Assembly: GCF_007860125.1 (NCBI RefSeq)
Contig: NZ_SJPW01000002.1
Coordinates: 186,001 to 250,000, forward strand
Direction: 5' to 3'
DNA from: Rubripirellula tenax
Lineage (GTDB): Bacteria; Planctomycetota; Planctomycetia; Pirellulales; Pirellulaceae
Length of the DNA: 64,000 nt
The position numbers and the translations under genes are program-made. Positions within the stretch are counted from its first letter, which is position 1, and the number at the start of each line of letters is the position of its first letter. Below the pieces are notes generated by a model. It worked only from the letters and a program-made list of their open reading frames with translations, had not been told where the DNA came from and did not search any database. Below, piece by piece: positions 1 through 64,000 of the stretch.

Positions 1-331
1 TTTGGTGATTGTGATCAGCGACTTTCACGGGCTAGACGATGCCGCTCGCCAGCGACTGAGAAAACTCCGCAGCCACAATGACGTGATCGCCGCATTGGTT
101 CACGACCCGAGTGCTTCCAAACTTCCGCCCGCGTCACGGATTACAGTCAGTGACGGCGACATGCAGTTGGAATTGCCCGACAGCGATCGGATTCGAAAAC
201 GTTTGCTCGATGCGACCGCTGGACGAATTCGCGATGTACTGTCGTTGCAGAAGAACTTGCGGATCCCTGTGATTCCGATCAGCGCAGGCGAAGAAACAGC
301 AGCGCAGATTCAACATTGGCTGGGGCGTTGA
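1..331 (+). CDS. DUF58 domain protein, C-terminal part (cut by window start)
   Basis: This is the last ~110 residues of a protein whose start lies outside the window. The visible part begins with a hydrophobic strand followed by SDFHGLDD and runs to IPVIPISAGEE near the end, which fits the C-terminal half of DUF58/VWA-like proteins of MoxR-associated operons. The inference of family rests mainly on context: the next genes are DUF4381, two VWA membrane proteins, a TPR protein and a BatD-like protein, the standard order behind moxR and DUF58. The stop TGA lies 3 nt before the ATG of the next gene, so translation is probably coupled. Its own function is unknown; the family is thought to work with MoxR ATPases in envelope protein maturation. 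Confidence 0.7.
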   Translation, partial: LVIVISDFHGLDDAARQRLRKLRSHNDVIAALVHDPSASKLPPASRITVSDGDMQLELPDSDRIRKRLLDATAGRIRDVLSLQKNLRIPVIPISAGEETAAQIQHWLGR

Positions 332-334
332 GTG

Positions 335-811
335 ATGGAAAGCCCTGATCCCGCCAGCCTGGATAACTTGAACGAGTTCGTGTTGCCCGATCCGGTGGGT
401 TGGTTGCCGCTTGCACCGGTTTGGAAATTTCTCATCTCGATTGCGATCGTGTGGCTGACCGCTTGGGTTTGGATACGAGTGATTCGCTTTCTTCGCAATG
501 CTTACCGTCGCCAAGCAATCGGGGAGCTTGCCGTGATCGAAGCGGAGGCGGATGTGGTGAAGCTAAATGAACTGCTAAAGCGAACCGCAATGACGGCGTA
601 CGGACGCGATGAGGTGGCGTCACTGCATGGGGAGCGTTGGGTGGAGTTCTTGCACTCGGCTAGCCCGCCGACGTCAAATCGGAGTATCGCGATTCTTGGT
701 GATGCGTCATCGCAACCCTCGATGGTTCTTTCGGCGGACAAACGAACCGAACTATTCGCATTCGCACGCGATTGGATTTGCCACCATTCACCGAAGGCAA
801 CATCATGTTGA
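335..811 (+). CDS. DUF4381-type membrane protein
   Basis: A 158-residue protein with one membrane segment (about residues 30-50, WKFLISIAIVWLTAWVW) preceded by a short acidic/proline N-terminus (VLPDPVGWLPLAP) and followed by a soluble helical region. The proline-rich P-x-x-x-x-W-P-L-A-P stretch just before the membrane helix is characteristic of DUF4381, a small membrane protein found between DUF58 and BatA-like VWA genes. GTG at 332 directly precedes ATG 335; ATG is preferred. Its 3' end overlaps the next gene by 7 nt, consistent with an operon. No enzymatic motif is visible; a scaffold role beside the VWA proteins is inference from context. Confidence 0.7.
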   Translation: MESPDPASLDNLNEFVLPDPVGWLPLAPVWKFLISIAIVWLTAWVWIRVIRFLRNAYRRQAIGELAVIEAEADVVKLNELLKRTAMTAYGRDEVASLHGERWVEFLHSASPPTSNRSIAILGDASSQPSMVLSADKRTELFAFARDWICHHSPKATSC

Positions 812-1830
812 CCTGGGCCGCGCCGTGGTGCTTTGCGATCTTGCCATTGCCGTTGATCCTGCGAGCGGTGTTGCTGCCGCATTCACGCACCCGTGATTCC
901 GTACGCGTGCCGATGTTTGATGTTTTGGTGACCACGAGCGGACAGACTCCTGGATCGGGAGCGTCGATTGCCTCGCGTTCTATAGCCGCCGCAGTCGTAT
1001 TGACGCTGGCGTGGATCGCGATCGTTGCTGCGCTCGCACAGCCTCAATGGTTGCTCGACCCGATTTCGCGTGACGTGGCGACTCGCGATTTGTTGCTGGC
1101 GGTGGATCTGTCAGGTTCGATGGAGACCGAGGATTTCACGGACGAGTCGGGAAAGAAAACCGACCGAATGACAGCGACCAAGCAAGTGCTGGACAGCTTT
1201 TTGCAATCACGTCACGGCGATCGAGTGGGCATGGTTGTGTTTGGCAACGGGGCGTTCGTTCAAGTCCCATTCACGCAGGACTTGGACGTTTGCCGTGAAT
1301 TGCTGGCAGACTTAGAGCCACGCATGGCCGGTCCCAAGACGGCACTGGGCGACGCGATCGGCTTGTCGATCAATTTGTTCGACCGCAGCGAAATGGAATC
1401 GAAAGTTCTGATCGCGATGACCGACGGCAACGACACGGGCAGCCGCGTACCACCGGCCCAAGCAGCCAAGATCGCAGCGAACAAGGGAATCATCATTCAC
1501 ACCATCGGCGTCGGCGATCCAGAAGCGGCCGGTGAACAAACACTTGATGAAACTGAATTGAAAGCGATCGCATCTGAAACGGGAGGCCAGTTCTTTCGCG
1601 CTCAGGATCGCGATGCGTTGCAATCGGTCTACACCAAGCTCGATGCGATGGACACACGCACCGTCGAAACGATCTCGCACAGGCCTCGGAAAGCTCTGTA
1701 TCCGATTCCGCTTGCCGCTTCGTTGGCACTATCGGTTGGGTACCAGACCCTCGCGATGGCCTGGGCGTTGCTTCGTCGGCGCCGATTGGTGGCGGTCGCG
1801 GGATCGGAAAGCATGGAGGTGGCCGTATGA
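805..1830 (+). CDS. BatA-like VWA-domain membrane protein
   Basis: A 341-residue membrane-anchored von Willebrand factor A protein. The MIDAS metal site is intact: D101-L-S103-G-S105 follows a hydrophobic strand, and a later TDGND supplies the usual MIDAS Asp. Two N-terminal membrane segments (about residues 5-25 and 60-80) and one near the C-terminus (about 305-325) enclose the periplasmic or cytoplasmic VWA domain, the BatA layout. I chose ATG 805 rather than the upstream TTG 772 because 805 overlaps the previous gene by only 7 nt and starts straight into a membrane helix. The stop overlaps the next start (ATGA). The Bat proteins are linked to MoxR chaperones; the substrate is not known. 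Confidence 0.85.
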   Translation: MLTWAAPWCFAILPLPLILRAVLLPHSRTRDSVRVPMFDVLVTTSGQTPGSGASIASRSIAAAVVLTLAWIAIVAALAQPQWLLDPISRDVATRDLLLAVDLSGSMETEDFTDESGKKTDRMTATKQVLDSFLQSRHGDRVGMVVFGNGAFVQVPFTQDLDVCRELLADLEPRMAGPKTALGDAIGLSINLFDRSEMESKVLIAMTDGNDTGSRVPPAQAAKIAANKGIIIHTIGVGDPEAAGEQTLDETELKAIASETGGQFFRAQDRDALQSVYTKLDAMDTRTVETISHRPRKALYPIPLAASLALSVGYQTLAMAWALLRRRRLVAVAGSESMEVAV

Positions 1831-2759
1831 TGGAATTTCTTGACGCTTTTCATTTTTTGCGGCCATGGTGGCTATTGGCAATTCTTCCGGTGACGTTGTT
1901 GGGGTGGTGGATGATCCGCCGCGACGATCCCACGGGTGACCTGAAACACGCCATCGCACCGCATCTGCTGCGGCCACTCACGATCTCGCCCGCATCAAGC
2001 ACCCGATTTCGCCCTGCGATGATGGCAGTGCCGCTATGGACCCTAAGCGTCTTGGCCCTGGCCGGCCCAACGTGGCGAACGGAACCGCCACCATGGACCG
2101 AGGATGAATCGTCGTTGTACCTGGTCGTGCGCATGACGCCGTCGATGATCAGTGAAGACGTCCAGCCGAATCGTTTGGAACGAGCACGGGGAAAACTGCA
2201 TGATTTGATGGAGCTTCGTCGCGGCAGCCGCACTGGCTTGATCGTGTATTCCCAATCCGCACACTTGGTGATGCCCGCCACGGATGACTCGGGAGTGATT
2301 GACCAAATGTTGCAATCGCTCGATCCCGCCATGATGCCAGGCGAAGGCGACGCCTTGGCCGATGCCTTGCGCATGGCCAGTGATCACATTGAATCTTCCG
2401 GGCGAGGCGGCTCGGTCTTGATCGTTGCCGATGGCAACGAACCAGCGCAAGCGTCAAGTCTAGCGGGGTGGCGGACGACGACATCGACGCCGGTCCAGTG
2501 GCTCGCGCCGGTTCCCGTTGGCAGCTCACTCGATGCAATCGGTATCACGACTGCCGCGGGTTCAATCGCCGCTGCGACGATCGCGATCACGCCCGACGAC
2601 ACGGACGTGAATGCAATTGCCCGACGCGCCGAACAAACCTTCGCCATGGCTGCTATCGGTGACGCTTCGCAGTGGCGCGACGAAGGCATTTGGTTGGTCT
2701 GGCCTGTCGCGATGGGGCTGGCGATTTGGTTCCGCAAAGGCTGGAGCGTGACGCCATGA
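1827..2759 (+). CDS. BatB-like VWA membrane protein with degenerate MIDAS
   Basis: A 310-residue protein with two N-terminal membrane segments (about residues 12-28 and 70-85), a VWA-like domain and a C-terminal membrane helix, as in BatB. Where BatB proteins normally have D-L-S-P-S, this one reads R102-M-T104-P-S106, so the first metal-binding Asp is replaced by Arg. The rest of the fold is recognisable (RTGLIVYSQSAHLVMPAT; GEGDALADALRMA). Metal-dependent ligand binding is therefore probably lost. The gene overlaps both neighbours by 4 nt (ATGA), so it is translated together with BatA and the TPR protein. Confidence 0.8.
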   Translation: MMEFLDAFHFLRPWWLLAILPVTLLGWWMIRRDDPTGDLKHAIAPHLLRPLTISPASSTRFRPAMMAVPLWTLSVLALAGPTWRTEPPPWTEDESSLYLVVRMTPSMISEDVQPNRLERARGKLHDLMELRRGSRTGLIVYSQSAHLVMPATDDSGVIDQMLQSLDPAMMPGEGDALADALRMASDHIESSGRGGSVLIVADGNEPAQASSLAGWRTTTSTPVQWLAPVPVGSSLDAIGITTAAGSIAAATIAITPDDTDVNAIARRAEQTFAMAAIGDASQWRDEGIWLVWPVAMGLAIWFRKGWSVTP

Positions 2760-3412
2760 AACCGATTCCGTTTGCCAAAAGAGTAAGCCTCGCCGTCATC
2801 CTGTTCGCTTGTATGATCGCATTCAGGCAGGGTCGCAATTTCTGGATTCTTCCGGATCAACGCGGACAACGACTGTATGACGCGGGCGATTTCCAAGAAG
2901 CTGCTATAGCGTTTTCGGATCCGTTCCGACGTGCGGCTTCACTAGCCGAGGCACGTGATTTCAAGGCGGCCGCTGGCGTTTATGCGACACTGCCCGGCCC
3001 CGAAGCGGCGTTCAATCATGGCAATGCCTTGGTCATGCAAGGCGATTATGAAACCGCGATCAGACGCTACGACCGCGCGCTCGAGTTGCGTCCGGACTGG
3101 ACTGCTGCGATCGAGAACCGACAGATTGCGGCCCTTCGCGCCGAACGCATGAAAGACGAACCCGGAGTCGGCACCGAGGGCGAGTTGGGGGCGGATGAGA
3201 TCGTGTTTGATCTGGACAACAACAAGAACGCCCAGGCGGGCGAAGAAGATGCGGAAAGTGGCGAAGCGAGTGATGACGAAGTCCGACTGGCTTGGTTGCG
3301 CCAAGTCCAAACGACGCCACGCGATTTTTTGAAATCCAAGTTTGCGTACCAGCAAGCAATGCGATCCCGCACCGAAAACGCACAAGAGCATGCACCGGAG
3401 TCGGAGCAGTGA
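2756..3412 (+). CDS. BatC-like TPR protein
   Basis: A 218-residue protein with an N-terminal membrane anchor or signal (about residues 9-22) and TPR-like helices. The clearest repeat is around residues 80-115 (NHGNALVMQGDYETAIRRYDRALELRPDW), preceded by a weaker pair starting at YDAGDFQEAAIAF. The C-terminal third is acidic and low in complexity, then ends in a charged helix. ATG 2756 overlaps the BatB stop by 4 nt. Position between BatB-like and BatD-like genes fits BatC, a periplasmic TPR partner in the Bat complex. Upstream start codons in this frame lie deep in the BatB gene and were rejected. Confidence 0.8.
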   Translation: MKPIPFAKRVSLAVILFACMIAFRQGRNFWILPDQRGQRLYDAGDFQEAAIAFSDPFRRAASLAEARDFKAAAGVYATLPGPEAAFNHGNALVMQGDYETAIRRYDRALELRPDWTAAIENRQIAALRAERMKDEPGVGTEGELGADEIVFDLDNNKNAQAGEEDAESGEASDDEVRLAWLRQVQTTPRDFLKSKFAYQQAMRSRTENAQEHAPESEQ

Positions 3413-3445
3413 GTCTATTCCGTTTGAATATCGTATATCGTTTGT

Positions 3446-4747
3446 GTGTTACTGGCGGTGCCGGTGTCACTTCTGGCTGGACATTTCGCCCGCGCTGCCG
3501 AAACGGTTCCTGTCATCGTCAAGGTTTCGACCGAACCGAAAGAGGACGGCGAGGCATTGGTCGGGTCGCGTGTTCGGGTGATCATTGATGTGCTGGGCCG
3601 CGATGGTTGGGCGAACGTCCCCACCCTTCCGATGCTGGAGATTCCCGGTGCGATCGTCTACGAACCTGATGGCCAGAGCACTCGATTGAACGACAACGTT
3701 CGCGGCAAAAGCTATAGCGGTCAACGCAATGAGTGGTGGGTGTATCCACAACGGGCTGGCAAGCTTGCCATCCCGGCAATGGAAATCGCAGTTGCCATCC
3801 AAACCTTTGACCCCAAAGATGACGCCAAGCCCGTATCGACAACGACCCAAGCGATTGCCCTTGATGTCGTCGCTCCGCCAGGATTTGACGATAAGGACAA
3901 AGATGTCTTGGTAACGACGGGATTGTCCGTCCAACAGTCTTGGAACGGAGACGCCGAAAGCATGAAAGTGGGCGACGGAATCACGCGGACGATCACGCGA
4001 ACGATCCAATCTGCTACGCCATTGGTTTTGACACCCATTGTTTTCGCCGATGTTAACGGTGTCGCTTTTTACGCGAAGCAACCCGAGACCTCTGTCAAAT
4101 CCGACCGCGGCGAGCTAACGGGAACTCGTACCGATTCGATCACCTATGTGTTCGGGCGGAAGGGCGAGATCAGCCTGCCGCCGATCGACGTGACCTGGTT
4201 CGATACCAACACGCATCGGCGACAAACGAAAACCCTTGACGGTGTCACCATCTCAGTAGCCGATGTCCCGCTCCAATCAGCATCCGTTCCCATCCAAGAT
4301 CAAGGCCGCTGGCGATTGCGAGAGATCGGTTATCTGTTCCTGCCGTGCCTCGCGATCGCTTGTTTTTTTCTCCTTGGCCGAAATTGGATCAAGGCTAGGT
4401 GGAGTACAAGAGAAGAGTCCGAGGCGTTCGCGTTCCGTCGTCTTCGAAAGGCGTTGATGTCGGGCCAAGTCTCGGCGAGCACGACTGCCCTTCAGGCATG
4501 GATTGATTCGGTCCATCCGTCCACATATTTGACGTTCGAGCAGTTTTTTGCCGCATACGGCCCGTCTAGTGCCGAAACCGGATTGGACTCCCTTTATCGA
4601 GCCATTGATACCGGCCAACCCGAACCGGATTTTCAAACGCTCTTGGACGCCGTCCAACGGGCTCGGGCCAACGCCCAAGAAAAACTCCCAAAACGGACCA
4701 AATCGGCATTGCCCCCGCTCAATCCAACTGCGGCGTCTGTCCGGTAA
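3446..4747 (+). CDS. BatD-like protein, 5' end probably frameshifted
   Basis: A 433-residue protein matching BatD: beta-rich extracytoplasmic domains (about residues 20-280) followed by a membrane helix (about 288-308, YLFLPCLAIACFFLL) and a cytoplasmic tail. In this frame the first possible start is GTG 3446, giving a hydrophobic leader with no charged n-region. A stop at 3425 blocks extension. In another frame GTG 3409 overlaps the TPR stop (GTGA, the overlap style of this operon) and encodes a basic n-region (SLFRLNIVYRLC). Adding one TG to the TGTGTG run near 3444-3448 joins the two frames into an ordinary Sec signal peptide. So a 2-nt loss, real or a sequencing error, is likely. The remainder is intact. 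Confidence 0.8.
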   Translation: MLLAVPVSLLAGHFARAAETVPVIVKVSTEPKEDGEALVGSRVRVIIDVLGRDGWANVPTLPMLEIPGAIVYEPDGQSTRLNDNVRGKSYSGQRNEWWVYPQRAGKLAIPAMEIAVAIQTFDPKDDAKPVSTTTQAIALDVVAPPGFDDKDKDVLVTTGLSVQQSWNGDAESMKVGDGITRTITRTIQSATPLVLTPIVFADVNGVAFYAKQPETSVKSDRGELTGTRTDSITYVFGRKGEISLPPIDVTWFDTNTHRRQTKTLDGVTISVADVPLQSASVPIQDQGRWRLREIGYLFLPCLAIACFFLLGRNWIKARWSTREESEAFAFRRLRKALMSGQVSASTTALQAWIDSVHPSTYLTFEQFFAAYGPSSAETGLDSLYRAIDTGQPEPDFQTLLDAVQRARANAQEKLPKRTKSALPPLNPTAASVR

Positions 4748-4837
4748 TCCCTTAGGTGCAGATCGTGTGGAAACCAGCTATCTTAGGGTGCCCTGCGAAC
4801 ACCTAGCTTAAAACTTTTACCAACAACGAGTCTCAAC

Positions 4838-6241
4838 ATGATATTCCGCGCGTTTGCGGCTTCCGCAATCCTGACTTCTCTGCTTACGACATTCGCATTC
4901 GCGGAGAACAAGGATTTTTCCTTGTTGGTCGGTAAGGCACCGAGCGACAGCAACGTGCTAACGCTGGTCAACGCAGATCTAATTCGAAGTAGCGATTTCT
5001 ATAAATCCGCAGCAGCGTCCGAAGGCGATATCCCCTTTCCTGGACTCGAGTCGGTCAAACAATTTGTCGCGGCGTCGCGATGGCGATTGCCAGAGGGTTC
5101 AGCGATCTTCGAAACGATGATCGTTTATCTGGATGGTGTCTCGGCCAGTGACGTCATTGCCAATGACCAAGCGAGTGAATCGAGCAAGTTTCCCGAGGGG
5201 ACCATCCCCGTCAAACTTTCCGCTGACACATTGGGACTCTATTACCCAAACGATCGGCAAGCTGCGATGCGATGGGCGGACAGCGGTGAGATCAATTTCC
5301 AATCCGACTATCTTTCCAAGGGTATCGGCTACGCTGAAAACAACGACACCCAAATCGTGTTTGCAGTCGACCTGGATAACGCTCTTGACCCTGCTTCGAT
5401 GCGTAGCTGGATCGAATCAAATCCCTTCCCTGGTTCTACGCAGCTCAATCCGCAGAGCGCCGCAAATATCATCGCGTCGCTGGACGGCTGCACGATGGGA
5501 ATCAAATGCACCGACAAAGCCGTCGCAAGCTGGCGATTCGACTTTGGTGCAAACGTAAAGACGTTGGAACTCGTCGCCAAGCCATTGATTTTGAATTTGA
5601 TCGATCGCCTGGGACTCAGTTTGACGAGCATGCAAACATGGGAAGCGCGAGTCAACGACAAGAGTCTCTTCATCACCGGCGAATTGAGCCCCTCGGACAT
5701 CCGCGTTTTAATGTCCGTCTTGGCTAAGTCGCCTGAATCACTTGATCAACTGCAACTATCAAAGGAATCGGCTGGATCACCCAATTCATCGCTAACCAAA
5801 GTCGAATCCACCAAGATGCATTACGACATGCTCAACAAAATCCTTCGTGATATCACACATCCCACTAACTCCATTTTGACGTCTGGTGCCAAAGCAAACT
5901 ACCTCGAACGCTACGCCAGCAAGATTGACGGGCTACCGATTTTGAACGTCGACGAGGATCTCTTGGGAACCAGTGCCGAGATCGCGATGCGACTTCGCAC
6001 CCAATCCGAAGGCTTGCGAGGAAACCAAATCAAAGCTGGTAACTACAGCAACAACAGTCGAGAATATTCCTACAACGGTGGTTCCTACGGCCTTCGCTAC
6101 GGCCTGTCAGACCAACAAGTCGCCAAACACTTAGGGCGAGCAAGTTCCGCGCTATCAGGCGTTGAACAGAAGAAGCAAATCGCGAACTTGATGGCAGATC
6201 TTCGACGAACCCTTACCCAGCGATACCAAGTCGAGTTCTAA
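4838..6241 (+). CDS. secreted protein of unknown function
   Basis: A 467-residue protein that I do not recognise. It begins with a Sec signal peptide (MIFRAFAASAILTSLLTTFA, cleavage near AFAEN). The mature part is mixed alpha/beta without an enzymatic motif I can name; it has only one Cys pair in the middle (DGCTMGIKC, about residue 215-222) and a Tyr/Asn/Gly-rich stretch near residues 400-420. No membrane helix follows, so a periplasmic location is likely. It stands 90 nt downstream of the Bat operon on the same strand with its own leader region, so its link to Bat is uncertain. Proteins like this (VLTLVNADLIRSSDFYK near the N-terminus) appear to be planctomycete lineage proteins. Confidence 0.75.
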   Translation: MIFRAFAASAILTSLLTTFAFAENKDFSLLVGKAPSDSNVLTLVNADLIRSSDFYKSAAASEGDIPFPGLESVKQFVAASRWRLPEGSAIFETMIVYLDGVSASDVIANDQASESSKFPEGTIPVKLSADTLGLYYPNDRQAAMRWADSGEINFQSDYLSKGIGYAENNDTQIVFAVDLDNALDPASMRSWIESNPFPGSTQLNPQSAANIIASLDGCTMGIKCTDKAVASWRFDFGANVKTLELVAKPLILNLIDRLGLSLTSMQTWEARVNDKSLFITGELSPSDIRVLMSVLAKSPESLDQLQLSKESAGSPNSSLTKVESTKMHYDMLNKILRDITHPTNSILTSGAKANYLERYASKIDGLPILNVDEDLLGTSAEIAMRLRTQSEGLRGNQIKAGNYSNNSREYSYNGGSYGLRYGLSDQQVAKHLGRASSALSGVEQKKQIANLMADLRRTLTQRYQVEF

Positions 6242-6313
6242 TACACGATTTGCTTCCGAGATCGAACTTTAGCCAGCCACTCGCTGCTCGTCCACGAAGC
6301 GACGGAACTGGCT

Positions 6314-6332
6314 ACGTTGAAAACGTCTTTTT
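6314..6332 (+). terminator. weak intrinsic terminator-like hairpin
   Basis: ACGTT and AACGT pair around a GAA loop and are followed by C and five Ts. It sits just after the secreted protein gene and just before the TTG start of the cyclotransferase-like gene. A larger imperfect stem (TAGCCAG at about 6267 with CTGGCTA ending at 6314) lies directly upstream. The 5-bp stem is weak, so this is a suggestion only. Confidence 0.35.
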
Positions 6333-6344
6333 AATCAACCGATT

Positions 6345-6863
6345 TTGACCACATCAAACCGAACGATTCATGTATTCGCCTACGGATCGAACATGCATCC
6401 GCGGCGAATGCGTGCGAGAGTTACTGGCGTTGTGCCCGTCGATATAGGTTTCGTTTCAGGTCGTCGTTTGGCGTTTCACAAACGCGGAATTGATGGATCG
6501 GGGAAGGCAGATGCCACCGTCACAGGCAACCCCAACGACCGTGTTTGGGGAGTGATCTACTCACTTCCTGAACATCAAAAGGAAATCCTTGACGGCTACG
6601 AATCCGTTGGCGTTGGCTATGATTGCGAAAATGCGATGGTGCAAACCCAACGAAATTCGATTCGCGCGAGTATCTACACAGCGCGATTCGAAGCAATTCA
6701 AGCGGACTTGAGTCCGTACTCTTGGTACCTTGCATTCGTCCTGCTTGGTGCGATTGCAAATCGATTGCCAGCGGAATACTTACAATCGCTCCGTCGGATC
6801 AACGCGAGTATCGATCAGGACCGCGAACGGCACGTACAAAACATGCTTTTGGCCGAGACATAG
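6345..6863 (+). CDS. gamma-glutamylcyclotransferase-like (AIG2/GGCT) protein
   Basis: A 172-residue cytosolic protein with the GGCT fold. The substrate-binding loop Y13-G-S-N-M follows the first strand, and Glu86 in LDGYESVG sits where the catalytic Glu of the family is found. GVIYSLP around residue 69 is also typical. Members cyclise gamma-glutamyl groups of glutathione breakdown products or gamma-glutamylamines to 5-oxoproline; the exact substrate cannot be told from sequence. The start is TTG at 6345; the only ATGs downstream would remove the YGSN loop. It is a lone gene between two unrelated blocks. Confidence 0.85.
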   Translation: MTTSNRTIHVFAYGSNMHPRRMRARVTGVVPVDIGFVSGRRLAFHKRGIDGSGKADATVTGNPNDRVWGVIYSLPEHQKEILDGYESVGVGYDCENAMVQTQRNSIRASIYTARFEAIQADLSPYSWYLAFVLLGAIANRLPAEYLQSLRRINASIDQDRERHVQNMLLAET

Positions 6864-7368
6864 GGTGTTTTGCATCGAACATCCAACGATGCTTACCGGT
6901 CGCGTCCAACAACACCGATGCGTAGAGATTTCTTAGCTGCCTTTGCGTTGCTCGCACAGGCACGACTCCGCTGATATCCACGTTGCGCGGTTTTCCAACA
7001 GCCCAACGAATTCCTGGCTCGGACAAGCCAACGCTTGTAAGTGCGATCCGCTTGATCAGTTCCAGTAGCGTGCCGATGCCGCGTGCGGCGATGGCTTGGC
7101 GTTCACTCGAAACCTTCGTTGAGCGTGCGTGTTGAAGTCTTCGCAACCTCCAAAACGCGTGTAGAACGCTGATGGCTTCGAGCCTGTGGAACGATCAGCG
7201 ACGCAGGCTTGCTCGATGAAGGACTAAAAGCTTACGCCGCGACAAGGCGAACCCAAGATTCGAATGCAGATGTAGCAATGGTCAATATCGCAAACGCATC
7301 CATCGCAGGGCTTACAATGGGAACCGGAACTTACCATACGACCCACCGTACAATCGAAGATACAAACC
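6864..7368. other. intergenic region, no supported gene
   Basis: This 505-bp stretch separates the cyclotransferase-like gene from the fused esterase gene. A 115-codon frame on the minus strand (6799-7146) covers much of it and overlaps the end of the preceding gene; its middle (LLELIKRIALTSVGLSEPG) has no family I can name and there is no convincing start. It may be the remains of a gene or a spurious frame. I see no tRNA, hairpin with T-tract, or long repeat here. Confidence 0.4.
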
Positions 7369-10056
7369 ATGATGCGCCGATTCATTCCCATGGTCATCCT
7401 GTTGGCGATGCTTGTCGGACCACCCACGACAGGTGTCTCCCCAGGAAACGAACCAGCGACATTGACGGGACTGGCCAGCGGCATCGCTCCACGGAATTTC
7501 GCCGAAATGTGGGACGACTTTGATCCCCGCGCCGAACCGCTCGAAACGGAAACGCTTCACGAGTGGGAAGAAGATGGCGTGCTGCTGCGAGTCGTTCGGT
7601 TTCGTATCGGAGTCTTCAAGGGACAACCGGCCAAACTCGCGGCAATCTTCGGCATCCCCAAGTCTGCCGTCGACAGTGGTGAAAAAATTCCAGGCTTGGT
7701 CCAAATCCATGGTGGTGGGCAGTTCGCTGACCACCGGGCTTGCTTGATGAATGCGAAACGCGGTTACGCGACAGTCTCGATCGCTTGGGCCGGTCGCATC
7801 TCGGCGCCACAGTATCGCGTTTCTGAACCCGAGGTAAAACTGTTCTGGGACAACAAGACCAACGACCCCCGATACAGACAGACCACCGACTGGGGCGCGG
7901 TCGACGGCTACCACGCACCTTGTCGCAATCCCAAGAACAATTTCTTGTCCGTCGCGCCTGCCGCATGGACGATCGATGATGTTGAATCGCCTTGCAATTG
8001 TCCGTGGTTCCTGTGTGCGATCGCAGCTCGGCGGGCACTCACCTTCTTGGAACAACAGCCCGTCGTCGACGCGGAAAAACTCGGAGTTTACGGACACTCG
8101 ATGGGCGGTAAGTTGACGGTAATGGCCAGCGTTGATGCTCGTGTGAAAGCAGCTGCGCCGTCATGTGGCGGAATCAGCGATCGAGACAACGATAGCCAGC
8201 TCTATCGAACGACGATCAGCGATGATGTTAACTTGCGACACATCAAGTGCCCCATCATTTTCCTAAGCCCGTCCAACGATTTTCACGGACGAATCGGGGA
8301 CCTGCCCCGCGCGGTCGAAGAGATTCAAAGCAAAGATTGGCGAGTGACGTGTTCGCCGCATCACAATCACCAGGACTCGGCCGAGTACGAAGTCGCTAGC
8401 TTGCTGTGGTTCGACCAGCACCTCAAAGGCAACTTCGAATTCCCAAGCACACCCGAAACAAGCGTCGATCTGAGCGAAAAAAACGGAACGCCGACAATCA
8501 CTGTCACGCCGGATGCAGCGAGGGAACCGTTGTCGGTCGACGTATTCTATACTCAACACGGCCAAGACACAGAAACGTCATCGGATCGCGATAGCGTCGT
8601 CAATCGATTTTGGCGTTGCGCCAAGTCGACTCGCAAGGACAAAGCATGGACGGCAAAACTACCCCTGGGCACCGTCGACAAACCGCTATGGGTGTTCGCG
8701 AATGTGACCTACGCGTTAGACGAACCCGTGACGGGCGCCGGTTACTACTACCGCATCTATGAAACCGTAACGTTCAACGTTTCATCGCTGCTTGAACAGG
8801 TGTCCCCACAAACGTTGCAGTCGGCTGGCATCAAGCCAACACTTCGTCCGGAATCGATGATCGAATCATTTGGGAAAGATTGGAACAAAGAATGGTTCTC
8901 GCACAGGCCCGAAACCTGGCCACAATCGACGCACAAGTTGCACGACGAACAATTTCAAGCGCCAAGCAGCAACGCTCGACTGGCCATCGAAGTTCACTGC
9001 GACCAACCCAATGAATTGGTCGTAAAGATCGACGACCACGCGGTTGCGGTGGACGTCACGAAACCCGATCAATGGCAGCAGGTGATGGTGTCGCGGTCCG
9101 ATCTTCGCAACCACGCCGGCGAGTCGCTGCCCGACTGGACCGGGATGGGCAAATTGAAACTGTCAGACACCGAACGACTACAGCCAACCAAACCCGCATC
9201 GGGTCCTCCAAAGATCGTTGGAAAGAATTGGCAAGGCAACGACCCACAGTTTCGAAATCTCAGATGGGTCGATCCGCCGTCGACGTACGATGTCTACCTG
9301 CTGGCCGGGCAATCCAACATGGATGGCCGTGGCAGCGTCGATGACCTGACACCGATCCAACAGCGACCGCTCGGAAACGCGATCATTTTCTACCGCAACC
9401 CGCCCCACTCGACCAACACTTGGAAACCGCTGCTCCCAGGTTTCAGCATCGCTCCGCGATACAAGGGAGACTTGCCCTCGCCGACGTTCGGACCTGAAAT
9501 CGGATTCGCGATCGCCATGACGGACGCGAACCCAAGTCAAAAGCTGGCGTTGATCAAAGGATCGAAGGGTGCAACGAGCTTGCGAGTTGATTGGGATCCG
9601 GGAGAATCCGGCAAACCAGAGACGCAGGGCCCTTGCTACCGGAACTTTGTCGAGACGTTTCGTCTGGCAACCGATTCGCTGACACGCGATGGTCATCAGT
9701 TTGTTGTTCGAGGACTTTTGTGGCATCAAGGCGAATCGGATTCGAAAACAAGCAAAGACGTCTACCAAGAACGCTTGCTGCGGTTCATCGACCGTATTCG
9801 CGAAGACACCGAATTTGCGAATCTTCCGGTCGTCGTTGGCGAAGTATTTGACAATGGCAAGCGAGATAGTGTCCGCGCCGCGATTGAAGCGGTTGGCACT
9901 CGCGGCGCAGGCTACGGTTTCGTGTCGTCAAGTGAAACGACGACATCAGACCCGGGAACACACTTTGACGCGGCAAGTCAACTTTTGCTCGGCAAACGAT
10001 ATGCTGAAGCCATCATTCCGTTGGTTTCCAAACGGGAATTGAGCGTCAAGGAGTGA
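7369..10056 (+). CDS. two-domain secreted esterase: alpha/beta-hydrolase plus SGNH (SASA-type) acetylesterase
   Basis: An 895-residue exported protein. After a signal peptide (residues 1-25) comes an alpha/beta-hydrolase domain like acetylxylan esterase or dienelactone-hydrolase families (about residues 50-340), with the nucleophile elbow G-H-S244-M-G-G and an oxyanion HGGG-like IHGGGQF near residue 119. A beta-rich linker region (about 345-600) follows. The C-terminal third is an SGNH-type carbohydrate esterase (SASA/DUF303): AGQS649NMDGRG is the block I motif, LLWHQGESDS near residue 780 is block III-like, and H865 in THFD is the catalytic His. It probably deacetylates polysaccharides or oligosaccharides outside the cytoplasm, and stands close to the sulfatase locus. 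Two esterase folds in one chain is unusual. Confidence 0.85.
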   Translation: MMRRFIPMVILLAMLVGPPTTGVSPGNEPATLTGLASGIAPRNFAEMWDDFDPRAEPLETETLHEWEEDGVLLRVVRFRIGVFKGQPAKLAAIFGIPKSAVDSGEKIPGLVQIHGGGQFADHRACLMNAKRGYATVSIAWAGRISAPQYRVSEPEVKLFWDNKTNDPRYRQTTDWGAVDGYHAPCRNPKNNFLSVAPAAWTIDDVESPCNCPWFLCAIAARRALTFLEQQPVVDAEKLGVYGHSMGGKLTVMASVDARVKAAAPSCGGISDRDNDSQLYRTTISDDVNLRHIKCPIIFLSPSNDFHGRIGDLPRAVEEIQSKDWRVTCSPHHNHQDSAEYEVASLLWFDQHLKGNFEFPSTPETSVDLSEKNGTPTITVTPDAAREPLSVDVFYTQHGQDTETSSDRDSVVNRFWRCAKSTRKDKAWTAKLPLGTVDKPLWVFANVTYALDEPVTGAGYYYRIYETVTFNVSSLLEQVSPQTLQSAGIKPTLRPESMIESFGKDWNKEWFSHRPETWPQSTHKLHDEQFQAPSSNARLAIEVHCDQPNELVVKIDDHAVAVDVTKPDQWQQVMVSRSDLRNHAGESLPDWTGMGKLKLSDTERLQPTKPASGPPKIVGKNWQGNDPQFRNLRWVDPPSTYDVYLLAGQSNMDGRGSVDDLTPIQQRPLGNAIIFYRNPPHSTNTWKPLLPGFSIAPRYKGDLPSPTFGPEIGFAIAMTDANPSQKLALIKGSKGATSLRVDWDPGESGKPETQGPCYRNFVETFRLATDSLTRDGHQFVVRGLLWHQGESDSKTSKDVYQERLLRFIDRIREDTEFANLPVVVGEVFDNGKRDSVRAAIEAVGTRGAGYGFVSSSETTTSDPGTHFDAASQLLLGKRYAEAIIPLVSKRELSVKE

Positions 10057-10183
10057 TGAAAGGAACGACTGCAGTGGATGACGTCCGACTTGGGTTACCC
10101 CGGCACTATCAACATTGCCGACTGCGTGCCGTTTAAAATGGAGACTGCTGGTACGCCCGATTCCCGCAAAGAGATCGCTTGTC

Positions 10184-11038
10184 ATGTCGCTACCCCTCTG
10201 GACTTGGATTCCACTTGGTTTCTTTATCTTCGCGATCCTGCTGGATATCGCCACGCTTGTCATCTCGTTCCGCGAGAAGCGAACGATATGGCCGTTCGAG
10301 CCTTTCACGGATTCCAACAACGCTGACGCCGCGTCAAAGCCGTTGGACGGCAGTTCACGCGCCACGGTCGCCAGCGCGTACCAACCCGCCGCCAGTCTTG
10401 CGGACGCGTTTCCGATTACGCCGTTTGCAATGCAGTATGGATCGCAATTGAATCAGATGGGATATCAATACGTCGGCGCATTCCGCCACGTGAAAGGCGG
10501 GATCTACCAAATACGTTACGACGTGATGGTATCGGCCGACCGCTTGATCTTGGCATTCGTGGCTGCCGGAACCCTTGCAAAGATTCCGGTCGCAAACGTG
10601 ACACTTGTTTCGTTGGGCACTCGGCCATCGTCTTTTGCGCCCGGCCAGCGATCCGATTTGATGTGTGGCAACGTATCGATGATTGCCGAAGCCGCTTTCG
10701 AACACGATTTCACCGGCCGAACGATCTCGATGGTGTTCCCCAACGCAAGTGCGAACGAACTGCAATCATTGCACGCACAACGATGGGGTACGCTACAGCC
10801 ACAACCGTTCGGTCCCGAACCGCTCGGCGAGTATCACCGGTATTGCCTGGACGTTGCCGAGGACGCCGAGCGAAGGGGCTCGCTGTACCGAGTAGACGAC
10901 ATGCCGAACTATCAACGGCCGCACCCTGGGTCGGCGATCTTGATGTTCGTTGCGATGAAGAAGTTTATGTGGGGACGCCGCATTTGGCCGCATCGATGGC
11001 GCGTCAAGCGACTTCCGCCGGCACCTTTCGGTGCCTAA
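10184..11038 (+). CDS. membrane-anchored protein of unknown function
   Basis: A 284-residue protein with one N-terminal membrane helix (about residues 5-22, WTWIPLGFFIFAILLDIATL) and a soluble domain that has no motif I recognise. Near the C-terminus is another short hydrophobic patch (GSAILMFVAMKKFMW) followed by a basic tail. ATG 10184 is preferred over ATG 10115 because it begins directly with the helix, while the upstream 23 residues look non-coding. It lies in the same orientation as the esterase gene and 127 nt behind it. No function is proposed. Confidence 0.6.
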   Translation: MSLPLWTWIPLGFFIFAILLDIATLVISFREKRTIWPFEPFTDSNNADAASKPLDGSSRATVASAYQPAASLADAFPITPFAMQYGSQLNQMGYQYVGAFRHVKGGIYQIRYDVMVSADRLILAFVAAGTLAKIPVANVTLVSLGTRPSSFAPGQRSDLMCGNVSMIAEAAFEHDFTGRTISMVFPNASANELQSLHAQRWGTLQPQPFGPEPLGEYHRYCLDVAEDAERRGSLYRVDDMPNYQRPHPGSAILMFVAMKKFMWGRRIWPHRWRVKRLPPAPFGA

Positions 11039-11113
11039 AACGTAACGATTGCTCCATCATCGCCGTGATGGTGTCATTCCCCTAATTCCGACATCCGAAT
11101 CGAGCCTCACACG

Positions 11114-12301
11114 ATGAAGAACAACCACCGAATCTGGATTGCAACAATCGCGATCGCTGTTGGCGTCACGGTGTATGCCCAGCGTAGGCCGCGCGGCGGT
11201 GGAGGCGAAGCTTCACTTGCACAACCGTTTCGCGGCGTGGTCGCCGACGGCAAAGTGGAAACGGGTTTGTTCAAGATCGAATCGAGCGGCGTCAGCACAA
11301 AACCGGTTGTCGATGCGGCGCTGGCGCTGCTGGATGGATTGAGTGAATCGCAGCGGAAGCGAACCACGTTTCCCGTCGATGATTTGGAATGGCGAAAGTG
11401 GGACAACCGACACTTTTACAAACGACAAGGCGTCGGTTTCGACGAAATGGACCAAAAACAGCGAGATCTCGCGTTCGGACTGTTGCGATCGAGCTTGAGC
11501 GCCAAGGGACTTAAACTGTCTCAGGACATCATGAAGCTGAACGGGACGCTTGCAGAACTGGCCAACAACTTCGACGAGTATGGCGAGTGGTTGTACTGGA
11601 TCACGATCATGGGCGAACCATCGGAAACCGAGCCCTGGGGATGGCAAATCGACGGACATCATCTTGTCATCAACTACTTTGTCGTGGGCGACCAAGTCGT
11701 GATGTCGCCGGTTTTTATCGGCAGCGAACCCGTTCACGCAACTAGCGGAAAGTTCAAGGGAACCGTCGTCATGCAAACTGAGCAAGACATGGCGCTCGCG
11801 TTCATGAGGTCGCTCGACACGGGGCAACAGAATGAAGCCACGTTGTCAGCCGTCAAAGATGGCAATAACGCGTTGACGGAAGCCTACAAGGACAACGTCG
11901 ACTTGGACTACGCCGGATTGGTTGCCTCGAAACTAGACGAATCCCAACAGGAATCATTGCTGGCGGTGATCGGCCAATACGTTGGCAACATGGATGACGG
12001 GCACGCGAAAGTGAAGATGGACGAAGTTCGTGAACACCTCAACCGCACCTATTTTGCCTGGATCGGCGGCACGACCGCGGAAAGCGTCTTCTATTACCGA
12101 ATCCACAGCCCGGTCGTGTTGATCGAATTCGATCACCAACGACGCGTCGCCCCCATGCGGTCACAAGATCCCAGTCGCGACCACATCCACGCGGTCATTC
12201 GCACACCCAACGGCAACGACTACGGAAAAGACCTGTTACGACAACACTACGAAACCCATCACCATGAACATGATCACGGACATGTTCATTCCGAGAAGTA
12301 G
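11114..12301 (+). CDS. DUF3500 family secreted protein with His-rich tail
   Basis: A 395-residue protein with a signal peptide ([20 protein letters not shown], cleavage near AQR). The DUF3500 pattern is clear: a region describing [13 protein letters not shown], a central [24 protein letters not shown], and VLIEFDHQR towards the end. DUF3500 has no assigned activity but its conserved His, Glu and Asp residues suggest metal binding. Here the last 20 residues contain a cluster of His ([11 protein letters not shown]), which could also bind metal. The gene converges on the ThuA-like gene with 63 bp between stops. Confidence 0.8.
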
Positions 12302-12364
12302 TTCTGTCTTGTCCTTTGTAAAGCGACGCATTTTAGAGTCACAGGCACCGTTCGAGTTGCCAGA

Positions 12365-13462
12365 CTACGGTGACTCCGCTTTCACTTTCTTCGGCGCCCG
12401 CGGCTTTTTGGCTTTGGGGGGCGAAATGTTGTTGTGCGCCGGGATCGGGCTTTCATAGCCCGCATAGGCTTCCGGTTTGATGCCACGAGCATGGGTTTGA
12501 TTGCCGAAAGTGTTGGGTTTGAACGGTCCGACGAATGCAATGTTCAAGTCCGACGTGATGGCGTCTTCCAGTCCGATCGCCCAGACGATCCCATTGACCA
12601 TCAACCGGCGATAGCCTTCGTTGGTCAGGTCTTCCGGAGTCCCATACAACGAAGTAAAGACTCGCCCCACTTGCCCCGACTCGGACCTGTAGGTGCGAGT
12701 CCATTCCGATGGCATCGGCGACTGTGTCGTGGAAGCGGGCGAATCGGGAGTCATTCCATCAAGCGGTTGAGCTATCGTCAGGATATCGCCGTCCGTCGGT
12801 TTGCCGACATAGCCACCCGCTTGAACCCACACGTCATCAACGCCGTGTAATATCGGATGGTTTGCCATCGCTTCGATGATGGTGATGCGAGTGCTTTGTT
12901 GGTGATTCTTGCCGTAATGGCCGACCCAGGTTTGCCCCAGCACTTGATGACCGAAACCAAACTCATAGTCCGGCCCCTTCGCATCGAAGGAATACTTCGC
13001 ATACGGTCGATCTTTGGGAATCTTAAATCCGTGGGTCGAAGTCCGCATACCGACCACCGGCCCGCCTCGTTTCAAATAGTCATCAAAGTGTTTCATCTGT
13101 TCTTCGGGCAGATCTTGGAAACGCAAAAAGACAACCGCCAAATCGGCTGTCTCGAGCGCCTCCATTCCTGGAATGTTCGATGGCGTGCCTGCTACGATTT
13201 CTCCGCTTTTCGGATCGATATTGAATAGCACCGTGCACTTAAACCCATGGCGTTTGGCAAGGATCCTGGCTAACGCAGGAAGCGACTCTTCCGAGCGATA
13301 TTCATGATCACCCGCCAGAAAAACGATGTGCTTGCCGTGCCCGAAACCCTCGGCACCTTCATAAACCAGCGACTCGGCCGCGCCGACATTCGCAAAGCCC
13401 AGCAGTGAAGCGAATAAAGCAAACGCAAATTTCACATTTCGTTCTTGTGAATTGTTGTTCAT
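12365..13462 (-). CDS. ThuA-like secreted protein
   Basis: A 365-residue protein with signal peptide (KFAFALFASLLGFANVGAAE) and a ThuA domain (about residues 35-250). Visible hallmarks are the VFLAGDHEYRSEESLPALARIL strand-helix, a central TADLAVVFLRF strand, GGPVVGMRTSTHGF with the conserved His, and GHQVLGQTW. ThuA is a glutamine-amidotransferase-like fold linked to sugar metabolism in planctomycetes and often found in secreted multi-domain proteins. Start ATG 13462 preferred over TTG 13468. The C-terminal tail is Lys/Pro-rich (SPPKAKKPRAPKKVKAES). It is the last gene of the minus-strand carbohydrate block. Confidence 0.85.
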   Translation of the reverse strand: MNNNSQERNVKFAFALFASLLGFANVGAAESLVYEGAEGFGHGKHIVFLAGDHEYRSEESLPALARILAKRHGFKCTVLFNIDPKSGEIVAGTPSNIPGMEALETADLAVVFLRFQDLPEEQMKHFDDYLKRGGPVVGMRTSTHGFKIPKDRPYAKYSFDAKGPDYEFGFGHQVLGQTWVGHYGKNHQQSTRITIIEAMANHPILHGVDDVWVQAGGYVGKPTDGDILTIAQPLDGMTPDSPASTTQSPMPSEWTRTYRSESGQVGRVFTSLYGTPEDLTNEGYRRLMVNGIVWAIGLEDAITSDLNIAFVGPFKPNTFGNQTHARGIKPEAYAGYESPIPAHNNISPPKAKKPRAPKKVKAESP

Positions 13463-13492
13463 ATTCAATCAACTTTTTGATCGTGTTAGCAG

Positions 13493-15040
13493 TTAAGGTT
13501 GAAAGGTATCAGTGCGGAAAGGATATGCCGGCAGCCCTGATGCGTTGACCAAGTTGACACTCGGCTTTCCCGAGAATGCGTAGCGGACATACAAAGGGTG
13601 GCTCAGCCCATCATTGCTTAGCACCACAGCCTCTCCCTCAATTGCTGCGCTCGCAGCAAACCAATTCTTGGAATCGTCGGCCAACCAGAATCCCGTGGGT
13701 GGCTTGCCGTCCGAAGTCGTTAGCCCATCGGCATGTTCGAAGTGGACCGTGATGCGACCAGGTGCGGTCACCACCTGGCTTACCACCGGGCCATCGGCTT
13801 CGACTGCTTGCCCGAGCGTGTCACGCGCGGCCAGCAGCGCCAACCGCTTTCCGATGGGAAGCTTGTCCTTCGGATGAACGTTTTTCGTTTCTCCCAGGTC
13901 GATGCTATTCGACACACCAGTACCGGGGAGCTCTCGTACTTTCAATTGCGATTCTCGCATCCATGCCCACGAGTGTGCGATGGGGTTCTCGGGATCCTTT
14001 GACGGGCCTGAATCGAGTGCCACACCAAACCCGGGCATCATCACCACAAGAACATGCAAGTCGTCGCGATTCCATTCCTTTCGATATCGGGTGACCCACT
14101 GCTTGAGAACGTCGCCATAGATCAACATGCCCGAATTGCGTGAAAACCATGGCGAATCCACCATCCCAAACATCGACTGAGTGTTGCGTTCGCCTTGGTA
14201 CCAAACCAGCCCTCGGCAAGCGAATGGAACTAACGGTTTCATCATCGCGTTGTAAAGAATATTGGGCTGGCGACGCAGAAACACATCGTCTTGATTGCTC
14301 CAGGGCTTGGTACCCGCCAAGATGCTTTGAATCTTTTGCTTGGTCTCGTCGTCTGCATCAAACTCCTGCATCACCGTTTTGAAGTGCGGAACCGATTCGG
14401 TCATGCCACGCGGCATCCAAGCCTCGATGGATGAACTACCCCAACAAGAAAGAATGATGCCAACCGGCACATCATCGGACTGTTGCAAAAAATGAGCAAA
14501 TGCGAATGCCACCGCACTATTGGGCGGGCCGACTTCCCAGTTGCCTTCACAGCTCTCTTGTTCTGTAAACGAAACCGTTCGATTGACTTGAAAGCCGCGA
14601 ATCTTTTTTGCTTCTGGCACCAAGGCGGCAATCTCCTTCACCGCCTGAGTCCCCATCTGCATGTTGGACTGCCCCGAACAGATCCAGACTTCACCCACCA
14701 GCAGATCTGCGATCACGATCTCATCACTGTGCTTTGTGCTAGAAACCGTCATGTCACGGGAATCAACATTCGCTTTCAGTGGATCCAAGTCGACACGCCA
14801 TTTGCCATCGCCGTCAACCAAACCCGACTTGGACTGTCCGGCAAAAGCAACGGTCACCGTAGCACCCGGATCTGCTTTCCCCCAAACGGGAACCGGCATA
14901 TCGCGTTGCAGTACCGCATGATCGGTGAAGAGCGAACCGAGTTGCAGTTCGCCATACGCCGGTTGCGACATCGCAACAGCAAACAGCACGGCGAAACGAA
15001 AACACCGAACCGGTCGACGGCTGGCTTGGCTGGTTCGCAT
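13493..15040 (-). CDS. sialate O-acetylesterase-like SGNH hydrolase (SASA family)
   Basis: A 515-residue secreted enzyme. After the signal peptide the sequence LGSLFTDHAVLQRDMPVPVWG is the usual N-terminal beta-sandwich start of this family. The catalytic block I motif is WICSGQSNMQM, and WGSSSIEAWMPR and LVWYQGERN are further SGNH blocks. Such enzymes remove O-acetyl groups from sialic acids or other sugars in the periplasm; substrate here is probably an acetylated algal polysaccharide, inferred from the neighbouring sulfatases and fucosidase. GTG 15133 would overlap the upstream sulfatase stop by 4 nt, but ATG 15040 gives a normal signal peptide (FRFAVLFAVAMSQPAYG) and is preferred. Confidence 0.88.
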   Translation of the reverse strand: MRTSQASRRPVRCFRFAVLFAVAMSQPAYGELQLGSLFTDHAVLQRDMPVPVWGKADPGATVTVAFAGQSKSGLVDGDGKWRVDLDPLKANVDSRDMTVSSTKHSDEIVIADLLVGEVWICSGQSNMQMGTQAVKEIAALVPEAKKIRGFQVNRTVSFTEQESCEGNWEVGPPNSAVAFAFAHFLQQSDDVPVGIILSCWGSSSIEAWMPRGMTESVPHFKTVMQEFDADDETKQKIQSILAGTKPWSNQDDVFLRRQPNILYNAMMKPLVPFACRGLVWYQGERNTQSMFGMVDSPWFSRNSGMLIYGDVLKQWVTRYRKEWNRDDLHVLVVMMPGFGVALDSGPSKDPENPIAHSWAWMRESQLKVRELPGTGVSNSIDLGETKNVHPKDKLPIGKRLALLAARDTLGQAVEADGPVVSQVVTAPGRITVHFEHADGLTTSDGKPPTGFWLADDSKNWFAASAAIEGEAVVLSNDGLSHPLYVRYAFSGKPSVNLVNASGLPAYPFRTDTFQP

Positions 15041-15129
15041 GATAGTTTTCGGGTGTAAGCGATTGATGTTGATGACTTCGACACGTTGACAAACGATCAA
15101 GGCGTTTCCGACCTCCGCCCGGCACTTGT

Positions 15130-16890
15130 TCACAATGCGAGCACTTCGGTGAAGTAGGCTCCACCCGCACGATCGTTCTCGTCGTAGAGGTACGTCACAA
15201 GATCGGTCGGGCCAGCCGGCAGATCGATATCGAAGATGACTTCCGTACTGCCCTCGACCACTTCTTTTGTTAACTCACGGCCAGCGATCACAAGGGTCGC
15301 ACGCACCGCTTTGATTTCTGCACCCGCTTCCTTGGGCAATTGACGCAGAGTCAATCGGTAGCGTCCCGCCGTCTTGACGTCGATCTTCCAAGGCCCTGTT
15401 GTTTTGGGCAGCTTTCGAATCGAACCGAAGTTCCACGGAGGGTTGCCCGATGGCATATACCAGTCTTGCGAACAAAGAACGGTTGGGTTTTCTACGGGAT
15501 TGCCGACATCGATCCGAACGGGCGTCATGCGTGGCGAGACAGCGTCCCAAAAGGGCGAGTAGTGCTTCATCAACCGCGATACGATTTCGGGATGTTGCGC
15601 CGCGACGTTGTGCTGCTGTGCCGGATCAGCCTTCATATCGTAGAGCTCGTCCTGGTTGATCAGTCGCCAGTTTTTCTCCAACACGCAGGTGTCATTCCAC
15701 GGTTGAGGCGATTCGCGAAAGTAGGCTCCACCTTGGAATTGAACAATCAAGTGATCCCGATGTGGCTTGGCCTGGCTGTCTGTCAATTGACTGGCAAACG
15801 AAATGCCATCGGGATTGTGCGTGGGCGGAACATCGACTCCGCACAATTCGGCTAGTGTCGGCAGCACGTCGATGTGCCCGGCCAATGCATCAACGTCAAA
15901 GCCACCCACGAGACCACCGACCGGCCAATGAACAAAAAACGGAACCCGATGCCCGCCTTCGTAAACCGAAGACTTTTTCCCTCGCATGCCCGCGTTGAAT
16001 CCTCGACTTGGTTCTGAGTCCAATCCTTTGAATTGCCCTCCGTTCGCAGTGCCGTTGTCGGTCATGTAAACCAAGATCGTATTGTCCGCCAAATTCAGAT
16101 CGGCCAGCCTTTTTCGAAGTAGAGATAGGTTGTGATCGAAGTTTGTGATCATCCCGTAAAAGTTCGCACCGCTGCCCCACGTGGCAACCTCGCCGTACGG
16201 GCGGCTCCATTTTGGATCGACGATGTAGGGACCGTGGGGAGCGTTGGTCGCAAGGTACAGAAAGAACGGCTTGGTCTGATTTTCTTCGATGAAGCGAATC
16301 GATTCCCGAAACCAGACGTTGGTGCAGTAGCCTTCGAACTTTTCAAACGCACCGTTTCGTTCATAAGTATCGTCGAAGTAGTCGTTACCCCAAAAATCAG
16401 AAGCCTGGCCAACGCCGCCACACCGATGCCAAACGACGTTTTGAAAGCCGCGATCCTGTGGGCGATGGGGCGAGTTGTCACCCAGGTGCCATTTGCCAAC
16501 CATACCGGTAACGTAACCAGCGTCTGCGAAAACATTGGCAATGGTCCGCTCGTCCGTATGCATCATCGTGCGACCACTGCTGGTCCGATAAGCACCGGTG
16601 CGACCGGGATATCGCCCCGTCATCAGCGCCGCACGTGTCGGTGTGCAAAAGGGACTGACATGAAAGTCCGTCATTCGAACCGACTCGGCGAACAACCGGT
16701 CGAGATGCGGAGTCTTGACGATCGGATTGCCATGACAGGCCAAGTCACCGTAGCCCTGATCGTCCGTCATGATCAATACGACGTTGGGACGCTGCGGCTG
16801 TTCCGCGGTCGCGTGAAAAAGTGGCAACAATCCCAACAAGAAGCCGATTATCGACATTCGAATCCGGAGGCTGGTCAGCGAGTTTTCCAT
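15130..16890 (-). CDS. sulfatase (S1 family, FGly type) with C-terminal beta-sandwich
   Basis: A 586-residue secreted arylsulfatase-type enzyme. After a signal peptide (about residues 1-30) the alkaline-phosphatase-like domain starts with PNVVLIMTDDQGYGD, whose Asp pair binds calcium. The formylglycine site is C82-T-P-T-R, followed by AALMTGR; GKWHLG (about residue 131) and the metal-binding YMTDNGT near residue 275 complete the core. About 100 extra residues at the C-terminus look like a beta-rich module (GPWKIDVKTAGRYRLTLRQL). The enzyme hydrolyses sulfate esters on a carbohydrate. Its ATG overlaps the upstream sulfatase gene by 16 nt, so the two are probably co-translated. Confidence 0.93.
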   Translation of the reverse strand: MENSLTSLRIRMSIIGFLLGLLPLFHATAEQPQRPNVVLIMTDDQGYGDLACHGNPIVKTPHLDRLFAESVRMTDFHVSPFCTPTRAALMTGRYPGRTGAYRTSSGRTMMHTDERTIANVFADAGYVTGMVGKWHLGDNSPHRPQDRGFQNVVWHRCGGVGQASDFWGNDYFDDTYERNGAFEKFEGYCTNVWFRESIRFIEENQTKPFFLYLATNAPHGPYIVDPKWSRPYGEVATWGSGANFYGMITNFDHNLSLLRKRLADLNLADNTILVYMTDNGTANGGQFKGLDSEPSRGFNAGMRGKKSSVYEGGHRVPFFVHWPVGGLVGGFDVDALAGHIDVLPTLAELCGVDVPPTHNPDGISFASQLTDSQAKPHRDHLIVQFQGGAYFRESPQPWNDTCVLEKNWRLINQDELYDMKADPAQQHNVAAQHPEIVSRLMKHYSPFWDAVSPRMTPVRIDVGNPVENPTVLCSQDWYMPSGNPPWNFGSIRKLPKTTGPWKIDVKTAGRYRLTLRQLPKEAGAEIKAVRATLVIAGRELTKEVVEGSTEVIFDIDLPAGPTDLVTYLYDENDRAGGAYFTEVLAL

Positions 16891-18455
16891 AAGTTGATTT
16901 CGTCCAGATCGTTCATGCCGTCGCCTCCGGCCGTGCTACGACCTCGCGATACGTCGGCTTCAAGTTGCTTGAGCAGCCTTTCGGCGACTTCGGGCTTTGA
17001 TGTGTAAAGGTTGTTTGTTTCACCAGGGTCAGCGTCCAAGTCGTAGAGCTGTGCCACAGGACTGTCCTTCGCCGCGTCTTTTTCCGTTGGCTTGCTCCAA
17101 CCTCCCGACGCCTTCGCTAGGCAAAGTTTCCATTGGCCCAATCGGTACGCAAAGTGACCGCTGAACGAATGATGAACAACACCGACGCGCGTCGAAACAA
17201 TCGGGTTGCCCTTGAGTGCCGGAACGAAGCTGACGCTATCCTCGGCCGATCCTTCGGGAAGCGATTCGCCCAACAGTTCAGCGCATGTCGCGAACAGATC
17301 CGTCAAGCAAATCGTCTGGTCGCTAGTCGATCCCGAAGCAACCTGGCCAGGCCAACGCACAATGAATGGAATTCGATGTCCGCCATCCCAGATATCCGCC
17401 TTCGAACCACGTAAATGTGCACTCGGAAAATGTCCGTGGTCTTGCAGTTGTTTGAAGTTGGCGACCTTCGAACAACCATTGTCGCTGCTGAAAATCACCA
17501 ACGTATTGTCTCGAAGACCGTTCCGATCGATCGCCGAAACGATCTCGCCAAAGCCCGCATCGGTTTGCATGACGAAATCTGCGTAAGCGTTGATCCCGCT
17601 TTTTCCTTGCCACTGTTTTGACGGGACAATCGGCGAGTGGGGTGAACCCAACGGCACATACAGAAAGAACGGTTGATCGACAGCCGTCGTGGCTCGCTCG
17701 TCGATGAATTCGACCGCTTTGCGAGTCAGACGCGGCAACATGTTGATTTCGTCATCGTGAGCGATCACTTCATTATCTTCGATCACTGCTTTCATGTCGC
17801 GAGCGTGATGGAAACCGTGGAAGTAATCGAATCCTCGGCTGTTCGGGCCATCCGGGATCTTGCTGCCGACACCCGCTAGAGTGTTTGTCTTGCTTCGTTT
17901 CAGCGATGCACCCGTTACGGAATCCGTGTATTGAAAATTGAGGTGCCATTTCCCAACGATCCCTGCGTGATAGCCATGGGACTTCAAAAACCCCGCCACG
18001 GTTGGACGCCCCTCGGCGATCAAACAAGGCTCAAAACCCTGCACCACACCCTTTTGCAACTTCGATCGCCAGCTATAACGCCCGGTCAACAAACCGTAAC
18101 GCGTCGGCGTACAAACGGATGAACCGGAATGAGCGTCGGTGAACGTCATTCCATCCTTCGCGAGTGCATCGATGCAAGGCGTCGGAATTTTTCCTCGTTC
18201 GGGGTTCAGGCACTGGACATCGCCATACCCGAGATCATCACACAGCACGACCACAATGTTGGGTTTGTCAGCCTCGGCGAACCCACAAACCAGAAGGGCG
18301 AGACCGATCGCGATCGAGCTTGATAGGTGCCGCTTAGCAGCCTGTTGAAAACGGGGTCTGACCCTTTGGAAACGTTGCTGAAACATTGTGAATTCGAAAC
18401 GCCGGAGAGGGTCAGCCCCCTTTTTCAACAGGCTGTTAGTCATGCTTGCGATCAT
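16875..18455 (-). CDS. sulfatase (S1 family, FGly type) with MITE-extended N-terminus
   Basis: A 526-residue sulfatase. NIVVVLCDDLGYGD opens the catalytic domain, C115-T-P-T-R is the formylglycine site, GKWHLN and FSSDNGC are the later metal-site motifs. The N-terminus is odd: residues 7-40 are encoded by a 98-bp inverted-repeat element plus its 4-bp target duplication (102 bp, exactly 34 codons, no stop). Removing them restores a typical leader (MTKRHLSSSIAIGLALLVCG, then FAEA). The enzyme may still be exported if translation restarts or if the longer n-region is tolerated. Starts at ATG 18455 or 18443 are both possible. It overlaps the next sulfatase gene by 16 nt. Confidence 0.9.
   Translation of the reverse strand: MIASMTNSLLKKGADPLRRFEFTMFQQRFQRVRPRFQQAAKRHLSSSIAIGLALLVCGFAEADKPNIVVVLCDDLGYGDVQCLNPERGKIPTPCIDALAKDGMTFTDAHSGSSVCTPTRYGLLTGRYSWRSKLQKGVVQGFEPCLIAEGRPTVAGFLKSHGYHAGIVGKWHLNFQYTDSVTGASLKRSKTNTLAGVGSKIPDGPNSRGFDYFHGFHHARDMKAVIEDNEVIAHDDEINMLPRLTRKAVEFIDERATTAVDQPFFLYVPLGSPHSPIVPSKQWQGKSGINAYADFVMQTDAGFGEIVSAIDRNGLRDNTLVIFSSDNGCSKVANFKQLQDHGHFPSAHLRGSKADIWDGGHRIPFIVRWPGQVASGSTSDQTICLTDLFATCAELLGESLPEGSAEDSVSFVPALKGNPIVSTRVGVVHHSFSGHFAYRLGQWKLCLAKASGGWSKPTEKDAAKDSPVAQLYDLDADPGETNNLYTSKPEVAERLLKQLEADVSRGRSTAGGDGMNDLDEINLWKTR
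18338..18435. mobile_element. 98-bp MITE-like element inserted in a sulfatase gene
   Basis: Terminal inverted repeats of 28 bp (18338-18365 and 18408-18435) match at 26 of 28 positions; each begins CAGCCTGTTGAAAA and reads inward to CTGACCCT. The 42-bp centre has no gene. TTAG occurs directly on both sides (18334-18337 and 18436-18439), as expected for a 4-bp target-site duplication. The structure, without a transposase, is that of a miniature inverted-repeat element. It lies inside the sulfatase leader and keeps the reading frame open. Confidence 0.8.
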
Positions 18456-18571
18456 CGATGGTCAAACCCTGTAGTAAACGCGTGTCCCGGTAAACGTGTC
18501 GTCTTGTTCGCGAACATTTCAGCGACCGAAAATCCGATCCCAAACCATTTCGTGCTGGTTCAAGAATGATC

Positions 18572-19489
18572 TTATCGGATCGCTGGCTGGGCCGATTCGT
18601 CGTAGTGCTCCGCCGACGCCACACTTTCCAGGTAGCCTAGCGAAACCAGAAACGCCACGCTGTCCTTCATGCATTGGTTGTACGGAGTTGTGTCCTTTGT
18701 CTTCGGGCGAAAGAAGGCTCCATTGAAAAAACCATGCCCTTGGCCTTCAAAGGGTTTCAAGTCACACCGATTGCCAGCCTCGGTCATCAACCCGGCGAAT
18801 CGTTCTGCATTCTCAAACGGAACCGTGGTGTCTTTCGTTCCATGCAGTAACAACGTTGCCACGATGCCAGGTCGGATGTGATGGCACGGCGATAGGTCGG
18901 TCTTTCGTTGTTCATCAAATCGGGCCGACCCATATCCATTTTCCGTCGTATCGAGAACGGGATTGAACAGGATCATCGCGTTGGGAACCGAGCTAATGGA
19001 AACGTCTTCCCCATCGCCGTCAAGACCTACGATCACGCCCGTACAAGCTGCAATATGGCCGCCCGCGGAACCTCCCGAGGCGACAATCCGATTCGGATCA
19101 ATTCCCAGTTCGGCCGCATGTTGTCGAAGCCAGCGAATCGCCGATTTTGCATCCTCAACCGCCTGAAAGGGAGTCGTTCCGTTTCGACTTTTGACACGGT
19201 AATCGGCAGAGATTGCGACGAGCCCTCGCTTGGCAAAAAAGTCGGCCTGTTCGTAAAACTGAGACGCCGTTCCGCCATTCCAACCACCGCCAAAGAAAAA
19301 CACGATCGCGGGAACCTTCGCGTCTGCTTTGTGATTCACGGGATCGAAAACGTGCAGTTTCAGTGCGACATCTTTGATCTTCTTGTAAGTCACTGTTCGG
19401 GTCGGTGTGATCTCAACAGCCGACGCTTCCCCGGGCAAAAACAGGCCAAGCAGAATCGCTACAGCAATCGTCTTGATGGCTTCGTTCAT
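18572..19489 (-). CDS. secreted alpha/beta-hydrolase esterase (BD-FAE/acetylxylan-esterase-like)
   Basis: A 305-residue protein with signal peptide (AIKTIAVAILLGLFLPGEAS, cleavage after ASA) and one alpha/beta-hydrolase domain. IVFFFGGGWNGG near residue 62 is the oxyanion motif (HGG variant with the first His replaced by Phe-Gly), S141 in ASGGSAGGH is the nucleophile, LLHGTKDTTVPFENA holds the catalytic Asp region and GQGHGFFN the catalytic His. Such enzymes of the esterase/lipase and feruloyl or acetyl esterase families cut ester groups from plant or algal polysaccharides. Context between two sulfatase/glycosidase groups supports a carbohydrate esterase role. Confidence 0.87.
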   Translation of the reverse strand: MNEAIKTIAVAILLGLFLPGEASAVEITPTRTVTYKKIKDVALKLHVFDPVNHKADAKVPAIVFFFGGGWNGGTASQFYEQADFFAKRGLVAISADYRVKSRNGTTPFQAVEDAKSAIRWLRQHAAELGIDPNRIVASGGSAGGHIAACTGVIVGLDGDGEDVSISSVPNAMILFNPVLDTTENGYGSARFDEQRKTDLSPCHHIRPGIVATLLLHGTKDTTVPFENAERFAGLMTEAGNRCDLKPFEGQGHGFFNGAFFRPKTKDTTPYNQCMKDSVAFLVSLGYLESVASAEHYDESAQPAIR

Positions 19490-19510
19490 GAAACTGTTCC
19501 GTTTAATTGT

Positions 19511-21022
19511 TTAGAACTTGATTTCGATTTTGTCCAGAATCGGTTTCGATAGATTCTCGGTTGTGTCCTTGATCTTGATCTCGAACTGAAACCCATATCC
19601 ATCTGGCAACTGCGACAAGTCCAACGTTGCGGGTGTCCTCGCAATTTGTTTTGCGAAACCGGGAATGTAGTCGTAGCTTTCTTTCACTGCGGACCAATCG
19701 CTCCACTGATCGATCGTGTGATCGTTGTCGGTATCGACGCCGACGCGAACCTGGACGTCTTCGACCCAAGGCCCGGGGCTGACAAAGTCCATGGGCTGTT
19801 GCGTCGCCAAATAGAACTTACCTTCCGCAAACATGACGTCGGGATCGGGGTGCCCTTTTCCGACATTGCCGCACCATGTGAACGGTTCGGTGATGCTTGA
19901 AGATGTGAACCAACCGACGCTCATCGACTTGCTGTCGGCCGGATCATAGTCACAGAACAGGTAGTACTGGCCACCGATCGAAATCGCCGCCCAATCACCG
20001 TAAGCATTTTGCTCGGGTTCGTGGATCTGATACTCAGCAATGTTGGTCTTAAATCGTTCTGGGTTTTCCTTCAACCAATGCGGATGCTTGTAAGTCCCCG
20101 TCTCGCCGGTCGGTTTCGTGCGTTCATCCACCGGTGGGGCAAGCAGTTTGAAGTCTTGAATGCCATCGGGACTGACCGCGTGCGCCGCAAGAGGCGAATC
20201 CCATGCATGACGTTGTGCATTGATCGGACTCCAGTCTTCCACGATCAAGTGGAACTTTCCGTCCAGGTCACGAATGATCGCGCAGTCGGAACCGTGCGTT
20301 GGATCGTCGTAGGCCATTCCTTTGTTTTCACCGGGAACACCATCGAACATATCGGCATCGACATAGACGTGGGGATCCTGGTCATTGGGAAAGTCGTAGT
20401 AAAAATACGCTTTACCGTTGGCGTACTCGGCCGTCGTCATCCATGCGGATTTCTTTTCCGTGATCGCGCCGTGATGCACCCAGTTGACCATGTCTTTACT
20501 TTGCCACGCGTGGTAACCACCTAACCTTGGCTGCAGTCCGCCCGGTGCATCGAACTGATTCGGGAATCGTGTCGTTTTCAACGGAACGTCAAAGCCTTCG
20601 AGCGTTGCCGATTCGGGCACGAAGGGAGGTTGCTTGGACGTATCGCCTCGTTTGCGTCCATTTCCATAGCGACCAAACATCCAGTAGTTATCCGGCCCAA
20701 GACTCAACATCACCGGAGCATCGCCCAGGTTGGTTGGACCAAGGTCATCGGCTTGTTCCCAGTTTTGCCAAACAGCAGACTGAGTCACCGTGATCGACTT
20801 TGCCGATCGTTTCTCGTCAAAGGAGTTGAGCTTGCTTTGCAAAGCTGCCGTTTGCCCGGTCGGCACCGCCATTCCGTCCTGAATTTTCACGTCAGACTGG
20901 CTCGCCATTCCGTCGACCCAATCGGACTGGCTATCCACCGTCCAAGCGTTTTGGGCGTTCGCAGTCGAGACGAGGCTGCACAACGAAACGGCGACGATCG
21001 AGCTAAGGAAGTATTGGTTCAT
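19511..21022 (-). CDS. beta-propeller glycoside hydrolase-like protein (GH43/GH117-like)
   Basis: A 503-residue secreted protein. Signal peptide (NQYFLSSIVAVSLCSLVSTA) then repeated four-strand segments: GDAPVMLSLGPDNYWMFGRY, GYHAWQSKDMVNWVHHG, TTAEYANGKAYFYYDFPND, GSDCAIIRDLDGKFHLIVEDW, GDWAAISIGGQYYLFCDYD, HPDPDVMFAEGKFYLAT. That periodicity is typical of five-bladed propeller glycosidases such as GH43 and GH117. I cannot name the substrate. The ATG overlaps the stop of the upstream fucosidase by 4 nt (ATGA), so the two are translated together and probably act on the same fucose-containing glycan. The long frame upstream of ATG 21022 runs back into the fucosidase gene and is not used. Confidence 0.75.
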   Translation of the reverse strand: MNQYFLSSIVAVSLCSLVSTANAQNAWTVDSQSDWVDGMASQSDVKIQDGMAVPTGQTAALQSKLNSFDEKRSAKSITVTQSAVWQNWEQADDLGPTNLGDAPVMLSLGPDNYWMFGRYGNGRKRGDTSKQPPFVPESATLEGFDVPLKTTRFPNQFDAPGGLQPRLGGYHAWQSKDMVNWVHHGAITEKKSAWMTTAEYANGKAYFYYDFPNDQDPHVYVDADMFDGVPGENKGMAYDDPTHGSDCAIIRDLDGKFHLIVEDWSPINAQRHAWDSPLAAHAVSPDGIQDFKLLAPPVDERTKPTGETGTYKHPHWLKENPERFKTNIAEYQIHEPEQNAYGDWAAISIGGQYYLFCDYDPADSKSMSVGWFTSSSITEPFTWCGNVGKGHPDPDVMFAEGKFYLATQQPMDFVSPGPWVEDVQVRVGVDTDNDHTIDQWSDWSAVKESYDYIPGFAKQIARTPATLDLSQLPDGYGFQFEIKIKDTTENLSKPILDKIEIKF

Positions 21023-22557
21023 TGAATCAATGTGGGGTTGGGATGATGCTGTTCTTGGTCGGTCACGATTTCGAATACCCAAGCATGTTCGGTGGTGCCT
21101 AGATCCGCGGGTGGCGTGATCTGTAAACCAGACGACGTCATCGACCAGAGCACGGATGATTCGGAACCTAGCAAGCGAACCGAATGCACCTGTTTGGCGT
21201 TCCATCCGGCGGCACCACTAACGGTGAATCGCCCGGCGGGTTTGGCTAGCTTGATCGCGTACAGGCTCTTGTCCCTGGTAGTGAACGCGAGCTGCTCGTC
21301 CTTCTGCTCGCTCTCTTTCCAATAGCGGGTACCGTAGATCGCATCGCCGTTGATTTTCAACCAATCACCCATCGCACGCAGTCGCTCGACCTGTTCGGGA
21401 ACCAGCGTGCCGTCGGCTTTCGGGCCGATATTGATCAGAAAGTTTCCGTTGCGGCTAATCACTTCAACCATTTCGTGAATCACCCTTTCGACCGACTTGT
21501 ATCCGTCACCTTCCAAGTAACCGAAGGAACTGCCGAACGTCGTGCAGCTTTCCCATTTGGGACCGATCACTTTCAGTTTCAAATTGTCTTTTTCTAAGCA
21601 TCCGACACCCTCGGGCCAATTTCGGTTACCACCCTTGTTGTTCAAATAAACGTCTTGACCACGCGCAGCGGCATCGTTCATGAAGTCGGTAATCATTGAC
21701 CGGCATTGATCGTAAAAGTACCGCACCTCTGGCTTGAAAACTTGGGGACTCTTCCGCGTGTCATTGCCATCACGCGTGAAGATCGGCACATCGTCGATCC
21801 ACAAAAAATCGGGCTGGTACTTGGTTTGAATCTCTTTCCAACGGGCGACGTAGTCGTCGACAAAGGCCTTGTCGAGACGGAATGGGCCGTACAGTGAAGC
21901 GGCTTCGGGAACGCGACGAATCTCTTCGGCAACATCGGACCGCGGTTCGCTGTGAACGACATACAAATCGTTGGCAAAGAAACCGGTATGACGTTCACGA
22001 TGATACGACGGAGCGTACTTCAGTCCACGTTTTCGCACCGCCGTGCCCAAGTCGCCCACGAGATCCCGCTTGGGGCCTTTGTCGGCCGCGTTCCATGGGG
22101 TGAGATCCGAATCCCAATTGGCCCAACCGTCGTGGTGCTCGGCGGTCAGCACGACATACTTGGCCCCCACGTCGGCGAACAAGTCCGCCCAGGCATCGGG
22201 ATCCCAATTTTCGGCTTTGAACTCCGGGATGATGTCCTTGTAACCGAACTGCGGTGGAGTCGATCCCCAGCGCTTTTGCATGTACGGATAATAGTGATCC
22301 GGTTCAGCGTACAACAGTTTCGGCACGTGTTCGGCATAGCCACGATTCCCCTTCTTATAACCGATGACGCTGTACGGTCCCCAGTGGATGAAGATGCCGA
22401 TTTTTCCATCGTCGAACCAAGCCGGCACCGGCATCTTTTGAAGCGATTCCCAACTGCCGTCATACTTCGCACTCGCCGAATCTTGCGCCCAGGAAGACGC
22501 GGCGATCAACAATGACAACAAAACGCAAACAAGAGAAAGCGGTCTTAAAAAATACAT
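21019..22557 (-). CDS. alpha-L-fucosidase, GH29
   Basis: A 512-residue secreted GH29 enzyme. Signal peptide about residues 1-24 (LSLVCVLLSLLIAASSWA). The barrel shows GIFIHWGPYSV near residue 54, KYVVLTAEHHDGWANWDS (about 133-150), KRDLVGDLGTAVRKRGLKYA, and the nucleophile region FLWIDDVP with D255. NGNFLINIGPKADGTL (late in the chain) is also typical. A beta-sandwich forms the C-terminus. It removes terminal alpha-L-fucose. ATG 22557 chosen: it begins the signal peptide, and the 42 upstream codons lie in the spacer after the sulfatase. Coupled downstream to the propeller protein. Confidence 0.92.
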   Translation of the reverse strand: MYFLRPLSLVCVLLSLLIAASSWAQDSASAKYDGSWESLQKMPVPAWFDDGKIGIFIHWGPYSVIGYKKGNRGYAEHVPKLLYAEPDHYYPYMQKRWGSTPPQFGYKDIIPEFKAENWDPDAWADLFADVGAKYVVLTAEHHDGWANWDSDLTPWNAADKGPKRDLVGDLGTAVRKRGLKYAPSYHRERHTGFFANDLYVVHSEPRSDVAEEIRRVPEAASLYGPFRLDKAFVDDYVARWKEIQTKYQPDFLWIDDVPIFTRDGNDTRKSPQVFKPEVRYFYDQCRSMITDFMNDAAARGQDVYLNNKGGNRNWPEGVGCLEKDNLKLKVIGPKWESCTTFGSSFGYLEGDGYKSVERVIHEMVEVISRNGNFLINIGPKADGTLVPEQVERLRAMGDWLKINGDAIYGTRYWKESEQKDEQLAFTTRDKSLYAIKLAKPAGRFTVSGAAGWNAKQVHSVRLLGSESSVLWSMTSSGLQITPPADLGTTEHAWVFEIVTDQEQHHPNPTLIQ

Positions 22558-22594
22558 GAAGCAAGATCTCGTAGAGTTCAGTGGATGGCAACCG

Positions 22595-24127
22595 TTATTG
22601 CTGAGCTTTCGCCTGCTCTCTAGCTTTTCTTCGTTGAGCGGCGCGGCTTGGCTTTTCACTGGAATTCGGCTGAGGCTGTCCACTCATCTTCGCTAGGTCT
22701 TTCTCCGATGGACTGCCACCGAACTGTTTGAAATACAGTTCTTGAAAAGGATTGATTTTTACCGGCATGACGTCTTCATTCACCATCAACGGTTGAATGT
22801 CGTTCCACCACGCGTCGTATGCGGCACGCAGTTGGGTCACGATTTCAGGATGTTGGTCGATTACGTTTTTTGTCTCACCGGGATCGGCTTTTAAGTCATA
22901 AAGCGCCGTGTTTTCAACCAACGAAAAACGCGAATTTTGGATCGCTGCTTTGCTGTACTTCGATTCCGCTACCGTTCCCTTTTTCCAGCGTCCGGTGTGA
23001 TGCACTAACGTCCGGTCGGTCCATTGGGCGCTTGGGTTTTTCAATAGCGGAACCAGACTGCGACCTTCGGCTTGCTCTTGCATCGCAGGCGTCAATGTTG
23101 CTCCAACGATTTCGGCCAACGTGGTGTAAAGGTCTAGGTGCGCGCTAAGAGCGTCACACTTTTCGCCTGCAGGAATTCCACCAGCGGGCCAGCGGAAGAA
23201 CGTCGGCGACAAGGTCCCGCCTTGCGTCACCGAATTCTTACCACCGTTCAACCCCGAATTAAAAATCCGTCGACTAATCCCGCCACCGTTGTCGGTGCCG
23301 ATGTAAATCACCAATGTGTTGTCTTCGATGTTCCAATGCTTCAGTTTCGCCAACAGCTTGCCAAAGTTTGTGTCGATGTTCTCGACCATCCCGAGATACT
23401 TTGCCAGATCATCACTGATGTTCGGCTTGCCCGCGTAGTTGGCGCAATACTCATCGGGCACGACATGGGGTCCGTGGGCGGCATTGAGCGAGACGTAAGC
23501 AAAGAACGGTTGGTCACCCTGGCGTTTCGCATCGATCCACTTGATCGACTGCTCGAAAAACAAGTCGGTGCAATAGCCTTCGGTTTTTACGAACGTACCG
23601 TTATGCCACAACGTCGGATTGATGTTGGTGTTTCCGGGTGCGTCGCCGCACGAACCGGGAAACGTTTGCCCGATACCACCAGCACCGTGAATGTACACTT
23701 CATCGAAGCCGCGACTCTCGGGCCGATAGGCTTCTTCATCACCCAAATGCCACTTGCCGAAGATGCCGGTCGTATAACCCGCGGTCTTCAGCATTTGCGG
23801 CATCGTGATCGTGGCCAAACTCATTCGCTCACGTTCTAGAATCGTGTGCGTCACACCATTCTTAAATTCGTGGCGACCACTCATCAATGCCGCGCGACAC
23901 GGGGAACACGTGGGGCTGACGTGGAACTGCGTGAACAGCAAGCTTTCCTTCATGAACGCATCGACCGATGGCGTCTTCAAGATAGGATTGCCGAGACAGC
24001 CATAGTCTCCGTAGGCCAAGTCGTCGGGCATCACGATGATGATATTCGGCTTGGCGGGCGGAGTGTCCGCAATCGCAACACTCGCTGCGACGATGAGCAA
24101 CGAGAACGCAGAGAGAAACTTATTCAT
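22595..24127 (-). CDS. sulfatase (S1 family) with unusual CSPCR active-site motif
   Basis: A 510-residue secreted sulfatase. Signal peptide about 1-20, then NIIIVMPDDLAYGDYG, GKWHLGDEE (about residue 122) and IGTDNGGG. The formylglycine site reads C74-S-P-C77-R78: the Ser/Thr usual at the fourth position is Cys. The core C-x-P-x-R is kept, so conversion to formylglycine is still plausible. The C-terminal 40 residues are charged and Ala/Lys-rich (RAAQRRKAREQAKAQQ). It is first in a likely transcription unit with the fucosidase, 37 nt apart, so its substrate is probably a sulfated fucose-containing glycan (inference). Confidence 0.9.
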   Translation of the reverse strand: MNKFLSAFSLLIVAASVAIADTPPAKPNIIIVMPDDLAYGDYGCLGNPILKTPSVDAFMKESLLFTQFHVSPTCSPCRAALMSGRHEFKNGVTHTILERERMSLATITMPQMLKTAGYTTGIFGKWHLGDEEAYRPESRGFDEVYIHGAGGIGQTFPGSCGDAPGNTNINPTLWHNGTFVKTEGYCTDLFFEQSIKWIDAKRQGDQPFFAYVSLNAAHGPHVVPDEYCANYAGKPNISDDLAKYLGMVENIDTNFGKLLAKLKHWNIEDNTLVIYIGTDNGGGISRRIFNSGLNGGKNSVTQGGTLSPTFFRWPAGGIPAGEKCDALSAHLDLYTTLAEIVGATLTPAMQEQAEGRSLVPLLKNPSAQWTDRTLVHHTGRWKKGTVAESKYSKAAIQNSRFSLVENTALYDLKADPGETKNVIDQHPEIVTQLRAAYDAWWNDIQPLMVNEDVMPVKINPFQELYFKQFGGSPSEKDLAKMSGQPQPNSSEKPSRAAQRRKAREQAKAQQ

Positions 24128-24316
24128 GGATCAAGTAACCGGTTGAGGTTGCGGGCGGGACGCTGCGTCGGTCAGCGCACGAAAAGACTCTCATCCATCT
24201 TAGCAAACCGGATGTCCCATATTTGAACCCAAGAAAAGCGGTGATTCCATCGCAATTAGCGACGCTGTGGTAACGATTCACGCCATGCGATTCCGCCGGA
24301 CGACGCAGGAAGCGGG

Positions 24317-25735
24317 CTAATGCCCGATGCCGGACTCGAAATCAAGCAGGCAGTAACATACCAACGTGATGACGATCACCCCGATCACGTTGAGAACAAA
24401 GCCGGCCTGCGCCATTTCGCGAACCGTGATTCGTTCGCTGCCAAAAACGATTGCGTTGGGTGGCGTTGCAACGGGCAACATGAATGCGCAACTGGCCGAC
24501 AGCGCGGCGGGCACCATCAACATCGACGCGTCATACCCAGCGCCCACCGCGGCGGCACCCAGGATCGGCATCAACAATGTCGTCGTCGCGGTGTTGGAAG
24601 TGACCTCGGTCAAGAATGTGACGGCAAGACAAACCGCTGCGATCAACAGCACGGGATGAAAATCTTTCAGCAATGCCAACTGATTGCCGATGGTCTCCGA
24701 CAACCCCGACACCTCGGCTGCCCGAGCAATCGCCAGTCCTCCACCGAACAGGATCAGGATTCCCCAAGGAATATCCCGCGCGGTTTCCCAGTCCAGCAAA
24801 CACTTCGCCTGACCTTTTTCGTCGCGTTCGCCACTGGGCACAAGAAACATGAGAACAACAGCCGCCAACCCAACGGTCGCATCGTGAGCCATCGGCACCC
24901 CACACCACTGGGACCAACCGCCCCACGGTGCGCTGCGAGTGACCCACAACAATGCCGTGATCGCGATGATGGAAAGCACTCGCCGCTGGTACGGTTTCCA
25001 TGGCCCCAAGTTCTGTGCGATCGGCTTCGCCGGAACTCCCAACCCGCGAGTCAACCAAACGCCGGTTGCCACAAGCATCATTGCCGCGACGGGTAACCCG
25101 ATTCGCAACCATGAGAAAAAATCGACCGTGCGAGCGGTTTGTTGTTCGTAGATCGACACGAAGACGCCATTGGGCGGCGTGCCGATGATCGTTGCGATGC
25201 CACCAACGCTTGATCCATAGGCGACTGCAAGCAGCAGTGGAACGTTGAGCTTTGGATCGTTCTGTTCTTGCAACACCGCCAGCGCGACCGGCAGCATGAT
25301 CAACGCGGTAGCGGTGTTGGATATCCACATGCTGCACAGCGCCGGCGCTAGCATAAACCCGATCACGATACGTCGCTGCGAACGGGTCCCCAACAACTTC
25401 ATCATTCCATGGGAGACTCGCAGGTGAGTTTGCGAGCTTTCCGCAGCCCTTGAGATCATAAACCCAGCCAAGAATAGCAGGACGAATTTGTCACCATACG
25501 CCGATGCAAGCTGGCCATGATCCAACACGCCGGCAAACGGAAAGACAACGAAAGGAACCAGCGACGTCACCGGAATCGGCACCGCCTCGGTACACCACCA
25601 CACGCCACAAAGTATCGTCACACCGGCGGTTACCGACGCAGCCGACGAGAGCCCAAAGACTCGTTCGCAAACAACGGCGACGACGATCGCCAACCCAATT
25701 CCGACGAAGACGGCGACGCTACGCAGTGGGGTCAT
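24317..25735 (-). CDS. DASS/SLC13 family sodium-coupled anion symporter
   Basis: A 472-residue integral membrane protein with about 11-12 hydrophobic segments. The two signature substrate and sodium sites of the divalent-anion:sodium symporter family are present: MWISNTATALIMLP around residue 137-150 and TEVTSNTATTTLLMP around 375-390. GTPPNGVF and AVAYGSSVGGIATIIGTPPN are also characteristic. Family members take up dicarboxylates such as succinate, or sulfate. The gene lies between two sulfatases on the same strand, so movement of sulfate or of a sugar-fermentation acid is possible, but sequence alone does not tell which. Confidence 0.9.
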   Translation of the reverse strand: MTPLRSVAVFVGIGLAIVVAVVCERVFGLSSAASVTAGVTILCGVWWCTEAVPIPVTSLVPFVVFPFAGVLDHGQLASAYGDKFVLLFLAGFMISRAAESSQTHLRVSHGMMKLLGTRSQRRIVIGFMLAPALCSMWISNTATALIMLPVALAVLQEQNDPKLNVPLLLAVAYGSSVGGIATIIGTPPNGVFVSIYEQQTARTVDFFSWLRIGLPVAAMMLVATGVWLTRGLGVPAKPIAQNLGPWKPYQRRVLSIIAITALLWVTRSAPWGGWSQWCGVPMAHDATVGLAAVVLMFLVPSGERDEKGQAKCLLDWETARDIPWGILILFGGGLAIARAAEVSGLSETIGNQLALLKDFHPVLLIAAVCLAVTFLTEVTSNTATTTLLMPILGAAAVGAGYDASMLMVPAALSASCAFMLPVATPPNAIVFGSERITVREMAQAGFVLNVIGVIVITLVCYCLLDFESGIGH

Positions 25736-25787
25736 CGGTTACCGGCGAGAAAACAGGTGCAGTGGTTCGACAGAAACAGAAGTGAGA

Positions 25788-27389
25788 TCAACGTTCCAAC
25801 CGAGGCGCCGAATGCCCTTGATCTTGAACTTTTTTCAGCATCGCTTGCAGCTCGGCGACAACTCCTGGTTCATCGACAGCAAGATTGTGACGCTGCCCGA
25901 GATCGGATTTCAAGTTGTAGAGCTCGACCGGCCCATCGTTGTCGGCGGCATAGCCGTGGCGTTTCTCCCAACCAGCGTCTCGCGACGACACGTAACCCGT
26001 CTTGTGATCGATCAACAGCCAATCACCGTGCCGAATGGCATACTGTTTCGCATGCGTATTGTGAATGTGAGTGCCCCGAACCGCATCGACGTCCCCTCGG
26101 ATCAGCGGAACCAGATCGTGCGAATCTTCGGCCGCATCGTCGGGCAGTTCGAATCCGACGACGCTTGCAACGGTGGCCATCAAGTCGATTTGGCTGACCA
26201 GCGATTCGCAAACTCGACCCGCGGCCGCTTGGCCCGGCCATCGGACCATGAAGGGAACATGATGACCGCCTTCGTAGATGTCTCGTTTCAAACCTCGCAA
26301 AGGTTCGGCCGACCAATGGTCGTACTTTTCGTCGCGGGCATAGGCATACTTTTCCGGGCCGTTATCGGCAGTAAAAACGACCAATGTATTCTCAGCTTGT
26401 CCACTTTCTTCGAGAGCACGTAGCAATTGACCGCACGCGTCATCGGTCTCGACGACGAAGTCGCCATAGGGTCCGGCCTTGGATCGGCCATCGAATTCGT
26501 CGTTCGGGATGATCGGCGCATGTGGCGATGGAAACGCAAAGTACAGAAAGAACGGACCATCTTTATCGGTCTGGGCTTTGATGAATTCAACGCCACGCTT
26601 CGTTGTCGTCGGAATGTTCTGGTAGGGATCCCAATCGGAAGTCATCGGACCGGGTCGGCATTCCCAATTGCCTTCTTTGATAGGTTTCCATTTTGACGTA
26701 TCCATGTTGGTGTCGGGTGCGCGGACGACGTGATCGTCTTCGATCCAACAGTACGGCGGGAAGTTGATGACCGTATCACCAAAGTATTGGTCAAAGCCGT
26801 GGGCCAGAGGTCCGTCGGGAATTGTTTTCGACCAATCGAACGCGTCGAATCCCCAACCAGACGCCCGACCACTTCCGAACTTCTTCGCACCGGGGATTCG
26901 AATGGCGTCCCAGTCCCAGCCCAAGTGCCATTTGCCGATCGCCGAAGTGTGATAGCCCTTGGACTTCAACATTTCCGGCAACGTCAATCGCTCGGGTTTA
27001 AAAACCGAACCGCCAAACGCGTTGACGATGCCGTGAAAGTCACGCCAATGGTGACGCCCCGTCAAAAGTGCGTATCGGCTTGGCGTACAAATTCCCGATG
27101 ACGAGTGGCCATCGGTAAAACGAATGCCTTCGGAAGCAAGCCGATCTAGGTTCGGCGTCGGAATCTTCGACTTATCGCTATAGCATCCCAAATCACCGAA
27201 CCCGAGATCGTCGGCATAGATGATCAGAATGTTCGGCGACGTGACGTCGCCCGCGACTGCACTGAAAGACAACGTCGTGATTTCGATCGAAATCGCCACA
27301 GCAAGCAAGAAGATCGTTCGGCTGAGTGTCGACCCATACGACGCGAAAAATCGAAAGAGCGTACCTGTCGAAATTGTCTGAGTTTTCAT
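25788..27389 (-). CDS. sulfatase (S1 family, FGly type)
   Basis: A 533-residue secreted sulfatase with a long N-terminus: a basic region then a membrane-type leader (about residues 25-47). PNILIIYADDLGFGDLGCY opens the domain; C101-T-P-S-R is a canonical formylglycine site followed by YALLTGR; GKWHLGWDW and FTADNGPEKYAY follow. The chain ends shortly after a GQRHNLAVDEPG segment typical of sulfatase C-termini. It lies 52 nt upstream of the DASS transporter on the same strand and is the first gene of the minus-strand sulfatase block. It resembles the 16875-18455 sulfatase more than the other two in its active-site surroundings. Confidence 0.93.
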   Translation of the reverse strand: MKTQTISTGTLFRFFASYGSTLSRTIFLLAVAISIEITTLSFSAVAGDVTSPNILIIYADDLGFGDLGCYSDKSKIPTPNLDRLASEGIRFTDGHSSSGICTPSRYALLTGRHHWRDFHGIVNAFGGSVFKPERLTLPEMLKSKGYHTSAIGKWHLGWDWDAIRIPGAKKFGSGRASGWGFDAFDWSKTIPDGPLAHGFDQYFGDTVINFPPYCWIEDDHVVRAPDTNMDTSKWKPIKEGNWECRPGPMTSDWDPYQNIPTTTKRGVEFIKAQTDKDGPFFLYFAFPSPHAPIIPNDEFDGRSKAGPYGDFVVETDDACGQLLRALEESGQAENTLVVFTADNGPEKYAYARDEKYDHWSAEPLRGLKRDIYEGGHHVPFMVRWPGQAAAGRVCESLVSQIDLMATVASVVGFELPDDAAEDSHDLVPLIRGDVDAVRGTHIHNTHAKQYAIRHGDWLLIDHKTGYVSSRDAGWEKRHGYAADNDGPVELYNLKSDLGQRHNLAVDEPGVVAELQAMLKKVQDQGHSAPRLER

Positions 27390-27480
27390 AGTGGCCTGTC
27401 GTCGCTATTTCGGATGCGGAAGCAAGATCCCTATCCTACTACGACGGGCAACGCAAAGTGCGGCCGCGCGACGTCAGACG

Positions 27481-29241
27481 TTAAACCGCGGCCATCTTGG
27501 TGACCGGGCGCCAATCGACCAGGTGAATTTCGACTTTGCGAAAGCCGCGAAATTCGTTGATAACCGGGCGATAGGCAATCTCGATGGGACCGTCTACGGC
27601 GTTCAGTTCGTCGCACCAATCGGCGTTTCCAAACGCGACGCCTCGGATCACCTTGCTTCCTTGCCGAAGATTCACGGTCAAGTGCGCCTTCGTCTTGCCC
27701 ATCAACGAGGCCGGCGCATCCAATTCGACATTGCGGCAGCACAGAATCGGACGCGGGTTGCCCGCACCGAACGGGGCCAGCATTTCGATCTGTTTCAACG
27801 TTTCGAGATTCAATTGGCCAAGTGGTGCTTCGGCGTCGATCACGATCTCGGGCACGACTTCGTTGTCCGCCCACTGTTTGGCCACCGCTTCACAAAAATC
27901 GCCGCGGAACGCATCGAGTTGCCGTTCGTCAATCGTTAAACCGGCCGCCGCCTTGTGACCGCCGAAGCGAACCAGTCGCTCGCTGCATTCGGATAAGGCT
28001 TCGTACAAGTCGATGTTCGTCCCTCCGACTCGTCCGGATCCGACCGCGTCGACTTTGCCCGCTGAATCCAGCGAGATGACGAGCACGGGTTTGGCGTATT
28101 TTTCGGCCAAACGTCCGGCGACCACACCGATCACACCCTGGTGCCAACCGACGCCAGCAAGCACGAGCGCCGCGTCGCCTTCGATATCGAAATCCGCTTT
28201 GGCTTGTTTTTGTGCGGCTAGGTAAACGCTGCGCTGAAGGGTGTCGCGGCTGCCGTTGAGTTCGTTGATGTAGTCGGCCAGGGCACGTGCTCGATCACCC
28301 GCAGGCGTCGTCAGCAGTTCGACCGCCAATTGGGCCTGACCCAAGCGGCCGGCCGCGTTCAGCCGCGGTGCAATCGCGAATCCGATCGATTCGGTATCCA
28401 GCGTTGTCGCTTCGTCGAGTTTTAAAATCTTCATCAGTTCCAACAGGCCGGGAAGCGGCTCGGCCTTGAGCATCTTCAAACCGTGCTCGACCAGGATGCG
28501 GTTCTCGTCCAGCAACGGCACCACATCGGCGACCGTACCAATGCCGGCCAGTGCCAACGATTGCATCAGATACCGACGCAGCGGCTCGGTGACTTTCTTT
28601 GACCCGCACATCTCTTGGCAGATCGCCCACGCCAACTTGAATGCCACACCTGCGCCACAAAGTTCGCCGAACGGATAGGACGTGCCGGGCAAACGCGGAT
28701 GGACGATCGCGGCGGCATCGGGCAACTCGGCACCGATGGTGTGGTGGTCGGTAATGATCAGGGTGACGCCAAGTTCTTTACAAAGTTTGGCGTGCGACAC
28801 GGAGGTGATGCCACAGTCGACCGAAACGATGACTTTCTTACCGCGTGCGGCCAGCTTGCGAATCGCGTCTTCGTTCAACCCGTAACCGTCTTCGAGTCGG
28901 TTGGGAACGTGGTACGAGACTTCGCCGCCAAGCAAACGAAAACCATTGACCAAAATCGCGGTGCCGGTCATGCCGTCACAGTCGTAATCGCCGTAAACAA
29001 CAATTGGCAATTTTTCGCGGAGCGCGGCGACCAGAATCTCGGTGGCTCTCGGCACGCCGGGCAATAGCAGGGGCTCGCGGAGCCCCATCAGTTTCGTTTC
29101 AAGAAATTGCGACGCGCCATCGGCGGTATAAACGCCGCGGCTGACCAACACTTGAGCAACAACGGCGGGCACCCGAGCCTCTCGCATCAGCATTTCGATG
29201 CGCGCAGAGTCGTGAGGGATTATCCGCCATTTTCGCTGCAT
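27481..29241 (-). CDS. recJ: single-stranded-DNA-specific exonuclease RecJ
   Basis: A 586-residue cytoplasmic enzyme of full family length. DHH-family motifs are present: motif I YGDYDCDGMTG (D85, D87, D89), motif II VSVDCGI (D142), motif III ITDHH (D165-H-H) and a DHHA1-type GGHKAAAGLTI near residue 465. It degrades single-stranded DNA 5' to 3' in recombination and mismatch repair and needs Mn/Mg held by these Asp/His residues. It follows rpmG on the same strand with 63 bp between them, so both may share a promoter. Confidence 0.95.
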   Translation of the reverse strand: MQRKWRIIPHDSARIEMLMREARVPAVVAQVLVSRGVYTADGASQFLETKLMGLREPLLLPGVPRATEILVAALREKLPIVVYGDYDCDGMTGTAILVNGFRLLGGEVSYHVPNRLEDGYGLNEDAIRKLAARGKKVIVSVDCGITSVSHAKLCKELGVTLIITDHHTIGAELPDAAAIVHPRLPGTSYPFGELCGAGVAFKLAWAICQEMCGSKKVTEPLRRYLMQSLALAGIGTVADVVPLLDENRILVEHGLKMLKAEPLPGLLELMKILKLDEATTLDTESIGFAIAPRLNAAGRLGQAQLAVELLTTPAGDRARALADYINELNGSRDTLQRSVYLAAQKQAKADFDIEGDAALVLAGVGWHQGVIGVVAGRLAEKYAKPVLVISLDSAGKVDAVGSGRVGGTNIDLYEALSECSERLVRFGGHKAAAGLTIDERQLDAFRGDFCEAVAKQWADNEVVPEIVIDAEAPLGQLNLETLKQIEMLAPFGAGNPRPILCCRNVELDAPASLMGKTKAHLTVNLRQGSKVIRGVAFGNADWCDELNAVDGPIEIAYRPVINEFRGFRKVEIHLVDWRPVTKMAAV

Positions 29242-29304
29242 CCGTGACTCCGAATCGATGGTCGGTGGGTCGTCGCTGGTGTGGCCGAAGTTCGCGAGGG
29301 CGAA

Positions 29305-29469
29305 CTACTTCTTCTTTTCGTTGTGCCAGGTACGTTTGCGAAGTCGCGAGCTGTACTTCAAAAGACGCAGCTTTTCACCACCAGGCTTGCGCCGCAGTGA
29401 GTAGTTGTAATCGCCGGTTTCTTCGCAAACGAGGAAGACGGTTTCCGCTTTCTTCTTGCTCTTGGACAT
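29305..29469 (-). CDS. rpmG: 50S ribosomal protein L33
   Basis: A 54-residue basic protein. The core ETGDYNYSLRRKPGGEKLRL followed by LKYSSRLRKRTWHNEKKK matches L33, a protein of the large ribosomal subunit near the E site. It has only one Cys (VFLVCEETG), so it is the zinc-free form without the two CxxC pairs. ATG 29469 is the start; a longer frame upstream has no family similarity. It is the only ribosomal protein gene in the window and lies directly before recJ. Confidence 0.92.
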   Translation of the reverse strand: MSKSKKKAETVFLVCEETGDYNYSLRRKPGGEKLRLLKYSSRLRKRTWHNEKKK

Positions 29470-29605
29470 CGATCGAGTCTTCGGGTGGACAGTACTATGG
29501 GAAAGTTGTTGTTTTCGTGGCCCGGGATTATGGCAGGGACCAGGCCATTTAGGCAAGGGTCAAACCAAACCTGAATCGTCTCACCCACCTGAATGTCTGC
29601 CGAAA

Positions 29606-31981
29606 TCACTGTTGCAGGCCAAACAGCATCATATTTGCGACGATTTTGGCCGCGTCTTCGGTGCTATAGCCCGGACATTGCACAGAATTAGGGCTTTCCA
29701 GGGCACAACTGAGGTCCAGCGGCGAGAAAAATACGCCCGCGACATTGTCCACTACCGCAACCTCGATCAGCGGCCGGCCGGCCCGCTTCCCAACCCCCTG
29801 GTTCCGCGAGCCTCGTCCGCCCACGGCCGGAGTCCGAATCATCACGCTAGAAATGTCGTATCCGCCGCTGGCCGTCAGCAGCGGATGCCCCTCGGGAATC
29901 GGACGCAGCGGTGAATCGGGGAACATCAACGCGACTTCCCGCCGAAACGCTTCGGTAAATGCTTCGCCGCCGCAAACCGCCGAGCCCAGGATGATGCCGT
30001 CGCGTTGAACGAATTGACGAAGCACATTCCGATGCGCGTCCGAAAGCGAAAAGTCCGTGCGACCGTGAACCCAAAGAAACTGGACGTCGGCCAGCGTGTC
30101 GGCATCGAAACCGACCGGATCGACGACCGGTGCAATCGCCAGCGGCACCCGAGACTGGACCAACGCCGCGGCATTGGGAACCGCCCGACGAGCTTCTTGG
30201 CCACCCGCGTCGAGACCCAGCGTCGCGATCGAAATGGTTGAGCGGCGAGCATCGATGGCCGACGCTCCATCGATCACAAAACTTTGCTGCAACTTGTCTT
30301 TCAATTCGCGTCCCGTCGCGTAGGCGATCACATTTTCGCCGATACCGATCGCCGTTTCGATTTGCGATTTTGGACCGTTGGCGATTTTGGATCGACGAAA
30401 GATTGCGTCGCCGAGTTCCCACCGACACGACAAACTGGTCGGCGAATAGAAAACACTGGTGCGACAGCACGCTTGCACACCGTACATCCAAAAGTCCGGC
30501 CCCAGCGCCGTTGCGTCCACTTTCTTTTCGGCAAACCAGACCGGATGTTCGGGCGGCAAGCGATCCAGCGCCGCGCCGTCGAACCATTGGCTGCACAGTT
30601 GGACGACGCTGCGTTGGAAACCGCTGGCGTCGGGGCAACCGGCGCCGGTATCGGCTTCGAACAGAATTGTGCCGCCCTGGTCGATGTACTCGCGCAGGTT
30701 TTCGCTCGTTTGATCGGCAAGGACAAGCGGTTGATTGCCGCTGATCACCAACACCGGCGTCTGCAGCAAGTCGGCCAGCCCAGCTTTTTCGCTGTCGATC
30801 GTCTGCCAAGTCAGATCGCGCCCCCAATCGCTTTCGACGTGTCGCACCAGTTGCCGCATGCCGTCGGGATGCTGTTTCCAATGCGTCGATGTTGCCGAAT
30901 CACCGCGGGCATTTCGTGGATAGCGAAGTCGACCGACGACGACCTGCCGTTTCCCTTTGCTCAAAAACAACAGCGCAAACGAAGTCGCAACCGCTTCGGG
31001 TTCCAACGGGCCACTGTTTTTCCAGTACCCCAAAAAACCGTCCTGTAGCTCGATCAATCGCTGGGCGCCCTCGCGGTACCAATCGTGATCGCCGATGAAA
31101 CGGCGTCCCGACAATCGGCCGACCCGCTCGAGCGCGTACATGTAGTAATAGAACGTCATCAGGTTGCCGCCCGGATTGACCTGAGTCGTGAAGTTACGCC
31201 CCAGCCACTCCAGACCGGCTTCGACCGGATCCACATTTTCGGATTGACCGCCACAACACTGGATCACGTTTCCGGCAATCGACGACGTTCCACCACCCAG
31301 CCTGCCACGCGCGATGATGATCGACGAAATGCCCGCGCACGTCATGCTGCCCGATGCGTCTCGCGACCCGTATGACCACGCGCCGCCGTTTCTTTGACGG
31401 CCGATCCAGTATTTCAGCGCCAACTCGAATGCAACGGGTTCGACTTGAATACCACGTTCTTCGGCAGCGCCGAGCGCCAGGATCGCGAACTGTGAATTCG
31501 ACGGATCGGTCGAGCCACCGCGGCTCTTGCCATAGTTCCATGCCCCTATCGCTTCCGGTCGCGAGCCTTCGCGAAATTGCTGGTCCACCAACCACTGGAC
31601 ATTGCGACGAATGCGGGGCAAATCGCCGGCAGCACCCAAATGACAGTAGACCAACGTCTGCAGCGATACCGAATACGTTTCGACGGGCTCAAACGAACGC
31701 AGATACTTCATCGCCCGCGCGATTGACGGGTCATCTTTCTCGACGCCGCAATTCAACATCGCCAACGTACATAGCGCCGTTTGGCCGCACGAGTACCCGC
31801 TGAACTCGTCCCACCCGCCTCGTTCGGTTTGAGTTTTGCGAAGATAGGCAACTCCGCGATCGATTGCCCGTTGGACCGCAGCCGCATCGACATCGCCACG
31901 AACGGGGATGGTATCCGCCACGAAGATCGCGAACATCACGAACAACGCCGCCGCAAAGCGAGGAAAGACGTTAAACTTCAT
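29606..31981 (-). CDS. secreted terpenoid-cyclase-fold/DUF4159 protein
   Basis: A 791-residue protein with signal peptide (FPRFAAALFVMFAIFVADTI). Residues ~35-400 are alpha/alpha-toroid repeats as in prenyltransferase or squalene-cyclase-like proteins: AIDRGVAYLRKTQTERGGWDE, AMKYLRSFE, ALKYWIGRQRNGGAWSY, RLIELQDGFLGYW. Residues ~450-790 fit DUF4159, a glutamine-amidotransferase-like fold (LADLLQTPVLVISGNQPL, LREYIDQGGTILFEADTG, and near the end FFSPLDLSCALES). This combination is a regular partner of MoxR/DUF58/BatA clusters, which here begin divergently 52 bp away. No catalytic role is known. ATG 31981 chosen for the signal peptide; a longer N-terminus would overlap moxR. Confidence 0.82.
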   Translation of the reverse strand: MKFNVFPRFAAALFVMFAIFVADTIPVRGDVDAAAVQRAIDRGVAYLRKTQTERGGWDEFSGYSCGQTALCTLAMLNCGVEKDDPSIARAMKYLRSFEPVETYSVSLQTLVYCHLGAAGDLPRIRRNVQWLVDQQFREGSRPEAIGAWNYGKSRGGSTDPSNSQFAILALGAAEERGIQVEPVAFELALKYWIGRQRNGGAWSYGSRDASGSMTCAGISSIIIARGRLGGGTSSIAGNVIQCCGGQSENVDPVEAGLEWLGRNFTTQVNPGGNLMTFYYYMYALERVGRLSGRRFIGDHDWYREGAQRLIELQDGFLGYWKNSGPLEPEAVATSFALLFLSKGKRQVVVGRLRYPRNARGDSATSTHWKQHPDGMRQLVRHVESDWGRDLTWQTIDSEKAGLADLLQTPVLVISGNQPLVLADQTSENLREYIDQGGTILFEADTGAGCPDASGFQRSVVQLCSQWFDGAALDRLPPEHPVWFAEKKVDATALGPDFWMYGVQACCRTSVFYSPTSLSCRWELGDAIFRRSKIANGPKSQIETAIGIGENVIAYATGRELKDKLQQSFVIDGASAIDARRSTISIATLGLDAGGQEARRAVPNAAALVQSRVPLAIAPVVDPVGFDADTLADVQFLWVHGRTDFSLSDAHRNVLRQFVQRDGIILGSAVCGGEAFTEAFRREVALMFPDSPLRPIPEGHPLLTASGGYDISSVMIRTPAVGGRGSRNQGVGKRAGRPLIEVAVVDNVAGVFFSPLDLSCALESPNSVQCPGYSTEDAAKIVANMMLFGLQQ

Positions 31982-32033
31982 CGCTGCCAGTTTTGGCCGA
32001 TCCGTCTGAGCAAAGGAATGTTTGTTAATCATC

Positions 32034-33131
32034 ATGAGCGGTTCTCCTCCACCTCCCCCCGGTCCTGCATCTTCTGGTCCTGCGTCAACTGGCTCTGCAT
32101 CGGGCGAACCCGCGGCGCCGGCACGCAATCTTGGTGACGTGCTTCGCGAATTCGCCGATCACCAAAAAACGATGCGGGCCGAGTTGGCCAAAGTCATTGT
32201 GGGCCAATCCGATGTGATCGAACAGTTGCTTGCCGCCATCTTCACTCGCGGCCACGTGCTGCTCGAGGGTGTGCCGGGACTGGCCAAAACGTTGATGGTC
32301 AGTACCCTTGCCAATATTTTGGACGTTCAGTTCAAGCGAATTCAGTTTACCCCGGACCTGATGCCTTCGGACATCACGGGCACGCAAGTTCTTGAAGAAG
32401 ACGAACAAGGCCGTCGATCGTTCCGGTTCGTCGAAGGCCCCATCTTCACAAACATCCTGTTGGCCGACGAGATCAACCGCACGCCGCCAAAGACGCAAGC
32501 GGCACTACTAGAAGCGATGCAAGAACGACAAGTGTCGATCGGCCGCGAAACCTATGACCTGCCGCCACCGTTCTTTACCATCGCGACGCAGAACCCGATC
32601 GAGCAGGAAGGCACCTACCCGTTGCCCGAAGCCCAGCTTGACCGATTCATGTTCAACATCAAAGTCGGTTATCCATCGGCGGCCGAAGAGGAACAGATTC
32701 TGACGGCGACGACTCGCGGCGAAACACCCTCGGTCAACAAAGTCTTATCGGCACGCGCGATTCTGAACATCCAAAAGTTGGTGGCCAGCATCGCGGTCAA
32801 CCCGTTGGTGATCCGCTATGCGGCGCAATTGGTTCGGGCGACGCGGCCGGCCGATGAAACGGCGCCAAAGTACATTCGCGAATTGGTCGACTGGGGCGCG
32901 GGTCCACGTGCGGGCCAGAACTTGATCGCCGGTGCGAAAGCGCTTGCCGCGATGGACGGCCGATTCAGCATCGACCCCGACGACATCCGCCGCATTGCGA
33001 TACCGGTGCTGCGTCACCGCATGGCAACCAACTTTCAAGCCCAAGCCGAAGGCATGAACACCGACGCCATCGTCGAAAAACTACTCAACGACATCCGCCC
33101 GCCCGAACCCGAAAAGATGACGCGGAAATAG
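32034..33131 (+). CDS. MoxR family AAA+ ATPase
   Basis: A 365-residue cytosolic ATPase. Walker A is GVPGLAKT (about residue 78-85), Walker B LLADEINR (about 143-150), sensor 1 IATQNP followed by IEQEGTYPLPEAQLDRF, and the C-terminal lid has RHRMATNFQAQAEG. The first 30 residues are Pro/Ser/Ala-rich and of low complexity, likely disordered. MoxR ATPases act as chaperones that insert cofactors or activate VWA partners; the following DUF58 and BatA-like genes are the expected partners. Start ATG 32034 is chosen over TTG 32022. Confidence 0.93.
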   Translation: MSGSPPPPPGPASSGPASTGSASGEPAAPARNLGDVLREFADHQKTMRAELAKVIVGQSDVIEQLLAAIFTRGHVLLEGVPGLAKTLMVSTLANILDVQFKRIQFTPDLMPSDITGTQVLEEDEQGRRSFRFVEGPIFTNILLADEINRTPPKTQAALLEAMQERQVSIGRETYDLPPPFFTIATQNPIEQEGTYPLPEAQLDRFMFNIKVGYPSAAEEEQILTATTRGETPSVNKVLSARAILNIQKLVASIAVNPLVIRYAAQLVRATRPADETAPKYIRELVDWGAGPRAGQNLIAGAKALAAMDGRFSIDPDDIRRIAIPVLRHRMATNFQAQAEGMNTDAIVEKLLNDIRPPEPEKMTRK

Positions 33132-33144
33132 GGAGAAATACATA

Positions 33145-33262
33145 ACAGGTGCCAGGTAACAGGCCTCAGGGAAAGGGCCCCATGACGAACCTCGTTCGCC
33201 CAAATGAAACAGTCTCACCATTTCCGCTTTGCCCTTCCTGATACCTGTTGCCTGAAATCTGT
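33145..33262. repeat. imperfect inverted repeat between moxR and DUF58
   Basis: The segment ACAGGTGCCAGGTAACAGG (from 33145) is repeated in inverted orientation as CCTGTTGCCTGAAATCTGT (ending 33262); matching continues inwards past TCAGG on each side, with about 20 of 27 positions equal. The centre (about 33178-33230) has no gene. Repeated CAGG words inside each arm suggest a short mobile or palindromic repeat rather than a normal intercistronic gap. Confidence 0.5.
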
Positions 33263-33273
33263 CACCCATTCCC

Positions 33274-34176
33274 ATGCCTTCCCTCTCACCCGAATCGTTG
33301 CAATCGATCCAGCGGCTCGATCTTCGCGCTCGGATGGTTGTTCGTGGTTTTTTGCAGGGGCTGCACAGCAGTCCGTTTCAGGGGTTTTCGGTTCAGTTCA
33401 GCGAGCACCGTCGTTACAACCGTGGCGACGATCCGCGGATGATCGATTGGTTGGTGTATGCCAAGACCGACAAGTACTACACCAAGCGTTTCGAAGCCGA
33501 GACGAACTTGACCGGATTTTTGGTCATGGATTTATCCAAGTCGATGGGCTTCACCGAATCGGGTTCGATGACCAAGTTCGAATACTGTACGTGCTTGGCC
33601 GCGTCGTTGACGTACTTGATGACGATGCAACAAGACCCGGTCGGTCTGATTTCGTTTTCGGAAACGATGCGAGCACTGTTGCCAGCGCGAAGTCGCCGTG
33701 GACATCTCGGCGACGTCATGGCCGCGCTGACAAAACTGCAACCGACCGGCCGCACCGATTTACCGGCATCACTGATTCAACTGGCGGCGATGCTAAAACA
33801 ACATTCGCTGGTGATGCTATTTTCGGATTTACTGCCATCCGATACTACGACGGGAACACCCGATGACGTGATCTCGTCACTGGCGCGGCTTCGCCACGGC
33901 GGCCACGATGTGATTGTGTTCCACGTCATGGACGAAGCTGAAGTGAAGTTCCCCTACGACGGACCGGTTCAATTCGAAGACGCCGAAACGGGCGAAACAG
34001 TTTCAGTCGATGCGACCGGCTTTCGCGAAGACTACTTGAAACAACTCGACGAGTTTCGCGAAGCCTACCGAATCGGGTGCCAGAAATTGCGAGTCGACTA
34101 CGTGCCGCTGGACACCGGCATGCCGTTCGACAAGGCGCTGACCGAATACTTGCTGCAACGTCAACAATTGTCGTGA
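33274..34176 (+). CDS. DUF58 domain protein
   Basis: A 300-residue soluble protein. The DUF58 signature is plain: SVQFSEHRRYNRGDDPRMIDW (about residues 40-60), then a VWA-like strand FLVMDLSKSMGF with an intact D-x-S-x-S metal site near residue 90. The C-terminal part has VMLFSDLLPSD and GHDVIVFHVMD. DUF58 proteins work with MoxR ATPases and VWA membrane proteins. It follows moxR with a 142-bp gap that holds an inverted repeat, and converges on the methyltransferase gene with only 8 bp between stop codons. Confidence 0.92.
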   Translation: MPSLSPESLQSIQRLDLRARMVVRGFLQGLHSSPFQGFSVQFSEHRRYNRGDDPRMIDWLVYAKTDKYYTKRFEAETNLTGFLVMDLSKSMGFTESGSMTKFEYCTCLAASLTYLMTMQQDPVGLISFSETMRALLPARSRRGHLGDVMAALTKLQPTGRTDLPASLIQLAAMLKQHSLVMLFSDLLPSDTTTGTPDDVISSLARLRHGGHDVIVFHVMDEAEVKFPYDGPVQFEDAETGETVSVDATGFREDYLKQLDEFREAYRIGCQKLRVDYVPLDTGMPFDKALTEYLLQRQQLS

Positions 34177-34184
34177 TCGTGACG

Positions 34185-35081
34185 TCACACCGCGTCCAAG
34201 ACTGCTTTCGCGACCGGAATCGATAGACCGTTGCCCAGCATCTTCCATCGCTTGCGATCGGCGATCTCAAGGGGAAACGAAAACTCGGCCGAGTAGCCCA
34301 ACAGCCGCGCGACTTCGTCGGGCGAGAAACGCCGCAGTCGCCCGTCGTGACGCAGGTACGAACCGCTGCGAATGATCGACTTTCCATAGCCGCTGGCGAA
34401 ACACGCCGTCATCGCCAATGGATCATCGGCGTCGACGATATCGAGTGCGCCGGCGTACTTCGACGCAACCTCGATCGCAAGCCACAACGGCGACTGGGTC
34501 GGTGGCGGCGAGTCCAGAACATCGGCAACCGAGAACCGAAGACTTGTGTCGTGCGGAGCGGCGACCGTCGCTTCATGCGTTCGCGACGCAATCAGGTAAT
34601 ACCGCCGTCGCCGATTGGGAATGCCGAACTGAGTCGGACACAGAACAACTTCGCTGGTACGGAACCCGTTTCGTTCCAACGAACAACAAAGCCGATCGCG
34701 ATGCGACGACGACGCGAACTGGGGTACGTTTTCCAGCACCATCGCCCGTGGCAATGTTGTCGGCTGATTGTCCAACCACGCAATCAACGACAACAACGCA
34801 TCACAGCGCCGGTCGTTTTCGTGGTCACCGCGACCGCGACGACAATACGGTTGGCATGGCGGTGACATCCACCAAGCGTCGTCGCCGATTTCAACAAGCG
34901 ATCCCCAATCGATCGACTCAATCGTTTGGTGATCAACGGCCAATCCAAAGTTGTGCTGGTAAACGACGCCACAGTCACGATCGATGTCAATCGCGCGGGC
35001 ACTGACTAGGTCCGCGCGCGCGAGTTGCCGCGCCGCTTCCGCCGCGCCACCGATGCCACAAAACAGCTCGATCAATGCCAT
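34185..35081 (-). CDS. Dnmt2-like cytosine-C5 methyltransferase
   Basis: A 298-residue C5-methyltransferase. Motif I is LFCGIGG, the catalytic Cys76 lies in SPPCQPY, motif VI is ENV (residues 118-120), and the final motif is RWKMLGNGLSIPVAKA. Several features match Dnmt2/TRDMT1 rather than restriction enzymes: the short spacing from motif I to PPC, the MSPPCQPYCRRG block, LGIPN-type FGIPNRRRRYYLIA, and ACFASGYGKSI (227-236), which lines up with the Dnmt2-specific CFTxGYG segment. Dnmt2 methylates C38 of tRNA(Asp). No restriction endonuclease is next to it. ATG 35081 gives the expected N-terminus. Exact target needs testing; a small DNA methyltransferase remains possible. Confidence 0.8.
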   Translation of the reverse strand: MALIELFCGIGGAAEAARQLARADLVSARAIDIDRDCGVVYQHNFGLAVDHQTIESIDWGSLVEIGDDAWWMSPPCQPYCRRGRGDHENDRRCDALLSLIAWLDNQPTTLPRAMVLENVPQFASSSHRDRLCCSLERNGFRTSEVVLCPTQFGIPNRRRRYYLIASRTHEATVAAPHDTSLRFSVADVLDSPPPTQSPLWLAIEVASKYAGALDIVDADDPLAMTACFASGYGKSIIRSGSYLRHDGRLRRFSPDEVARLLGYSAEFSFPLEIADRKRWKMLGNGLSIPVAKAVLDAV

Positions 35082-35235
35082 CCAAAATTCACAAAAAGTA
35101 ATTCGCAACACGCGAGGTTGAACGAACACACAGAGGATTTGACTTTCGACAACCGACGCCGTTACACTGCCGCCTCCGTGAAAAAGCGAAGCTGTCGAAA
35201 GCTTATCGCTGAACTTCGTTTCGGTGGGGTACAAG

Positions 35236-36963
35236 ATGCTTCGATCGTATTTAGAACCGTGGGCATTATCATCACTGGTCGCGATCACATCCGTTTCGGA
35301 TCTGCCCGGCCAGGGTCCCGTCGTGGTCACCATGCTTGACCAGCAAGGCGTGTACATTGACTTGGACTCAAACCCGACACCAACGGCGGGCGATGGTGTC
35401 GTTGAACCAGGAAACGAACTCATTCAACGCCGAACGCCGGGGCAAGCCACTAGTGAATACCGCGGTGTATTGGCTGAGTTCGATTTATCGGGACTCAACC
35501 CTGATGGCATCTTCGCCGCTCGCGTGACAGGAACGGTCTCGGCCGAACCGTCGGCCGGCATCGCCGAAGTCAGGGATTTCGGCACAGGCCTCTATCGCGG
35601 CGATGGCATGGTGCAAGCTGCGGACGTTTTTGAAGCCTCGGTTGCTGCAACGGATTCCTTCATTCCTACGTTTTCGCTCAACACCGCCACCGATGCATCG
35701 GTCAACTTCACGCGTGACGTTACATTCGAGCTTCGCGATATCGCTCGTGGCGGATCGGCGGCGATGGGCGTCAAAGTACAGGGCACAAATACGCACGCCG
35801 GCATTTCTTCGCTGAATCCGATTTCGCTTGAGGTCACCGAGTATTTTGCGAACCCGTTCGATTCGGTTCCCGATATTGGCACCATGTCTGGCTTGGCATT
35901 TCGAGGGCAGCAACAGGAATTTGTTTCAAATGGTGAGACGAAACTATTCGAGGATCTCGAAAGTACGTTTGAAGTACGCCGCAACGGCGACAACAGCTTG
36001 ACGGGCTATGTGAACCTGAACGCAGGAATCGGTCGCGAGTTTTGGTTCCTTCGGATCGCCGCGCCCGACGACGCGCTGCTTCAAGCCGGCGACAGTTTTA
36101 CCAATGCGGGTGACTATCCGTTTCATGCGGATGGTGAAGCAGGATTGAGTTTCAGTGGCGATGGCAGGGCGTTTTCAACCTCAACCGGCGGATTCACCGT
36201 ACACCAATTGGTTTATGGGGCTGGCAATACGGTCGAAAGTTTGGACGTCGAATTCTTTGCGCGTGAAGCAAACCGGCTCGGCGCCCCATCTATGTTTGGT
36301 CGTTACCAATTCAATGTCGTTGCGGTGCCCGAGCCGACGACTGGGCTAGCACTATTGATGGGCGGTGCGGCGGTCATTGCATGGCGCCGCCATCGGACCC
36401 GTCCCGACTCGCATCGCCTCGCCTCGCCTCGCCTGATTGGTGGATCGCGAAGTTCGGTTAGACTGACGGTAGAGCCTTGCTTTGGCTGGCCCGCAGCTTT
36501 CTTAACCGTGCGAATCTGCTTTGTCGTTCCTCAACGCCACTCTTGTCTTCGGCGCCCTTGCCGCGATCGTTCCGATCGTGCTGCACTTGATCGCGCGCCG
36601 CGAGCCTCGCAAGGTTGTGTTCCCCTCGATTACATTCTTGACCAAGCGTTTCGAATCCAACCGCAGCCGAATGCGGGTGCGCCGTTGGTGGTTGCTGGCG
36701 ATGCGTATCCTGGCCGTCATTGCCATGGCAATAGCGCTGGCACGACCGGCCATTCACCAATCGCTGTCGTTAACCTGGCTTACCATCGGAATGATCGTCG
36801 CCGCGGGCGGGGCAATGCTGGTGATGGCTTCGGTGGCGATCGCGAAGGGTCAATCGAGAAACGTGTCGGTCGGATTATTGAGTGGCGCAGTGGCTGCCAT
36901 CGTCGCGGCGGCAATCTGGGGGACTTACACGCTTGCGTCGGGGCCATCGGTGTCGATCGATGA
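35236..36963 (+). CDS. PEP-CTERM exported protein with read-through C-terminus
   Basis: The first ~390 residues form an exported beta-rich protein (signal about residues 1-27, MLRSYLEPWALSSLVAITSV) ending in a textbook PEP-CTERM sorting tail: VPEP, a hydrophobic helix (TTGLALLMGGAAVIAWR) and basic RRHR near residues 365-392. Such proteins should stop within a few residues. Here a (CGCCT)4 run at 36415-36434 keeps the frame open for ~175 further codons into the next gene, in a frame that looks non-coding. With five repeat copies a TGA at the repeat end would close it; with three, a TAG follows after eight codons. So the functional end is probably near 36434. PEP-CTERM proteins are processed by exosortase and surface-exposed. 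Confidence 0.65.
   Translation: MLRSYLEPWALSSLVAITSVSDLPGQGPVVVTMLDQQGVYIDLDSNPTPTAGDGVVEPGNELIQRRTPGQATSEYRGVLAEFDLSGLNPDGIFAARVTGTVSAEPSAGIAEVRDFGTGLYRGDGMVQAADVFEASVAATDSFIPTFSLNTATDASVNFTRDVTFELRDIARGGSAAMGVKVQGTNTHAGISSLNPISLEVTEYFANPFDSVPDIGTMSGLAFRGQQQEFVSNGETKLFEDLESTFEVRRNGDNSLTGYVNLNAGIGREFWFLRIAAPDDALLQAGDSFTNAGDYPFHADGEAGLSFSGDGRAFSTSTGGFTVHQLVYGAGNTVESLDVEFFAREANRLGAPSMFGRYQFNVVAVPEPTTGLALLMGGAAVIAWRRHRTRPDSHRLASPRLIGGSRSSVRLTVEPCFGWPAAFLTVRICFVVPQRHSCLRRPCRDRSDRAALDRAPRASQGCVPLDYILDQAFRIQPQPNAGAPLVVAGDAYPGRHCHGNSAGTTGHSPIAVVNLAYHRNDRRRGRGNAGDGFGGDREGSIEKRVGRIIEWRSGCHRRGGNLGDLHACVGAIGVDR
36415..36434. repeat. pentanucleotide repeat (CGCCT)4
   Basis: Four exact copies of CGCCT, in the last codons of the PEP-CTERM gene. 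Because the unit is not a multiple of three, a gain or loss of one copy moves the frame to a nearby stop; only the four-copy state reads far through. It may be phase-variable, a recent mutation, or an assembly error. Confidence 0.8.
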
Positions 36964-38926
36964 GAACGAACCGGTGGCGATTGCGATCGTGATGGACAAC
37001 TCACCGACATCGGCGTGGCGAGACGGCGAAGACGATCGAATCCGCCGGATGCAAGAATTGGCGGTGTGGCGAATTTCTCAAATTCCGCGATCCAGTCGCA
37101 TCGCCGTGCTGGATCGATCCGCCGCGCCACCAGCGTACTCGCTGGATGCCAGCGGTGCGATTTCGAAAATCGAACGGGTCGAACCAAGGCAAGTCGTTCA
37201 ATCATTGGCGGCGCGGATTGACGCGGCGGCCCGGTTGCTGCGCACCAATGACATCGAGAACCGGCAAATCTTGGTCATCACGGACTTAGCGACATCGACG
37301 TGGGACGAGTCGATGGCCGAAGCCGGCCTCGTCGATTCGCTGGGTGCCGAATCGCCGATCGGCTTGGCCGTGTTTGATCTCGGCCCGATGACCGGCACCA
37401 ACCGATCGTTATCGATTCCGAAGCTTGCCGACGCAACGCCACCGCTGGGGACACCGATTCCGATCTCGACGATCTTGACTCGCTCGCGAACCGATCAAAG
37501 CGACGACGATGCGTCGGCCACGTCGGTCATCGTTGAGCTTGAAATGTACGAATCCGACCCGTCGACTCCCGTGGTCCGCGACGGAAAGGTCGTCTATCCG
37601 AATGTGCGCAGTGTCGATCGAACCAGCGTCCGGCTTGCCGACGGTGGTTCAAGTGAGTTGCTAATGACGATTCCGTCGCTTCCATTAGGGACTCATCATG
37701 GCCGCGTTCGCTTGACCGGCGATGATGCATTGGCGATCGATGACGTGCGTCATTTCTCGTTGTCGGTGTTGCCGCCGTCGACGGTGTTGATCGTGAGCGA
37801 CGACGAACGCGAGTCGTACATTTTCTCGCAGGTGCTCGCGCCGACGTCGAACACCGCCGACGATGCAAGTTCCGAATTTCGTACCGAGCGCATCGGATCG
37901 ACGGACTTGGGCGTCGCGAGGTTGGCGGACTACGACGCCGTCGTCTTGCTCGATCCGTCGCCCGCAGTCCTGGGTGACCGTTCCATTGTCGATTACGTCG
38001 ACGGCGGTGGCGGCGTGTTGGTGGCGCTGGGCCCAGCAGCCGGCGACGAATCTGTTGAATCGCCGTTCGCGCCGCGATTGGTGCGCCGATGGCGATCGCC
38101 GGCCTCGGGGACTTTTTTGCAAACCATCGATACATCGCACCCAATCGTCGCCGCAGTCGCGTCCGATACGCCTTGGAACGACTTTCGCATCAACCAGTAT
38201 TGGCAGATCGAACCGGGGACGGGTGATTCGGTGTTGATGCAATACGCGGGAACCGATCATGCAGCGATCGTGGCGGCCGGTCGCGTCTTGACGCTGACAA
38301 CGCCCATCCCGGCCCGCGTTGACGCGACTCGCAAATGGAACGACTTGTTCGGAACAGACCCTTGGCCGGCGTGGCTGCTGATCCGCCAAAGTGTGGAGTT
38401 TCTGACGGGACGGGGCGACAACCAGGTGATGACCCTGGTGGGCCAACCCCACATCATCGAGTTGCCGGTCGCCGAATCGCCACAAGTCGCATCCGGCGCA
38501 GCGGAATCTGCGAACCAAACCCGCCTTCAACTCTTCCCCCCCAATGGCGAATCGCCCGTGCCGCTTGAAGTCAGCGCTTCGGCGACGCAGGTTGCCGTCG
38601 GCGAAGTCCGCTCGGCCGGTACGTATTGGCTGCGCGGTGGCGGGTTTTCCAGGGCCGGCGGCGAGGCTAGCAGGGGCGGAAGTTTGGGGTTCTCGGCCAA
38701 CCTGGGATCGGCGGCAATCACGACCGATCGAGCTGACAAGGGACTGCTGGACTCGATATTTGGGCCTGACGGCTATACCTTGGCCACGATGCGCGAGGAG
38801 ATCGAATTATCGGACAACCAATCGGCCACTCGAGTATCGTTGCATTCGCCCGCTATGCTGTTGGCGTTGATCATTTTTTTGCTGGAACAGGTTCTCGGGA
38901 ATCGGTTTTATCGCCGCGCTGCCTGA
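36521..38926 (+). CDS. BatA-type membrane protein (N-terminal BatA domain, VWA-like core)
   Basis: An 801-residue protein. The start TTG 36521 gives the family N-terminus SFLNATLVFGALAAIVPIVLHLIARR, the BatA aerotolerance-type domain with two helices and basic loop (FPSITFLTKRFESNRSRMR), followed by a helix ending in ALARP. Two more membrane segments follow (about residues 85-130). Then a VWA-like domain begins with AIVMDNSPTS, where D-x-S-x-T replaces the usual D-x-S-x-S. Beta-rich parts and a glutamine-amidotransferase-like region (LADYDAVVLLDPSP, GGGGVLVALG) precede a C-terminal helix (LLALIIFLLEQVLG). Part of the second MoxR system. Confidence 0.82.
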   Translation: MSFLNATLVFGALAAIVPIVLHLIARREPRKVVFPSITFLTKRFESNRSRMRVRRWWLLAMRILAVIAMAIALARPAIHQSLSLTWLTIGMIVAAGGAMLVMASVAIAKGQSRNVSVGLLSGAVAAIVAAAIWGTYTLASGPSVSIDENEPVAIAIVMDNSPTSAWRDGEDDRIRRMQELAVWRISQIPRSSRIAVLDRSAAPPAYSLDASGAISKIERVEPRQVVQSLAARIDAAARLLRTNDIENRQILVITDLATSTWDESMAEAGLVDSLGAESPIGLAVFDLGPMTGTNRSLSIPKLADATPPLGTPIPISTILTRSRTDQSDDDASATSVIVELEMYESDPSTPVVRDGKVVYPNVRSVDRTSVRLADGGSSELLMTIPSLPLGTHHGRVRLTGDDALAIDDVRHFSLSVLPPSTVLIVSDDERESYIFSQVLAPTSNTADDASSEFRTERIGSTDLGVARLADYDAVVLLDPSPAVLGDRSIVDYVDGGGGVLVALGPAAGDESVESPFAPRLVRRWRSPASGTFLQTIDTSHPIVAAVASDTPWNDFRINQYWQIEPGTGDSVLMQYAGTDHAAIVAAGRVLTLTTPIPARVDATRKWNDLFGTDPWPAWLLIRQSVEFLTGRGDNQVMTLVGQPHIIELPVAESPQVASGAAESANQTRLQLFPPNGESPVPLEVSASATQVAVGEVRSAGTYWLRGGGFSRAGGEASRGGSLGFSANLGSAAITTDRADKGLLDSIFGPDGYTLATMREEIELSDNQSATRVSLHSPAMLLALIIFLLEQVLGNRFYRRAA

Positions 38927-39134
38927 TCATTCAGCTTCGTGATCCTTCAACCGTCCGCCGATGCAAACTGAGCCCAATCCGAACAACCGGTACATCAAAT
39001 GCGACCCGATCGCCAATGGCACCCGGATCACGTTGGATTGAAGTAGACCACATACCGGGCGACCTGTAATTTAACCCAGCCAGCACACGCTCATCGATCC
39101 ACATCCGCTTCAGCCGATTTTGCAGATTCCCACA

Positions 39135-42100
39135 ATGAAACAGTCTTCCCTACTTGAGCGACGTGGACCGCTGGGGATGCCATACGCGTTGATGATTTTG
39201 GCGGCGTTCTTTTTCTGTTTGCCGGCTGCGTTTCGTGCCGCGCGTCTGAGTTTGAATGAGAAAGAAAACAACGTCAAAGACTGGTTGCCTTCGGACTTCC
39301 CCGAAACGGCCGAATTGGAATGGTTCGCCCAACACTTCGCCGGTGAAAGTTTTGTATTGGCGACTTGGGAAGGCTGCACCGTCGAAGATCAACGACTGAC
39401 GTTGTTGGCAAGCAAGTTGTTGCACGAATCGGAAGCTTACGATCCCTCGTCGGACTATCCGCCGGAGTTGGCGGCGACCTTTCGCCGCGCCAAAGCCGTC
39501 GGCAATGAATTAGGTTTGCTGCAAGGCGAAAACGACCACTTCGATTGGGGTGGCAAGAAAGAGAAGTGGCTGACGACACCGACCGGTCAATGGTATTACG
39601 TCACGCCCGACGGCAAGCTATTTCGATGGGAAGAATCGATGACGGGGCCGGCCGGCTTGGATCGATCCATCAAGCGAAGTCGCGGCAGCTTTGAACTCAG
39701 TGGTACGTTCGTCACCGCGTTCGGCGAAGCCCCCAGCGACCGTCCCGATTCACGGATGGTCAACCCGATCTACAACGACTTGTCCCTGTTGACGGCGACG
39801 CTATTCCATAGCGTCCAGACCGGTGAATCGATCGTCGCGGAACTGGCCAGCGAAGGCGGCCCGCTGTGGCCCATCGATTTGACGGACGAAGAACGCCGTG
39901 GCGCCGTCGCGAAACGTTTGGCGATCGAACGACTGACAGGAACATTGTTCGCGCCGGCGGTACCCACCCAGTTTTCGTGGACACCCGATGCGTTTCGCGC
40001 CGCATTGCCCGAAACACGTCGATCGGAATTTCCCGCCGATTTCGATGCATTGGCGACCGCCACACTGGATAGCCATTTGCAACGTCATTTCGGCGGTTCA
40101 CTCGATCAACTTCAAAGTGCAACAGATACCCAGAAGACAGAAGCGTGGTACGCCGTCTGGGACGCCATTGACGTTGAGCCGCCGCACCGCTTGACGTGCG
40201 TGTTGGTGACGTTGACGGATTTGGCGAAAGATAATCTCGTTTATGCCATCGGCCGAGGCGTGTTGGGACAACCCCGTGGCCGGCTGTTGACGCTGGCTGC
40301 CGATTCGGGGCTGACGCCGTCCCTTCCCCCATCGCTTGCTCCGCCACCGTTCAACGTTGCGCCGCCCGAAACGATCGGTGGCGCGCCGGCGCTTCGCATG
40401 GGTGGTCCACCGGTCGACAACATGGCGATCGACGAAGAAGGCAGCGTGACGTTGGTCCGCTTGGTCGGCTACAGCGTCCTTGTCGGCATTTTCTTGTCGT
40501 ACCTGTGTTTCCGCAGCATCAAAATCACATTGATGATCTTCATCGTCGGCGGCAGCTCGGCCATGCTTAGCATGGCAATGGTGTGGTGGACCGGCGGCAA
40601 AGTCGACGCGATTCTGTTGAGCATGCCATCGCTGGTCTATGTGCTTGGCCTTTCCGGTGCGATCCACGTCGTCAACTATTACCGCGACGAAGTTCGATCG
40701 CGTGGGCCTCAAGGGGCCGCCGGTCGAGCACTTCGCCACGCGGTCATTCCTTGCACGCTGGCTTCGCTAACAACTGCCATCGGACTGGTTTCGTTGGTGA
40801 CCAGCAACTTGGCGCCGATCAGCAACTTTGGGCTGTACGCGGCCATCGGTGTCATGTCGACACTCGGCATCCTGTTTTCATACTTGCCTGCCGCACTCCA
40901 AACGTTTGCACCGGCGGTATCGGACGGGAAAGCCAATGACCAGGACGAACTTGCCCCCGAAAGCGCGATCAGCCAGTGGTGGGCGAACTTTGGGCGTCAT
41001 GTCACCAACCATCATCGTATCGTCACCGTTGGCTGCTTGGTGGTTTTGTTCGCCTGTGCGATGGGAATGCGACACATCAAAACGTCGGTCCAGTTGCTGA
41101 AGCTGTTTGACGCGGATTCTCGCATCATCCACGACTATGCGTGGCTGGAAGAAAACTTTGGCAAGCTGGTGCCGATGGAGTTGGTCGTTCGCATCCCGCC
41201 GTCGATCCAATCCGAACACGAACGAACCGTTTCCGTCAAAACAGGCGAAACGGTCGAACCGCTCGACATTCTTCAACGTGTCGAAACGGTTTCGCGAATC
41301 CGTAGTGTCGTGCATCGAACACTGGGCGAACCGGGCATGGGAATCGTCGGCCAAGCGACCAGCGCCGATACGTTCTTGCCACCGCTGCCGGCGCCGAGCA
41401 ACAAATACAGTGCCGTTCGTGCAAAGTTCAATCGCGACCTGCTGGCGGCCGGGGACACGCTGCGTGACAACGACTATTTGAAGTTAGAGAAACGCGGCGT
41501 TTATGCCGACAGCGAACTGTGGCGAATCAGCTTGCGAGTCGCGGCGATTTCCGACGTCGACTATGGGCAATTCATTTCTACGCTGCGGACCGCCGTCGAA
41601 CCGGTGTTGCGTGCCTATGACACTCGTGATGCCGTCATGCGAGCATTGGAGAAGTCCGATTCGAAAGGGCCCGTGCTTGTCGTCGGCGCCAACCGGCCCA
41701 AGTCGCTGGCGATGACGAAATTGGTGTCTGATGACCACACAGAAATCCTAACGCGAAACACGTTCGTCGCGACACTTGGTGAACTCCTCGATGGCGAACC
41801 GATCAAGACGTCGACTTGGATCGACTTCACCGATGAACAAGCCAAAGAGTATCTTGCCAGCGACCGTTGGGCGAAAATCTTCGACAAATACGAAACGGTC
41901 GTGTGGCTGGGTGGCGAAGGTTTGACGCCCGAAGATTTTGCCGCCGCAAAAAATTTCATCAATGCGGATGCGATTCAAAATCGCGCCGTCTTATCCGCCA
42001 TCGCGGCCGAACAGATTCCAGATGTCGACGGCTCGGGCGCCATTCAAGTCATCTATACCGGCGTGATCCCGGTCGTCTACAAAGCCCAGCGGACGCTGCT

Positions 42101-42839
42101 TGTCAGCTTGGCCGATTCGATCGGGTTGGCGTTCGTATTGATTTGGATCGTGATGGTGATGCTGCTCAATCCCGGGCGGGCCCCGTATGGTTGGTTCACC
42201 GGACGCAACCTAGGTAACGGCATGATGGCCGGCATCATTGCGATGATTCCGAACGTCTTCCCCGTCCTGACCGTATTCGGATTGATGTGTCATTTCGATA
42301 TCGAAATTGACATCGGGACGATGATGACGGCTTCGGTCGCGATGGGGGTTGCGGTCGACGATACGATTCACTTTCTGTCATGGTTCCGTGACAACTTGGA
42401 CCGCGGGCTGTCGCGAGTCGAAGCGATCATCGAAACGTATCGTCGCGTGGGCCCCGCGATGACCCAAACGACATTTGTCGGCGGTTTGGGTTTGTTTGTA
42501 TTCGCACTGTCGACGTTCACGCCAACCCAGCGTTTCGGAACGTTGATGCTGGTGATGCTGGGCGCGGCGTTGATCGGTGACCTGGTGATGCTGCCGGCGT
42601 TGCTGGCTGGCCCACTGGGTCGATTCTTTAAGCCAAGGTTGGGTGCCGATGGCCAACCGCTGAAGTCTGCCGCGTCGGAGCTTCCCATGCCGGTGGACGA
42701 AGAAGCACGGGTCGATGCGGTGTACTCGAACAACCCGGTTGAAGGCGTGCCGCGACTCGATCGCCATGAAACGGCAAGCGGATCCACGCCGCTGAAGTCT
42801 CATTTGCCGTCGGATCGCGACTCGGCCGGACGACATTGA
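39135..42839 (+). CDS. MMPL/RND family exporter
   Basis: A 1234-residue inner-membrane protein with two RND halves: an N-terminal helix (PYALMILAAFFFCLPAAF), a large extracytoplasmic loop, a bundle of helices around residues 440-600 (VGIFLSYLCF, GLSGAIHVVNYYRDE, NFGLYAAIGVMSTLGILFSYLP), a second helix and loop after residue 635, and a second bundle around 990-1170 ending in LIGDLVMLPALLAGPLG. The second-bundle motif VAMGVAVDDTIHFLSWFRDN holds Asp residues typical of proton-driven RND helices. Such proteins export lipids or hydrophobic compounds; substrate unknown. A strong terminator follows. ATG 39135 chosen over TTG 39120. Confidence 0.88.
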   Translation: MKQSSLLERRGPLGMPYALMILAAFFFCLPAAFRAARLSLNEKENNVKDWLPSDFPETAELEWFAQHFAGESFVLATWEGCTVEDQRLTLLASKLLHESEAYDPSSDYPPELAATFRRAKAVGNELGLLQGENDHFDWGGKKEKWLTTPTGQWYYVTPDGKLFRWEESMTGPAGLDRSIKRSRGSFELSGTFVTAFGEAPSDRPDSRMVNPIYNDLSLLTATLFHSVQTGESIVAELASEGGPLWPIDLTDEERRGAVAKRLAIERLTGTLFAPAVPTQFSWTPDAFRAALPETRRSEFPADFDALATATLDSHLQRHFGGSLDQLQSATDTQKTEAWYAVWDAIDVEPPHRLTCVLVTLTDLAKDNLVYAIGRGVLGQPRGRLLTLAADSGLTPSLPPSLAPPPFNVAPPETIGGAPALRMGGPPVDNMAIDEEGSVTLVRLVGYSVLVGIFLSYLCFRSIKITLMIFIVGGSSAMLSMAMVWWTGGKVDAILLSMPSLVYVLGLSGAIHVVNYYRDEVRSRGPQGAAGRALRHAVIPCTLASLTTAIGLVSLVTSNLAPISNFGLYAAIGVMSTLGILFSYLPAALQTFAPAVSDGKANDQDELAPESAISQWWANFGRHVTNHHRIVTVGCLVVLFACAMGMRHIKTSVQLLKLFDADSRIIHDYAWLEENFGKLVPMELVVRIPPSIQSEHERTVSVKTGETVEPLDILQRVETVSRIRSVVHRTLGEPGMGIVGQATSADTFLPPLPAPSNKYSAVRAKFNRDLLAAGDTLRDNDYLKLEKRGVYADSELWRISLRVAAISDVDYGQFISTLRTAVEPVLRAYDTRDAVMRALEKSDSKGPVLVVGANRPKSLAMTKLVSDDHTEILTRNTFVATLGELLDGEPIKTSTWIDFTDEQAKEYLASDRWAKIFDKYETVVWLGGEGLTPEDFAAAKNFINADAIQNRAVLSAIAAEQIPDVDGSGAIQVIYTGVIPVVYKAQRTLLVSLADSIGLAFVLIWIVMVMLLNPGRAPYGWFTGRNLGNGMMAGIIAMIPNVFPVLTVFGLMCHFDIEIDIGTMMTASVAMGVAVDDTIHFLSWFRDNLDRGLSRVEAIIETYRRVGPAMTQTTFVGGLGLFVFALSTFTPTQRFGTLMLVMLGAALIGDLVMLPALLAGPLGRFFKPRLGADGQPLKSAASELPMPVDEEARVDAVYSNNPVEGVPRLDRHETASGSTPLKSHLPSDRDSAGRH

Positions 42840-42885
42840 TCTGATGCCCTTGATTCGGTAACTCGGATCGCCCCACTCGCAAATA

Positions 42886-42923
42886 AAAAAGCCTCGCCAG
42901 GAACGTTCCCGGCGAGGCTTTTT
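42886..42923. terminator. bidirectional intrinsic terminator
   Basis: AAAAAGCCTCGCC pairs with GGCGAGGCTTTTT across a 12-nt loop; the A-run and T-run serve as U-tracts for both strands. It lies between the convergent exporter (+) and oxidoreductase (-) genes and probably ends both transcripts. Confidence 0.92.
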
Positions 42924-42949
42924 CGTTGGTTTCGGAATCCCGATACGAC

Positions 42950-44260
42950 TTATGCAAACGGGCTGTACTTGCCGGGAACCGGAATCGGATACATGCCGTT
43001 TTCGCCTGGTCGGGCCGACGCTGGCACTTCGCTTTGCATGGTGAAGCTGTCGATTCCGGGCGCCAGTTCGCGGCCGGTTTCCAGCAACTCGTCCCACTTC
43101 ACGATCTTGCCGCTATAGCAGGCCTCGCGGCCAAGGATTGCGGTGAACGTCGAATGGGCACCGTACTCGCCTTCGTTGTAAATCTCGCCACGCATCAGAG
43201 CCTCGATCAAATCGTGTTGCTCTTGTTGGTGACCGTTCAAACGCTCGCCGGCAAACTTCCAGGCGTTCTCGCCAAAAATCTCGCCCGATGGATCGGCGGT
43301 TCCCTTGGTGCCTTGGACGAATTCACCGACGTGATTCCAACCGCCCGACAAGTGACGGCCTTGGCTGAACATCTTGGTTCCGTCGGGGAACGTGTACTCA
43401 CAAAACGTGTGATCGAAGATCTGTGACTTGGTCGCATCGCCGCCCATGCGCTGCGAGTTCGCACCCATCCCGTTGCACTCGACCGGGTACATGCCTTTGA
43501 CCCAGCAACCCACATCCAGGTTGTGAATGTGTTGTTCGCAAATCTGGTCACCGCAAACCCAATTGAAGTGGTACCAATTGTTGGTTTGAAACTCCATTTC
43601 GGTTTGGCCTTCGTTGCGGTTGCGATACCAAATGCCGCCACCGTTCCAGTAGACCTGTTGCGAAAGGACATCACCGATCGCGCCGCCGTGAATTCGTTCG
43701 ATGGTTTCCATGTACTGGGGTTCGTGACGGCGTTGCAGCCCGATCGCGACCATCAGATTCTTCTTTTTGGATTCTTCGACGCTGGCCAGAACACGGCGAA
43801 CTCCGACGGCGTCCGTGGCAACCGGCTTTTCCATGAAAATATGGCGGCCTTTGTTGACGGCATACTCGAACTGCTGTGGCTTGTATCCGGGCGGAGTTGC
43901 GATGATGACCAAATCGGCATCGACGTCGATCGCTGCTTTGTAGGCATCCAAACCGACAAAGACGCGTTCTGGTGGAACGTCGATCTTGCTCTTGTTTTCA
44001 CCACGTGAAAGCGCTTTGATCGCGTTCTCAGCATTCTTCGCGAACGCGTCCGCAACCGCGACCAACTTGACGTTGCCCTTGGAATTGAAAATCTGAGCCG
44101 CTGCACCGGTACCACGTCCGCCGCAACCGACCAACACGAATCGAATTTCATCGCTGCCGGCTGCGTGAGCCGTCTTTGCGATGGTGCTGGTCAAAGCCGC
44201 GCCGGCGGCGGCAGCCGTTGTGGTCTTCAAAAAAGAACGGCGATCGGGTGGGGTTTGCAT
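42950..44260 (-). CDS. Gfo/Idh/MocA family oxidoreductase, Tat-exported
   Basis: A 436-residue dehydrogenase. The N-terminus carries a twin-arginine signal (DRRSFLKTTTAAAAGAAL). The Rossmann domain begins RFVLVGCGGRGTGAA, and the family motif MEKPVATD (about residue 165) contributes the Lys that contacts NAD(P). GDQICEQHIHNLDVGCW (about 260-275) holds the usual C-terminal domain His. Planctomycetes have many such exported relatives that act on sugars or polyols with tightly bound NAD(P). ATG 44260 is the start; extra upstream codons precede the Tat motif without similarity. It is last in a minus-strand run. Confidence 0.92.
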   Translation of the reverse strand: MQTPPDRRSFLKTTTAAAAGAALTSTIAKTAHAAGSDEIRFVLVGCGGRGTGAAAQIFNSKGNVKLVAVADAFAKNAENAIKALSRGENKSKIDVPPERVFVGLDAYKAAIDVDADLVIIATPPGYKPQQFEYAVNKGRHIFMEKPVATDAVGVRRVLASVEESKKKNLMVAIGLQRRHEPQYMETIERIHGGAIGDVLSQQVYWNGGGIWYRNRNEGQTEMEFQTNNWYHFNWVCGDQICEQHIHNLDVGCWVKGMYPVECNGMGANSQRMGGDATKSQIFDHTFCEYTFPDGTKMFSQGRHLSGGWNHVGEFVQGTKGTADPSGEIFGENAWKFAGERLNGHQQEQHDLIEALMRGEIYNEGEYGAHSTFTAILGREACYSGKIVKWDELLETGRELAPGIDSFTMQSEVPASARPGENGMYPIPVPGKYSPFA

Positions 44261-44359
44261 GGATAGAAAATCCTTGAGGGGAGGTCGAAATTCGATTGGA
44301 ACCCCAATTGTAGACGCAAACTCGACCGCTTTGTACGTTTCAACGTAAGAAATCACCGC

Positions 44360-46039
44360 TTAACGCAAAGTCGATTCCAGGGTCCGCAAAAACGGAGAAT
44401 TCAGTAGCGCATCGGTCGCATCGGCGCGATGAGCCCACAGCGAAAACCGCTCGGTCTCGCTGTCGATTTCCCACACCCTAACACGGGTGGGCGCAAATTT
44501 TTGCCACGCGGGACTCGCCGATACCGACCTCAACCGAGCCCCGATGTCGTGAGTCTCGCCGACGTAAACCGTTTCATGGTCGTTCAAAAGCTCGTAAACG
44601 CCGTGTCCGCTATGAGTATCTGCGACTTCGGTTGAGATCGTTTGCGGGGGCGGCAGCGGATGCTTCGCCCAGCTCGGGCCATGCTCTTGGGCCGCGGTTT
44701 GGAAACGACGGGTTCGAACCAGTTTGCGGATTGCCAATGCTGCATGTCGGTACAACTGTGGCGATGCACCCGGCGAGAAAGCTGTGGCCAGCCTATCGAA
44801 CTCATCGACGGCTGCCGGGCAACACAGCATCTCGTCCAGCGACATCGCGTAGTCCAGCTCGATCAGTCGCATCGCCGCTTCGGCCCCGACCCGATAAGCG
44901 TCAAGATCCGACCACTTCCATCGATCTCCCTTTTCCGTCGCGGCCGGCAACTTCCCCGACTTGCGAAGCCTAAGCAGAAGTGAGTTCCAGATCTGGGCAT
45001 CACCTGGAATCGACAAGCCTCGACACTCTTTGGCAAAGGCTTTTGACAGCTTCGGATCGCACAGCACATGATCCGCCGAGTGCCCACCGCTGGCCTTTGC
45101 AAACGCATCCACAATCGACTTCGCCGTTTTGTCATCCAGCGGCACGACGGGTCGTCCCCCGCGAAACTCGGTTCGCTTCTTGCCGGCCGATGTCTTGGGA
45201 GCGCTAGTCAGCGGATCGACCACGCCGTCCAACGGATCACCGGGCTGACATTCGCTCAAGCGATTCTGGATGTGTTCGACGTACTCGGACGACAACTCGA
45301 AACCCATCCATTGTCGCCCCAATTTTTTGGCAACGGCCAGTGTTGTCCCGCTGCCGCCGAACGGATCCACGACGACGTCGCCGGGATTGCTGCTGATGCG
45401 AAGAATGCGTCCCAGAATCTGTTCGGGCATTTGGCAGCCATGAAAGCCCTCGCGTTCTTTGAACGTTCCTGCGACGCGTGAATAGAACCACGTGTCATGC
45501 GACATCGAAAAACCGCCCGGCGGCGAATCTTGTGGACGCAATATCCATGTGTTGTCGGGCAGTCGGCCTTTGCTATTGGCCCGCTTATCGGCGTAGACCA
45601 ATTGGCGCGCCGAAGGCACACGAACCAACGGGTTGTCGCCGTTGAAGGTGAACTGATCGCGGTCTTTGACAAAGTGAAACAAGTGCGTGTGCGATCGACT
45701 GAATCCACGGACGCAATTCACACCGAACGTGTAGTACCAAATCACCCAACTGCGGCAATGGAAACCAAGACGCTGGGACAGCACTTTCAGTTCGGCCGCA
45801 TACTCGTCGCCGATCGCCAACCAGAAGGTACCGTCCGGTTTCAAAATTCGATGGACCTGCCCGATCCAGGATTCACAAAATTCAAGATACTCGTCGGCTT
45901 CCCGCCGATCGTCGTAGACATCGTACGTGTAACCGATATTGAACGGGGGATCGGCGAAAACCAAATCGACTTTGCCGTCGTCAATCTTGGCCATTCCGTC
46001 GATACAGCTGCCGTGATGGATGCGGTCAGTGGGAAGCAT
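44360..46039 (-). CDS. DNA N6-adenine/N4-cytosine methyltransferase fused to GIY-YIG-like domain
   Basis: A 559-residue fusion. Residues 1-270 are an amino-methyltransferase with motif IV ADPPFNIGY (29-37) before motif I DPFGGSGTTL (225-234), the beta-class order, and the target region between them. Residues ~290-460 are helical, with no known motif. Residues 478-559 resemble a GIY-YIG nuclease: GVY at 480-482, YVG at 492-494 and Arg502 in ARLR. The position that carries the catalytic Glu in UvrC-type domains (here in DALLNSPFLR) seems to be Asn or Ser, so nuclease activity is doubtful. No separate restriction enzyme is nearby. TTG 46060 is an alternative start; ATG 46039 is preferred. Confidence 0.85.
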   Translation of the reverse strand: MLPTDRIHHGSCIDGMAKIDDGKVDLVFADPPFNIGYTYDVYDDRREADEYLEFCESWIGQVHRILKPDGTFWLAIGDEYAAELKVLSQRLGFHCRSWVIWYYTFGVNCVRGFSRSHTHLFHFVKDRDQFTFNGDNPLVRVPSARQLVYADKRANSKGRLPDNTWILRPQDSPPGGFSMSHDTWFYSRVAGTFKEREGFHGCQMPEQILGRILRISSNPGDVVVDPFGGSGTTLAVAKKLGRQWMGFELSSEYVEHIQNRLSECQPGDPLDGVVDPLTSAPKTSAGKKRTEFRGGRPVVPLDDKTAKSIVDAFAKASGGHSADHVLCDPKLSKAFAKECRGLSIPGDAQIWNSLLLRLRKSGKLPAATEKGDRWKWSDLDAYRVGAEAAMRLIELDYAMSLDEMLCCPAAVDEFDRLATAFSPGASPQLYRHAALAIRKLVRTRRFQTAAQEHGPSWAKHPLPPPQTISTEVADTHSGHGVYELLNDHETVYVGETHDIGARLRSVSASPAWQKFAPTRVRVWEIDSETERFSLWAHRADATDALLNSPFLRTLESTLR

Positions 46040-46100
46040 GGTGAAAATTTCTCGAAGCAATCGAAACCTGAAATCGGCTCGGTGATCTTAGCGCCAAACG

Positions 46101-46122
46101 GGCCCCGGCGCAAGCCGGGACC
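46101..46122. repeat. GC-rich hairpin with GCAA tetraloop
   Basis: GGCCCCGGC and GCCGGGACC pair with one mismatch around GCAA. It sits in the gap between the hydrolase and methyltransferase genes and is not followed by a T-run. It looks like a REP-type palindrome or an mRNA-stabilising stem rather than a terminator. Confidence 0.5.
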
Positions 46123-46136
46123 ATGATCGCGACGCG

Positions 46137-47054
46137 TCACGGCGTCAATTCCGGCGGTGCACTGGACGCGACATGGCGTTCAATGAATCCGATCACTCGA
46201 TCGCGATACGCCACCGGATCGTACTCATACAGATCCACATGAGCCCCACCGTCGACGAGCCACAACTGCTTCGGTTCTTTTGCCGCCGCAAACATCGCCT
46301 CGGTTTCGACGGCGGTCGTGTGAGTATCCAGTTTCCCAGAAACGACAAACGTGGGGCATTCCGTCTCGCCAATTCGATCGATCGGCCGCAGTTGCGCCGG
46401 GCGGATCCCCAAACGTGGATAAAGCTGCCAAAGCAACAACGCCGACGGAAACGGTGCAAGCGGGCCGATCACCGATTCGACGCGATTGCTGATCGCGTCT
46501 TCAATATTCGGGTAAACCGATTCCAAGACGATGGCATCTAGATTCAAGGGCGACGCCAGCAGTGCCGAAGCTCCACCAAGCGAGACGCCGATGACGCCGA
46601 CCTTCTCGCCGGGATAGGTTCGCCGTGCGAACTCCACTGACGCATCCGCATCATGCTTTTCCAAATGACCGAGAGTGATGTTTTGGCCGGGACTTTCGCC
46701 GTGCGATTGAAAGTCGATCATCACGACCGATATGCCGCGACAATGAAGCTCACGCGCCCGACCCAACATCGACAATCGGTTACCCCGTATCCCATGCAAT
46801 AAGACAACCACGCCGTGACCGGTTTCGCCCGCCAGCGTCCAGCCTGCTAGCGAACTGCCGGATTCACTGGAAACCGAAAATTTGACCACCATCAAATCAC
46901 CTGGAGGTTCGCCGAGCTCGCAGCGCTGGGGGCGGACCAAGAAGCCAGCCACCACCCATGACACGCCCAGACCGCCCATCAAAGACGCCGCCGAAGCGAT
47001 CAGCCCGAAACGAAGATAACGTCTGCGTCGATTCGTCGTTGCCCGGATAGCCAA
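46137..47054 (-). CDS. membrane-anchored alpha/beta hydrolase
   Basis: A 305-residue protein with an N-terminal basic stretch and membrane helix (about residues 14-40). The hydrolase domain shows VVVLLHGIRGNR (oxyanion His-Gly near 87), the nucleophile elbow GVS158LGG, TFVVSGKLDTHT (acid region) and DGGAHVDLYEYD (catalytic His). It belongs to the serine-hydrolase group of membrane-anchored peptidase- or lipase-like proteins; substrate unknown. TTG 47054 is the start; an ATG just upstream is in another frame. It stands behind the DUF1552 gene on the same strand with a short gap. Confidence 0.82.
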   Translation of the reverse strand: MAIRATTNRRRRYLRFGLIASAASLMGGLGVSWVVAGFLVRPQRCELGEPPGDLMVVKFSVSSESGSSLAGWTLAGETGHGVVVLLHGIRGNRLSMLGRARELHCRGISVVMIDFQSHGESPGQNITLGHLEKHDADASVEFARRTYPGEKVGVIGVSLGGASALLASPLNLDAIVLESVYPNIEDAISNRVESVIGPLAPFPSALLLWQLYPRLGIRPAQLRPIDRIGETECPTFVVSGKLDTHTTAVETEAMFAAAKEPKQLWLVDGGAHVDLYEYDPVAYRDRVIGFIERHVASSAPPELTP

Positions 47055-47133
47055 TCATGCCTCACAATCGGTATCGGTGGCTTGCTTCAAGTCGTCGCGA
47101 CCAAGCGTGACACGTATGCGAATCCACCAAAAA

Positions 47134-48438
47134 TCAGCCATCTGCGAACAGCTCTTTGATGACGCCTGTCGAATCGCCAAACGTATCGGAGGCGACGCCG
47201 ACACCGCGAAGCGTGCTGAGCCAAAGGTTGCACAGCGGCGTCTTGGGGTCATCCATGACGATGTGACGCCCCTGCTTGAATCCGGCCCCGCCACCGGCGA
47301 TCAGTGTCGGGCAGTTCTTCAACGTGTGGACGCTGCTAAGGTTCGTTCCCATCGTAATCGCGCATTGGTCGAACAAGGTCGAACCATCGGGTTCCTTCGA
47401 CGCCTTCAGCTTATCGATAAACTCGGCAAGCAGTTTCGCGTGAGCGGTGTCTCGTGACTGAGAAACGTTGCGGCGTTCCCCTTCCGAGTAATGGCTCATG
47501 CTGTGGGCGCTCATCGTCGCGCCCAGACTTTCGATCATTGAATTGACGGGCATGCGATACGAAAAGACTCGCGTCGCATCGACCTGCATGGCTGCGACCA
47601 TCAAGTCATACATCATCCGAATCTCTTCGACACCTTCGAGCGACTCTTCGGGTTCGCGAATCTTGCTCGTCGGCTTCTTCTTCTCGACGCCCAACCATTT
47701 TTCTTCTTTTGACAAACGGACTTCGATCTCGCGGACCGATTCCAGGTACTCGCCCAGCTTTTCATTGTCTGACTTGCTCAACATGCGCCCGGCGGACTTG
47801 GCGTCGGACACCACGGTGTCAAGGATGCTACGTTGTTTCTGCAACCGTACCTGCTGCACAGCCAGCGGAGTGTTGTCGCCCGAGAATAATCGGTGAAACG
47901 CGGCAACAGGCGTCTCCAGCCCCGAAACCGGCTTGCCCGATCGGTTCCATGCCAGCGAGTTGCCAGGACCATGACCGTCTTCGCCGGCGCCGCGAGCCGC
48001 TAATTGAATCGACGTGAATCGAGTCTGTTCGCCAAGGACTTCGGCTGCGACTTGATCGACCGACACGGTGTTGTGAAAACTCTGGCCGGGAATCGCGTAC
48101 CGGTTTGCGCCCGTCAGCCAAAACGTGCTGCCCGAGTGTCCATCGGCGGAATACTGGTGCATCAAGTTTTGAATGATCGTGATGTCACTCTTGTGTTTCT
48201 GCAGCGGCTTAAGGATCTTAGGCAATTCGTACTCGGTGCCCGTTGTCGTGACGTCGGGATACCAACGGTCGGCCGTTACACCAAAGCCCATCCCCAAAAA
48301 GACCATCCGCTTTGGCGGCGCCACCACCGCCGCGGCACTTGCAAAACGTCGATGGCCAAATGATTCAAGCATTGGAAGTGCAATCAACGCGCTGCCACTT
48401 CGCAAAAACCCACGTCGGGAAGGTTGTCGTTTTTTCAT
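47134..48438 (-). CDS. DUF1552 protein, Tat-exported
   Basis: A 434-residue protein with a twin-arginine signal (PSRRGFLRSGSALIALPML). DUF1552 hallmarks are PKRMVFLGMGFGVTADRWYP, SDITIIQNLMHQYSADGHSGSTFWLTGA and GKPVSGLETPVAAFHRLF, with ARGAGEDGHGPG in between. Planctomycete genomes encode DUF1552 proteins beside DUF1592 proteins again and again; the pair is thought to form an exported complex of unknown function. Here the DUF1592 gene lies 69 nt upstream. ATG 48438 chosen for the Tat signal. Confidence 0.9.
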   Translation of the reverse strand: MKKRQPSRRGFLRSGSALIALPMLESFGHRRFASAAAVVAPPKRMVFLGMGFGVTADRWYPDVTTTGTEYELPKILKPLQKHKSDITIIQNLMHQYSADGHSGSTFWLTGANRYAIPGQSFHNTVSVDQVAAEVLGEQTRFTSIQLAARGAGEDGHGPGNSLAWNRSGKPVSGLETPVAAFHRLFSGDNTPLAVQQVRLQKQRSILDTVVSDAKSAGRMLSKSDNEKLGEYLESVREIEVRLSKEEKWLGVEKKKPTSKIREPEESLEGVEEIRMMYDLMVAAMQVDATRVFSYRMPVNSMIESLGATMSAHSMSHYSEGERRNVSQSRDTAHAKLLAEFIDKLKASKEPDGSTLFDQCAITMGTNLSSVHTLKNCPTLIAGGGAGFKQGRHIVMDDPKTPLCNLWLSTLRGVGVASDTFGDSTGVIKELFADG

Positions 48439-48507
48439 TTTGATTTTCAGTTCGGTGGCCGGCGGTATCACCATCGGGCAATTGTTCAAAGATCGATCGT
48501 GACAGGG

Positions 48508-51033
48508 TTACTTGCTTTGAAACGCTCTTGATTGAACGAGCGAGTGAATCAATTCGCTGATCTCGTACTGACTCGGCCGTGATTTTTCTATCATTTCATC
48601 GGCGAGATCTTGATCGGTGAATCCGTAAGGTCGGCCGAGACCGTAGCTGATCAATGATTCGGCGAATCCGCGAGCGAAGGCATCCGTTTCTTTCGCGACG
48701 GCGTCGCGAAGTTCGTGATAGTTTTCGAACGACGTACCATTGGGCATCACGCCACGAGGGTCGATCGGGAACGCCTTGGATTTAGCCTTCCGTGCTCCCG
48801 TGCTGACCAACTCCATCTCGCGCCAGCTTCCCGATGCATCAAAGTTTTCGAGACCGAATCCGATCGAGTCGATCTTCTTGTGACAGTTTGCGCACTGCGG
48901 TTGCTCTTGGTGAGCCGTACCCAACTCGCGTGCCGAAAGTACCTGTCCCGCCAATCGACTGAGTTGAGGAACGTTAGGCGGTGCCGGCGGTGGCGGATCA
49001 TTCAAAAGGTGACGCAGCACCCAGGCGCCCCGCTCGACGGCCGACGAACGTTGCCCGTCCGAACCCATCGCAAGCACGGCGGCCGTACCTAACAACCCAC
49101 CGCGTATCGAGTCCTTCGGTACAGGCACCGCTCGAAACTGATGACCGTCAACACCGTCGATGCCGTAGTACCCGGCAAGAACGTCATTGATCACCACGTA
49201 TTCCGACTTCAGCAACGTTCCCAGCGGCAACTTCGCATCGATCATGTGATGAACTGTCTGATAAATCTCGTCGCGTGCGTTCTCTCGGACGGCATTGTCA
49301 AAGGTGGGGAACTGAACGCCGTCGTACTGGAACATCCCGAGTCGTTCCATCTGCAACCACTGGTGAACGAAGCCCTTCACGAAACGATCGGCACGTGGGT
49401 CCGCCAAAAGACGCGTGGTCTGTTGCTGCAAAACGGCAGGATCGGAAAGCCTGCCGTCGCGGGCAAGTTGATGCAGTTCCGCATCCGGCGGCGCACTCCA
49501 CAGAAAGAACGACAACCGTGTTGCGAGTTCGCGATCGCTCAGTTGGGACTGGCCATTCGCCTCCATCAGATAAACGAATCGCGGTGAAGCCAGGATGATC
49601 GAGAGCGGATCGATCAGCGAATCCTTCACGCTCATCTCGCTAGCGCGGTTGGCCGTGTACAGCGACAGCAATTGATTCAGATACGTTGTGTCGGGTTCGT
49701 CGCCTCGAAAAGCCATCCTCGCAAACCGAGTGATCACCGCCTTCGCGTATTGCTCTTCGGACCAATCACTCGGTTTTGGGGGCATGATTTTGGATGCAAA
49801 ATCGGTTTCGACATCATCCGCAAGCGGACCTTCCAGTTCGGCCCAATCGATCCAAACACCCGGCGGCGTGCCCATCCCGTTCTTGTCCAGGTCGATCGTC
49901 CAAAGATTTTTATCACCACGGTCTTGGTGCGACCGCTGGTGAATCCAAATCTGTTTCTTCTCGCCGACTTGATGGTCGATCGGGAACTCAATGATTTGCG
50001 GTTCGTCTAAAGTTCCGGTGACCTTCCGCCATCCCAAGTATTTACGTGCGCTTCCAAATCCAGACGAAAACTCGACGTACTGAAAACGTTCGTCGGCATC
50101 GGGATAGACTGCGGCTCGCAAGCGAACGATGTACTTGCCGTCCGCATCTTCGTTTAGATTTGGTAACTTTACCTTCGTGTAGCCGCCGTCTTTGATCGTC
50201 AGAATCAACGCAGCACCCATCTTGGTCTCGGGCTGGTCCAGATACCACTTCAGTTGCCGCAGCCATTTGGCACTATTGATACTGCTTTTCTTAGCTTCGT
50301 ACTCGTCAAGGAATCCGAACTCCGAAGCCGGCTTTTCCGTTTGTGACTTCCAAGCAGCAGCACGGTCAAGCTTGTCTTGCAACTTTGCGGCCGCCGCAGC
50401 GTAGTGAGGCGTGTATTGTTCCTCGGGTTGAACACGAATGACTTTCGTTTCCACTTTCTTGCGTGGATTCAAAGCCAGTTCGAGTGCCGAATTCGCTGCG
50501 GCCAAGTACTGTTCCAGTTGATCGCTGGAGAAAAACAACGACGCTCCTTGCGTATCGAAACCCGATGTTGCTTGGTCATCGGGCAGATTGGTCACATCCG
50601 GCCGGACACCCAATAGTGACTCGATCGTATTGGCATACTCGCGGCGATTCAACCGACGCAACGTGATCTCGCCGCCCGAATCGCTTAACACGCGACGGGC
50701 GACGACCATTTCGTTCGACAAAGATTCAAGGAACGTCGACTTCTCGAGATCCGAAATCGGATCAACATCCTCCGGTGGCATTTCGCCGGAATTGATCGCG
50801 TTGAGGACCTTGGACCAAAGATCGGCCGTCGGGATGTCGCGACTGATCACAAGCGGCAACGTTTCCAAATCGACGTTGCCTTCCATCGACGAGGAGTCGT
50901 GACACTCGTAGCAGTATTTTTTGAACAGGTCGCGAGCACTTGCTGGCATCATCGCTTGATGTTCCGCAGCCGTACCATCGCTGCACGCAAACGAGAAACA
51001 GACGGCGAATGTGAATGCTGTTTTGAGATTCAT
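48508..51033 (-). CDS. DUF1592-family exported protein with CxxCH motif
   Basis: An 841-residue exported protein. Signal peptide about residues 1-23, then a c-type heme site C41-Y-E-C44-H45 in YCYECHDSSSMEG, typical of planctomycete cytochrome-C-like domains. DUF1587, DUF1592, DUF1588 and DUF1585-type segments follow: LRRLNRREYANTIESLLG, FLWSAPPDAELHQLARDG, GGLLGTAAVLAMGSDGQRSS, and the second CxxCH site CANCHKKIDSIGFGLENFD. The last 60 residues (AFARGFAESLISYGLGRPYG) fit DUF1585. A redox or electron-transfer role is inferred from heme sites. ATG 51033 starts the signal peptide. Confidence 0.92.
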   Translation of the reverse strand: MNLKTAFTFAVCFSFACSDGTAAEHQAMMPASARDLFKKYCYECHDSSSMEGNVDLETLPLVISRDIPTADLWSKVLNAINSGEMPPEDVDPISDLEKSTFLESLSNEMVVARRVLSDSGGEITLRRLNRREYANTIESLLGVRPDVTNLPDDQATSGFDTQGASLFFSSDQLEQYLAAANSALELALNPRKKVETKVIRVQPEEQYTPHYAAAAAKLQDKLDRAAAWKSQTEKPASEFGFLDEYEAKKSSINSAKWLRQLKWYLDQPETKMGAALILTIKDGGYTKVKLPNLNEDADGKYIVRLRAAVYPDADERFQYVEFSSGFGSARKYLGWRKVTGTLDEPQIIEFPIDHQVGEKKQIWIHQRSHQDRGDKNLWTIDLDKNGMGTPPGVWIDWAELEGPLADDVETDFASKIMPPKPSDWSEEQYAKAVITRFARMAFRGDEPDTTYLNQLLSLYTANRASEMSVKDSLIDPLSIILASPRFVYLMEANGQSQLSDRELATRLSFFLWSAPPDAELHQLARDGRLSDPAVLQQQTTRLLADPRADRFVKGFVHQWLQMERLGMFQYDGVQFPTFDNAVRENARDEIYQTVHHMIDAKLPLGTLLKSEYVVINDVLAGYYGIDGVDGHQFRAVPVPKDSIRGGLLGTAAVLAMGSDGQRSSAVERGAWVLRHLLNDPPPPAPPNVPQLSRLAGQVLSARELGTAHQEQPQCANCHKKIDSIGFGLENFDASGSWREMELVSTGARKAKSKAFPIDPRGVMPNGTSFENYHELRDAVAKETDAFARGFAESLISYGLGRPYGFTDQDLADEMIEKSRPSQYEISELIHSLVQSRAFQSK

Positions 51034-51361
51034 AAAACGAAAGCGTCGTTGGCTTAGGGTGTCACGTCCGCTCATTTAGCCCGGGCACGTCGAACCAGTC
51101 TAAGACCGGCGCCCATCCCGTTCTCGGCATGTTGGTTTGCCCATCGACGCGGAATCGATTGTTCACTGGCACACCGCTGACGTTTGCTCGCATTTTTAGA
51201 ACAAGTTTAAACGTCGACGAACGGAATGGAGTTGATTCGAATCAGACTGCGAAAGCCTAGGAAAGCCTGGGAAAGCAACGAACATTGGACCATGCAGCTT
51301 AGTCTCGGTGGGTGCTTCCAACAAGACTTCAGCGGAACGGAAACTCTCCCAGGACTCCAAC
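51034..51361. other. intergenic region upstream of DUF1592 gene
   Basis: This 328-bp stretch separates the DUF1592 gene start (leftwards transcription) from the end of the RND pump gene. It should contain the promoter for the DUF1592 run but I cannot pick clear -35/-10 boxes. A 10-bp direct repeat (GAAAGCCTAG, GAAAGCCTGG, then GAAAGCAACG) lies around 51250-51279. No gene is seen. Confidence 0.5.
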
Positions 51362-54300
51362 TTACACACCCGCCAATTGCTCGGTGACTTCCCGCGATGA
51401 CGGGCGTTGGGTCAGCACCAAGTCCTCCTCATCTTCGTCGTCGACGTGCTGGTGATCGCTGGCCAAGATCAAGTACAACGCGGGCACGACGAATAGTGTG
51501 AACAGCGTTCCCGTCGCCATTCCGACGACCAGCACCATCCCGATGCTGTTCCGGGCCGCCGCTCCGGCGCCGATCACGAACACCAACGGAAGGTGACCTA
51601 GAACCGTCGCCGCCGAAGTCATCAAGACCGGACGCAATCGAATCTTGGATGCCTCGGCAATGGCAACTCGCTTGGAGTGCCCCTGTTCACGAAGCGAATT
51701 CGCAAACTCGACAATCAGGATTCCGTTTTTGGCCACCAATCCCACCAACGTGATCAACCCGACTTGCGAGTAAATGTTGATCGTGGTGAAGTCCAAACAT
51801 GTCAACGTCAAAACCGCGGTCATGGCCAAGGGAACCGAACCGAGCAAGACGATCAACGGATCGCGGAACGATTGAAACTGTGCCGCCAAAACCAAGTAGA
51901 TCAATACCAACGCAAACCCAAGCGTGGTCGCAAGCTTCGACCCTTCGTTGCGGATCTGACGCGACTCGCCGGCGTAGTCCAAACTGACCGATGAACCGGC
52001 GACGTCGCGCGCGATTTCTTCGATCTTAGCCAGCCCCGTTGCCTTGGTGACTCCAGGGAACACGGCGGCAAAAATGCGTACGGCGCTCTGCTGTTGAAAA
52101 CGCGACAACGTGCGAGGTGCCGTTTCGGGTTCGATCGATGCGAACGCCGAAACGGGAATCAAATCGCCGCTTGGTGCCCGGACTCGCAGGTCCATCAACG
52201 AACCGACGGATTGGCGGTCAGCGGATTCGAGTTGCGGAATCACTCGATACGATCGATTGAAAAAGTTAAATCGATTGACGTAACCGCCACCAAGCAGAAT
52301 CCCCAACTCGCGCCCCACGGCGGCCTGGTCGAGCCCCAGATCGGCCAGTCGCTCGCGATCGACGATGACTCGCGCCTGGGGCAAATCGATTTTCAGATCA
52401 CAGTCGGCGAACATGAACATGTTGGCTTCACGAGCCCGACGCACAATTTCGTCGGCGAGTTGCCGTTGCTGTTCGACGGGCAAATCGCTCTTCATCAATA
52501 GCTCGACGTCATAGTTGCCGGCGCCGGGCAACGGCGGTACCAACACAGGAAACGCTTCGAGGCCGGGATTCATCGCCGCCGTCATGTAGACGTCGGGCAG
52601 GATAGCTTGGGTGTTGCGATCGCGCTGGTCCCAGTCCGACGTGATCACGCCACCGAAACCGCCACCGGCCGTCACGAGGGACCACATGTATTCGGTCTCG
52701 GGAATATTCTGGAAGCCGGTGGCAAGCTGGCTCGACCAATTCGATGATGACTTGAGTGTCGAATCGGGTGACGCCGACAAGACGACCGCGATCGCGCCCT
52801 CATCTTCCACGGGGGCAAGTTCTTTTGCCGAAAACATGTAGAGCGGAACGGCTGTCATTCCCGCCAACACCGTCGCGATCGCGATAGAAAATCGCAGGTT
52901 CAGTGCCACCCCAAGCATTCGCCCGTACGCATCGCGCACGACCCCAAACAATCCGTTCACACGCCGCGTCATCCATCCTTCACGGCCACCCTCGGGAATC
53001 AAATACGCACTCATGATCGGGGACAGCGTGATGGCAACGATTCCCGATACGACCACGGCGGCGGCAAGTGTGAACGCGAACTCGCGAAACAACATGCCGG
53101 TCAATCCGCCTTGGAATCCGATCGGCGCGTAAACGGTGGCCAGTGTGATGGTCATCGCGATCACGGGACCGACCAATTCTCTCGCGCCGATGATTGCCGC
53201 CTGAATCCGACCGTGGCCCTCTTGGATATGTCGTTGGACGTTTTCGACGACCACGATCGCATCATCAACGACCAATCCGACCGCAAGCACAATGGCAAGC
53301 AACGTCAATAGATTCAGTGAAAAACCCAATAGCACCATCACCAACGTGGCGCCGACCAACGAAACCGGCATCGCAACCAAAGGCACCAGCGCCGTCCGCA
53401 GCGATCCCATAAAAAGGAAGACCACCAAGCCGACGATCATGATCGTTTCGCCGAGAGTCTTCGAAATCTCTTCTAAAGATCTTCGCATGAACTTGGTGCC
53501 GTCATACGCAAGCTGCATGTCGATGTGTGGGGGCAGTTCGGGTTGCAAGCCATCCATCGCGGCGCGCAACCTTGTCGCGACTTCGATCTCGTTCGTACCC
53601 GGCAATGGCCAGACGCTGATGTAGATCGCTTCCTTGCCACCGAACATCGCCGTGGTCAGGGCCTCTTCGCTACCCAGTTCGACTCGGGCTACGTCGGACA
53701 GCCTTACGATGTTGCCTGGTGACTCGTCCGTCGACGGCGTTTGACGAACGATCAAGTCATTGAACTCATCGATCGAACGTAGGTCTGTGTTGGTCAGCAA
53801 GTCGATTTGAACGCTGTCGCTTTTGACTTGGCCGATCGCCGCCAGAAAGTTATTCCGCTGCAGTGCCGAATACACGTCGCCCGGGGTCAGATTCAGTTCC
53901 GTCAAACGGGTTGGCGAAATCCAGACTCGCATGGCCGGCGTCTGCCCCGCTTCGATGCCGACCTTTTGGACACCCGGTAAGATCGACAATCGAGGCTGAA
54001 CATTTCTGGCCAGATAGTCGGTCAATTGAGGCAGGTCAAACCGATCCGATGTGAAGCTCAAGTAGAACGATGCGTAGGGCCGGTCAGCGCGGACCAATTC
54101 GATGGTCGGTGGTTCGGCTTCGGACGGAAGTTCGCTTCGCACCTGTTGCAGGCGGGCGTTGACTTCGGCGAGTGCTTTCGTGGAATCATGATTCAAGTTC
54201 AGCCGAATCGTCACCGTGCTGATGCCGGCGATGCTGCTGGATTCGACGTAGTCGATCCCCGCGATCGACGACACCGCCCGCTCGATCGGCGTCGTCAAAA

Positions 54301-54487
54301 AGCCGCGCACGGTTTCGGCGCTGGCGCCAAAGTACACCGTCGAAACGGTGATCGAGGTACTCTCCAGTTTGGGGTACTGTTGGATCGGAAGCGACATCGC
54401 CGAACGCAGTCCGACCAACACTAAAATTGTGTTGACGACGATCGCGAGTACCGGATGACGAATGAATAGATCGGTGATCGATTTCAT
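51362..54487 (-). CDS. RND efflux pump, AcrB/HAE1-like
   Basis: A 1041-residue inner-membrane transporter of full family length with 12 helices and two large periplasmic loops. The proton-relay pair is in LAVGLVVDDAIVVVENV (about residue 400-416), and GLVAKNGILIVEFAN marks the matching second half. The N-terminus FIRHPVLAIVVNTILVLVG is the usual first helix. The second loop keeps RQIRNEG near residue 860. It exports drugs or lipophilic compounds through an MFP partner. ATG overlaps the MFP stop by 4 nt; no outer-membrane TolC-type gene is in the window. Confidence 0.94.
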   Translation of the reverse strand: MKSITDLFIRHPVLAIVVNTILVLVGLRSAMSLPIQQYPKLESTSITVSTVYFGASAETVRGFLTTPIERAVSSIAGIDYVESSSIAGISTVTIRLNLNHDSTKALAEVNARLQQVRSELPSEAEPPTIELVRADRPYASFYLSFTSDRFDLPQLTDYLARNVQPRLSILPGVQKVGIEAGQTPAMRVWISPTRLTELNLTPGDVYSALQRNNFLAAIGQVKSDSVQIDLLTNTDLRSIDEFNDLIVRQTPSTDESPGNIVRLSDVARVELGSEEALTTAMFGGKEAIYISVWPLPGTNEIEVATRLRAAMDGLQPELPPHIDMQLAYDGTKFMRRSLEEISKTLGETIMIVGLVVFLFMGSLRTALVPLVAMPVSLVGATLVMVLLGFSLNLLTLLAIVLAVGLVVDDAIVVVENVQRHIQEGHGRIQAAIIGARELVGPVIAMTITLATVYAPIGFQGGLTGMLFREFAFTLAAAVVVSGIVAITLSPIMSAYLIPEGGREGWMTRRVNGLFGVVRDAYGRMLGVALNLRFSIAIATVLAGMTAVPLYMFSAKELAPVEDEGAIAVVLSASPDSTLKSSSNWSSQLATGFQNIPETEYMWSLVTAGGGFGGVITSDWDQRDRNTQAILPDVYMTAAMNPGLEAFPVLVPPLPGAGNYDVELLMKSDLPVEQQRQLADEIVRRAREANMFMFADCDLKIDLPQARVIVDRERLADLGLDQAAVGRELGILLGGGYVNRFNFFNRSYRVIPQLESADRQSVGSLMDLRVRAPSGDLIPVSAFASIEPETAPRTLSRFQQQSAVRIFAAVFPGVTKATGLAKIEEIARDVAGSSVSLDYAGESRQIRNEGSKLATTLGFALVLIYLVLAAQFQSFRDPLIVLLGSVPLAMTAVLTLTCLDFTTINIYSQVGLITLVGLVAKNGILIVEFANSLREQGHSKRVAIAEASKIRLRPVLMTSAATVLGHLPLVFVIGAGAAARNSIGMVLVVGMATGTLFTLFVVPALYLILASDHQHVDDEDEEDLVLTQRPSSREVTEQLAGV

Positions 54488-55638
54488 GGCGATGTCTCCA
54501 TCGGTTGCTCTGATGTTGGGAGCAACAACGCGCCGGGGATGACTTTAAATGAACCGTCGGCGACGACGCGCTCGCCGATCGTCAATCCGCTGATCACGCG
54601 GTTCATCGTCCCGCCGCCACCAGCGATTTCGACGAATCGTGCCGCGGCTCGCATTGAGGGTTCACCCGCGGGTTCTTTCGCGGGTGTCATTTCGGCAACG
54701 TACACCATCGTTCCGGTGGGACCGCGGCGAACGGCCGTTGCAGGAACCGACAACGCCTCGCGCAGCGGGCCGTACTGAATCGTCACGCGAACGGAATCAC
54801 CCGGCAGCAGCGAAGGCGGTGGCGAAACCAACTTGGCTCTCGCTTTGGTGGATCGTGATACAGGATCCGCCCGTGAATCGATCGCGGTGATGATAGCCTG
54901 CATGACCGGCGACGATTCGTCGATCTGCATCGCAACTTGGTCACCCACGCTGATCGCATCCGCAACGTGTGCTGGCATCGCGAAGTCGACATTCAAGAAG
55001 TCTGCGATTCCTTCCAACGTTGTGATTTCGCTTCCTTCGACCAGGTATTGCCCAATATTGAGATCGAATAATCCGACGCGGGCATCGAAGCGGGCCACGA
55101 TCATTTTTCGATCAATCAACGACTTCAGTCGCTCGGTCTCGGCCTCCGCACGCGTGGTTTCAGCGATGGTCGCGTCGACTTCCTGAGCACTATTCGCATT
55201 CGCCAAACTAAGACGCTGGGCCCGTTCCATTTCCGACCGAGCCAGCTTGAGCGCCGCTCCGGCAGCCTTCAGTTCGGCGCGTTCGGTGCGATCGTCCAAT
55301 CGAATCAGAACATCACCGGCGCGAACCGTTTGCCCCGGCTTGATGGCGACTTCTGTGACAACACCGGTCAACTCATTCCGCAGCCTGACCGACTTGTCGG
55401 CCAGCACTGTTCCGACCACGACAGTGTCCTGACGAAATTGGACCGGTTTGGGGTCGAACAAACGTACAGCGACCGGCATCTCGGGCGGTGGAGGCGCCGA
55501 CATCGCTGTTTCGACTTGTCGAGCTTTGGTCCAAGCGATCGCTGCGATGACTGCAATGACAACAACCAACAACAGGATCGACCCGAGGAAGGTTCGCAGA
55601 CGGCTTGCCCAAGTGCTTGTGGGCAGAGTTTGGTTCAT
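54484..55638 (-). CDS. membrane fusion protein (periplasmic adaptor) of RND efflux system
   Basis: A 384-residue MFP. One N-terminal helix (about residues 14-37, FLGSILLLVVVIAVIAAIAW), then the lipoyl-like half motif VGTVLADKSVRLRNELTGVV and its partner VRAGDVLIRLDD, a helical hairpin (about 125-170), and the second lipoyl half IVARFDARVGL. The beta-barrel and C-terminal domain follow (GDSVRVTIQYG, VVADGSFKVIPG). It bridges the RND pump and an outer-membrane channel. ATG 55638 is preferred; ATG 55695 is possible but would overlap the regulator stop closely. Probably in one operon with tetR and the pump. Confidence 0.93.
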   Translation of the reverse strand: MNQTLPTSTWASRLRTFLGSILLLVVVIAVIAAIAWTKARQVETAMSAPPPPEMPVAVRLFDPKPVQFRQDTVVVGTVLADKSVRLRNELTGVVTEVAIKPGQTVRAGDVLIRLDDRTERAELKAAGAALKLARSEMERAQRLSLANANSAQEVDATIAETTRAEAETERLKSLIDRKMIVARFDARVGLFDLNIGQYLVEGSEITTLEGIADFLNVDFAMPAHVADAISVGDQVAMQIDESSPVMQAIITAIDSRADPVSRSTKARAKLVSPPPSLLPGDSVRVTIQYGPLREALSVPATAVRRGPTGTMVYVAEMTPAKEPAGEPSMRAAARFVEIAGGGGTMNRVISGLTIGERVVADGSFKVIPGALLLPTSEQPMETSP

Positions 55639-55700
55639 GGTGTTCACTAAAAGGTTCTTGATTCTGTGTTCTTGCTTCGCTGCGTCTCGGGCCATCCCGG

Positions 55701-56276
55701 TCACTGATCCATCGGTTTTGTTTCCGCCTGGATCATCCGAAGCAATTGCAGCCTGACTTGATTGGCTCGCTTGGCAACGACATCTTGCGGCAGGAAGGCC
55801 GATTGCATCCAAAGTCCGTCGATCGACGTGACGATCAATTCCCTTAGAGATTTGGAGACGCCGTCGCCGCGAAGTTCATCGGCGATTCGTTGGTAATAGC
55901 CCATCGCATGATGTGTCAGCCTCCCCTGCATCAAAGCGATCATGACGGCCGAAACCTCGCGACTGCCCGTCGGGTCGCACATCATTGGCTCCCTCAACGT
56001 GAAGTTCACATATGCCTTGGTTCGCCGACCTTCCCCTCGCGGGATGGTCGCCAGATGTGAGTGAGTCTCGGCAAGGCACTGATCCGCCGAGCGAGCGATG
56101 AAGGCGTCCACCAGGGCTTCTTTGCTGGGATAGTGGTGCATCAGACCGCCCTTGCTGATGCCCGCCCGTTTGCAGACCGCGGAAAGGGTTGCGGCTGGCA
56201 ATCCGCCGTCGCGAATCAATTCCATCACGGCAAATAAGATTTGGTCGATCGTCGTTTTTGCATGAGCGTCAGACAT
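55701..56276 (-). CDS. TetR family transcriptional regulator of the efflux operon
   Basis: A 191-residue TetR-type regulator. The helix-turn-helix runs about residues 25-55: LSAVCKRAGISKGGLMHHYPSKEALV, with the family GGLMHHYPSKEAL recognition helix. The C-terminal ligand domain is helical. It sits at the head of the TetR-MFP-RND transcription unit. A perfect 14-bp palindrome 16 bp before its ATG is a likely operator, so it probably represses the whole operon, itself included, and is released by a pump substrate. Confidence 0.93.
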   Translation of the reverse strand: MSDAHAKTTIDQILFAVMELIRDGGLPAATLSAVCKRAGISKGGLMHHYPSKEALVDAFIARSADQCLAETHSHLATIPRGEGRRTKAYVNFTLREPMMCDPTGSREVSAVMIALMQGRLTHHAMGYYQRIADELRGDGVSKSLRELIVTSIDGLWMQSAFLPQDVVAKRANQVRLQLLRMIQAETKPMDQ

Positions 56277-56292
56277 GACGTCAACCGTACCG

Positions 56293-56306
56293 ACCGACCG
56301 GTCGGT
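56293..56306. promoter_or_regulatory. predicted TetR operator palindrome
   Basis: ACCGACCGGTCGGT is a perfect 14-bp palindrome centred between 56299 and 56300, 16 bp upstream of the tetR start. Sites of this composition are common for TetR-type efflux regulators. Its place between tetR and the start of the transcription unit fits autoregulation. Confidence 0.7.
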
Positions 56307-56429
56307 TTACAAGCGGGAACGCCCATTCCCCCGGAACCATCGTTTCTTGAATCTGGCGTGTATAGCGCAGTATCGGGACAGCGAGACCGAAGGGCAATCA
56401 CCTTCACGCAACGTGAAGCGGACGCTTGA

Positions 56430-58187
56430 TCAGCTCAAGCCTTCGAGTCCAATCGTGTCGCTTTCGGTCGACGATCGTGACGGATCCATCACGTCGTCGA
56501 TAACGACGGGCGAGGCCTCCGTTTCGCGGTCCGGCGTGTGGCTGACCAGCAAACGACGTTCGTGGTTCTCAGCCGTATCGTTGATTTGGACAATCGCTTC
56601 GTCCACAGCATCTTCGAAGGTCGTCTTTCGCGACAACGTTTGTCCAATCACATCGATGTTCGAAGTGGTACGCACGCGGGCGGACGTTTCGAATCCGCCG
56701 CTTGCGGATGAACTGCTTCGGAATCCGAGTTGGTCACCGCGAACGCCGGCCGCTGCGTAGGCGACCGTCGTTGTCGCGGTCACGTTGCCAATCGCGTCCG
56801 ATCCGGCTGCGCGACCGACTGTGCCTGACGCCAGCAGATCGCGAAGTTCACGCGTCGTCAGATCGGGGTTCGCTGAGAGGGTCAGCGCCGCAAGTCCGGC
56901 GACGTGGGGCGCCGCCATGCTGGTCCCGCTAAGCGTCGCATATCGACCACCGACATACGTGCTGAAGATGCCGACACCCGGTGCATCGACTTGGACGGCT
57001 ACGCTGCTGCCGACATCGTTGCTGAATCCGGCCAACGATCCGGACGAACTGTAGGCACCGACCGAAATGACGTTTTCAAGAGCGGCGCTAAACCGTGCCG
57101 GGTACCCGGGCGTCGACGACGATTCGTTGCCGGCGGCCGCAACGATAAACGAACCCGCCGCGCGAGCGTAGTCGATCGCCGATTCGATCGCCCGACTGTA
57201 TCCTCCGCCAAGACTGAGATTGATGATATTCGCGCCCAAGTCGGCGGCGTATCGAATTCCGGCGGCGACATCGAAAGTGTTGCCCGACCCGTTCGCATTC
57301 AGCACACGAACCGGAAGAATCTTCGCGTCGGGTGCGACTCCGGTTGCGCCGAATCCATTATTGGCGGCTGCGATGGTTCCAGCCACGTGGGTGCCGTGTC
57401 CATTTACATCGTTGGGGTCCGCGTCGCCATCGGCGAAATCGAAACCGTGAACATCATCGATGAATCCGTTTCCGTCATCGTCGATTCCATTACCCGCGAT
57501 CTCGCCGGTGTTGACGAACAGATTGCTGACTAAGTCGGGATGATCCAGATCGACGCCAGAATCAACGACGGCGACGGTGATGCCGGCGCCGGTATAGCCG
57601 GCCGCCCAAGCTTCCGGAGCATCGATCGCGTTCAAATTCCATTCGCGCGTGCCGCCAAAATATGCGACGCTGGCGAGCGATTCGGGAAGGCTTGCGTCGA
57701 CTTCTTGAATCGGAGCGGGGTTCGCATTCAACGTCGCATCGATCGACAGTTGGTAACGGGTCGACCGATACGATTGAGCAACGACAACAACGAAATAGTC
57801 ACCGGAATCCAGCGAAGCTGAAATCACTTCGTCACCGCGGCCGGCGCGAGTTGAATACGCCAAAAGGCGGCCGCCTGCGTCTGTCAATGCGATATCGGCA
57901 TCGCGATTGAGGTTCGACAGTTCGATGTGAACCTGTGCATCGCGCTGGACCGTGAAACCGATCGTGTCGACGCGATCAAACCAATTCAACGAACCCGACA
58001 ATTGGACGGCTCCATCGATCGCCCCGATGTCGGCAGCGGTCGAACGCGATGACCCTGCATCGGTTTGCGAAACGAGCCCATCGGAAAGGATCGACACTTC
58101 CGCGAAGGGCGATTCACAATCGTTGGTGATGCCGGCGGCCAACAGTCGGCGTGCTTCCAAGGGCTCGGCTCGCAAGGGACGGCGCAT
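56430..58187 (-). CDS. S8 subtilisin-like serine protease with LEPR-XLL-type leader
   Basis: A 585-residue exported protease. The N-terminus PLEARRLLA (residues 9-17) matches the planctomycete LEPR-XLL motif. Residues ~45-160 form a PPC-like beta domain. The peptidase domain has catalytic D209 (VVDSGVD), H264 (NGHGTHVAG) and S423 (GTSMAAPH), with oxyanion Asn in AAAGNESS. NGIDDDGNGFIDD (about 233-245) is a calcium-binding loop. The 120-residue C-terminus is variable and acidic. Expected to degrade proteins outside the cell. It lies convergent to nothing and follows the DUF1223 gene on the same strand. Confidence 0.93.
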   Translation of the reverse strand: MRRPLRAEPLEARRLLAAGITNDCESPFAEVSILSDGLVSQTDAGSSRSTAADIGAIDGAVQLSGSLNWFDRVDTIGFTVQRDAQVHIELSNLNRDADIALTDAGGRLLAYSTRAGRGDEVISASLDSGDYFVVVVAQSYRSTRYQLSIDATLNANPAPIQEVDASLPESLASVAYFGGTREWNLNAIDAPEAWAAGYTGAGITVAVVDSGVDLDHPDLVSNLFVNTGEIAGNGIDDDGNGFIDDVHGFDFADGDADPNDVNGHGTHVAGTIAAANNGFGATGVAPDAKILPVRVLNANGSGNTFDVAAGIRYAADLGANIINLSLGGGYSRAIESAIDYARAAGSFIVAAAGNESSSTPGYPARFSAALENVISVGAYSSSGSLAGFSNDVGSSVAVQVDAPGVGIFSTYVGGRYATLSGTSMAAPHVAGLAALTLSANPDLTTRELRDLLASGTVGRAAGSDAIGNVTATTTVAYAAAGVRGDQLGFRSSSSASGGFETSARVRTTSNIDVIGQTLSRKTTFEDAVDEAIVQINDTAENHERRLLVSHTPDRETEASPVVIDDVMDPSRSSTESDTIGLEGLS

Positions 58188-58296
58188 GGGAATCTACCTT
58201 TTGATGGCGTAAGAATAGGCGAAAAGAAGAGAGACGCATCTCTGATGATTGTTGACCGATCAGTCAATTTCGGCAAGCGAGTTTCGCCCGGCCGGA

Positions 58297-59097
58297 TCAG
58301 TCGACGGCCAAATCCACCGCCGATGCGCCGGTGATTTCAAGAGTCTTCGGATCTTGGATATAACCGATGACTTGAGAACTCTTCATGCTGAAGTCAACGG
58401 GAAGAGCTAGTCCTGTCGTACCTTGAGCCTTTTCAATCGACAGAGTCTTGAAGGCGCAAACAACATGGGAGTGGGATAGCTTGCGGCCGGCGTTTTCACC
58501 AGAGGGAACCACGTTGGCGACAGCATTTTGAATGATAGCAATGTTGAGCAGTTTGTCGTCGAATTTTCCGTCCAGTTGGTACGACACCTCGACGCGACGC
58601 TTGGATGCATTGTGACGGGCGGTCAGCGCCACCCCAGCGGTCGATGGTCGCTCGAACGAGCGGGCGATCGCTTGATGGGCTTTCAATCGATTCGAGCCGT
58701 TGAATTCTTCCGTGCCACCGACAACCATTTGCGGCGTATACACGCGAGTACTCTTGCGGGTCGATGCATACCACCTTTGGCGATCGGAATAGGCGGCGTC
58801 GCTGTACGGATCGGTCCATCCGAGTCGGTTCCAGTAGTCGACATGAAATGAGAGTGCGTAGACGGGAAACTCGGCATGGGCGGCGGACTCGACGATTTGC
58901 CGCAGCGTCGCGTCCGCGGGCGGGCAACTGCTACATCCCTGCGACGTGAAGAGCTCGACAACGGCGAAACCTTTCGCAGCGCCACTTGATGGACGTCCCG
59001 CGCCTTCATCCGCGATGGCCGGCGACGCCAGAAACGCCAAACAGGCATAGATCAAGCCAGTGCAAAGCTTGCGGGGCTGGAGATTCCGAAATCGCAT
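58297..59097 (-). CDS. DUF1223 protein (thioredoxin-like fold)
   Basis: A 266-residue protein with signal peptide (about residues 1-29, KLCTGLIYACLAFLASPAIA). VVELFTSQGCSSCPPADATL is the DUF1223 core; the CSSC pair sits like a thioredoxin active site. FPVYALSFHVDYWNRLGWTDPYS and YTPQMVVGG are also conserved in the family. Function not known; a redox or metal role is suggested by CxxC. ATG 59097 gives the signal peptide; an upstream ATG at 59142 would lengthen the leader with a polar stretch. Confidence 0.88.
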   Translation of the reverse strand: MRFRNLQPRKLCTGLIYACLAFLASPAIADEGAGRPSSGAAKGFAVVELFTSQGCSSCPPADATLRQIVESAAHAEFPVYALSFHVDYWNRLGWTDPYSDAAYSDRQRWYASTRKSTRVYTPQMVVGGTEEFNGSNRLKAHQAIARSFERPSTAGVALTARHNASKRRVEVSYQLDGKFDDKLLNIAIIQNAVANVVPSGENAGRKLSHSHVVCAFKTLSIEKAQGTTGLALPVDFSMKSSQVIGYIQDPKTLEITGASAVDLAVD

Positions 59098-59315
59098 GGC
59101 AAGATTCTTCGAATTTTTTGCGTCAAGAAAAGGATGGTTCACGGCACTGCGACACCGAAACCTGCGATGTTTTCAATGTCGATGACTACATTTCACCCGC
59201 CGCTTCGTCAACAATTCGGGCTAGGCTTGGCGGACGCTTCGCGTGGTTGCGAATTAAAAACGCGTCTGAGCGAAGGTCTGCCGAAATCTAAGAACGAATC
59301 ACCCCGAGAATACGA

Positions 59316-60038
59316 ATGCGTCACCGTCAAACTCTAACAGCTCTCCTGTTTACTTTCGCTCTTGCCAGCCCCGCGATGTGCCAGGATCAAACGAGGCCGA
59401 CGTTGGCGACCCAACTGGACGAAGTCGCCGCGGGTGCTGCGAAGCGATTTCCCGCGGAAGTTTTGTCAACGTTCAAAGACGGAATCAAGAATGTCAAAGC
59501 GACGGGAATCGAAGCGAACGCAATCCAAGTCGGCGATTTGGCGATCGATGCCGAGCTGACCGGATGGGACGGCAATACGATCAAGCTGAGCGAGTTGTGG
59601 AAATCCGGCCCCGTCGTTTTGATGTGGTATCGCGGCGGTTGGTGCCCCTATTGCAACCTCCAGCTTCGTGCGATGCAGAAAGAGCTTTCTGCGATCGAAG
59701 GTGCGGGTGCAAGATTAGTCGTTTTGACGCCGGAGCTTCCCGAAAAGGCAAAGGAAACGGCCGAGAGAAACGGCTTGGCAATGATCGCGTTGCATGACAA
59801 AGACAACGAATTGGCCAAGCAGTATGGAATCGCCTTTGACTTGCCGCCCGCCATCATTCCCATGTATCGCGACAAACTGAAATTGGGATCGTTCAACGGG
59901 AACGATAAGATGGAATTGCCTCTGTCGGCCACCTACGTGATCGATTCGTCGGGAAAGATCACGTATGCGTTTCTGGACGCGGACTACACGAAACGCGCCG
60001 AACCCACGGAAGTGATGGCAGCCGTGAAGGCACTGTGA
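59316..60038 (+). CDS. exported peroxiredoxin-like protein
   Basis: A 240-residue exported AhpC/TSA-fold protein. Signal peptide about residues 1-22 (TLTALLFTFALASPAMC). YRGGWCPYCNLQLRAM (C110, C113) is the active-site region of the peroxiredoxin-like group where two Cys form CxxC. LPLSATYVIDSSGKITYAFLDADYTKRAEP matches the family C-terminal half. It probably reduces peroxides or disulfides outside the cytoplasm. It starts 218 bp from the divergent DUF1223 gene, whose CxxC suggests a shared redox theme, though that is inference. Confidence 0.9.
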   Translation: MRHRQTLTALLFTFALASPAMCQDQTRPTLATQLDEVAAGAAKRFPAEVLSTFKDGIKNVKATGIEANAIQVGDLAIDAELTGWDGNTIKLSELWKSGPVVLMWYRGGWCPYCNLQLRAMQKELSAIEGAGARLVVLTPELPEKAKETAERNGLAMIALHDKDNELAKQYGIAFDLPPAIIPMYRDKLKLGSFNGNDKMELPLSATYVIDSSGKITYAFLDADYTKRAEPTEVMAAVKAL

Positions 60039-60165
60039 GTGGCGATCGACTATAACTGAGTTCTTGTAATCCGCTGGACCAAGAACTTCTCGTTATCGCG
60101 AAAGACTCACCATTATTCGTCGTCGCACGTTTCTTCAATCCTCCGCTGCGATTGTCGCGCCGCTT

Positions 60166-61452
60166 GTGATCCGCAGCACATCGATAGCGGCCGATTCGCC
60201 GAGCAACCGCATCAACGTGGGTTTCATCGGAACCGGAAACCAAGGCATGGGCATGCTGAAGCGGTTCCTGGCCGCTGATCTTGGGAATGTGCTCGCGGTT
60301 TGCGATGTCAATGAAGGCAGTCACGGCTACAAAGAGCCCGACCATTTTTATGGTCGGTTGCCGGCGAAGGCGTTGGTCGAAAAGTCGAACACCGCGAAAA
60401 GCAAAAGCGGTTCGCCGGCGAAGTGCGATGCCTACGCTGATTTCCGCGATGTGTTTCGGCGCGACGATATCGATGCGTTGGTCATTGTCGTGCCCGACCA
60501 TTGGCACAAGGTGGTTACCGTGATGGCTTTGGAAGCTGGCAAGGACGTTTACTGTGAAAAGCCGCTAACGTTTTCCGTTGCCGATGGTCGCGAGATGATC
60601 GACGCCGTTCGCAAAGGCAATCGGATTCTCCAAACGGGAAGCCACGAGCGTTCCAATCCGATCAGCCAGTTCGTTTGCGAAGCGGCCAAGGCCGGGAAGA
60701 TCGGGCAACTGACCAAGATCATCACCAAGGTCGGCTACAACAACAAAGTGGGCCCGGGTCCGGGGTGGACCGCGATGCCGGTACCTTCGAATCTGGACTA
60801 TCAAACATGGTTGGGGCCGGCACCGGATCAACCGTATCACCAAGATCGCTGCTTGTATCGGTTTCGATTCAACTACGATTACTCAGGTGGCCAAATCACG
60901 AACTTTGGCGCCCACTGCAACGACATGGCGCACTGGGGGATGGGACTGGACGTTGGTGGACCCACCGAGGTCGAGTGCTTGGATGCCAAGTTCCTTCCCG
61001 ATGGCAGTTTGTTCAATACTGCGACGGAAACACGATTTCGTTGTAAGTATGCCAACGGTGTTGAGTTGATTTGCGAAAGCGGCGAGGAGCAAGTGCAGAC
61101 TCGATTCGAAGGCACCGACGGTTGGTTGCAAACCGGATATCGCGGAACAACGGCATCGAATCTCGAATTGCTTGTCGGGCTTCCCGAACCGGCAACGGGC
61201 ACATCGGATCCACACACGTCTCACATGGCCAACTTTATCGATTGTGTGAAGTCGCGGAATGAACCGCGAGCGCCGGTCGAAGTCGGCCATTCATCGGCCG
61301 TGCTGTGCCATATCGCCAACGCGATGATTCGGATGTTTCCCGAAACGGGTCCGGGCCGAATCGCCAAATGGGATGCCAGTGCGGAAGCGTTCACAGGCGA
61401 CGATCAAGCCAACAAGATGCTGGCCCGTGAACAACGCGATCCGTTTGCTTAG
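60166..61452 (+). CDS. Gfo/Idh/MocA family oxidoreductase; Tat signal lies upstream of the first canonical start
   Basis: A 428-residue dehydrogenase from GTG 60166. NVGFIGTGNQGMGML is the NAD(P)-binding loop, YCEKPLTF near residue 130 the family EKP motif, GGQITNFGAHCNDMAHWGM the catalytic-domain His region. Reading 18 codons upstream in the same frame gives RRRTFLQSSAAIVAPL, an obvious twin-arginine leader, but between an in-frame stop at 60067 and GTG 60166 there is no ATG, GTG or TTG. The leader could begin at ATT 60112 or 60115. So either a rare ATT start is used or the original start codon is mutated. If only GTG is used, the protein stays in the cytoplasm. Confidence 0.9.
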   Translation: MIRSTSIAADSPSNRINVGFIGTGNQGMGMLKRFLAADLGNVLAVCDVNEGSHGYKEPDHFYGRLPAKALVEKSNTAKSKSGSPAKCDAYADFRDVFRRDDIDALVIVVPDHWHKVVTVMALEAGKDVYCEKPLTFSVADGREMIDAVRKGNRILQTGSHERSNPISQFVCEAAKAGKIGQLTKIITKVGYNNKVGPGPGWTAMPVPSNLDYQTWLGPAPDQPYHQDRCLYRFRFNYDYSGGQITNFGAHCNDMAHWGMGLDVGGPTEVECLDAKFLPDGSLFNTATETRFRCKYANGVELICESGEEQVQTRFEGTDGWLQTGYRGTTASNLELLVGLPEPATGTSDPHTSHMANFIDCVKSRNEPRAPVEVGHSSAVLCHIANAMIRMFPETGPGRIAKWDASAEAFTGDDQANKMLAREQRDPFA

Positions 61453-61468
61453 GATCGTGCAGAAAAAA

Positions 61469-63331
61469 CTACGGGACGATCACCGTGACGGTCGCGCCAT
61501 CGGTGCCGACTTCGACATCGCCGGTCCACTGATATCCGTCGTGATCAACCGTGACGGTTTGCGTGCCTAGAAACGCACGCGTCAAAAACTCGCCTTCGCT
61601 GTCGGATGTTCCGTTGGCACGCGTCCACCATGTGTTGGTGACCAGGTCTTCGTACACGCGACCAGCCGGCGTCAGCTGCCAGTCTTTGGCGATCAGATGG
61701 CCGCGTGGCTTCCACATATCGCCTTCCCAGAATCCCCACTGAACAATGCCTTGGACCGCCGGGTGACTGAAACACACCGTATAGAAGTCTCGAATGTAGT
61801 CCGCTTTGGCACTGGCGTCGTCGTTATCCATGTCGAATTCGGTAATCATGATTTTGGGACTCAGCTTCGACATACGTTCGAGAATTTCTAGCAAGCGAGT
61901 CGCACCGGTCAACTCGCTGGCGAAGTGTCCCTGCAATCCGATGCCATCGATCGGTGCGCCGGCGCGGGCGAGTATTTTGAAATGACGCTCGAGGGCAGCT
62001 TGTTCGGTCTCGGTGTGGCCTCCATTCGTCAGCACAACGGTCTCGTTCAGATACAGATCACCGCTCGGATTGTGTTTGCGAGCCAGCTTGAACCAGTCGG
62101 CGGCCACTTCGACGCCGCCGACTTCGTTCATGAATTCTTCGTTGTAGCGAAGCTCGTTCGCGACGTCCCACTCCGTCACGCCGCGCGCCATGTAGGCTCG
62201 CGTTGCACGTGGGATGTGCGCATTCATCTTCTCAAGCAACTCGGGTTTGGGAATGTTGAACCACTCCGGCGGTGTCGCCGTCCATCCGGGATAAACGAGC
62301 AAGTGGCCTCGCGCGGGCATCGAATTTGCTTGTGCCCAGTCCGCCAATCGAAAGTAGTCGGCTCGCGATTTCGGATTGCGCCATCCCCAATCCGCCAGAT
62401 ATGCGGGCAGCGTGACGAAGTTGTATCGCTTAAGCACTTCGTCGCGATAGCGAATCGCATCCTCGGTATCGCCAAGCATCCGTCCACCGACAAATGTTCC
62501 GAATCGCCATGCGTGTCGTTTTTGAACGATGGCAATATCGGCATCGACAACGGGTTTGCCTTCGGCATCGATAACATTGATCGCAATCGGGCGTTTGCGA
62601 ATCTGTTCAATTCGTGAATCGGCGTCTTTACGCCAAGCAGCGTCGATTTCTCGCCCGGGCCAAGTGATTCCATCGACGGCCAATTGGTCGGTGGGCGTGT
62701 CCGGCGGGAACACATCAAGCGAAACGCTGTAGATCTCGACGACTTGAGCCTTTGCGGCCAGATGGACACTCAGGATGAATTCACCGGGCTCAAAATCACC
62801 GGGGCTGATGACGCTGCGCCGGAAGGTTTGCAGTTCGGTTGTCGGATGGATGCGTCCACCTTCGCTGCCCTTTTTTTCCGGTACCGATGATTCGGCATAG
62901 ACACCGACATCGCCGACATCGGTTCGCTCGCCGGTGATACGAAGACGCAGCGAATACGCCAACAGATCACCCTTGCGAATGCGGCCGGTGTTGGCGGGTG
63001 AATGGTGTAAAACGGACCAATTTTTCTCGCCCTGTTCAGGCACGTCGACACGAAGTGCGGCGGAGCCGTCGGCGCGGCGGACGATCGATTTTGTACCCCG
63101 ATCGCCGAGAAAGACCTTCATCTGATCAGGCGGAATCGGCGAGATGATGGTATGGCCCTGGTTTTTCAGTTCCGGGCTGTCGGGATCCTGAGCGCTGCGA
63201 TCCTGAGCGCTGGGATCCTGAGCGCTGGGATCCTGAGCGCTGGGATCCTGAGCAGTGACTTCACCGACCAGCAAACAGATCAGCAGCACGGCCACATTCG
63301 TCGTAACACTGAAAACGGACTTCGAATTCAT
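61469..63331 (-). CDS. GH10 endo-1,4-beta-xylanase-like enzyme
   Basis: A 620-residue secreted protein. Signal peptide about residues 1-27, then repeats of SAQDP, a beta-sandwich probably binding carbohydrate (about 60-210), and a GH10 barrel (about 270-560). The acid/base Glu393 is in TEWDVANEL, the nucleophile E498 in IMITEFDMD, and QGHF and VQWGFWEGDMW also fit GH10. It should hydrolyse xylan-like beta-1,4 chains. ATG 63331 starts the signal peptide. Its gene follows the partial barrel gene on the same strand with 68 bp between them. Confidence 0.92.
   Translation of the reverse strand: MNSKSVFSVTTNVAVLLICLLVGEVTAQDPSAQDPSAQDPSAQDRSAQDPDSPELKNQGHTIISPIPPDQMKVFLGDRGTKSIVRRADGSAALRVDVPEQGEKNWSVLHHSPANTGRIRKGDLLAYSLRLRITGERTDVGDVGVYAESSVPEKKGSEGGRIHPTTELQTFRRSVISPGDFEPGEFILSVHLAAKAQVVEIYSVSLDVFPPDTPTDQLAVDGITWPGREIDAAWRKDADSRIEQIRKRPIAINVIDAEGKPVVDADIAIVQKRHAWRFGTFVGGRMLGDTEDAIRYRDEVLKRYNFVTLPAYLADWGWRNPKSRADYFRLADWAQANSMPARGHLLVYPGWTATPPEWFNIPKPELLEKMNAHIPRATRAYMARGVTEWDVANELRYNEEFMNEVGGVEVAADWFKLARKHNPSGDLYLNETVVLTNGGHTETEQAALERHFKILARAGAPIDGIGLQGHFASELTGATRLLEILERMSKLSPKIMITEFDMDNDDASAKADYIRDFYTVCFSHPAVQGIVQWGFWEGDMWKPRGHLIAKDWQLTPAGRVYEDLVTNTWWTRANGTSDSEGEFLTRAFLGTQTVTVDHDGYQWTGDVEVGTDGATVTVIVP
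63182..63256. repeat. five tandem 15-bp repeats encoding SAQDP units
   Basis: Five copies of GGGATCCTGAGCGCT, with small changes in the second and last, in frame within the xylanase gene just after its signal peptide. They encode a short acidic linker. Each copy is 5 codons, so copy-number change alters linker length without a frameshift. Confidence 0.85.
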
Positions 63332-63399
63332 GAAGTACTTTCGAATGAAGGGCAATCGAAGGCTGGACGAACGGATCGTTCTGCCGCTCTTCGTCGGCG

Positions 63400-64000
63400 T
63401 CAAGCTTTGTTGCCGAACGTGACGTGTGGAACGCCAAGGGCTTTGCTCCACACGGCATCGAGCGAGGCAAGGGACTCGTTGATCGCGGTATGGCTGATCG
63501 AATGGGAAAGGCCATCGAAACGCTCAATCGTTTCGTCCAGTTGTTGCTTGACCCACTGGATCAGCGCAGGATCTTGAGTCGAGCGACTGGTTTTGAATCC
63601 CATTCGTGCGGCGTTCGTTTGAAGTTGCGCTTCGTCTGCCTTGTCCAAGATCGGATCGCACCAATCGTCGATGGCCACGCCGGAGGCTCCCAAAGCGATC
63701 AGCTTGACGGCGTCGTCGGCCGTGATCTCGCCGGGCACGATCCATAGCGGCAATTCGGGGACGCCTTCGTGCTTCATCCATTGCCGAGCCCTGCGAGTCA
63801 TTGCTGCGATCGCAAGTCCATCCAAGTCGTCGTCATCGGCTCTCAGAATGACTCCGTCGGGTTGTTGTTTGATCACCTGCGGCAATTCTTGATCGAGTCG
63901 ATAGGGTGACATCGAAACAAAGACCGCTGCGTTTGGCGACAATTCGCGAATCTGGCCCAGCTTTGAACTCAAGTGCGCAAGCGATTGCACATCGGGCGGG
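63400..64000 (-). CDS. alpha/beta-barrel protein fragment, glutamate-synthase-like (5' end outside window)
   Basis: About 200 C-terminal residues of a protein whose start lies beyond the window. VPELPLWIVPGEITADDAVKLIALGASGVAIDDW resembles the glycine-rich end of FMN-binding glutamate-synthase-type barrels, where LIALGAxGV holds the phosphate. No iron-sulfur Cys cluster is visible in this part. It is a cytosolic protein by its content. Assignment is tentative because the catalytic and N-terminal parts are missing. Confidence 0.6.
   Translation of the reverse strand, partial: PPDVQSLAHLSSKLGQIRELSPNAAVFVSMSPYRLDQELPQVIKQQPDGVILRADDDDLDGLAIAAMTRRARQWMKHEGVPELPLWIVPGEITADDAVKLIALGASGVAIDDWCDPILDKADEAQLQTNAARMGFKTSRSTQDPALIQWVKQQLDETIERFDGLSHSISHTAINESLASLDAVWSKALGVPHVTFGNKA

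Follow-up and report, generated by a model that had tools for sequence, protein, structure and literature searches.

The window analysed here is a stretch of 64,000 nucleotides of Rubripirellula tenax DNA. On its reverse strand, at 16875-18455, lies a sulfatase open reading frame of 526 residues (insert included), which matches PF00884 at residues 65-396 (E = 4.7e-51) and contains a single CxPxR motif, in CTPTR. The surrounding cluster, at 13493-24127, holds three sulfatases, an alpha-L-fucosidase, a sialate-esterase-like protein, an alpha/beta hydrolase and a weak GH43 match, and looks like a locus for a sulfated, fucose-containing polysaccharide.

At 18338-18435, near the start of the sulfatase gene, a reading of the sequence reveals a 98-bp MITE with near-palindromic ends, visible also with a repeat finder, in the alignment of its copies and with a family model. 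Its 28-bp terminal inverted repeats lie on the forward strand at the left end (18338-18365) and on the reverse strand at the right end (18408-18435). They are equal at 26 of 28 positions, a count made by eye on the repeat-finder strings; the repeat finder itself gives arms of 31 nt (18335-18365 and 18408-18438) that are 90% complementary. The element is bracketed by a target site duplication, TTAG, whose first copy (18334-18337) is read from the sequence and has its counterpart in identical 4-bp duplications at 24 of 41 aligned copies, and whose second (18436-18439) is read from the sequence and the copy alignment; neither element nor duplications are assigned a strand. Element and one TTAG together make 102 bp, or 34 codons, and the reverse-strand reading frame passes through them without a stop. 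The original prediction of a 98-bp element with 28-bp inverted repeats and a TTAG duplication, amounting to 34 codons free of stops, is therefore confirmed by the sequence and the repeat finder, as is its claim that the gene was left open, since the 526-residue frame runs through the element. The feature is a real and well-supported MITE insertion at the signal-peptide region.

The insertion follows the second codon of the sulfatase gene, in the CTAA of ATG-ACTAAG. When the element and one TTAG are deleted, direct reading gives ATG ACT AAG CGG CAC..., that is MTKRHLSSSIAIGLALLVCG, with MTKRHLSSSIAIGLALLVCGFAEADKPN as the resulting leader, which bears out the earlier claim that removal of the element restores a leader; an element-free allele at this site would read ATGACTAAGCGG. 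The probable ancestral start, on the reverse strand, is the ATG at 18441-18443 (MTK...), which aligns with the start of the leader of a paralogue in the same genome (MNRIITTT...AAKPN). This nearest paralogue, on contig C5, is 70% identical from residue 44 and has a short leader, MNRIITTTVLSLLAFWHIADASAAKPN, that begins at the equivalent ATG. It sits in a duplicated esterase-sulfatase block: the pair at window positions 16875-19489 recurs at C5:123800-126400 (locus L210) with about 66-70% DNA identity.

The insert is absent from all 15 leaders read in sulfatase homologues of other genomes (the best 15 of 29 relatives' loci, 48-65% identical) and from the three paralogues read in the R. tenax genome itself. 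Since a short leader is present in paralogues and homologues, the element was added to a pre-existing signal peptide. The original prediction had taken the sharing of the 34 residues by all orthologues as a sign against insertion, and none of these 15 homologues has them. Among 22 genomes of the genus no strain-level empty TTAG site was found, the strongest match outside the R. tenax genome being 69% at the DNA level. Another sulfatase homologue (G000:C3:95498-97020) matches as two slightly overlapping pieces and is probably frameshifted.

The element is far from unique. A DNA search of the 8.0-Mb R. tenax genome (42 contigs; 40 of 74 candidates scored) returned, as its 40 best places, sequences that share 87-100% identity with the window copy. 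A covariance model built from 27 canonical copies identified at least 45 distinct places at E <= 0.001, the weakest two with E-values of 1.8e-5 and 8e-4; this is a lower bound, 150 of 3741 first-look candidates having been scored. Similarly, the 14-base end CAGCCTGTTGAAAA, allowing at most one mismatch, has 45 forward and 44 reverse matches, against three and five for a reversed control pattern. A search for other copies of the 28-bp repeat had been proposed as a check on the original prediction, and a lack of them as evidence against it; the search yielded many. The ends and core of the element are conserved across the family, so that the reading of the feature as a chance hairpin with no mobile element involved is refuted and retains practically no weight.

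The family has the properties of a MITE: it is short (98 bp, at most 34 codons) and has no transposase gene, its terminal inverted repeats are conserved across the 27-copy alignment, its copies are dispersed in the genome, and it generates a target site duplication. The 41 copies aligned are those with a best match of at least 75 bp, and 27 of them are exactly 98 bp long, the other 14 having different lengths. Some longer copies contain short internal or terminal duplications (L094 1446-1558, L103 1513-1627 and L010 1505-1620). The family ends read CAGCCTGTTGAAAAAGGGG(T/G)CTGACCC. Identical 4-bp flanks at the 24 copies are TTAG (eight), CTAA (seven), CTAC and ATAG (two each), and CTGG, TTAC, GTAG, GTAA and CTAG (one each), while flanks differ by at least one base at the remaining 17. 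TTAG or CTAA thus accounts for 15 of the 24, the pattern YTAR for 16 and NTAN for 23, so the duplication is NTAN in nearly all cases. We are highly confident that the window feature is a copy of this planctomycete MITE family that transposed into the start of the sulfatase gene, kept the frame open and left an element-coded leader.

The open frame should not be taken as a trace of selection. The element has one stop-free frame per strand, and 27 of the 41 copies, for the most part non-genic ones, have a length divisible by three and are open on both strands; an open frame alone is therefore no sign of selection, and selection for the open frame of the sulfatase copy was rejected as an explanation. 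By our estimate, two open frames out of six are unremarkable.

Which start codon the interrupted gene now uses bears directly on what the insertion did to the protein. A scan of in-frame starts on the reverse strand finds the ATG at 18455 (18453-18455, MIASMT...), the probable ancestral ATG at 18443, a TTG at 18428 and an ATG at 18386 (18384-18386, inside the element), and then no further ATG, GTG or TTG between element and mature domain until the GTG at 18254, in the mature domain. With no usual start codon in that interval, export from a usual start requires residues coded by the element. The signal peptide would now have a basic, element-coded N-terminal stretch, and the start would be either the old ATG, with 34 added residues, or the ATG of the element. 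The sulfatase is presumably still exported.

The start may thus have been replaced rather than extended. Translation would then begin at the ATG at 18386, with 17 element-coded residues from the methionine to the junction and an n-region reading MFQQRFQRVRPRFQQAAKRHLSSS, and the old ATG would be dead. This ATG is present in frame, its methionine occurs in the same frame in 28 of the 41 copies, and the minimum free energy fold of the mRNA places it within the apical loop of a stable hairpin (191 nt, -72.4 kcal/mol, z = -4.57) that begins a few bases past the old ATG and leaves both upstream ATGs largely paired. Initiation within a strong hairpin is unusual, however, and inspection by eye found no Shine-Dalgarno-like motif upstream of either ATG. 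We rate replacement of the start at slightly below an even chance. As to the original prediction that 34 residues were added, the 102 bp are indeed open and absent from the homologues, but the figure assumes use of the old ATG, and the ATG at 18386 could serve as the start.

Expression of the sulfatase is not guaranteed given such a hairpin with paired upstream ATGs, and the insertion may have crippled the gene through a hairpin at its start codon and an odd n-region, the frame being open only through recency or redundancy. The strong hairpin predicted across the start region and the existence of the 70% identical paralogue on C5 are in keeping with this, but the 526-residue frame and the CxPxR motif are intact, and the copy differs from the family consensus at four of 98 bases and so need not be brand new. 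Loss of function in this manner appears unlikely to us. A transcription terminator in the leader was also considered and rejected: a scan of 18250-18650 with a loop limit of 8, which the hairpin of the element may escape, found none.

Two further copies are captured in frame. One, at L029 1504-1601 (C1:1404713-1404818 with duplications), adds 34 residues to a KASIII-like protein of the FabH family, directly after the PF08545 match (residues 146-211) and before PF08541 (314-402). The insert is absent from all 24 aligned homologues. Of these, 23 belong to relatives; the remaining one is encoded in the same genome, so that the cell has a further KASIII besides the interrupted protein. The other, at L008 1504-1601 (C6:320021-320126 with duplications), lies in a 358-residue open reading frame that matches no Pfam family and resembles a membrane protein by eye; it is absent from two close homologues (47 and 49% identical), a third, distant homologue being uninformative.

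Besides these two and the sulfatase copy, our own coding score, a scan from which insertions beside start codons can escape, places none of the 41 clearly inside a gene, and all three are in an open frame, which by our arithmetic has a chance of about 1/27 if two of six orientations are open. The gene calls behind the genic and stop counts come from this hexamer score, not from annotation. A scan of joined flanks needs 45 nt on each side and misses insertions near starts; it did not list the sulfatase, for which the evidence is homology, and others may escape it likewise. It flagged L017 as broken, a copy that the analysis of stop distances places at a stop codon. Compared with the YTAR sites, 385 of 664 of which are genic, three genic copies of 41 are very few (P = 1e-11), a strong depletion within genes of the kind expected under purifying selection.

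In 19 of the 41 copies the stop codon of the adjoining gene, TAA or TAG, makes up the final three bases of the target duplication (for example L002, L010, L017, L024, L094 and L105), counting genes of at least 80 codons with a score above 0.12. Both duplications are identical in 11 of the 19, and the other eight retain the stop side and have a different sequence at the far side. Matched YTAR sites fall at stops in 28 of 397 cases (7%), which predicts 2.9 of 41 copies against the 19 seen (P = 7e-12); against non-genic YTAR sites only, with a stop share of 14%, P is 2e-7. The excess shrinks when the comparison is with YTAR sites 0-100 nt downstream of stops, with odds of 2.0 (P = 0.048) when both sides of each copy are counted and 2.7 (P = 0.009) when stop copies enter with their stop side only, the 22 and 16 nonzero stop distances that enter these tests having been taken by hand. 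In the metagenome-assembled genomes PLA5 and OFTM264 and in G032, a genome from another family of the order, three of 16 resolved copies land at stop codons, a further 14 matches with boundaries not fixable by script having been dropped.

It is tempting to see the family as a lodger of gene ends, a terminator-like element of which the sulfatase copy is a rare misplacement, and the 19 copies at stops against 2.9 expected from YTAR sites speak for this. Against it stand the only two- to threefold excess over YTAR sites just downstream of stops, the low share at stops in the other genomes and the empty terminator scan around the sulfatase copy; on balance we find it doubtful, if worth keeping in mind. 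Most of the excess at stop codons can be explained by the YTAR target together with the loss of harmful insertions, and true targeting of stop codons is possible but weakened. We would tentatively propose, as a conjecture with the balance somewhat against it, that stops are safe landing sites, where an NTAA or NTAG duplication rebuilds the stop, and that at coding misses the 102-bp unit with its open frames lets some genes survive with an insert of 34 residues. Stop-codon landing, if it reflects targeting and not selection alone, would offer a mobile element a simple and harmless route of spread.

The MITE may have a partner in the same genome. A 1.2-kb IS at C8:121996-123217 (L077 997-2218) ends in the roughly 27-bp termini of the MITE, with one mismatch at one end; its 62-nt arms are 85% complementary and it is flanked on both sides by CTAT. 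Its transposase is broken into two overlapping frames, for which a Pfam search gave no family; the first piece matches the IS4-type model NF033592 at E = 3.6e-23 with 82.2 bits, below the cut-off of 115. This piece has three matches in the R. tenax genome: the C8 copy, a match on C12 that is short and weak, and one on C4. The last belongs to a related IS (L118 819-2556) with an open IS4-type transposase frame of 548 codons, which scores 167.1 bits against NF033592, above the cut-off, and shares 32% identity with the C8 piece where the two align. Its arms contain the inner GGGGTCTGACCCGAATGGCACT of the C8 ends and lack the outer CAGCCTGTTG. The C4 locus could be a working relative.

The likeness to IS4 elements seen with NF033592, below cut-off for the C8 copy and above it for the C4 relative, does not extend to the duplications, which are of around 10 bp in IS4 proper and of 4 bp (CTAT) at the C8 IS. 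IS701 elements, by contrast, generate 4-bp duplications as the C8 IS does, but the terminal consensus listed for them is unlike CAGCCTGTTG (PMC2266710). The C8 IS is left unplaced, since its duplication is unfit for IS4 proper and fits IS701 in length.

Most likely the MITE was mobilised in trans, by a transposase like that of the decayed C8 IS; the broken state of this copy speaks against such a source, as do the low identity of its open C4 relative and the end that the relative lacks. The target was the CTAA of ATG-ACTAAG, where the sulfatase gene begins. The frame of the gene stayed open because each strand of the element offers a frame free of stops and the added length, duplication included, is 102 bp, and the signal peptide would now be made with a basic, element-coded N-terminus, from the old ATG or from that of the element.

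The fusion of MITE-like repeats to genes in frame is established, for RPE and others (PMC10969869, PMC2229807, PMC5896051). The Rickettsia palindromic elements (RPE) are short palindromic repeats lying in frame in unrelated protein genes (PMC10969869, PMC2229807), as here; they belong to another phylum, and the planctomycete copies are mostly outside genes, with three of 41 clearly coding. The target site duplication of RPE is entered as '?' in a published table (PMC2229807), whereas the present family has a clear 4-bp duplication and an IS with the same ends. The enterobacterial RU-1/ERIC and Yersinia RU-2 units described by Delihas are MITE-like with open frames fused to genes (PMC2229807); they differ in size, and in our case paralogues and homologues have the homologous leader in its short form. 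Coxiella QMITE2 is a MITE that in some instances interrupts open reading frames without shifting the frame, but has 150-190 bp, direct repeats of 7-11 nt and a mainly 3' untranslated or intergenic location, against 98 bp and 4-bp duplications here (PMC5896051). MITEAba12 is likewise a small MITE; it has the same ends as an IS resident in its genome, which is probably what mobilises it. Its duplications are of 9 bp, however, and stops in all six frames make it break genes, whereas the element described here has one open frame per strand (PMC6382973). GTAG REPs are palindromic as well, with TAG ends that often supply the stop codon to flanking reading frames (PMC3733652). REPs, however, are palindromes of 20-40 bp that carry the tag at a single end, a definition that the 98-bp element, with its terminal inverted repeats and identical 4-bp flanks, does not fit.

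A literature search on planctomycete MITEs and on MITEs or ISs at stop codons, covering titles and the beginnings of abstracts, found no description of this MITE family. The family is new; in-frame MITEs, one of them in a signal peptide, are already in print. With the sulfatase insertion, the few bacterial MITEs seen to turn into protein sequence gain a clear planctomycete example, which has the paralogous gene block and its short leader as an internal control and two sister captures beside it. It also provides a natural test of the N-terminal burden that a signal peptide can bear.

Matches to the family were found in four of 40 genomes (R. tenax, included in the four, and 39 relatives) and in seven of 392 genomes of a phylum sample, R. 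tenax again included, a rough view with at most two candidates scored per genome. A plasmid collection gave no match to the element, and no TIR words were found at the relatives' IS copies L107 and L112. In a contig collection, from which records of the R. tenax genome may have been left out, 24 stretches contain the 27-base end pattern without mismatch, all in the two Planctomycetota genomes PLA5 and OFTM264. None of seven open reading frames across G032 copies matched a Pfam family. That genome carries many copies at about 74-80% identity, with the same ends, a different core and nearly the same length; these sister MITEs lie at loci L031, L034 and L036-L046.
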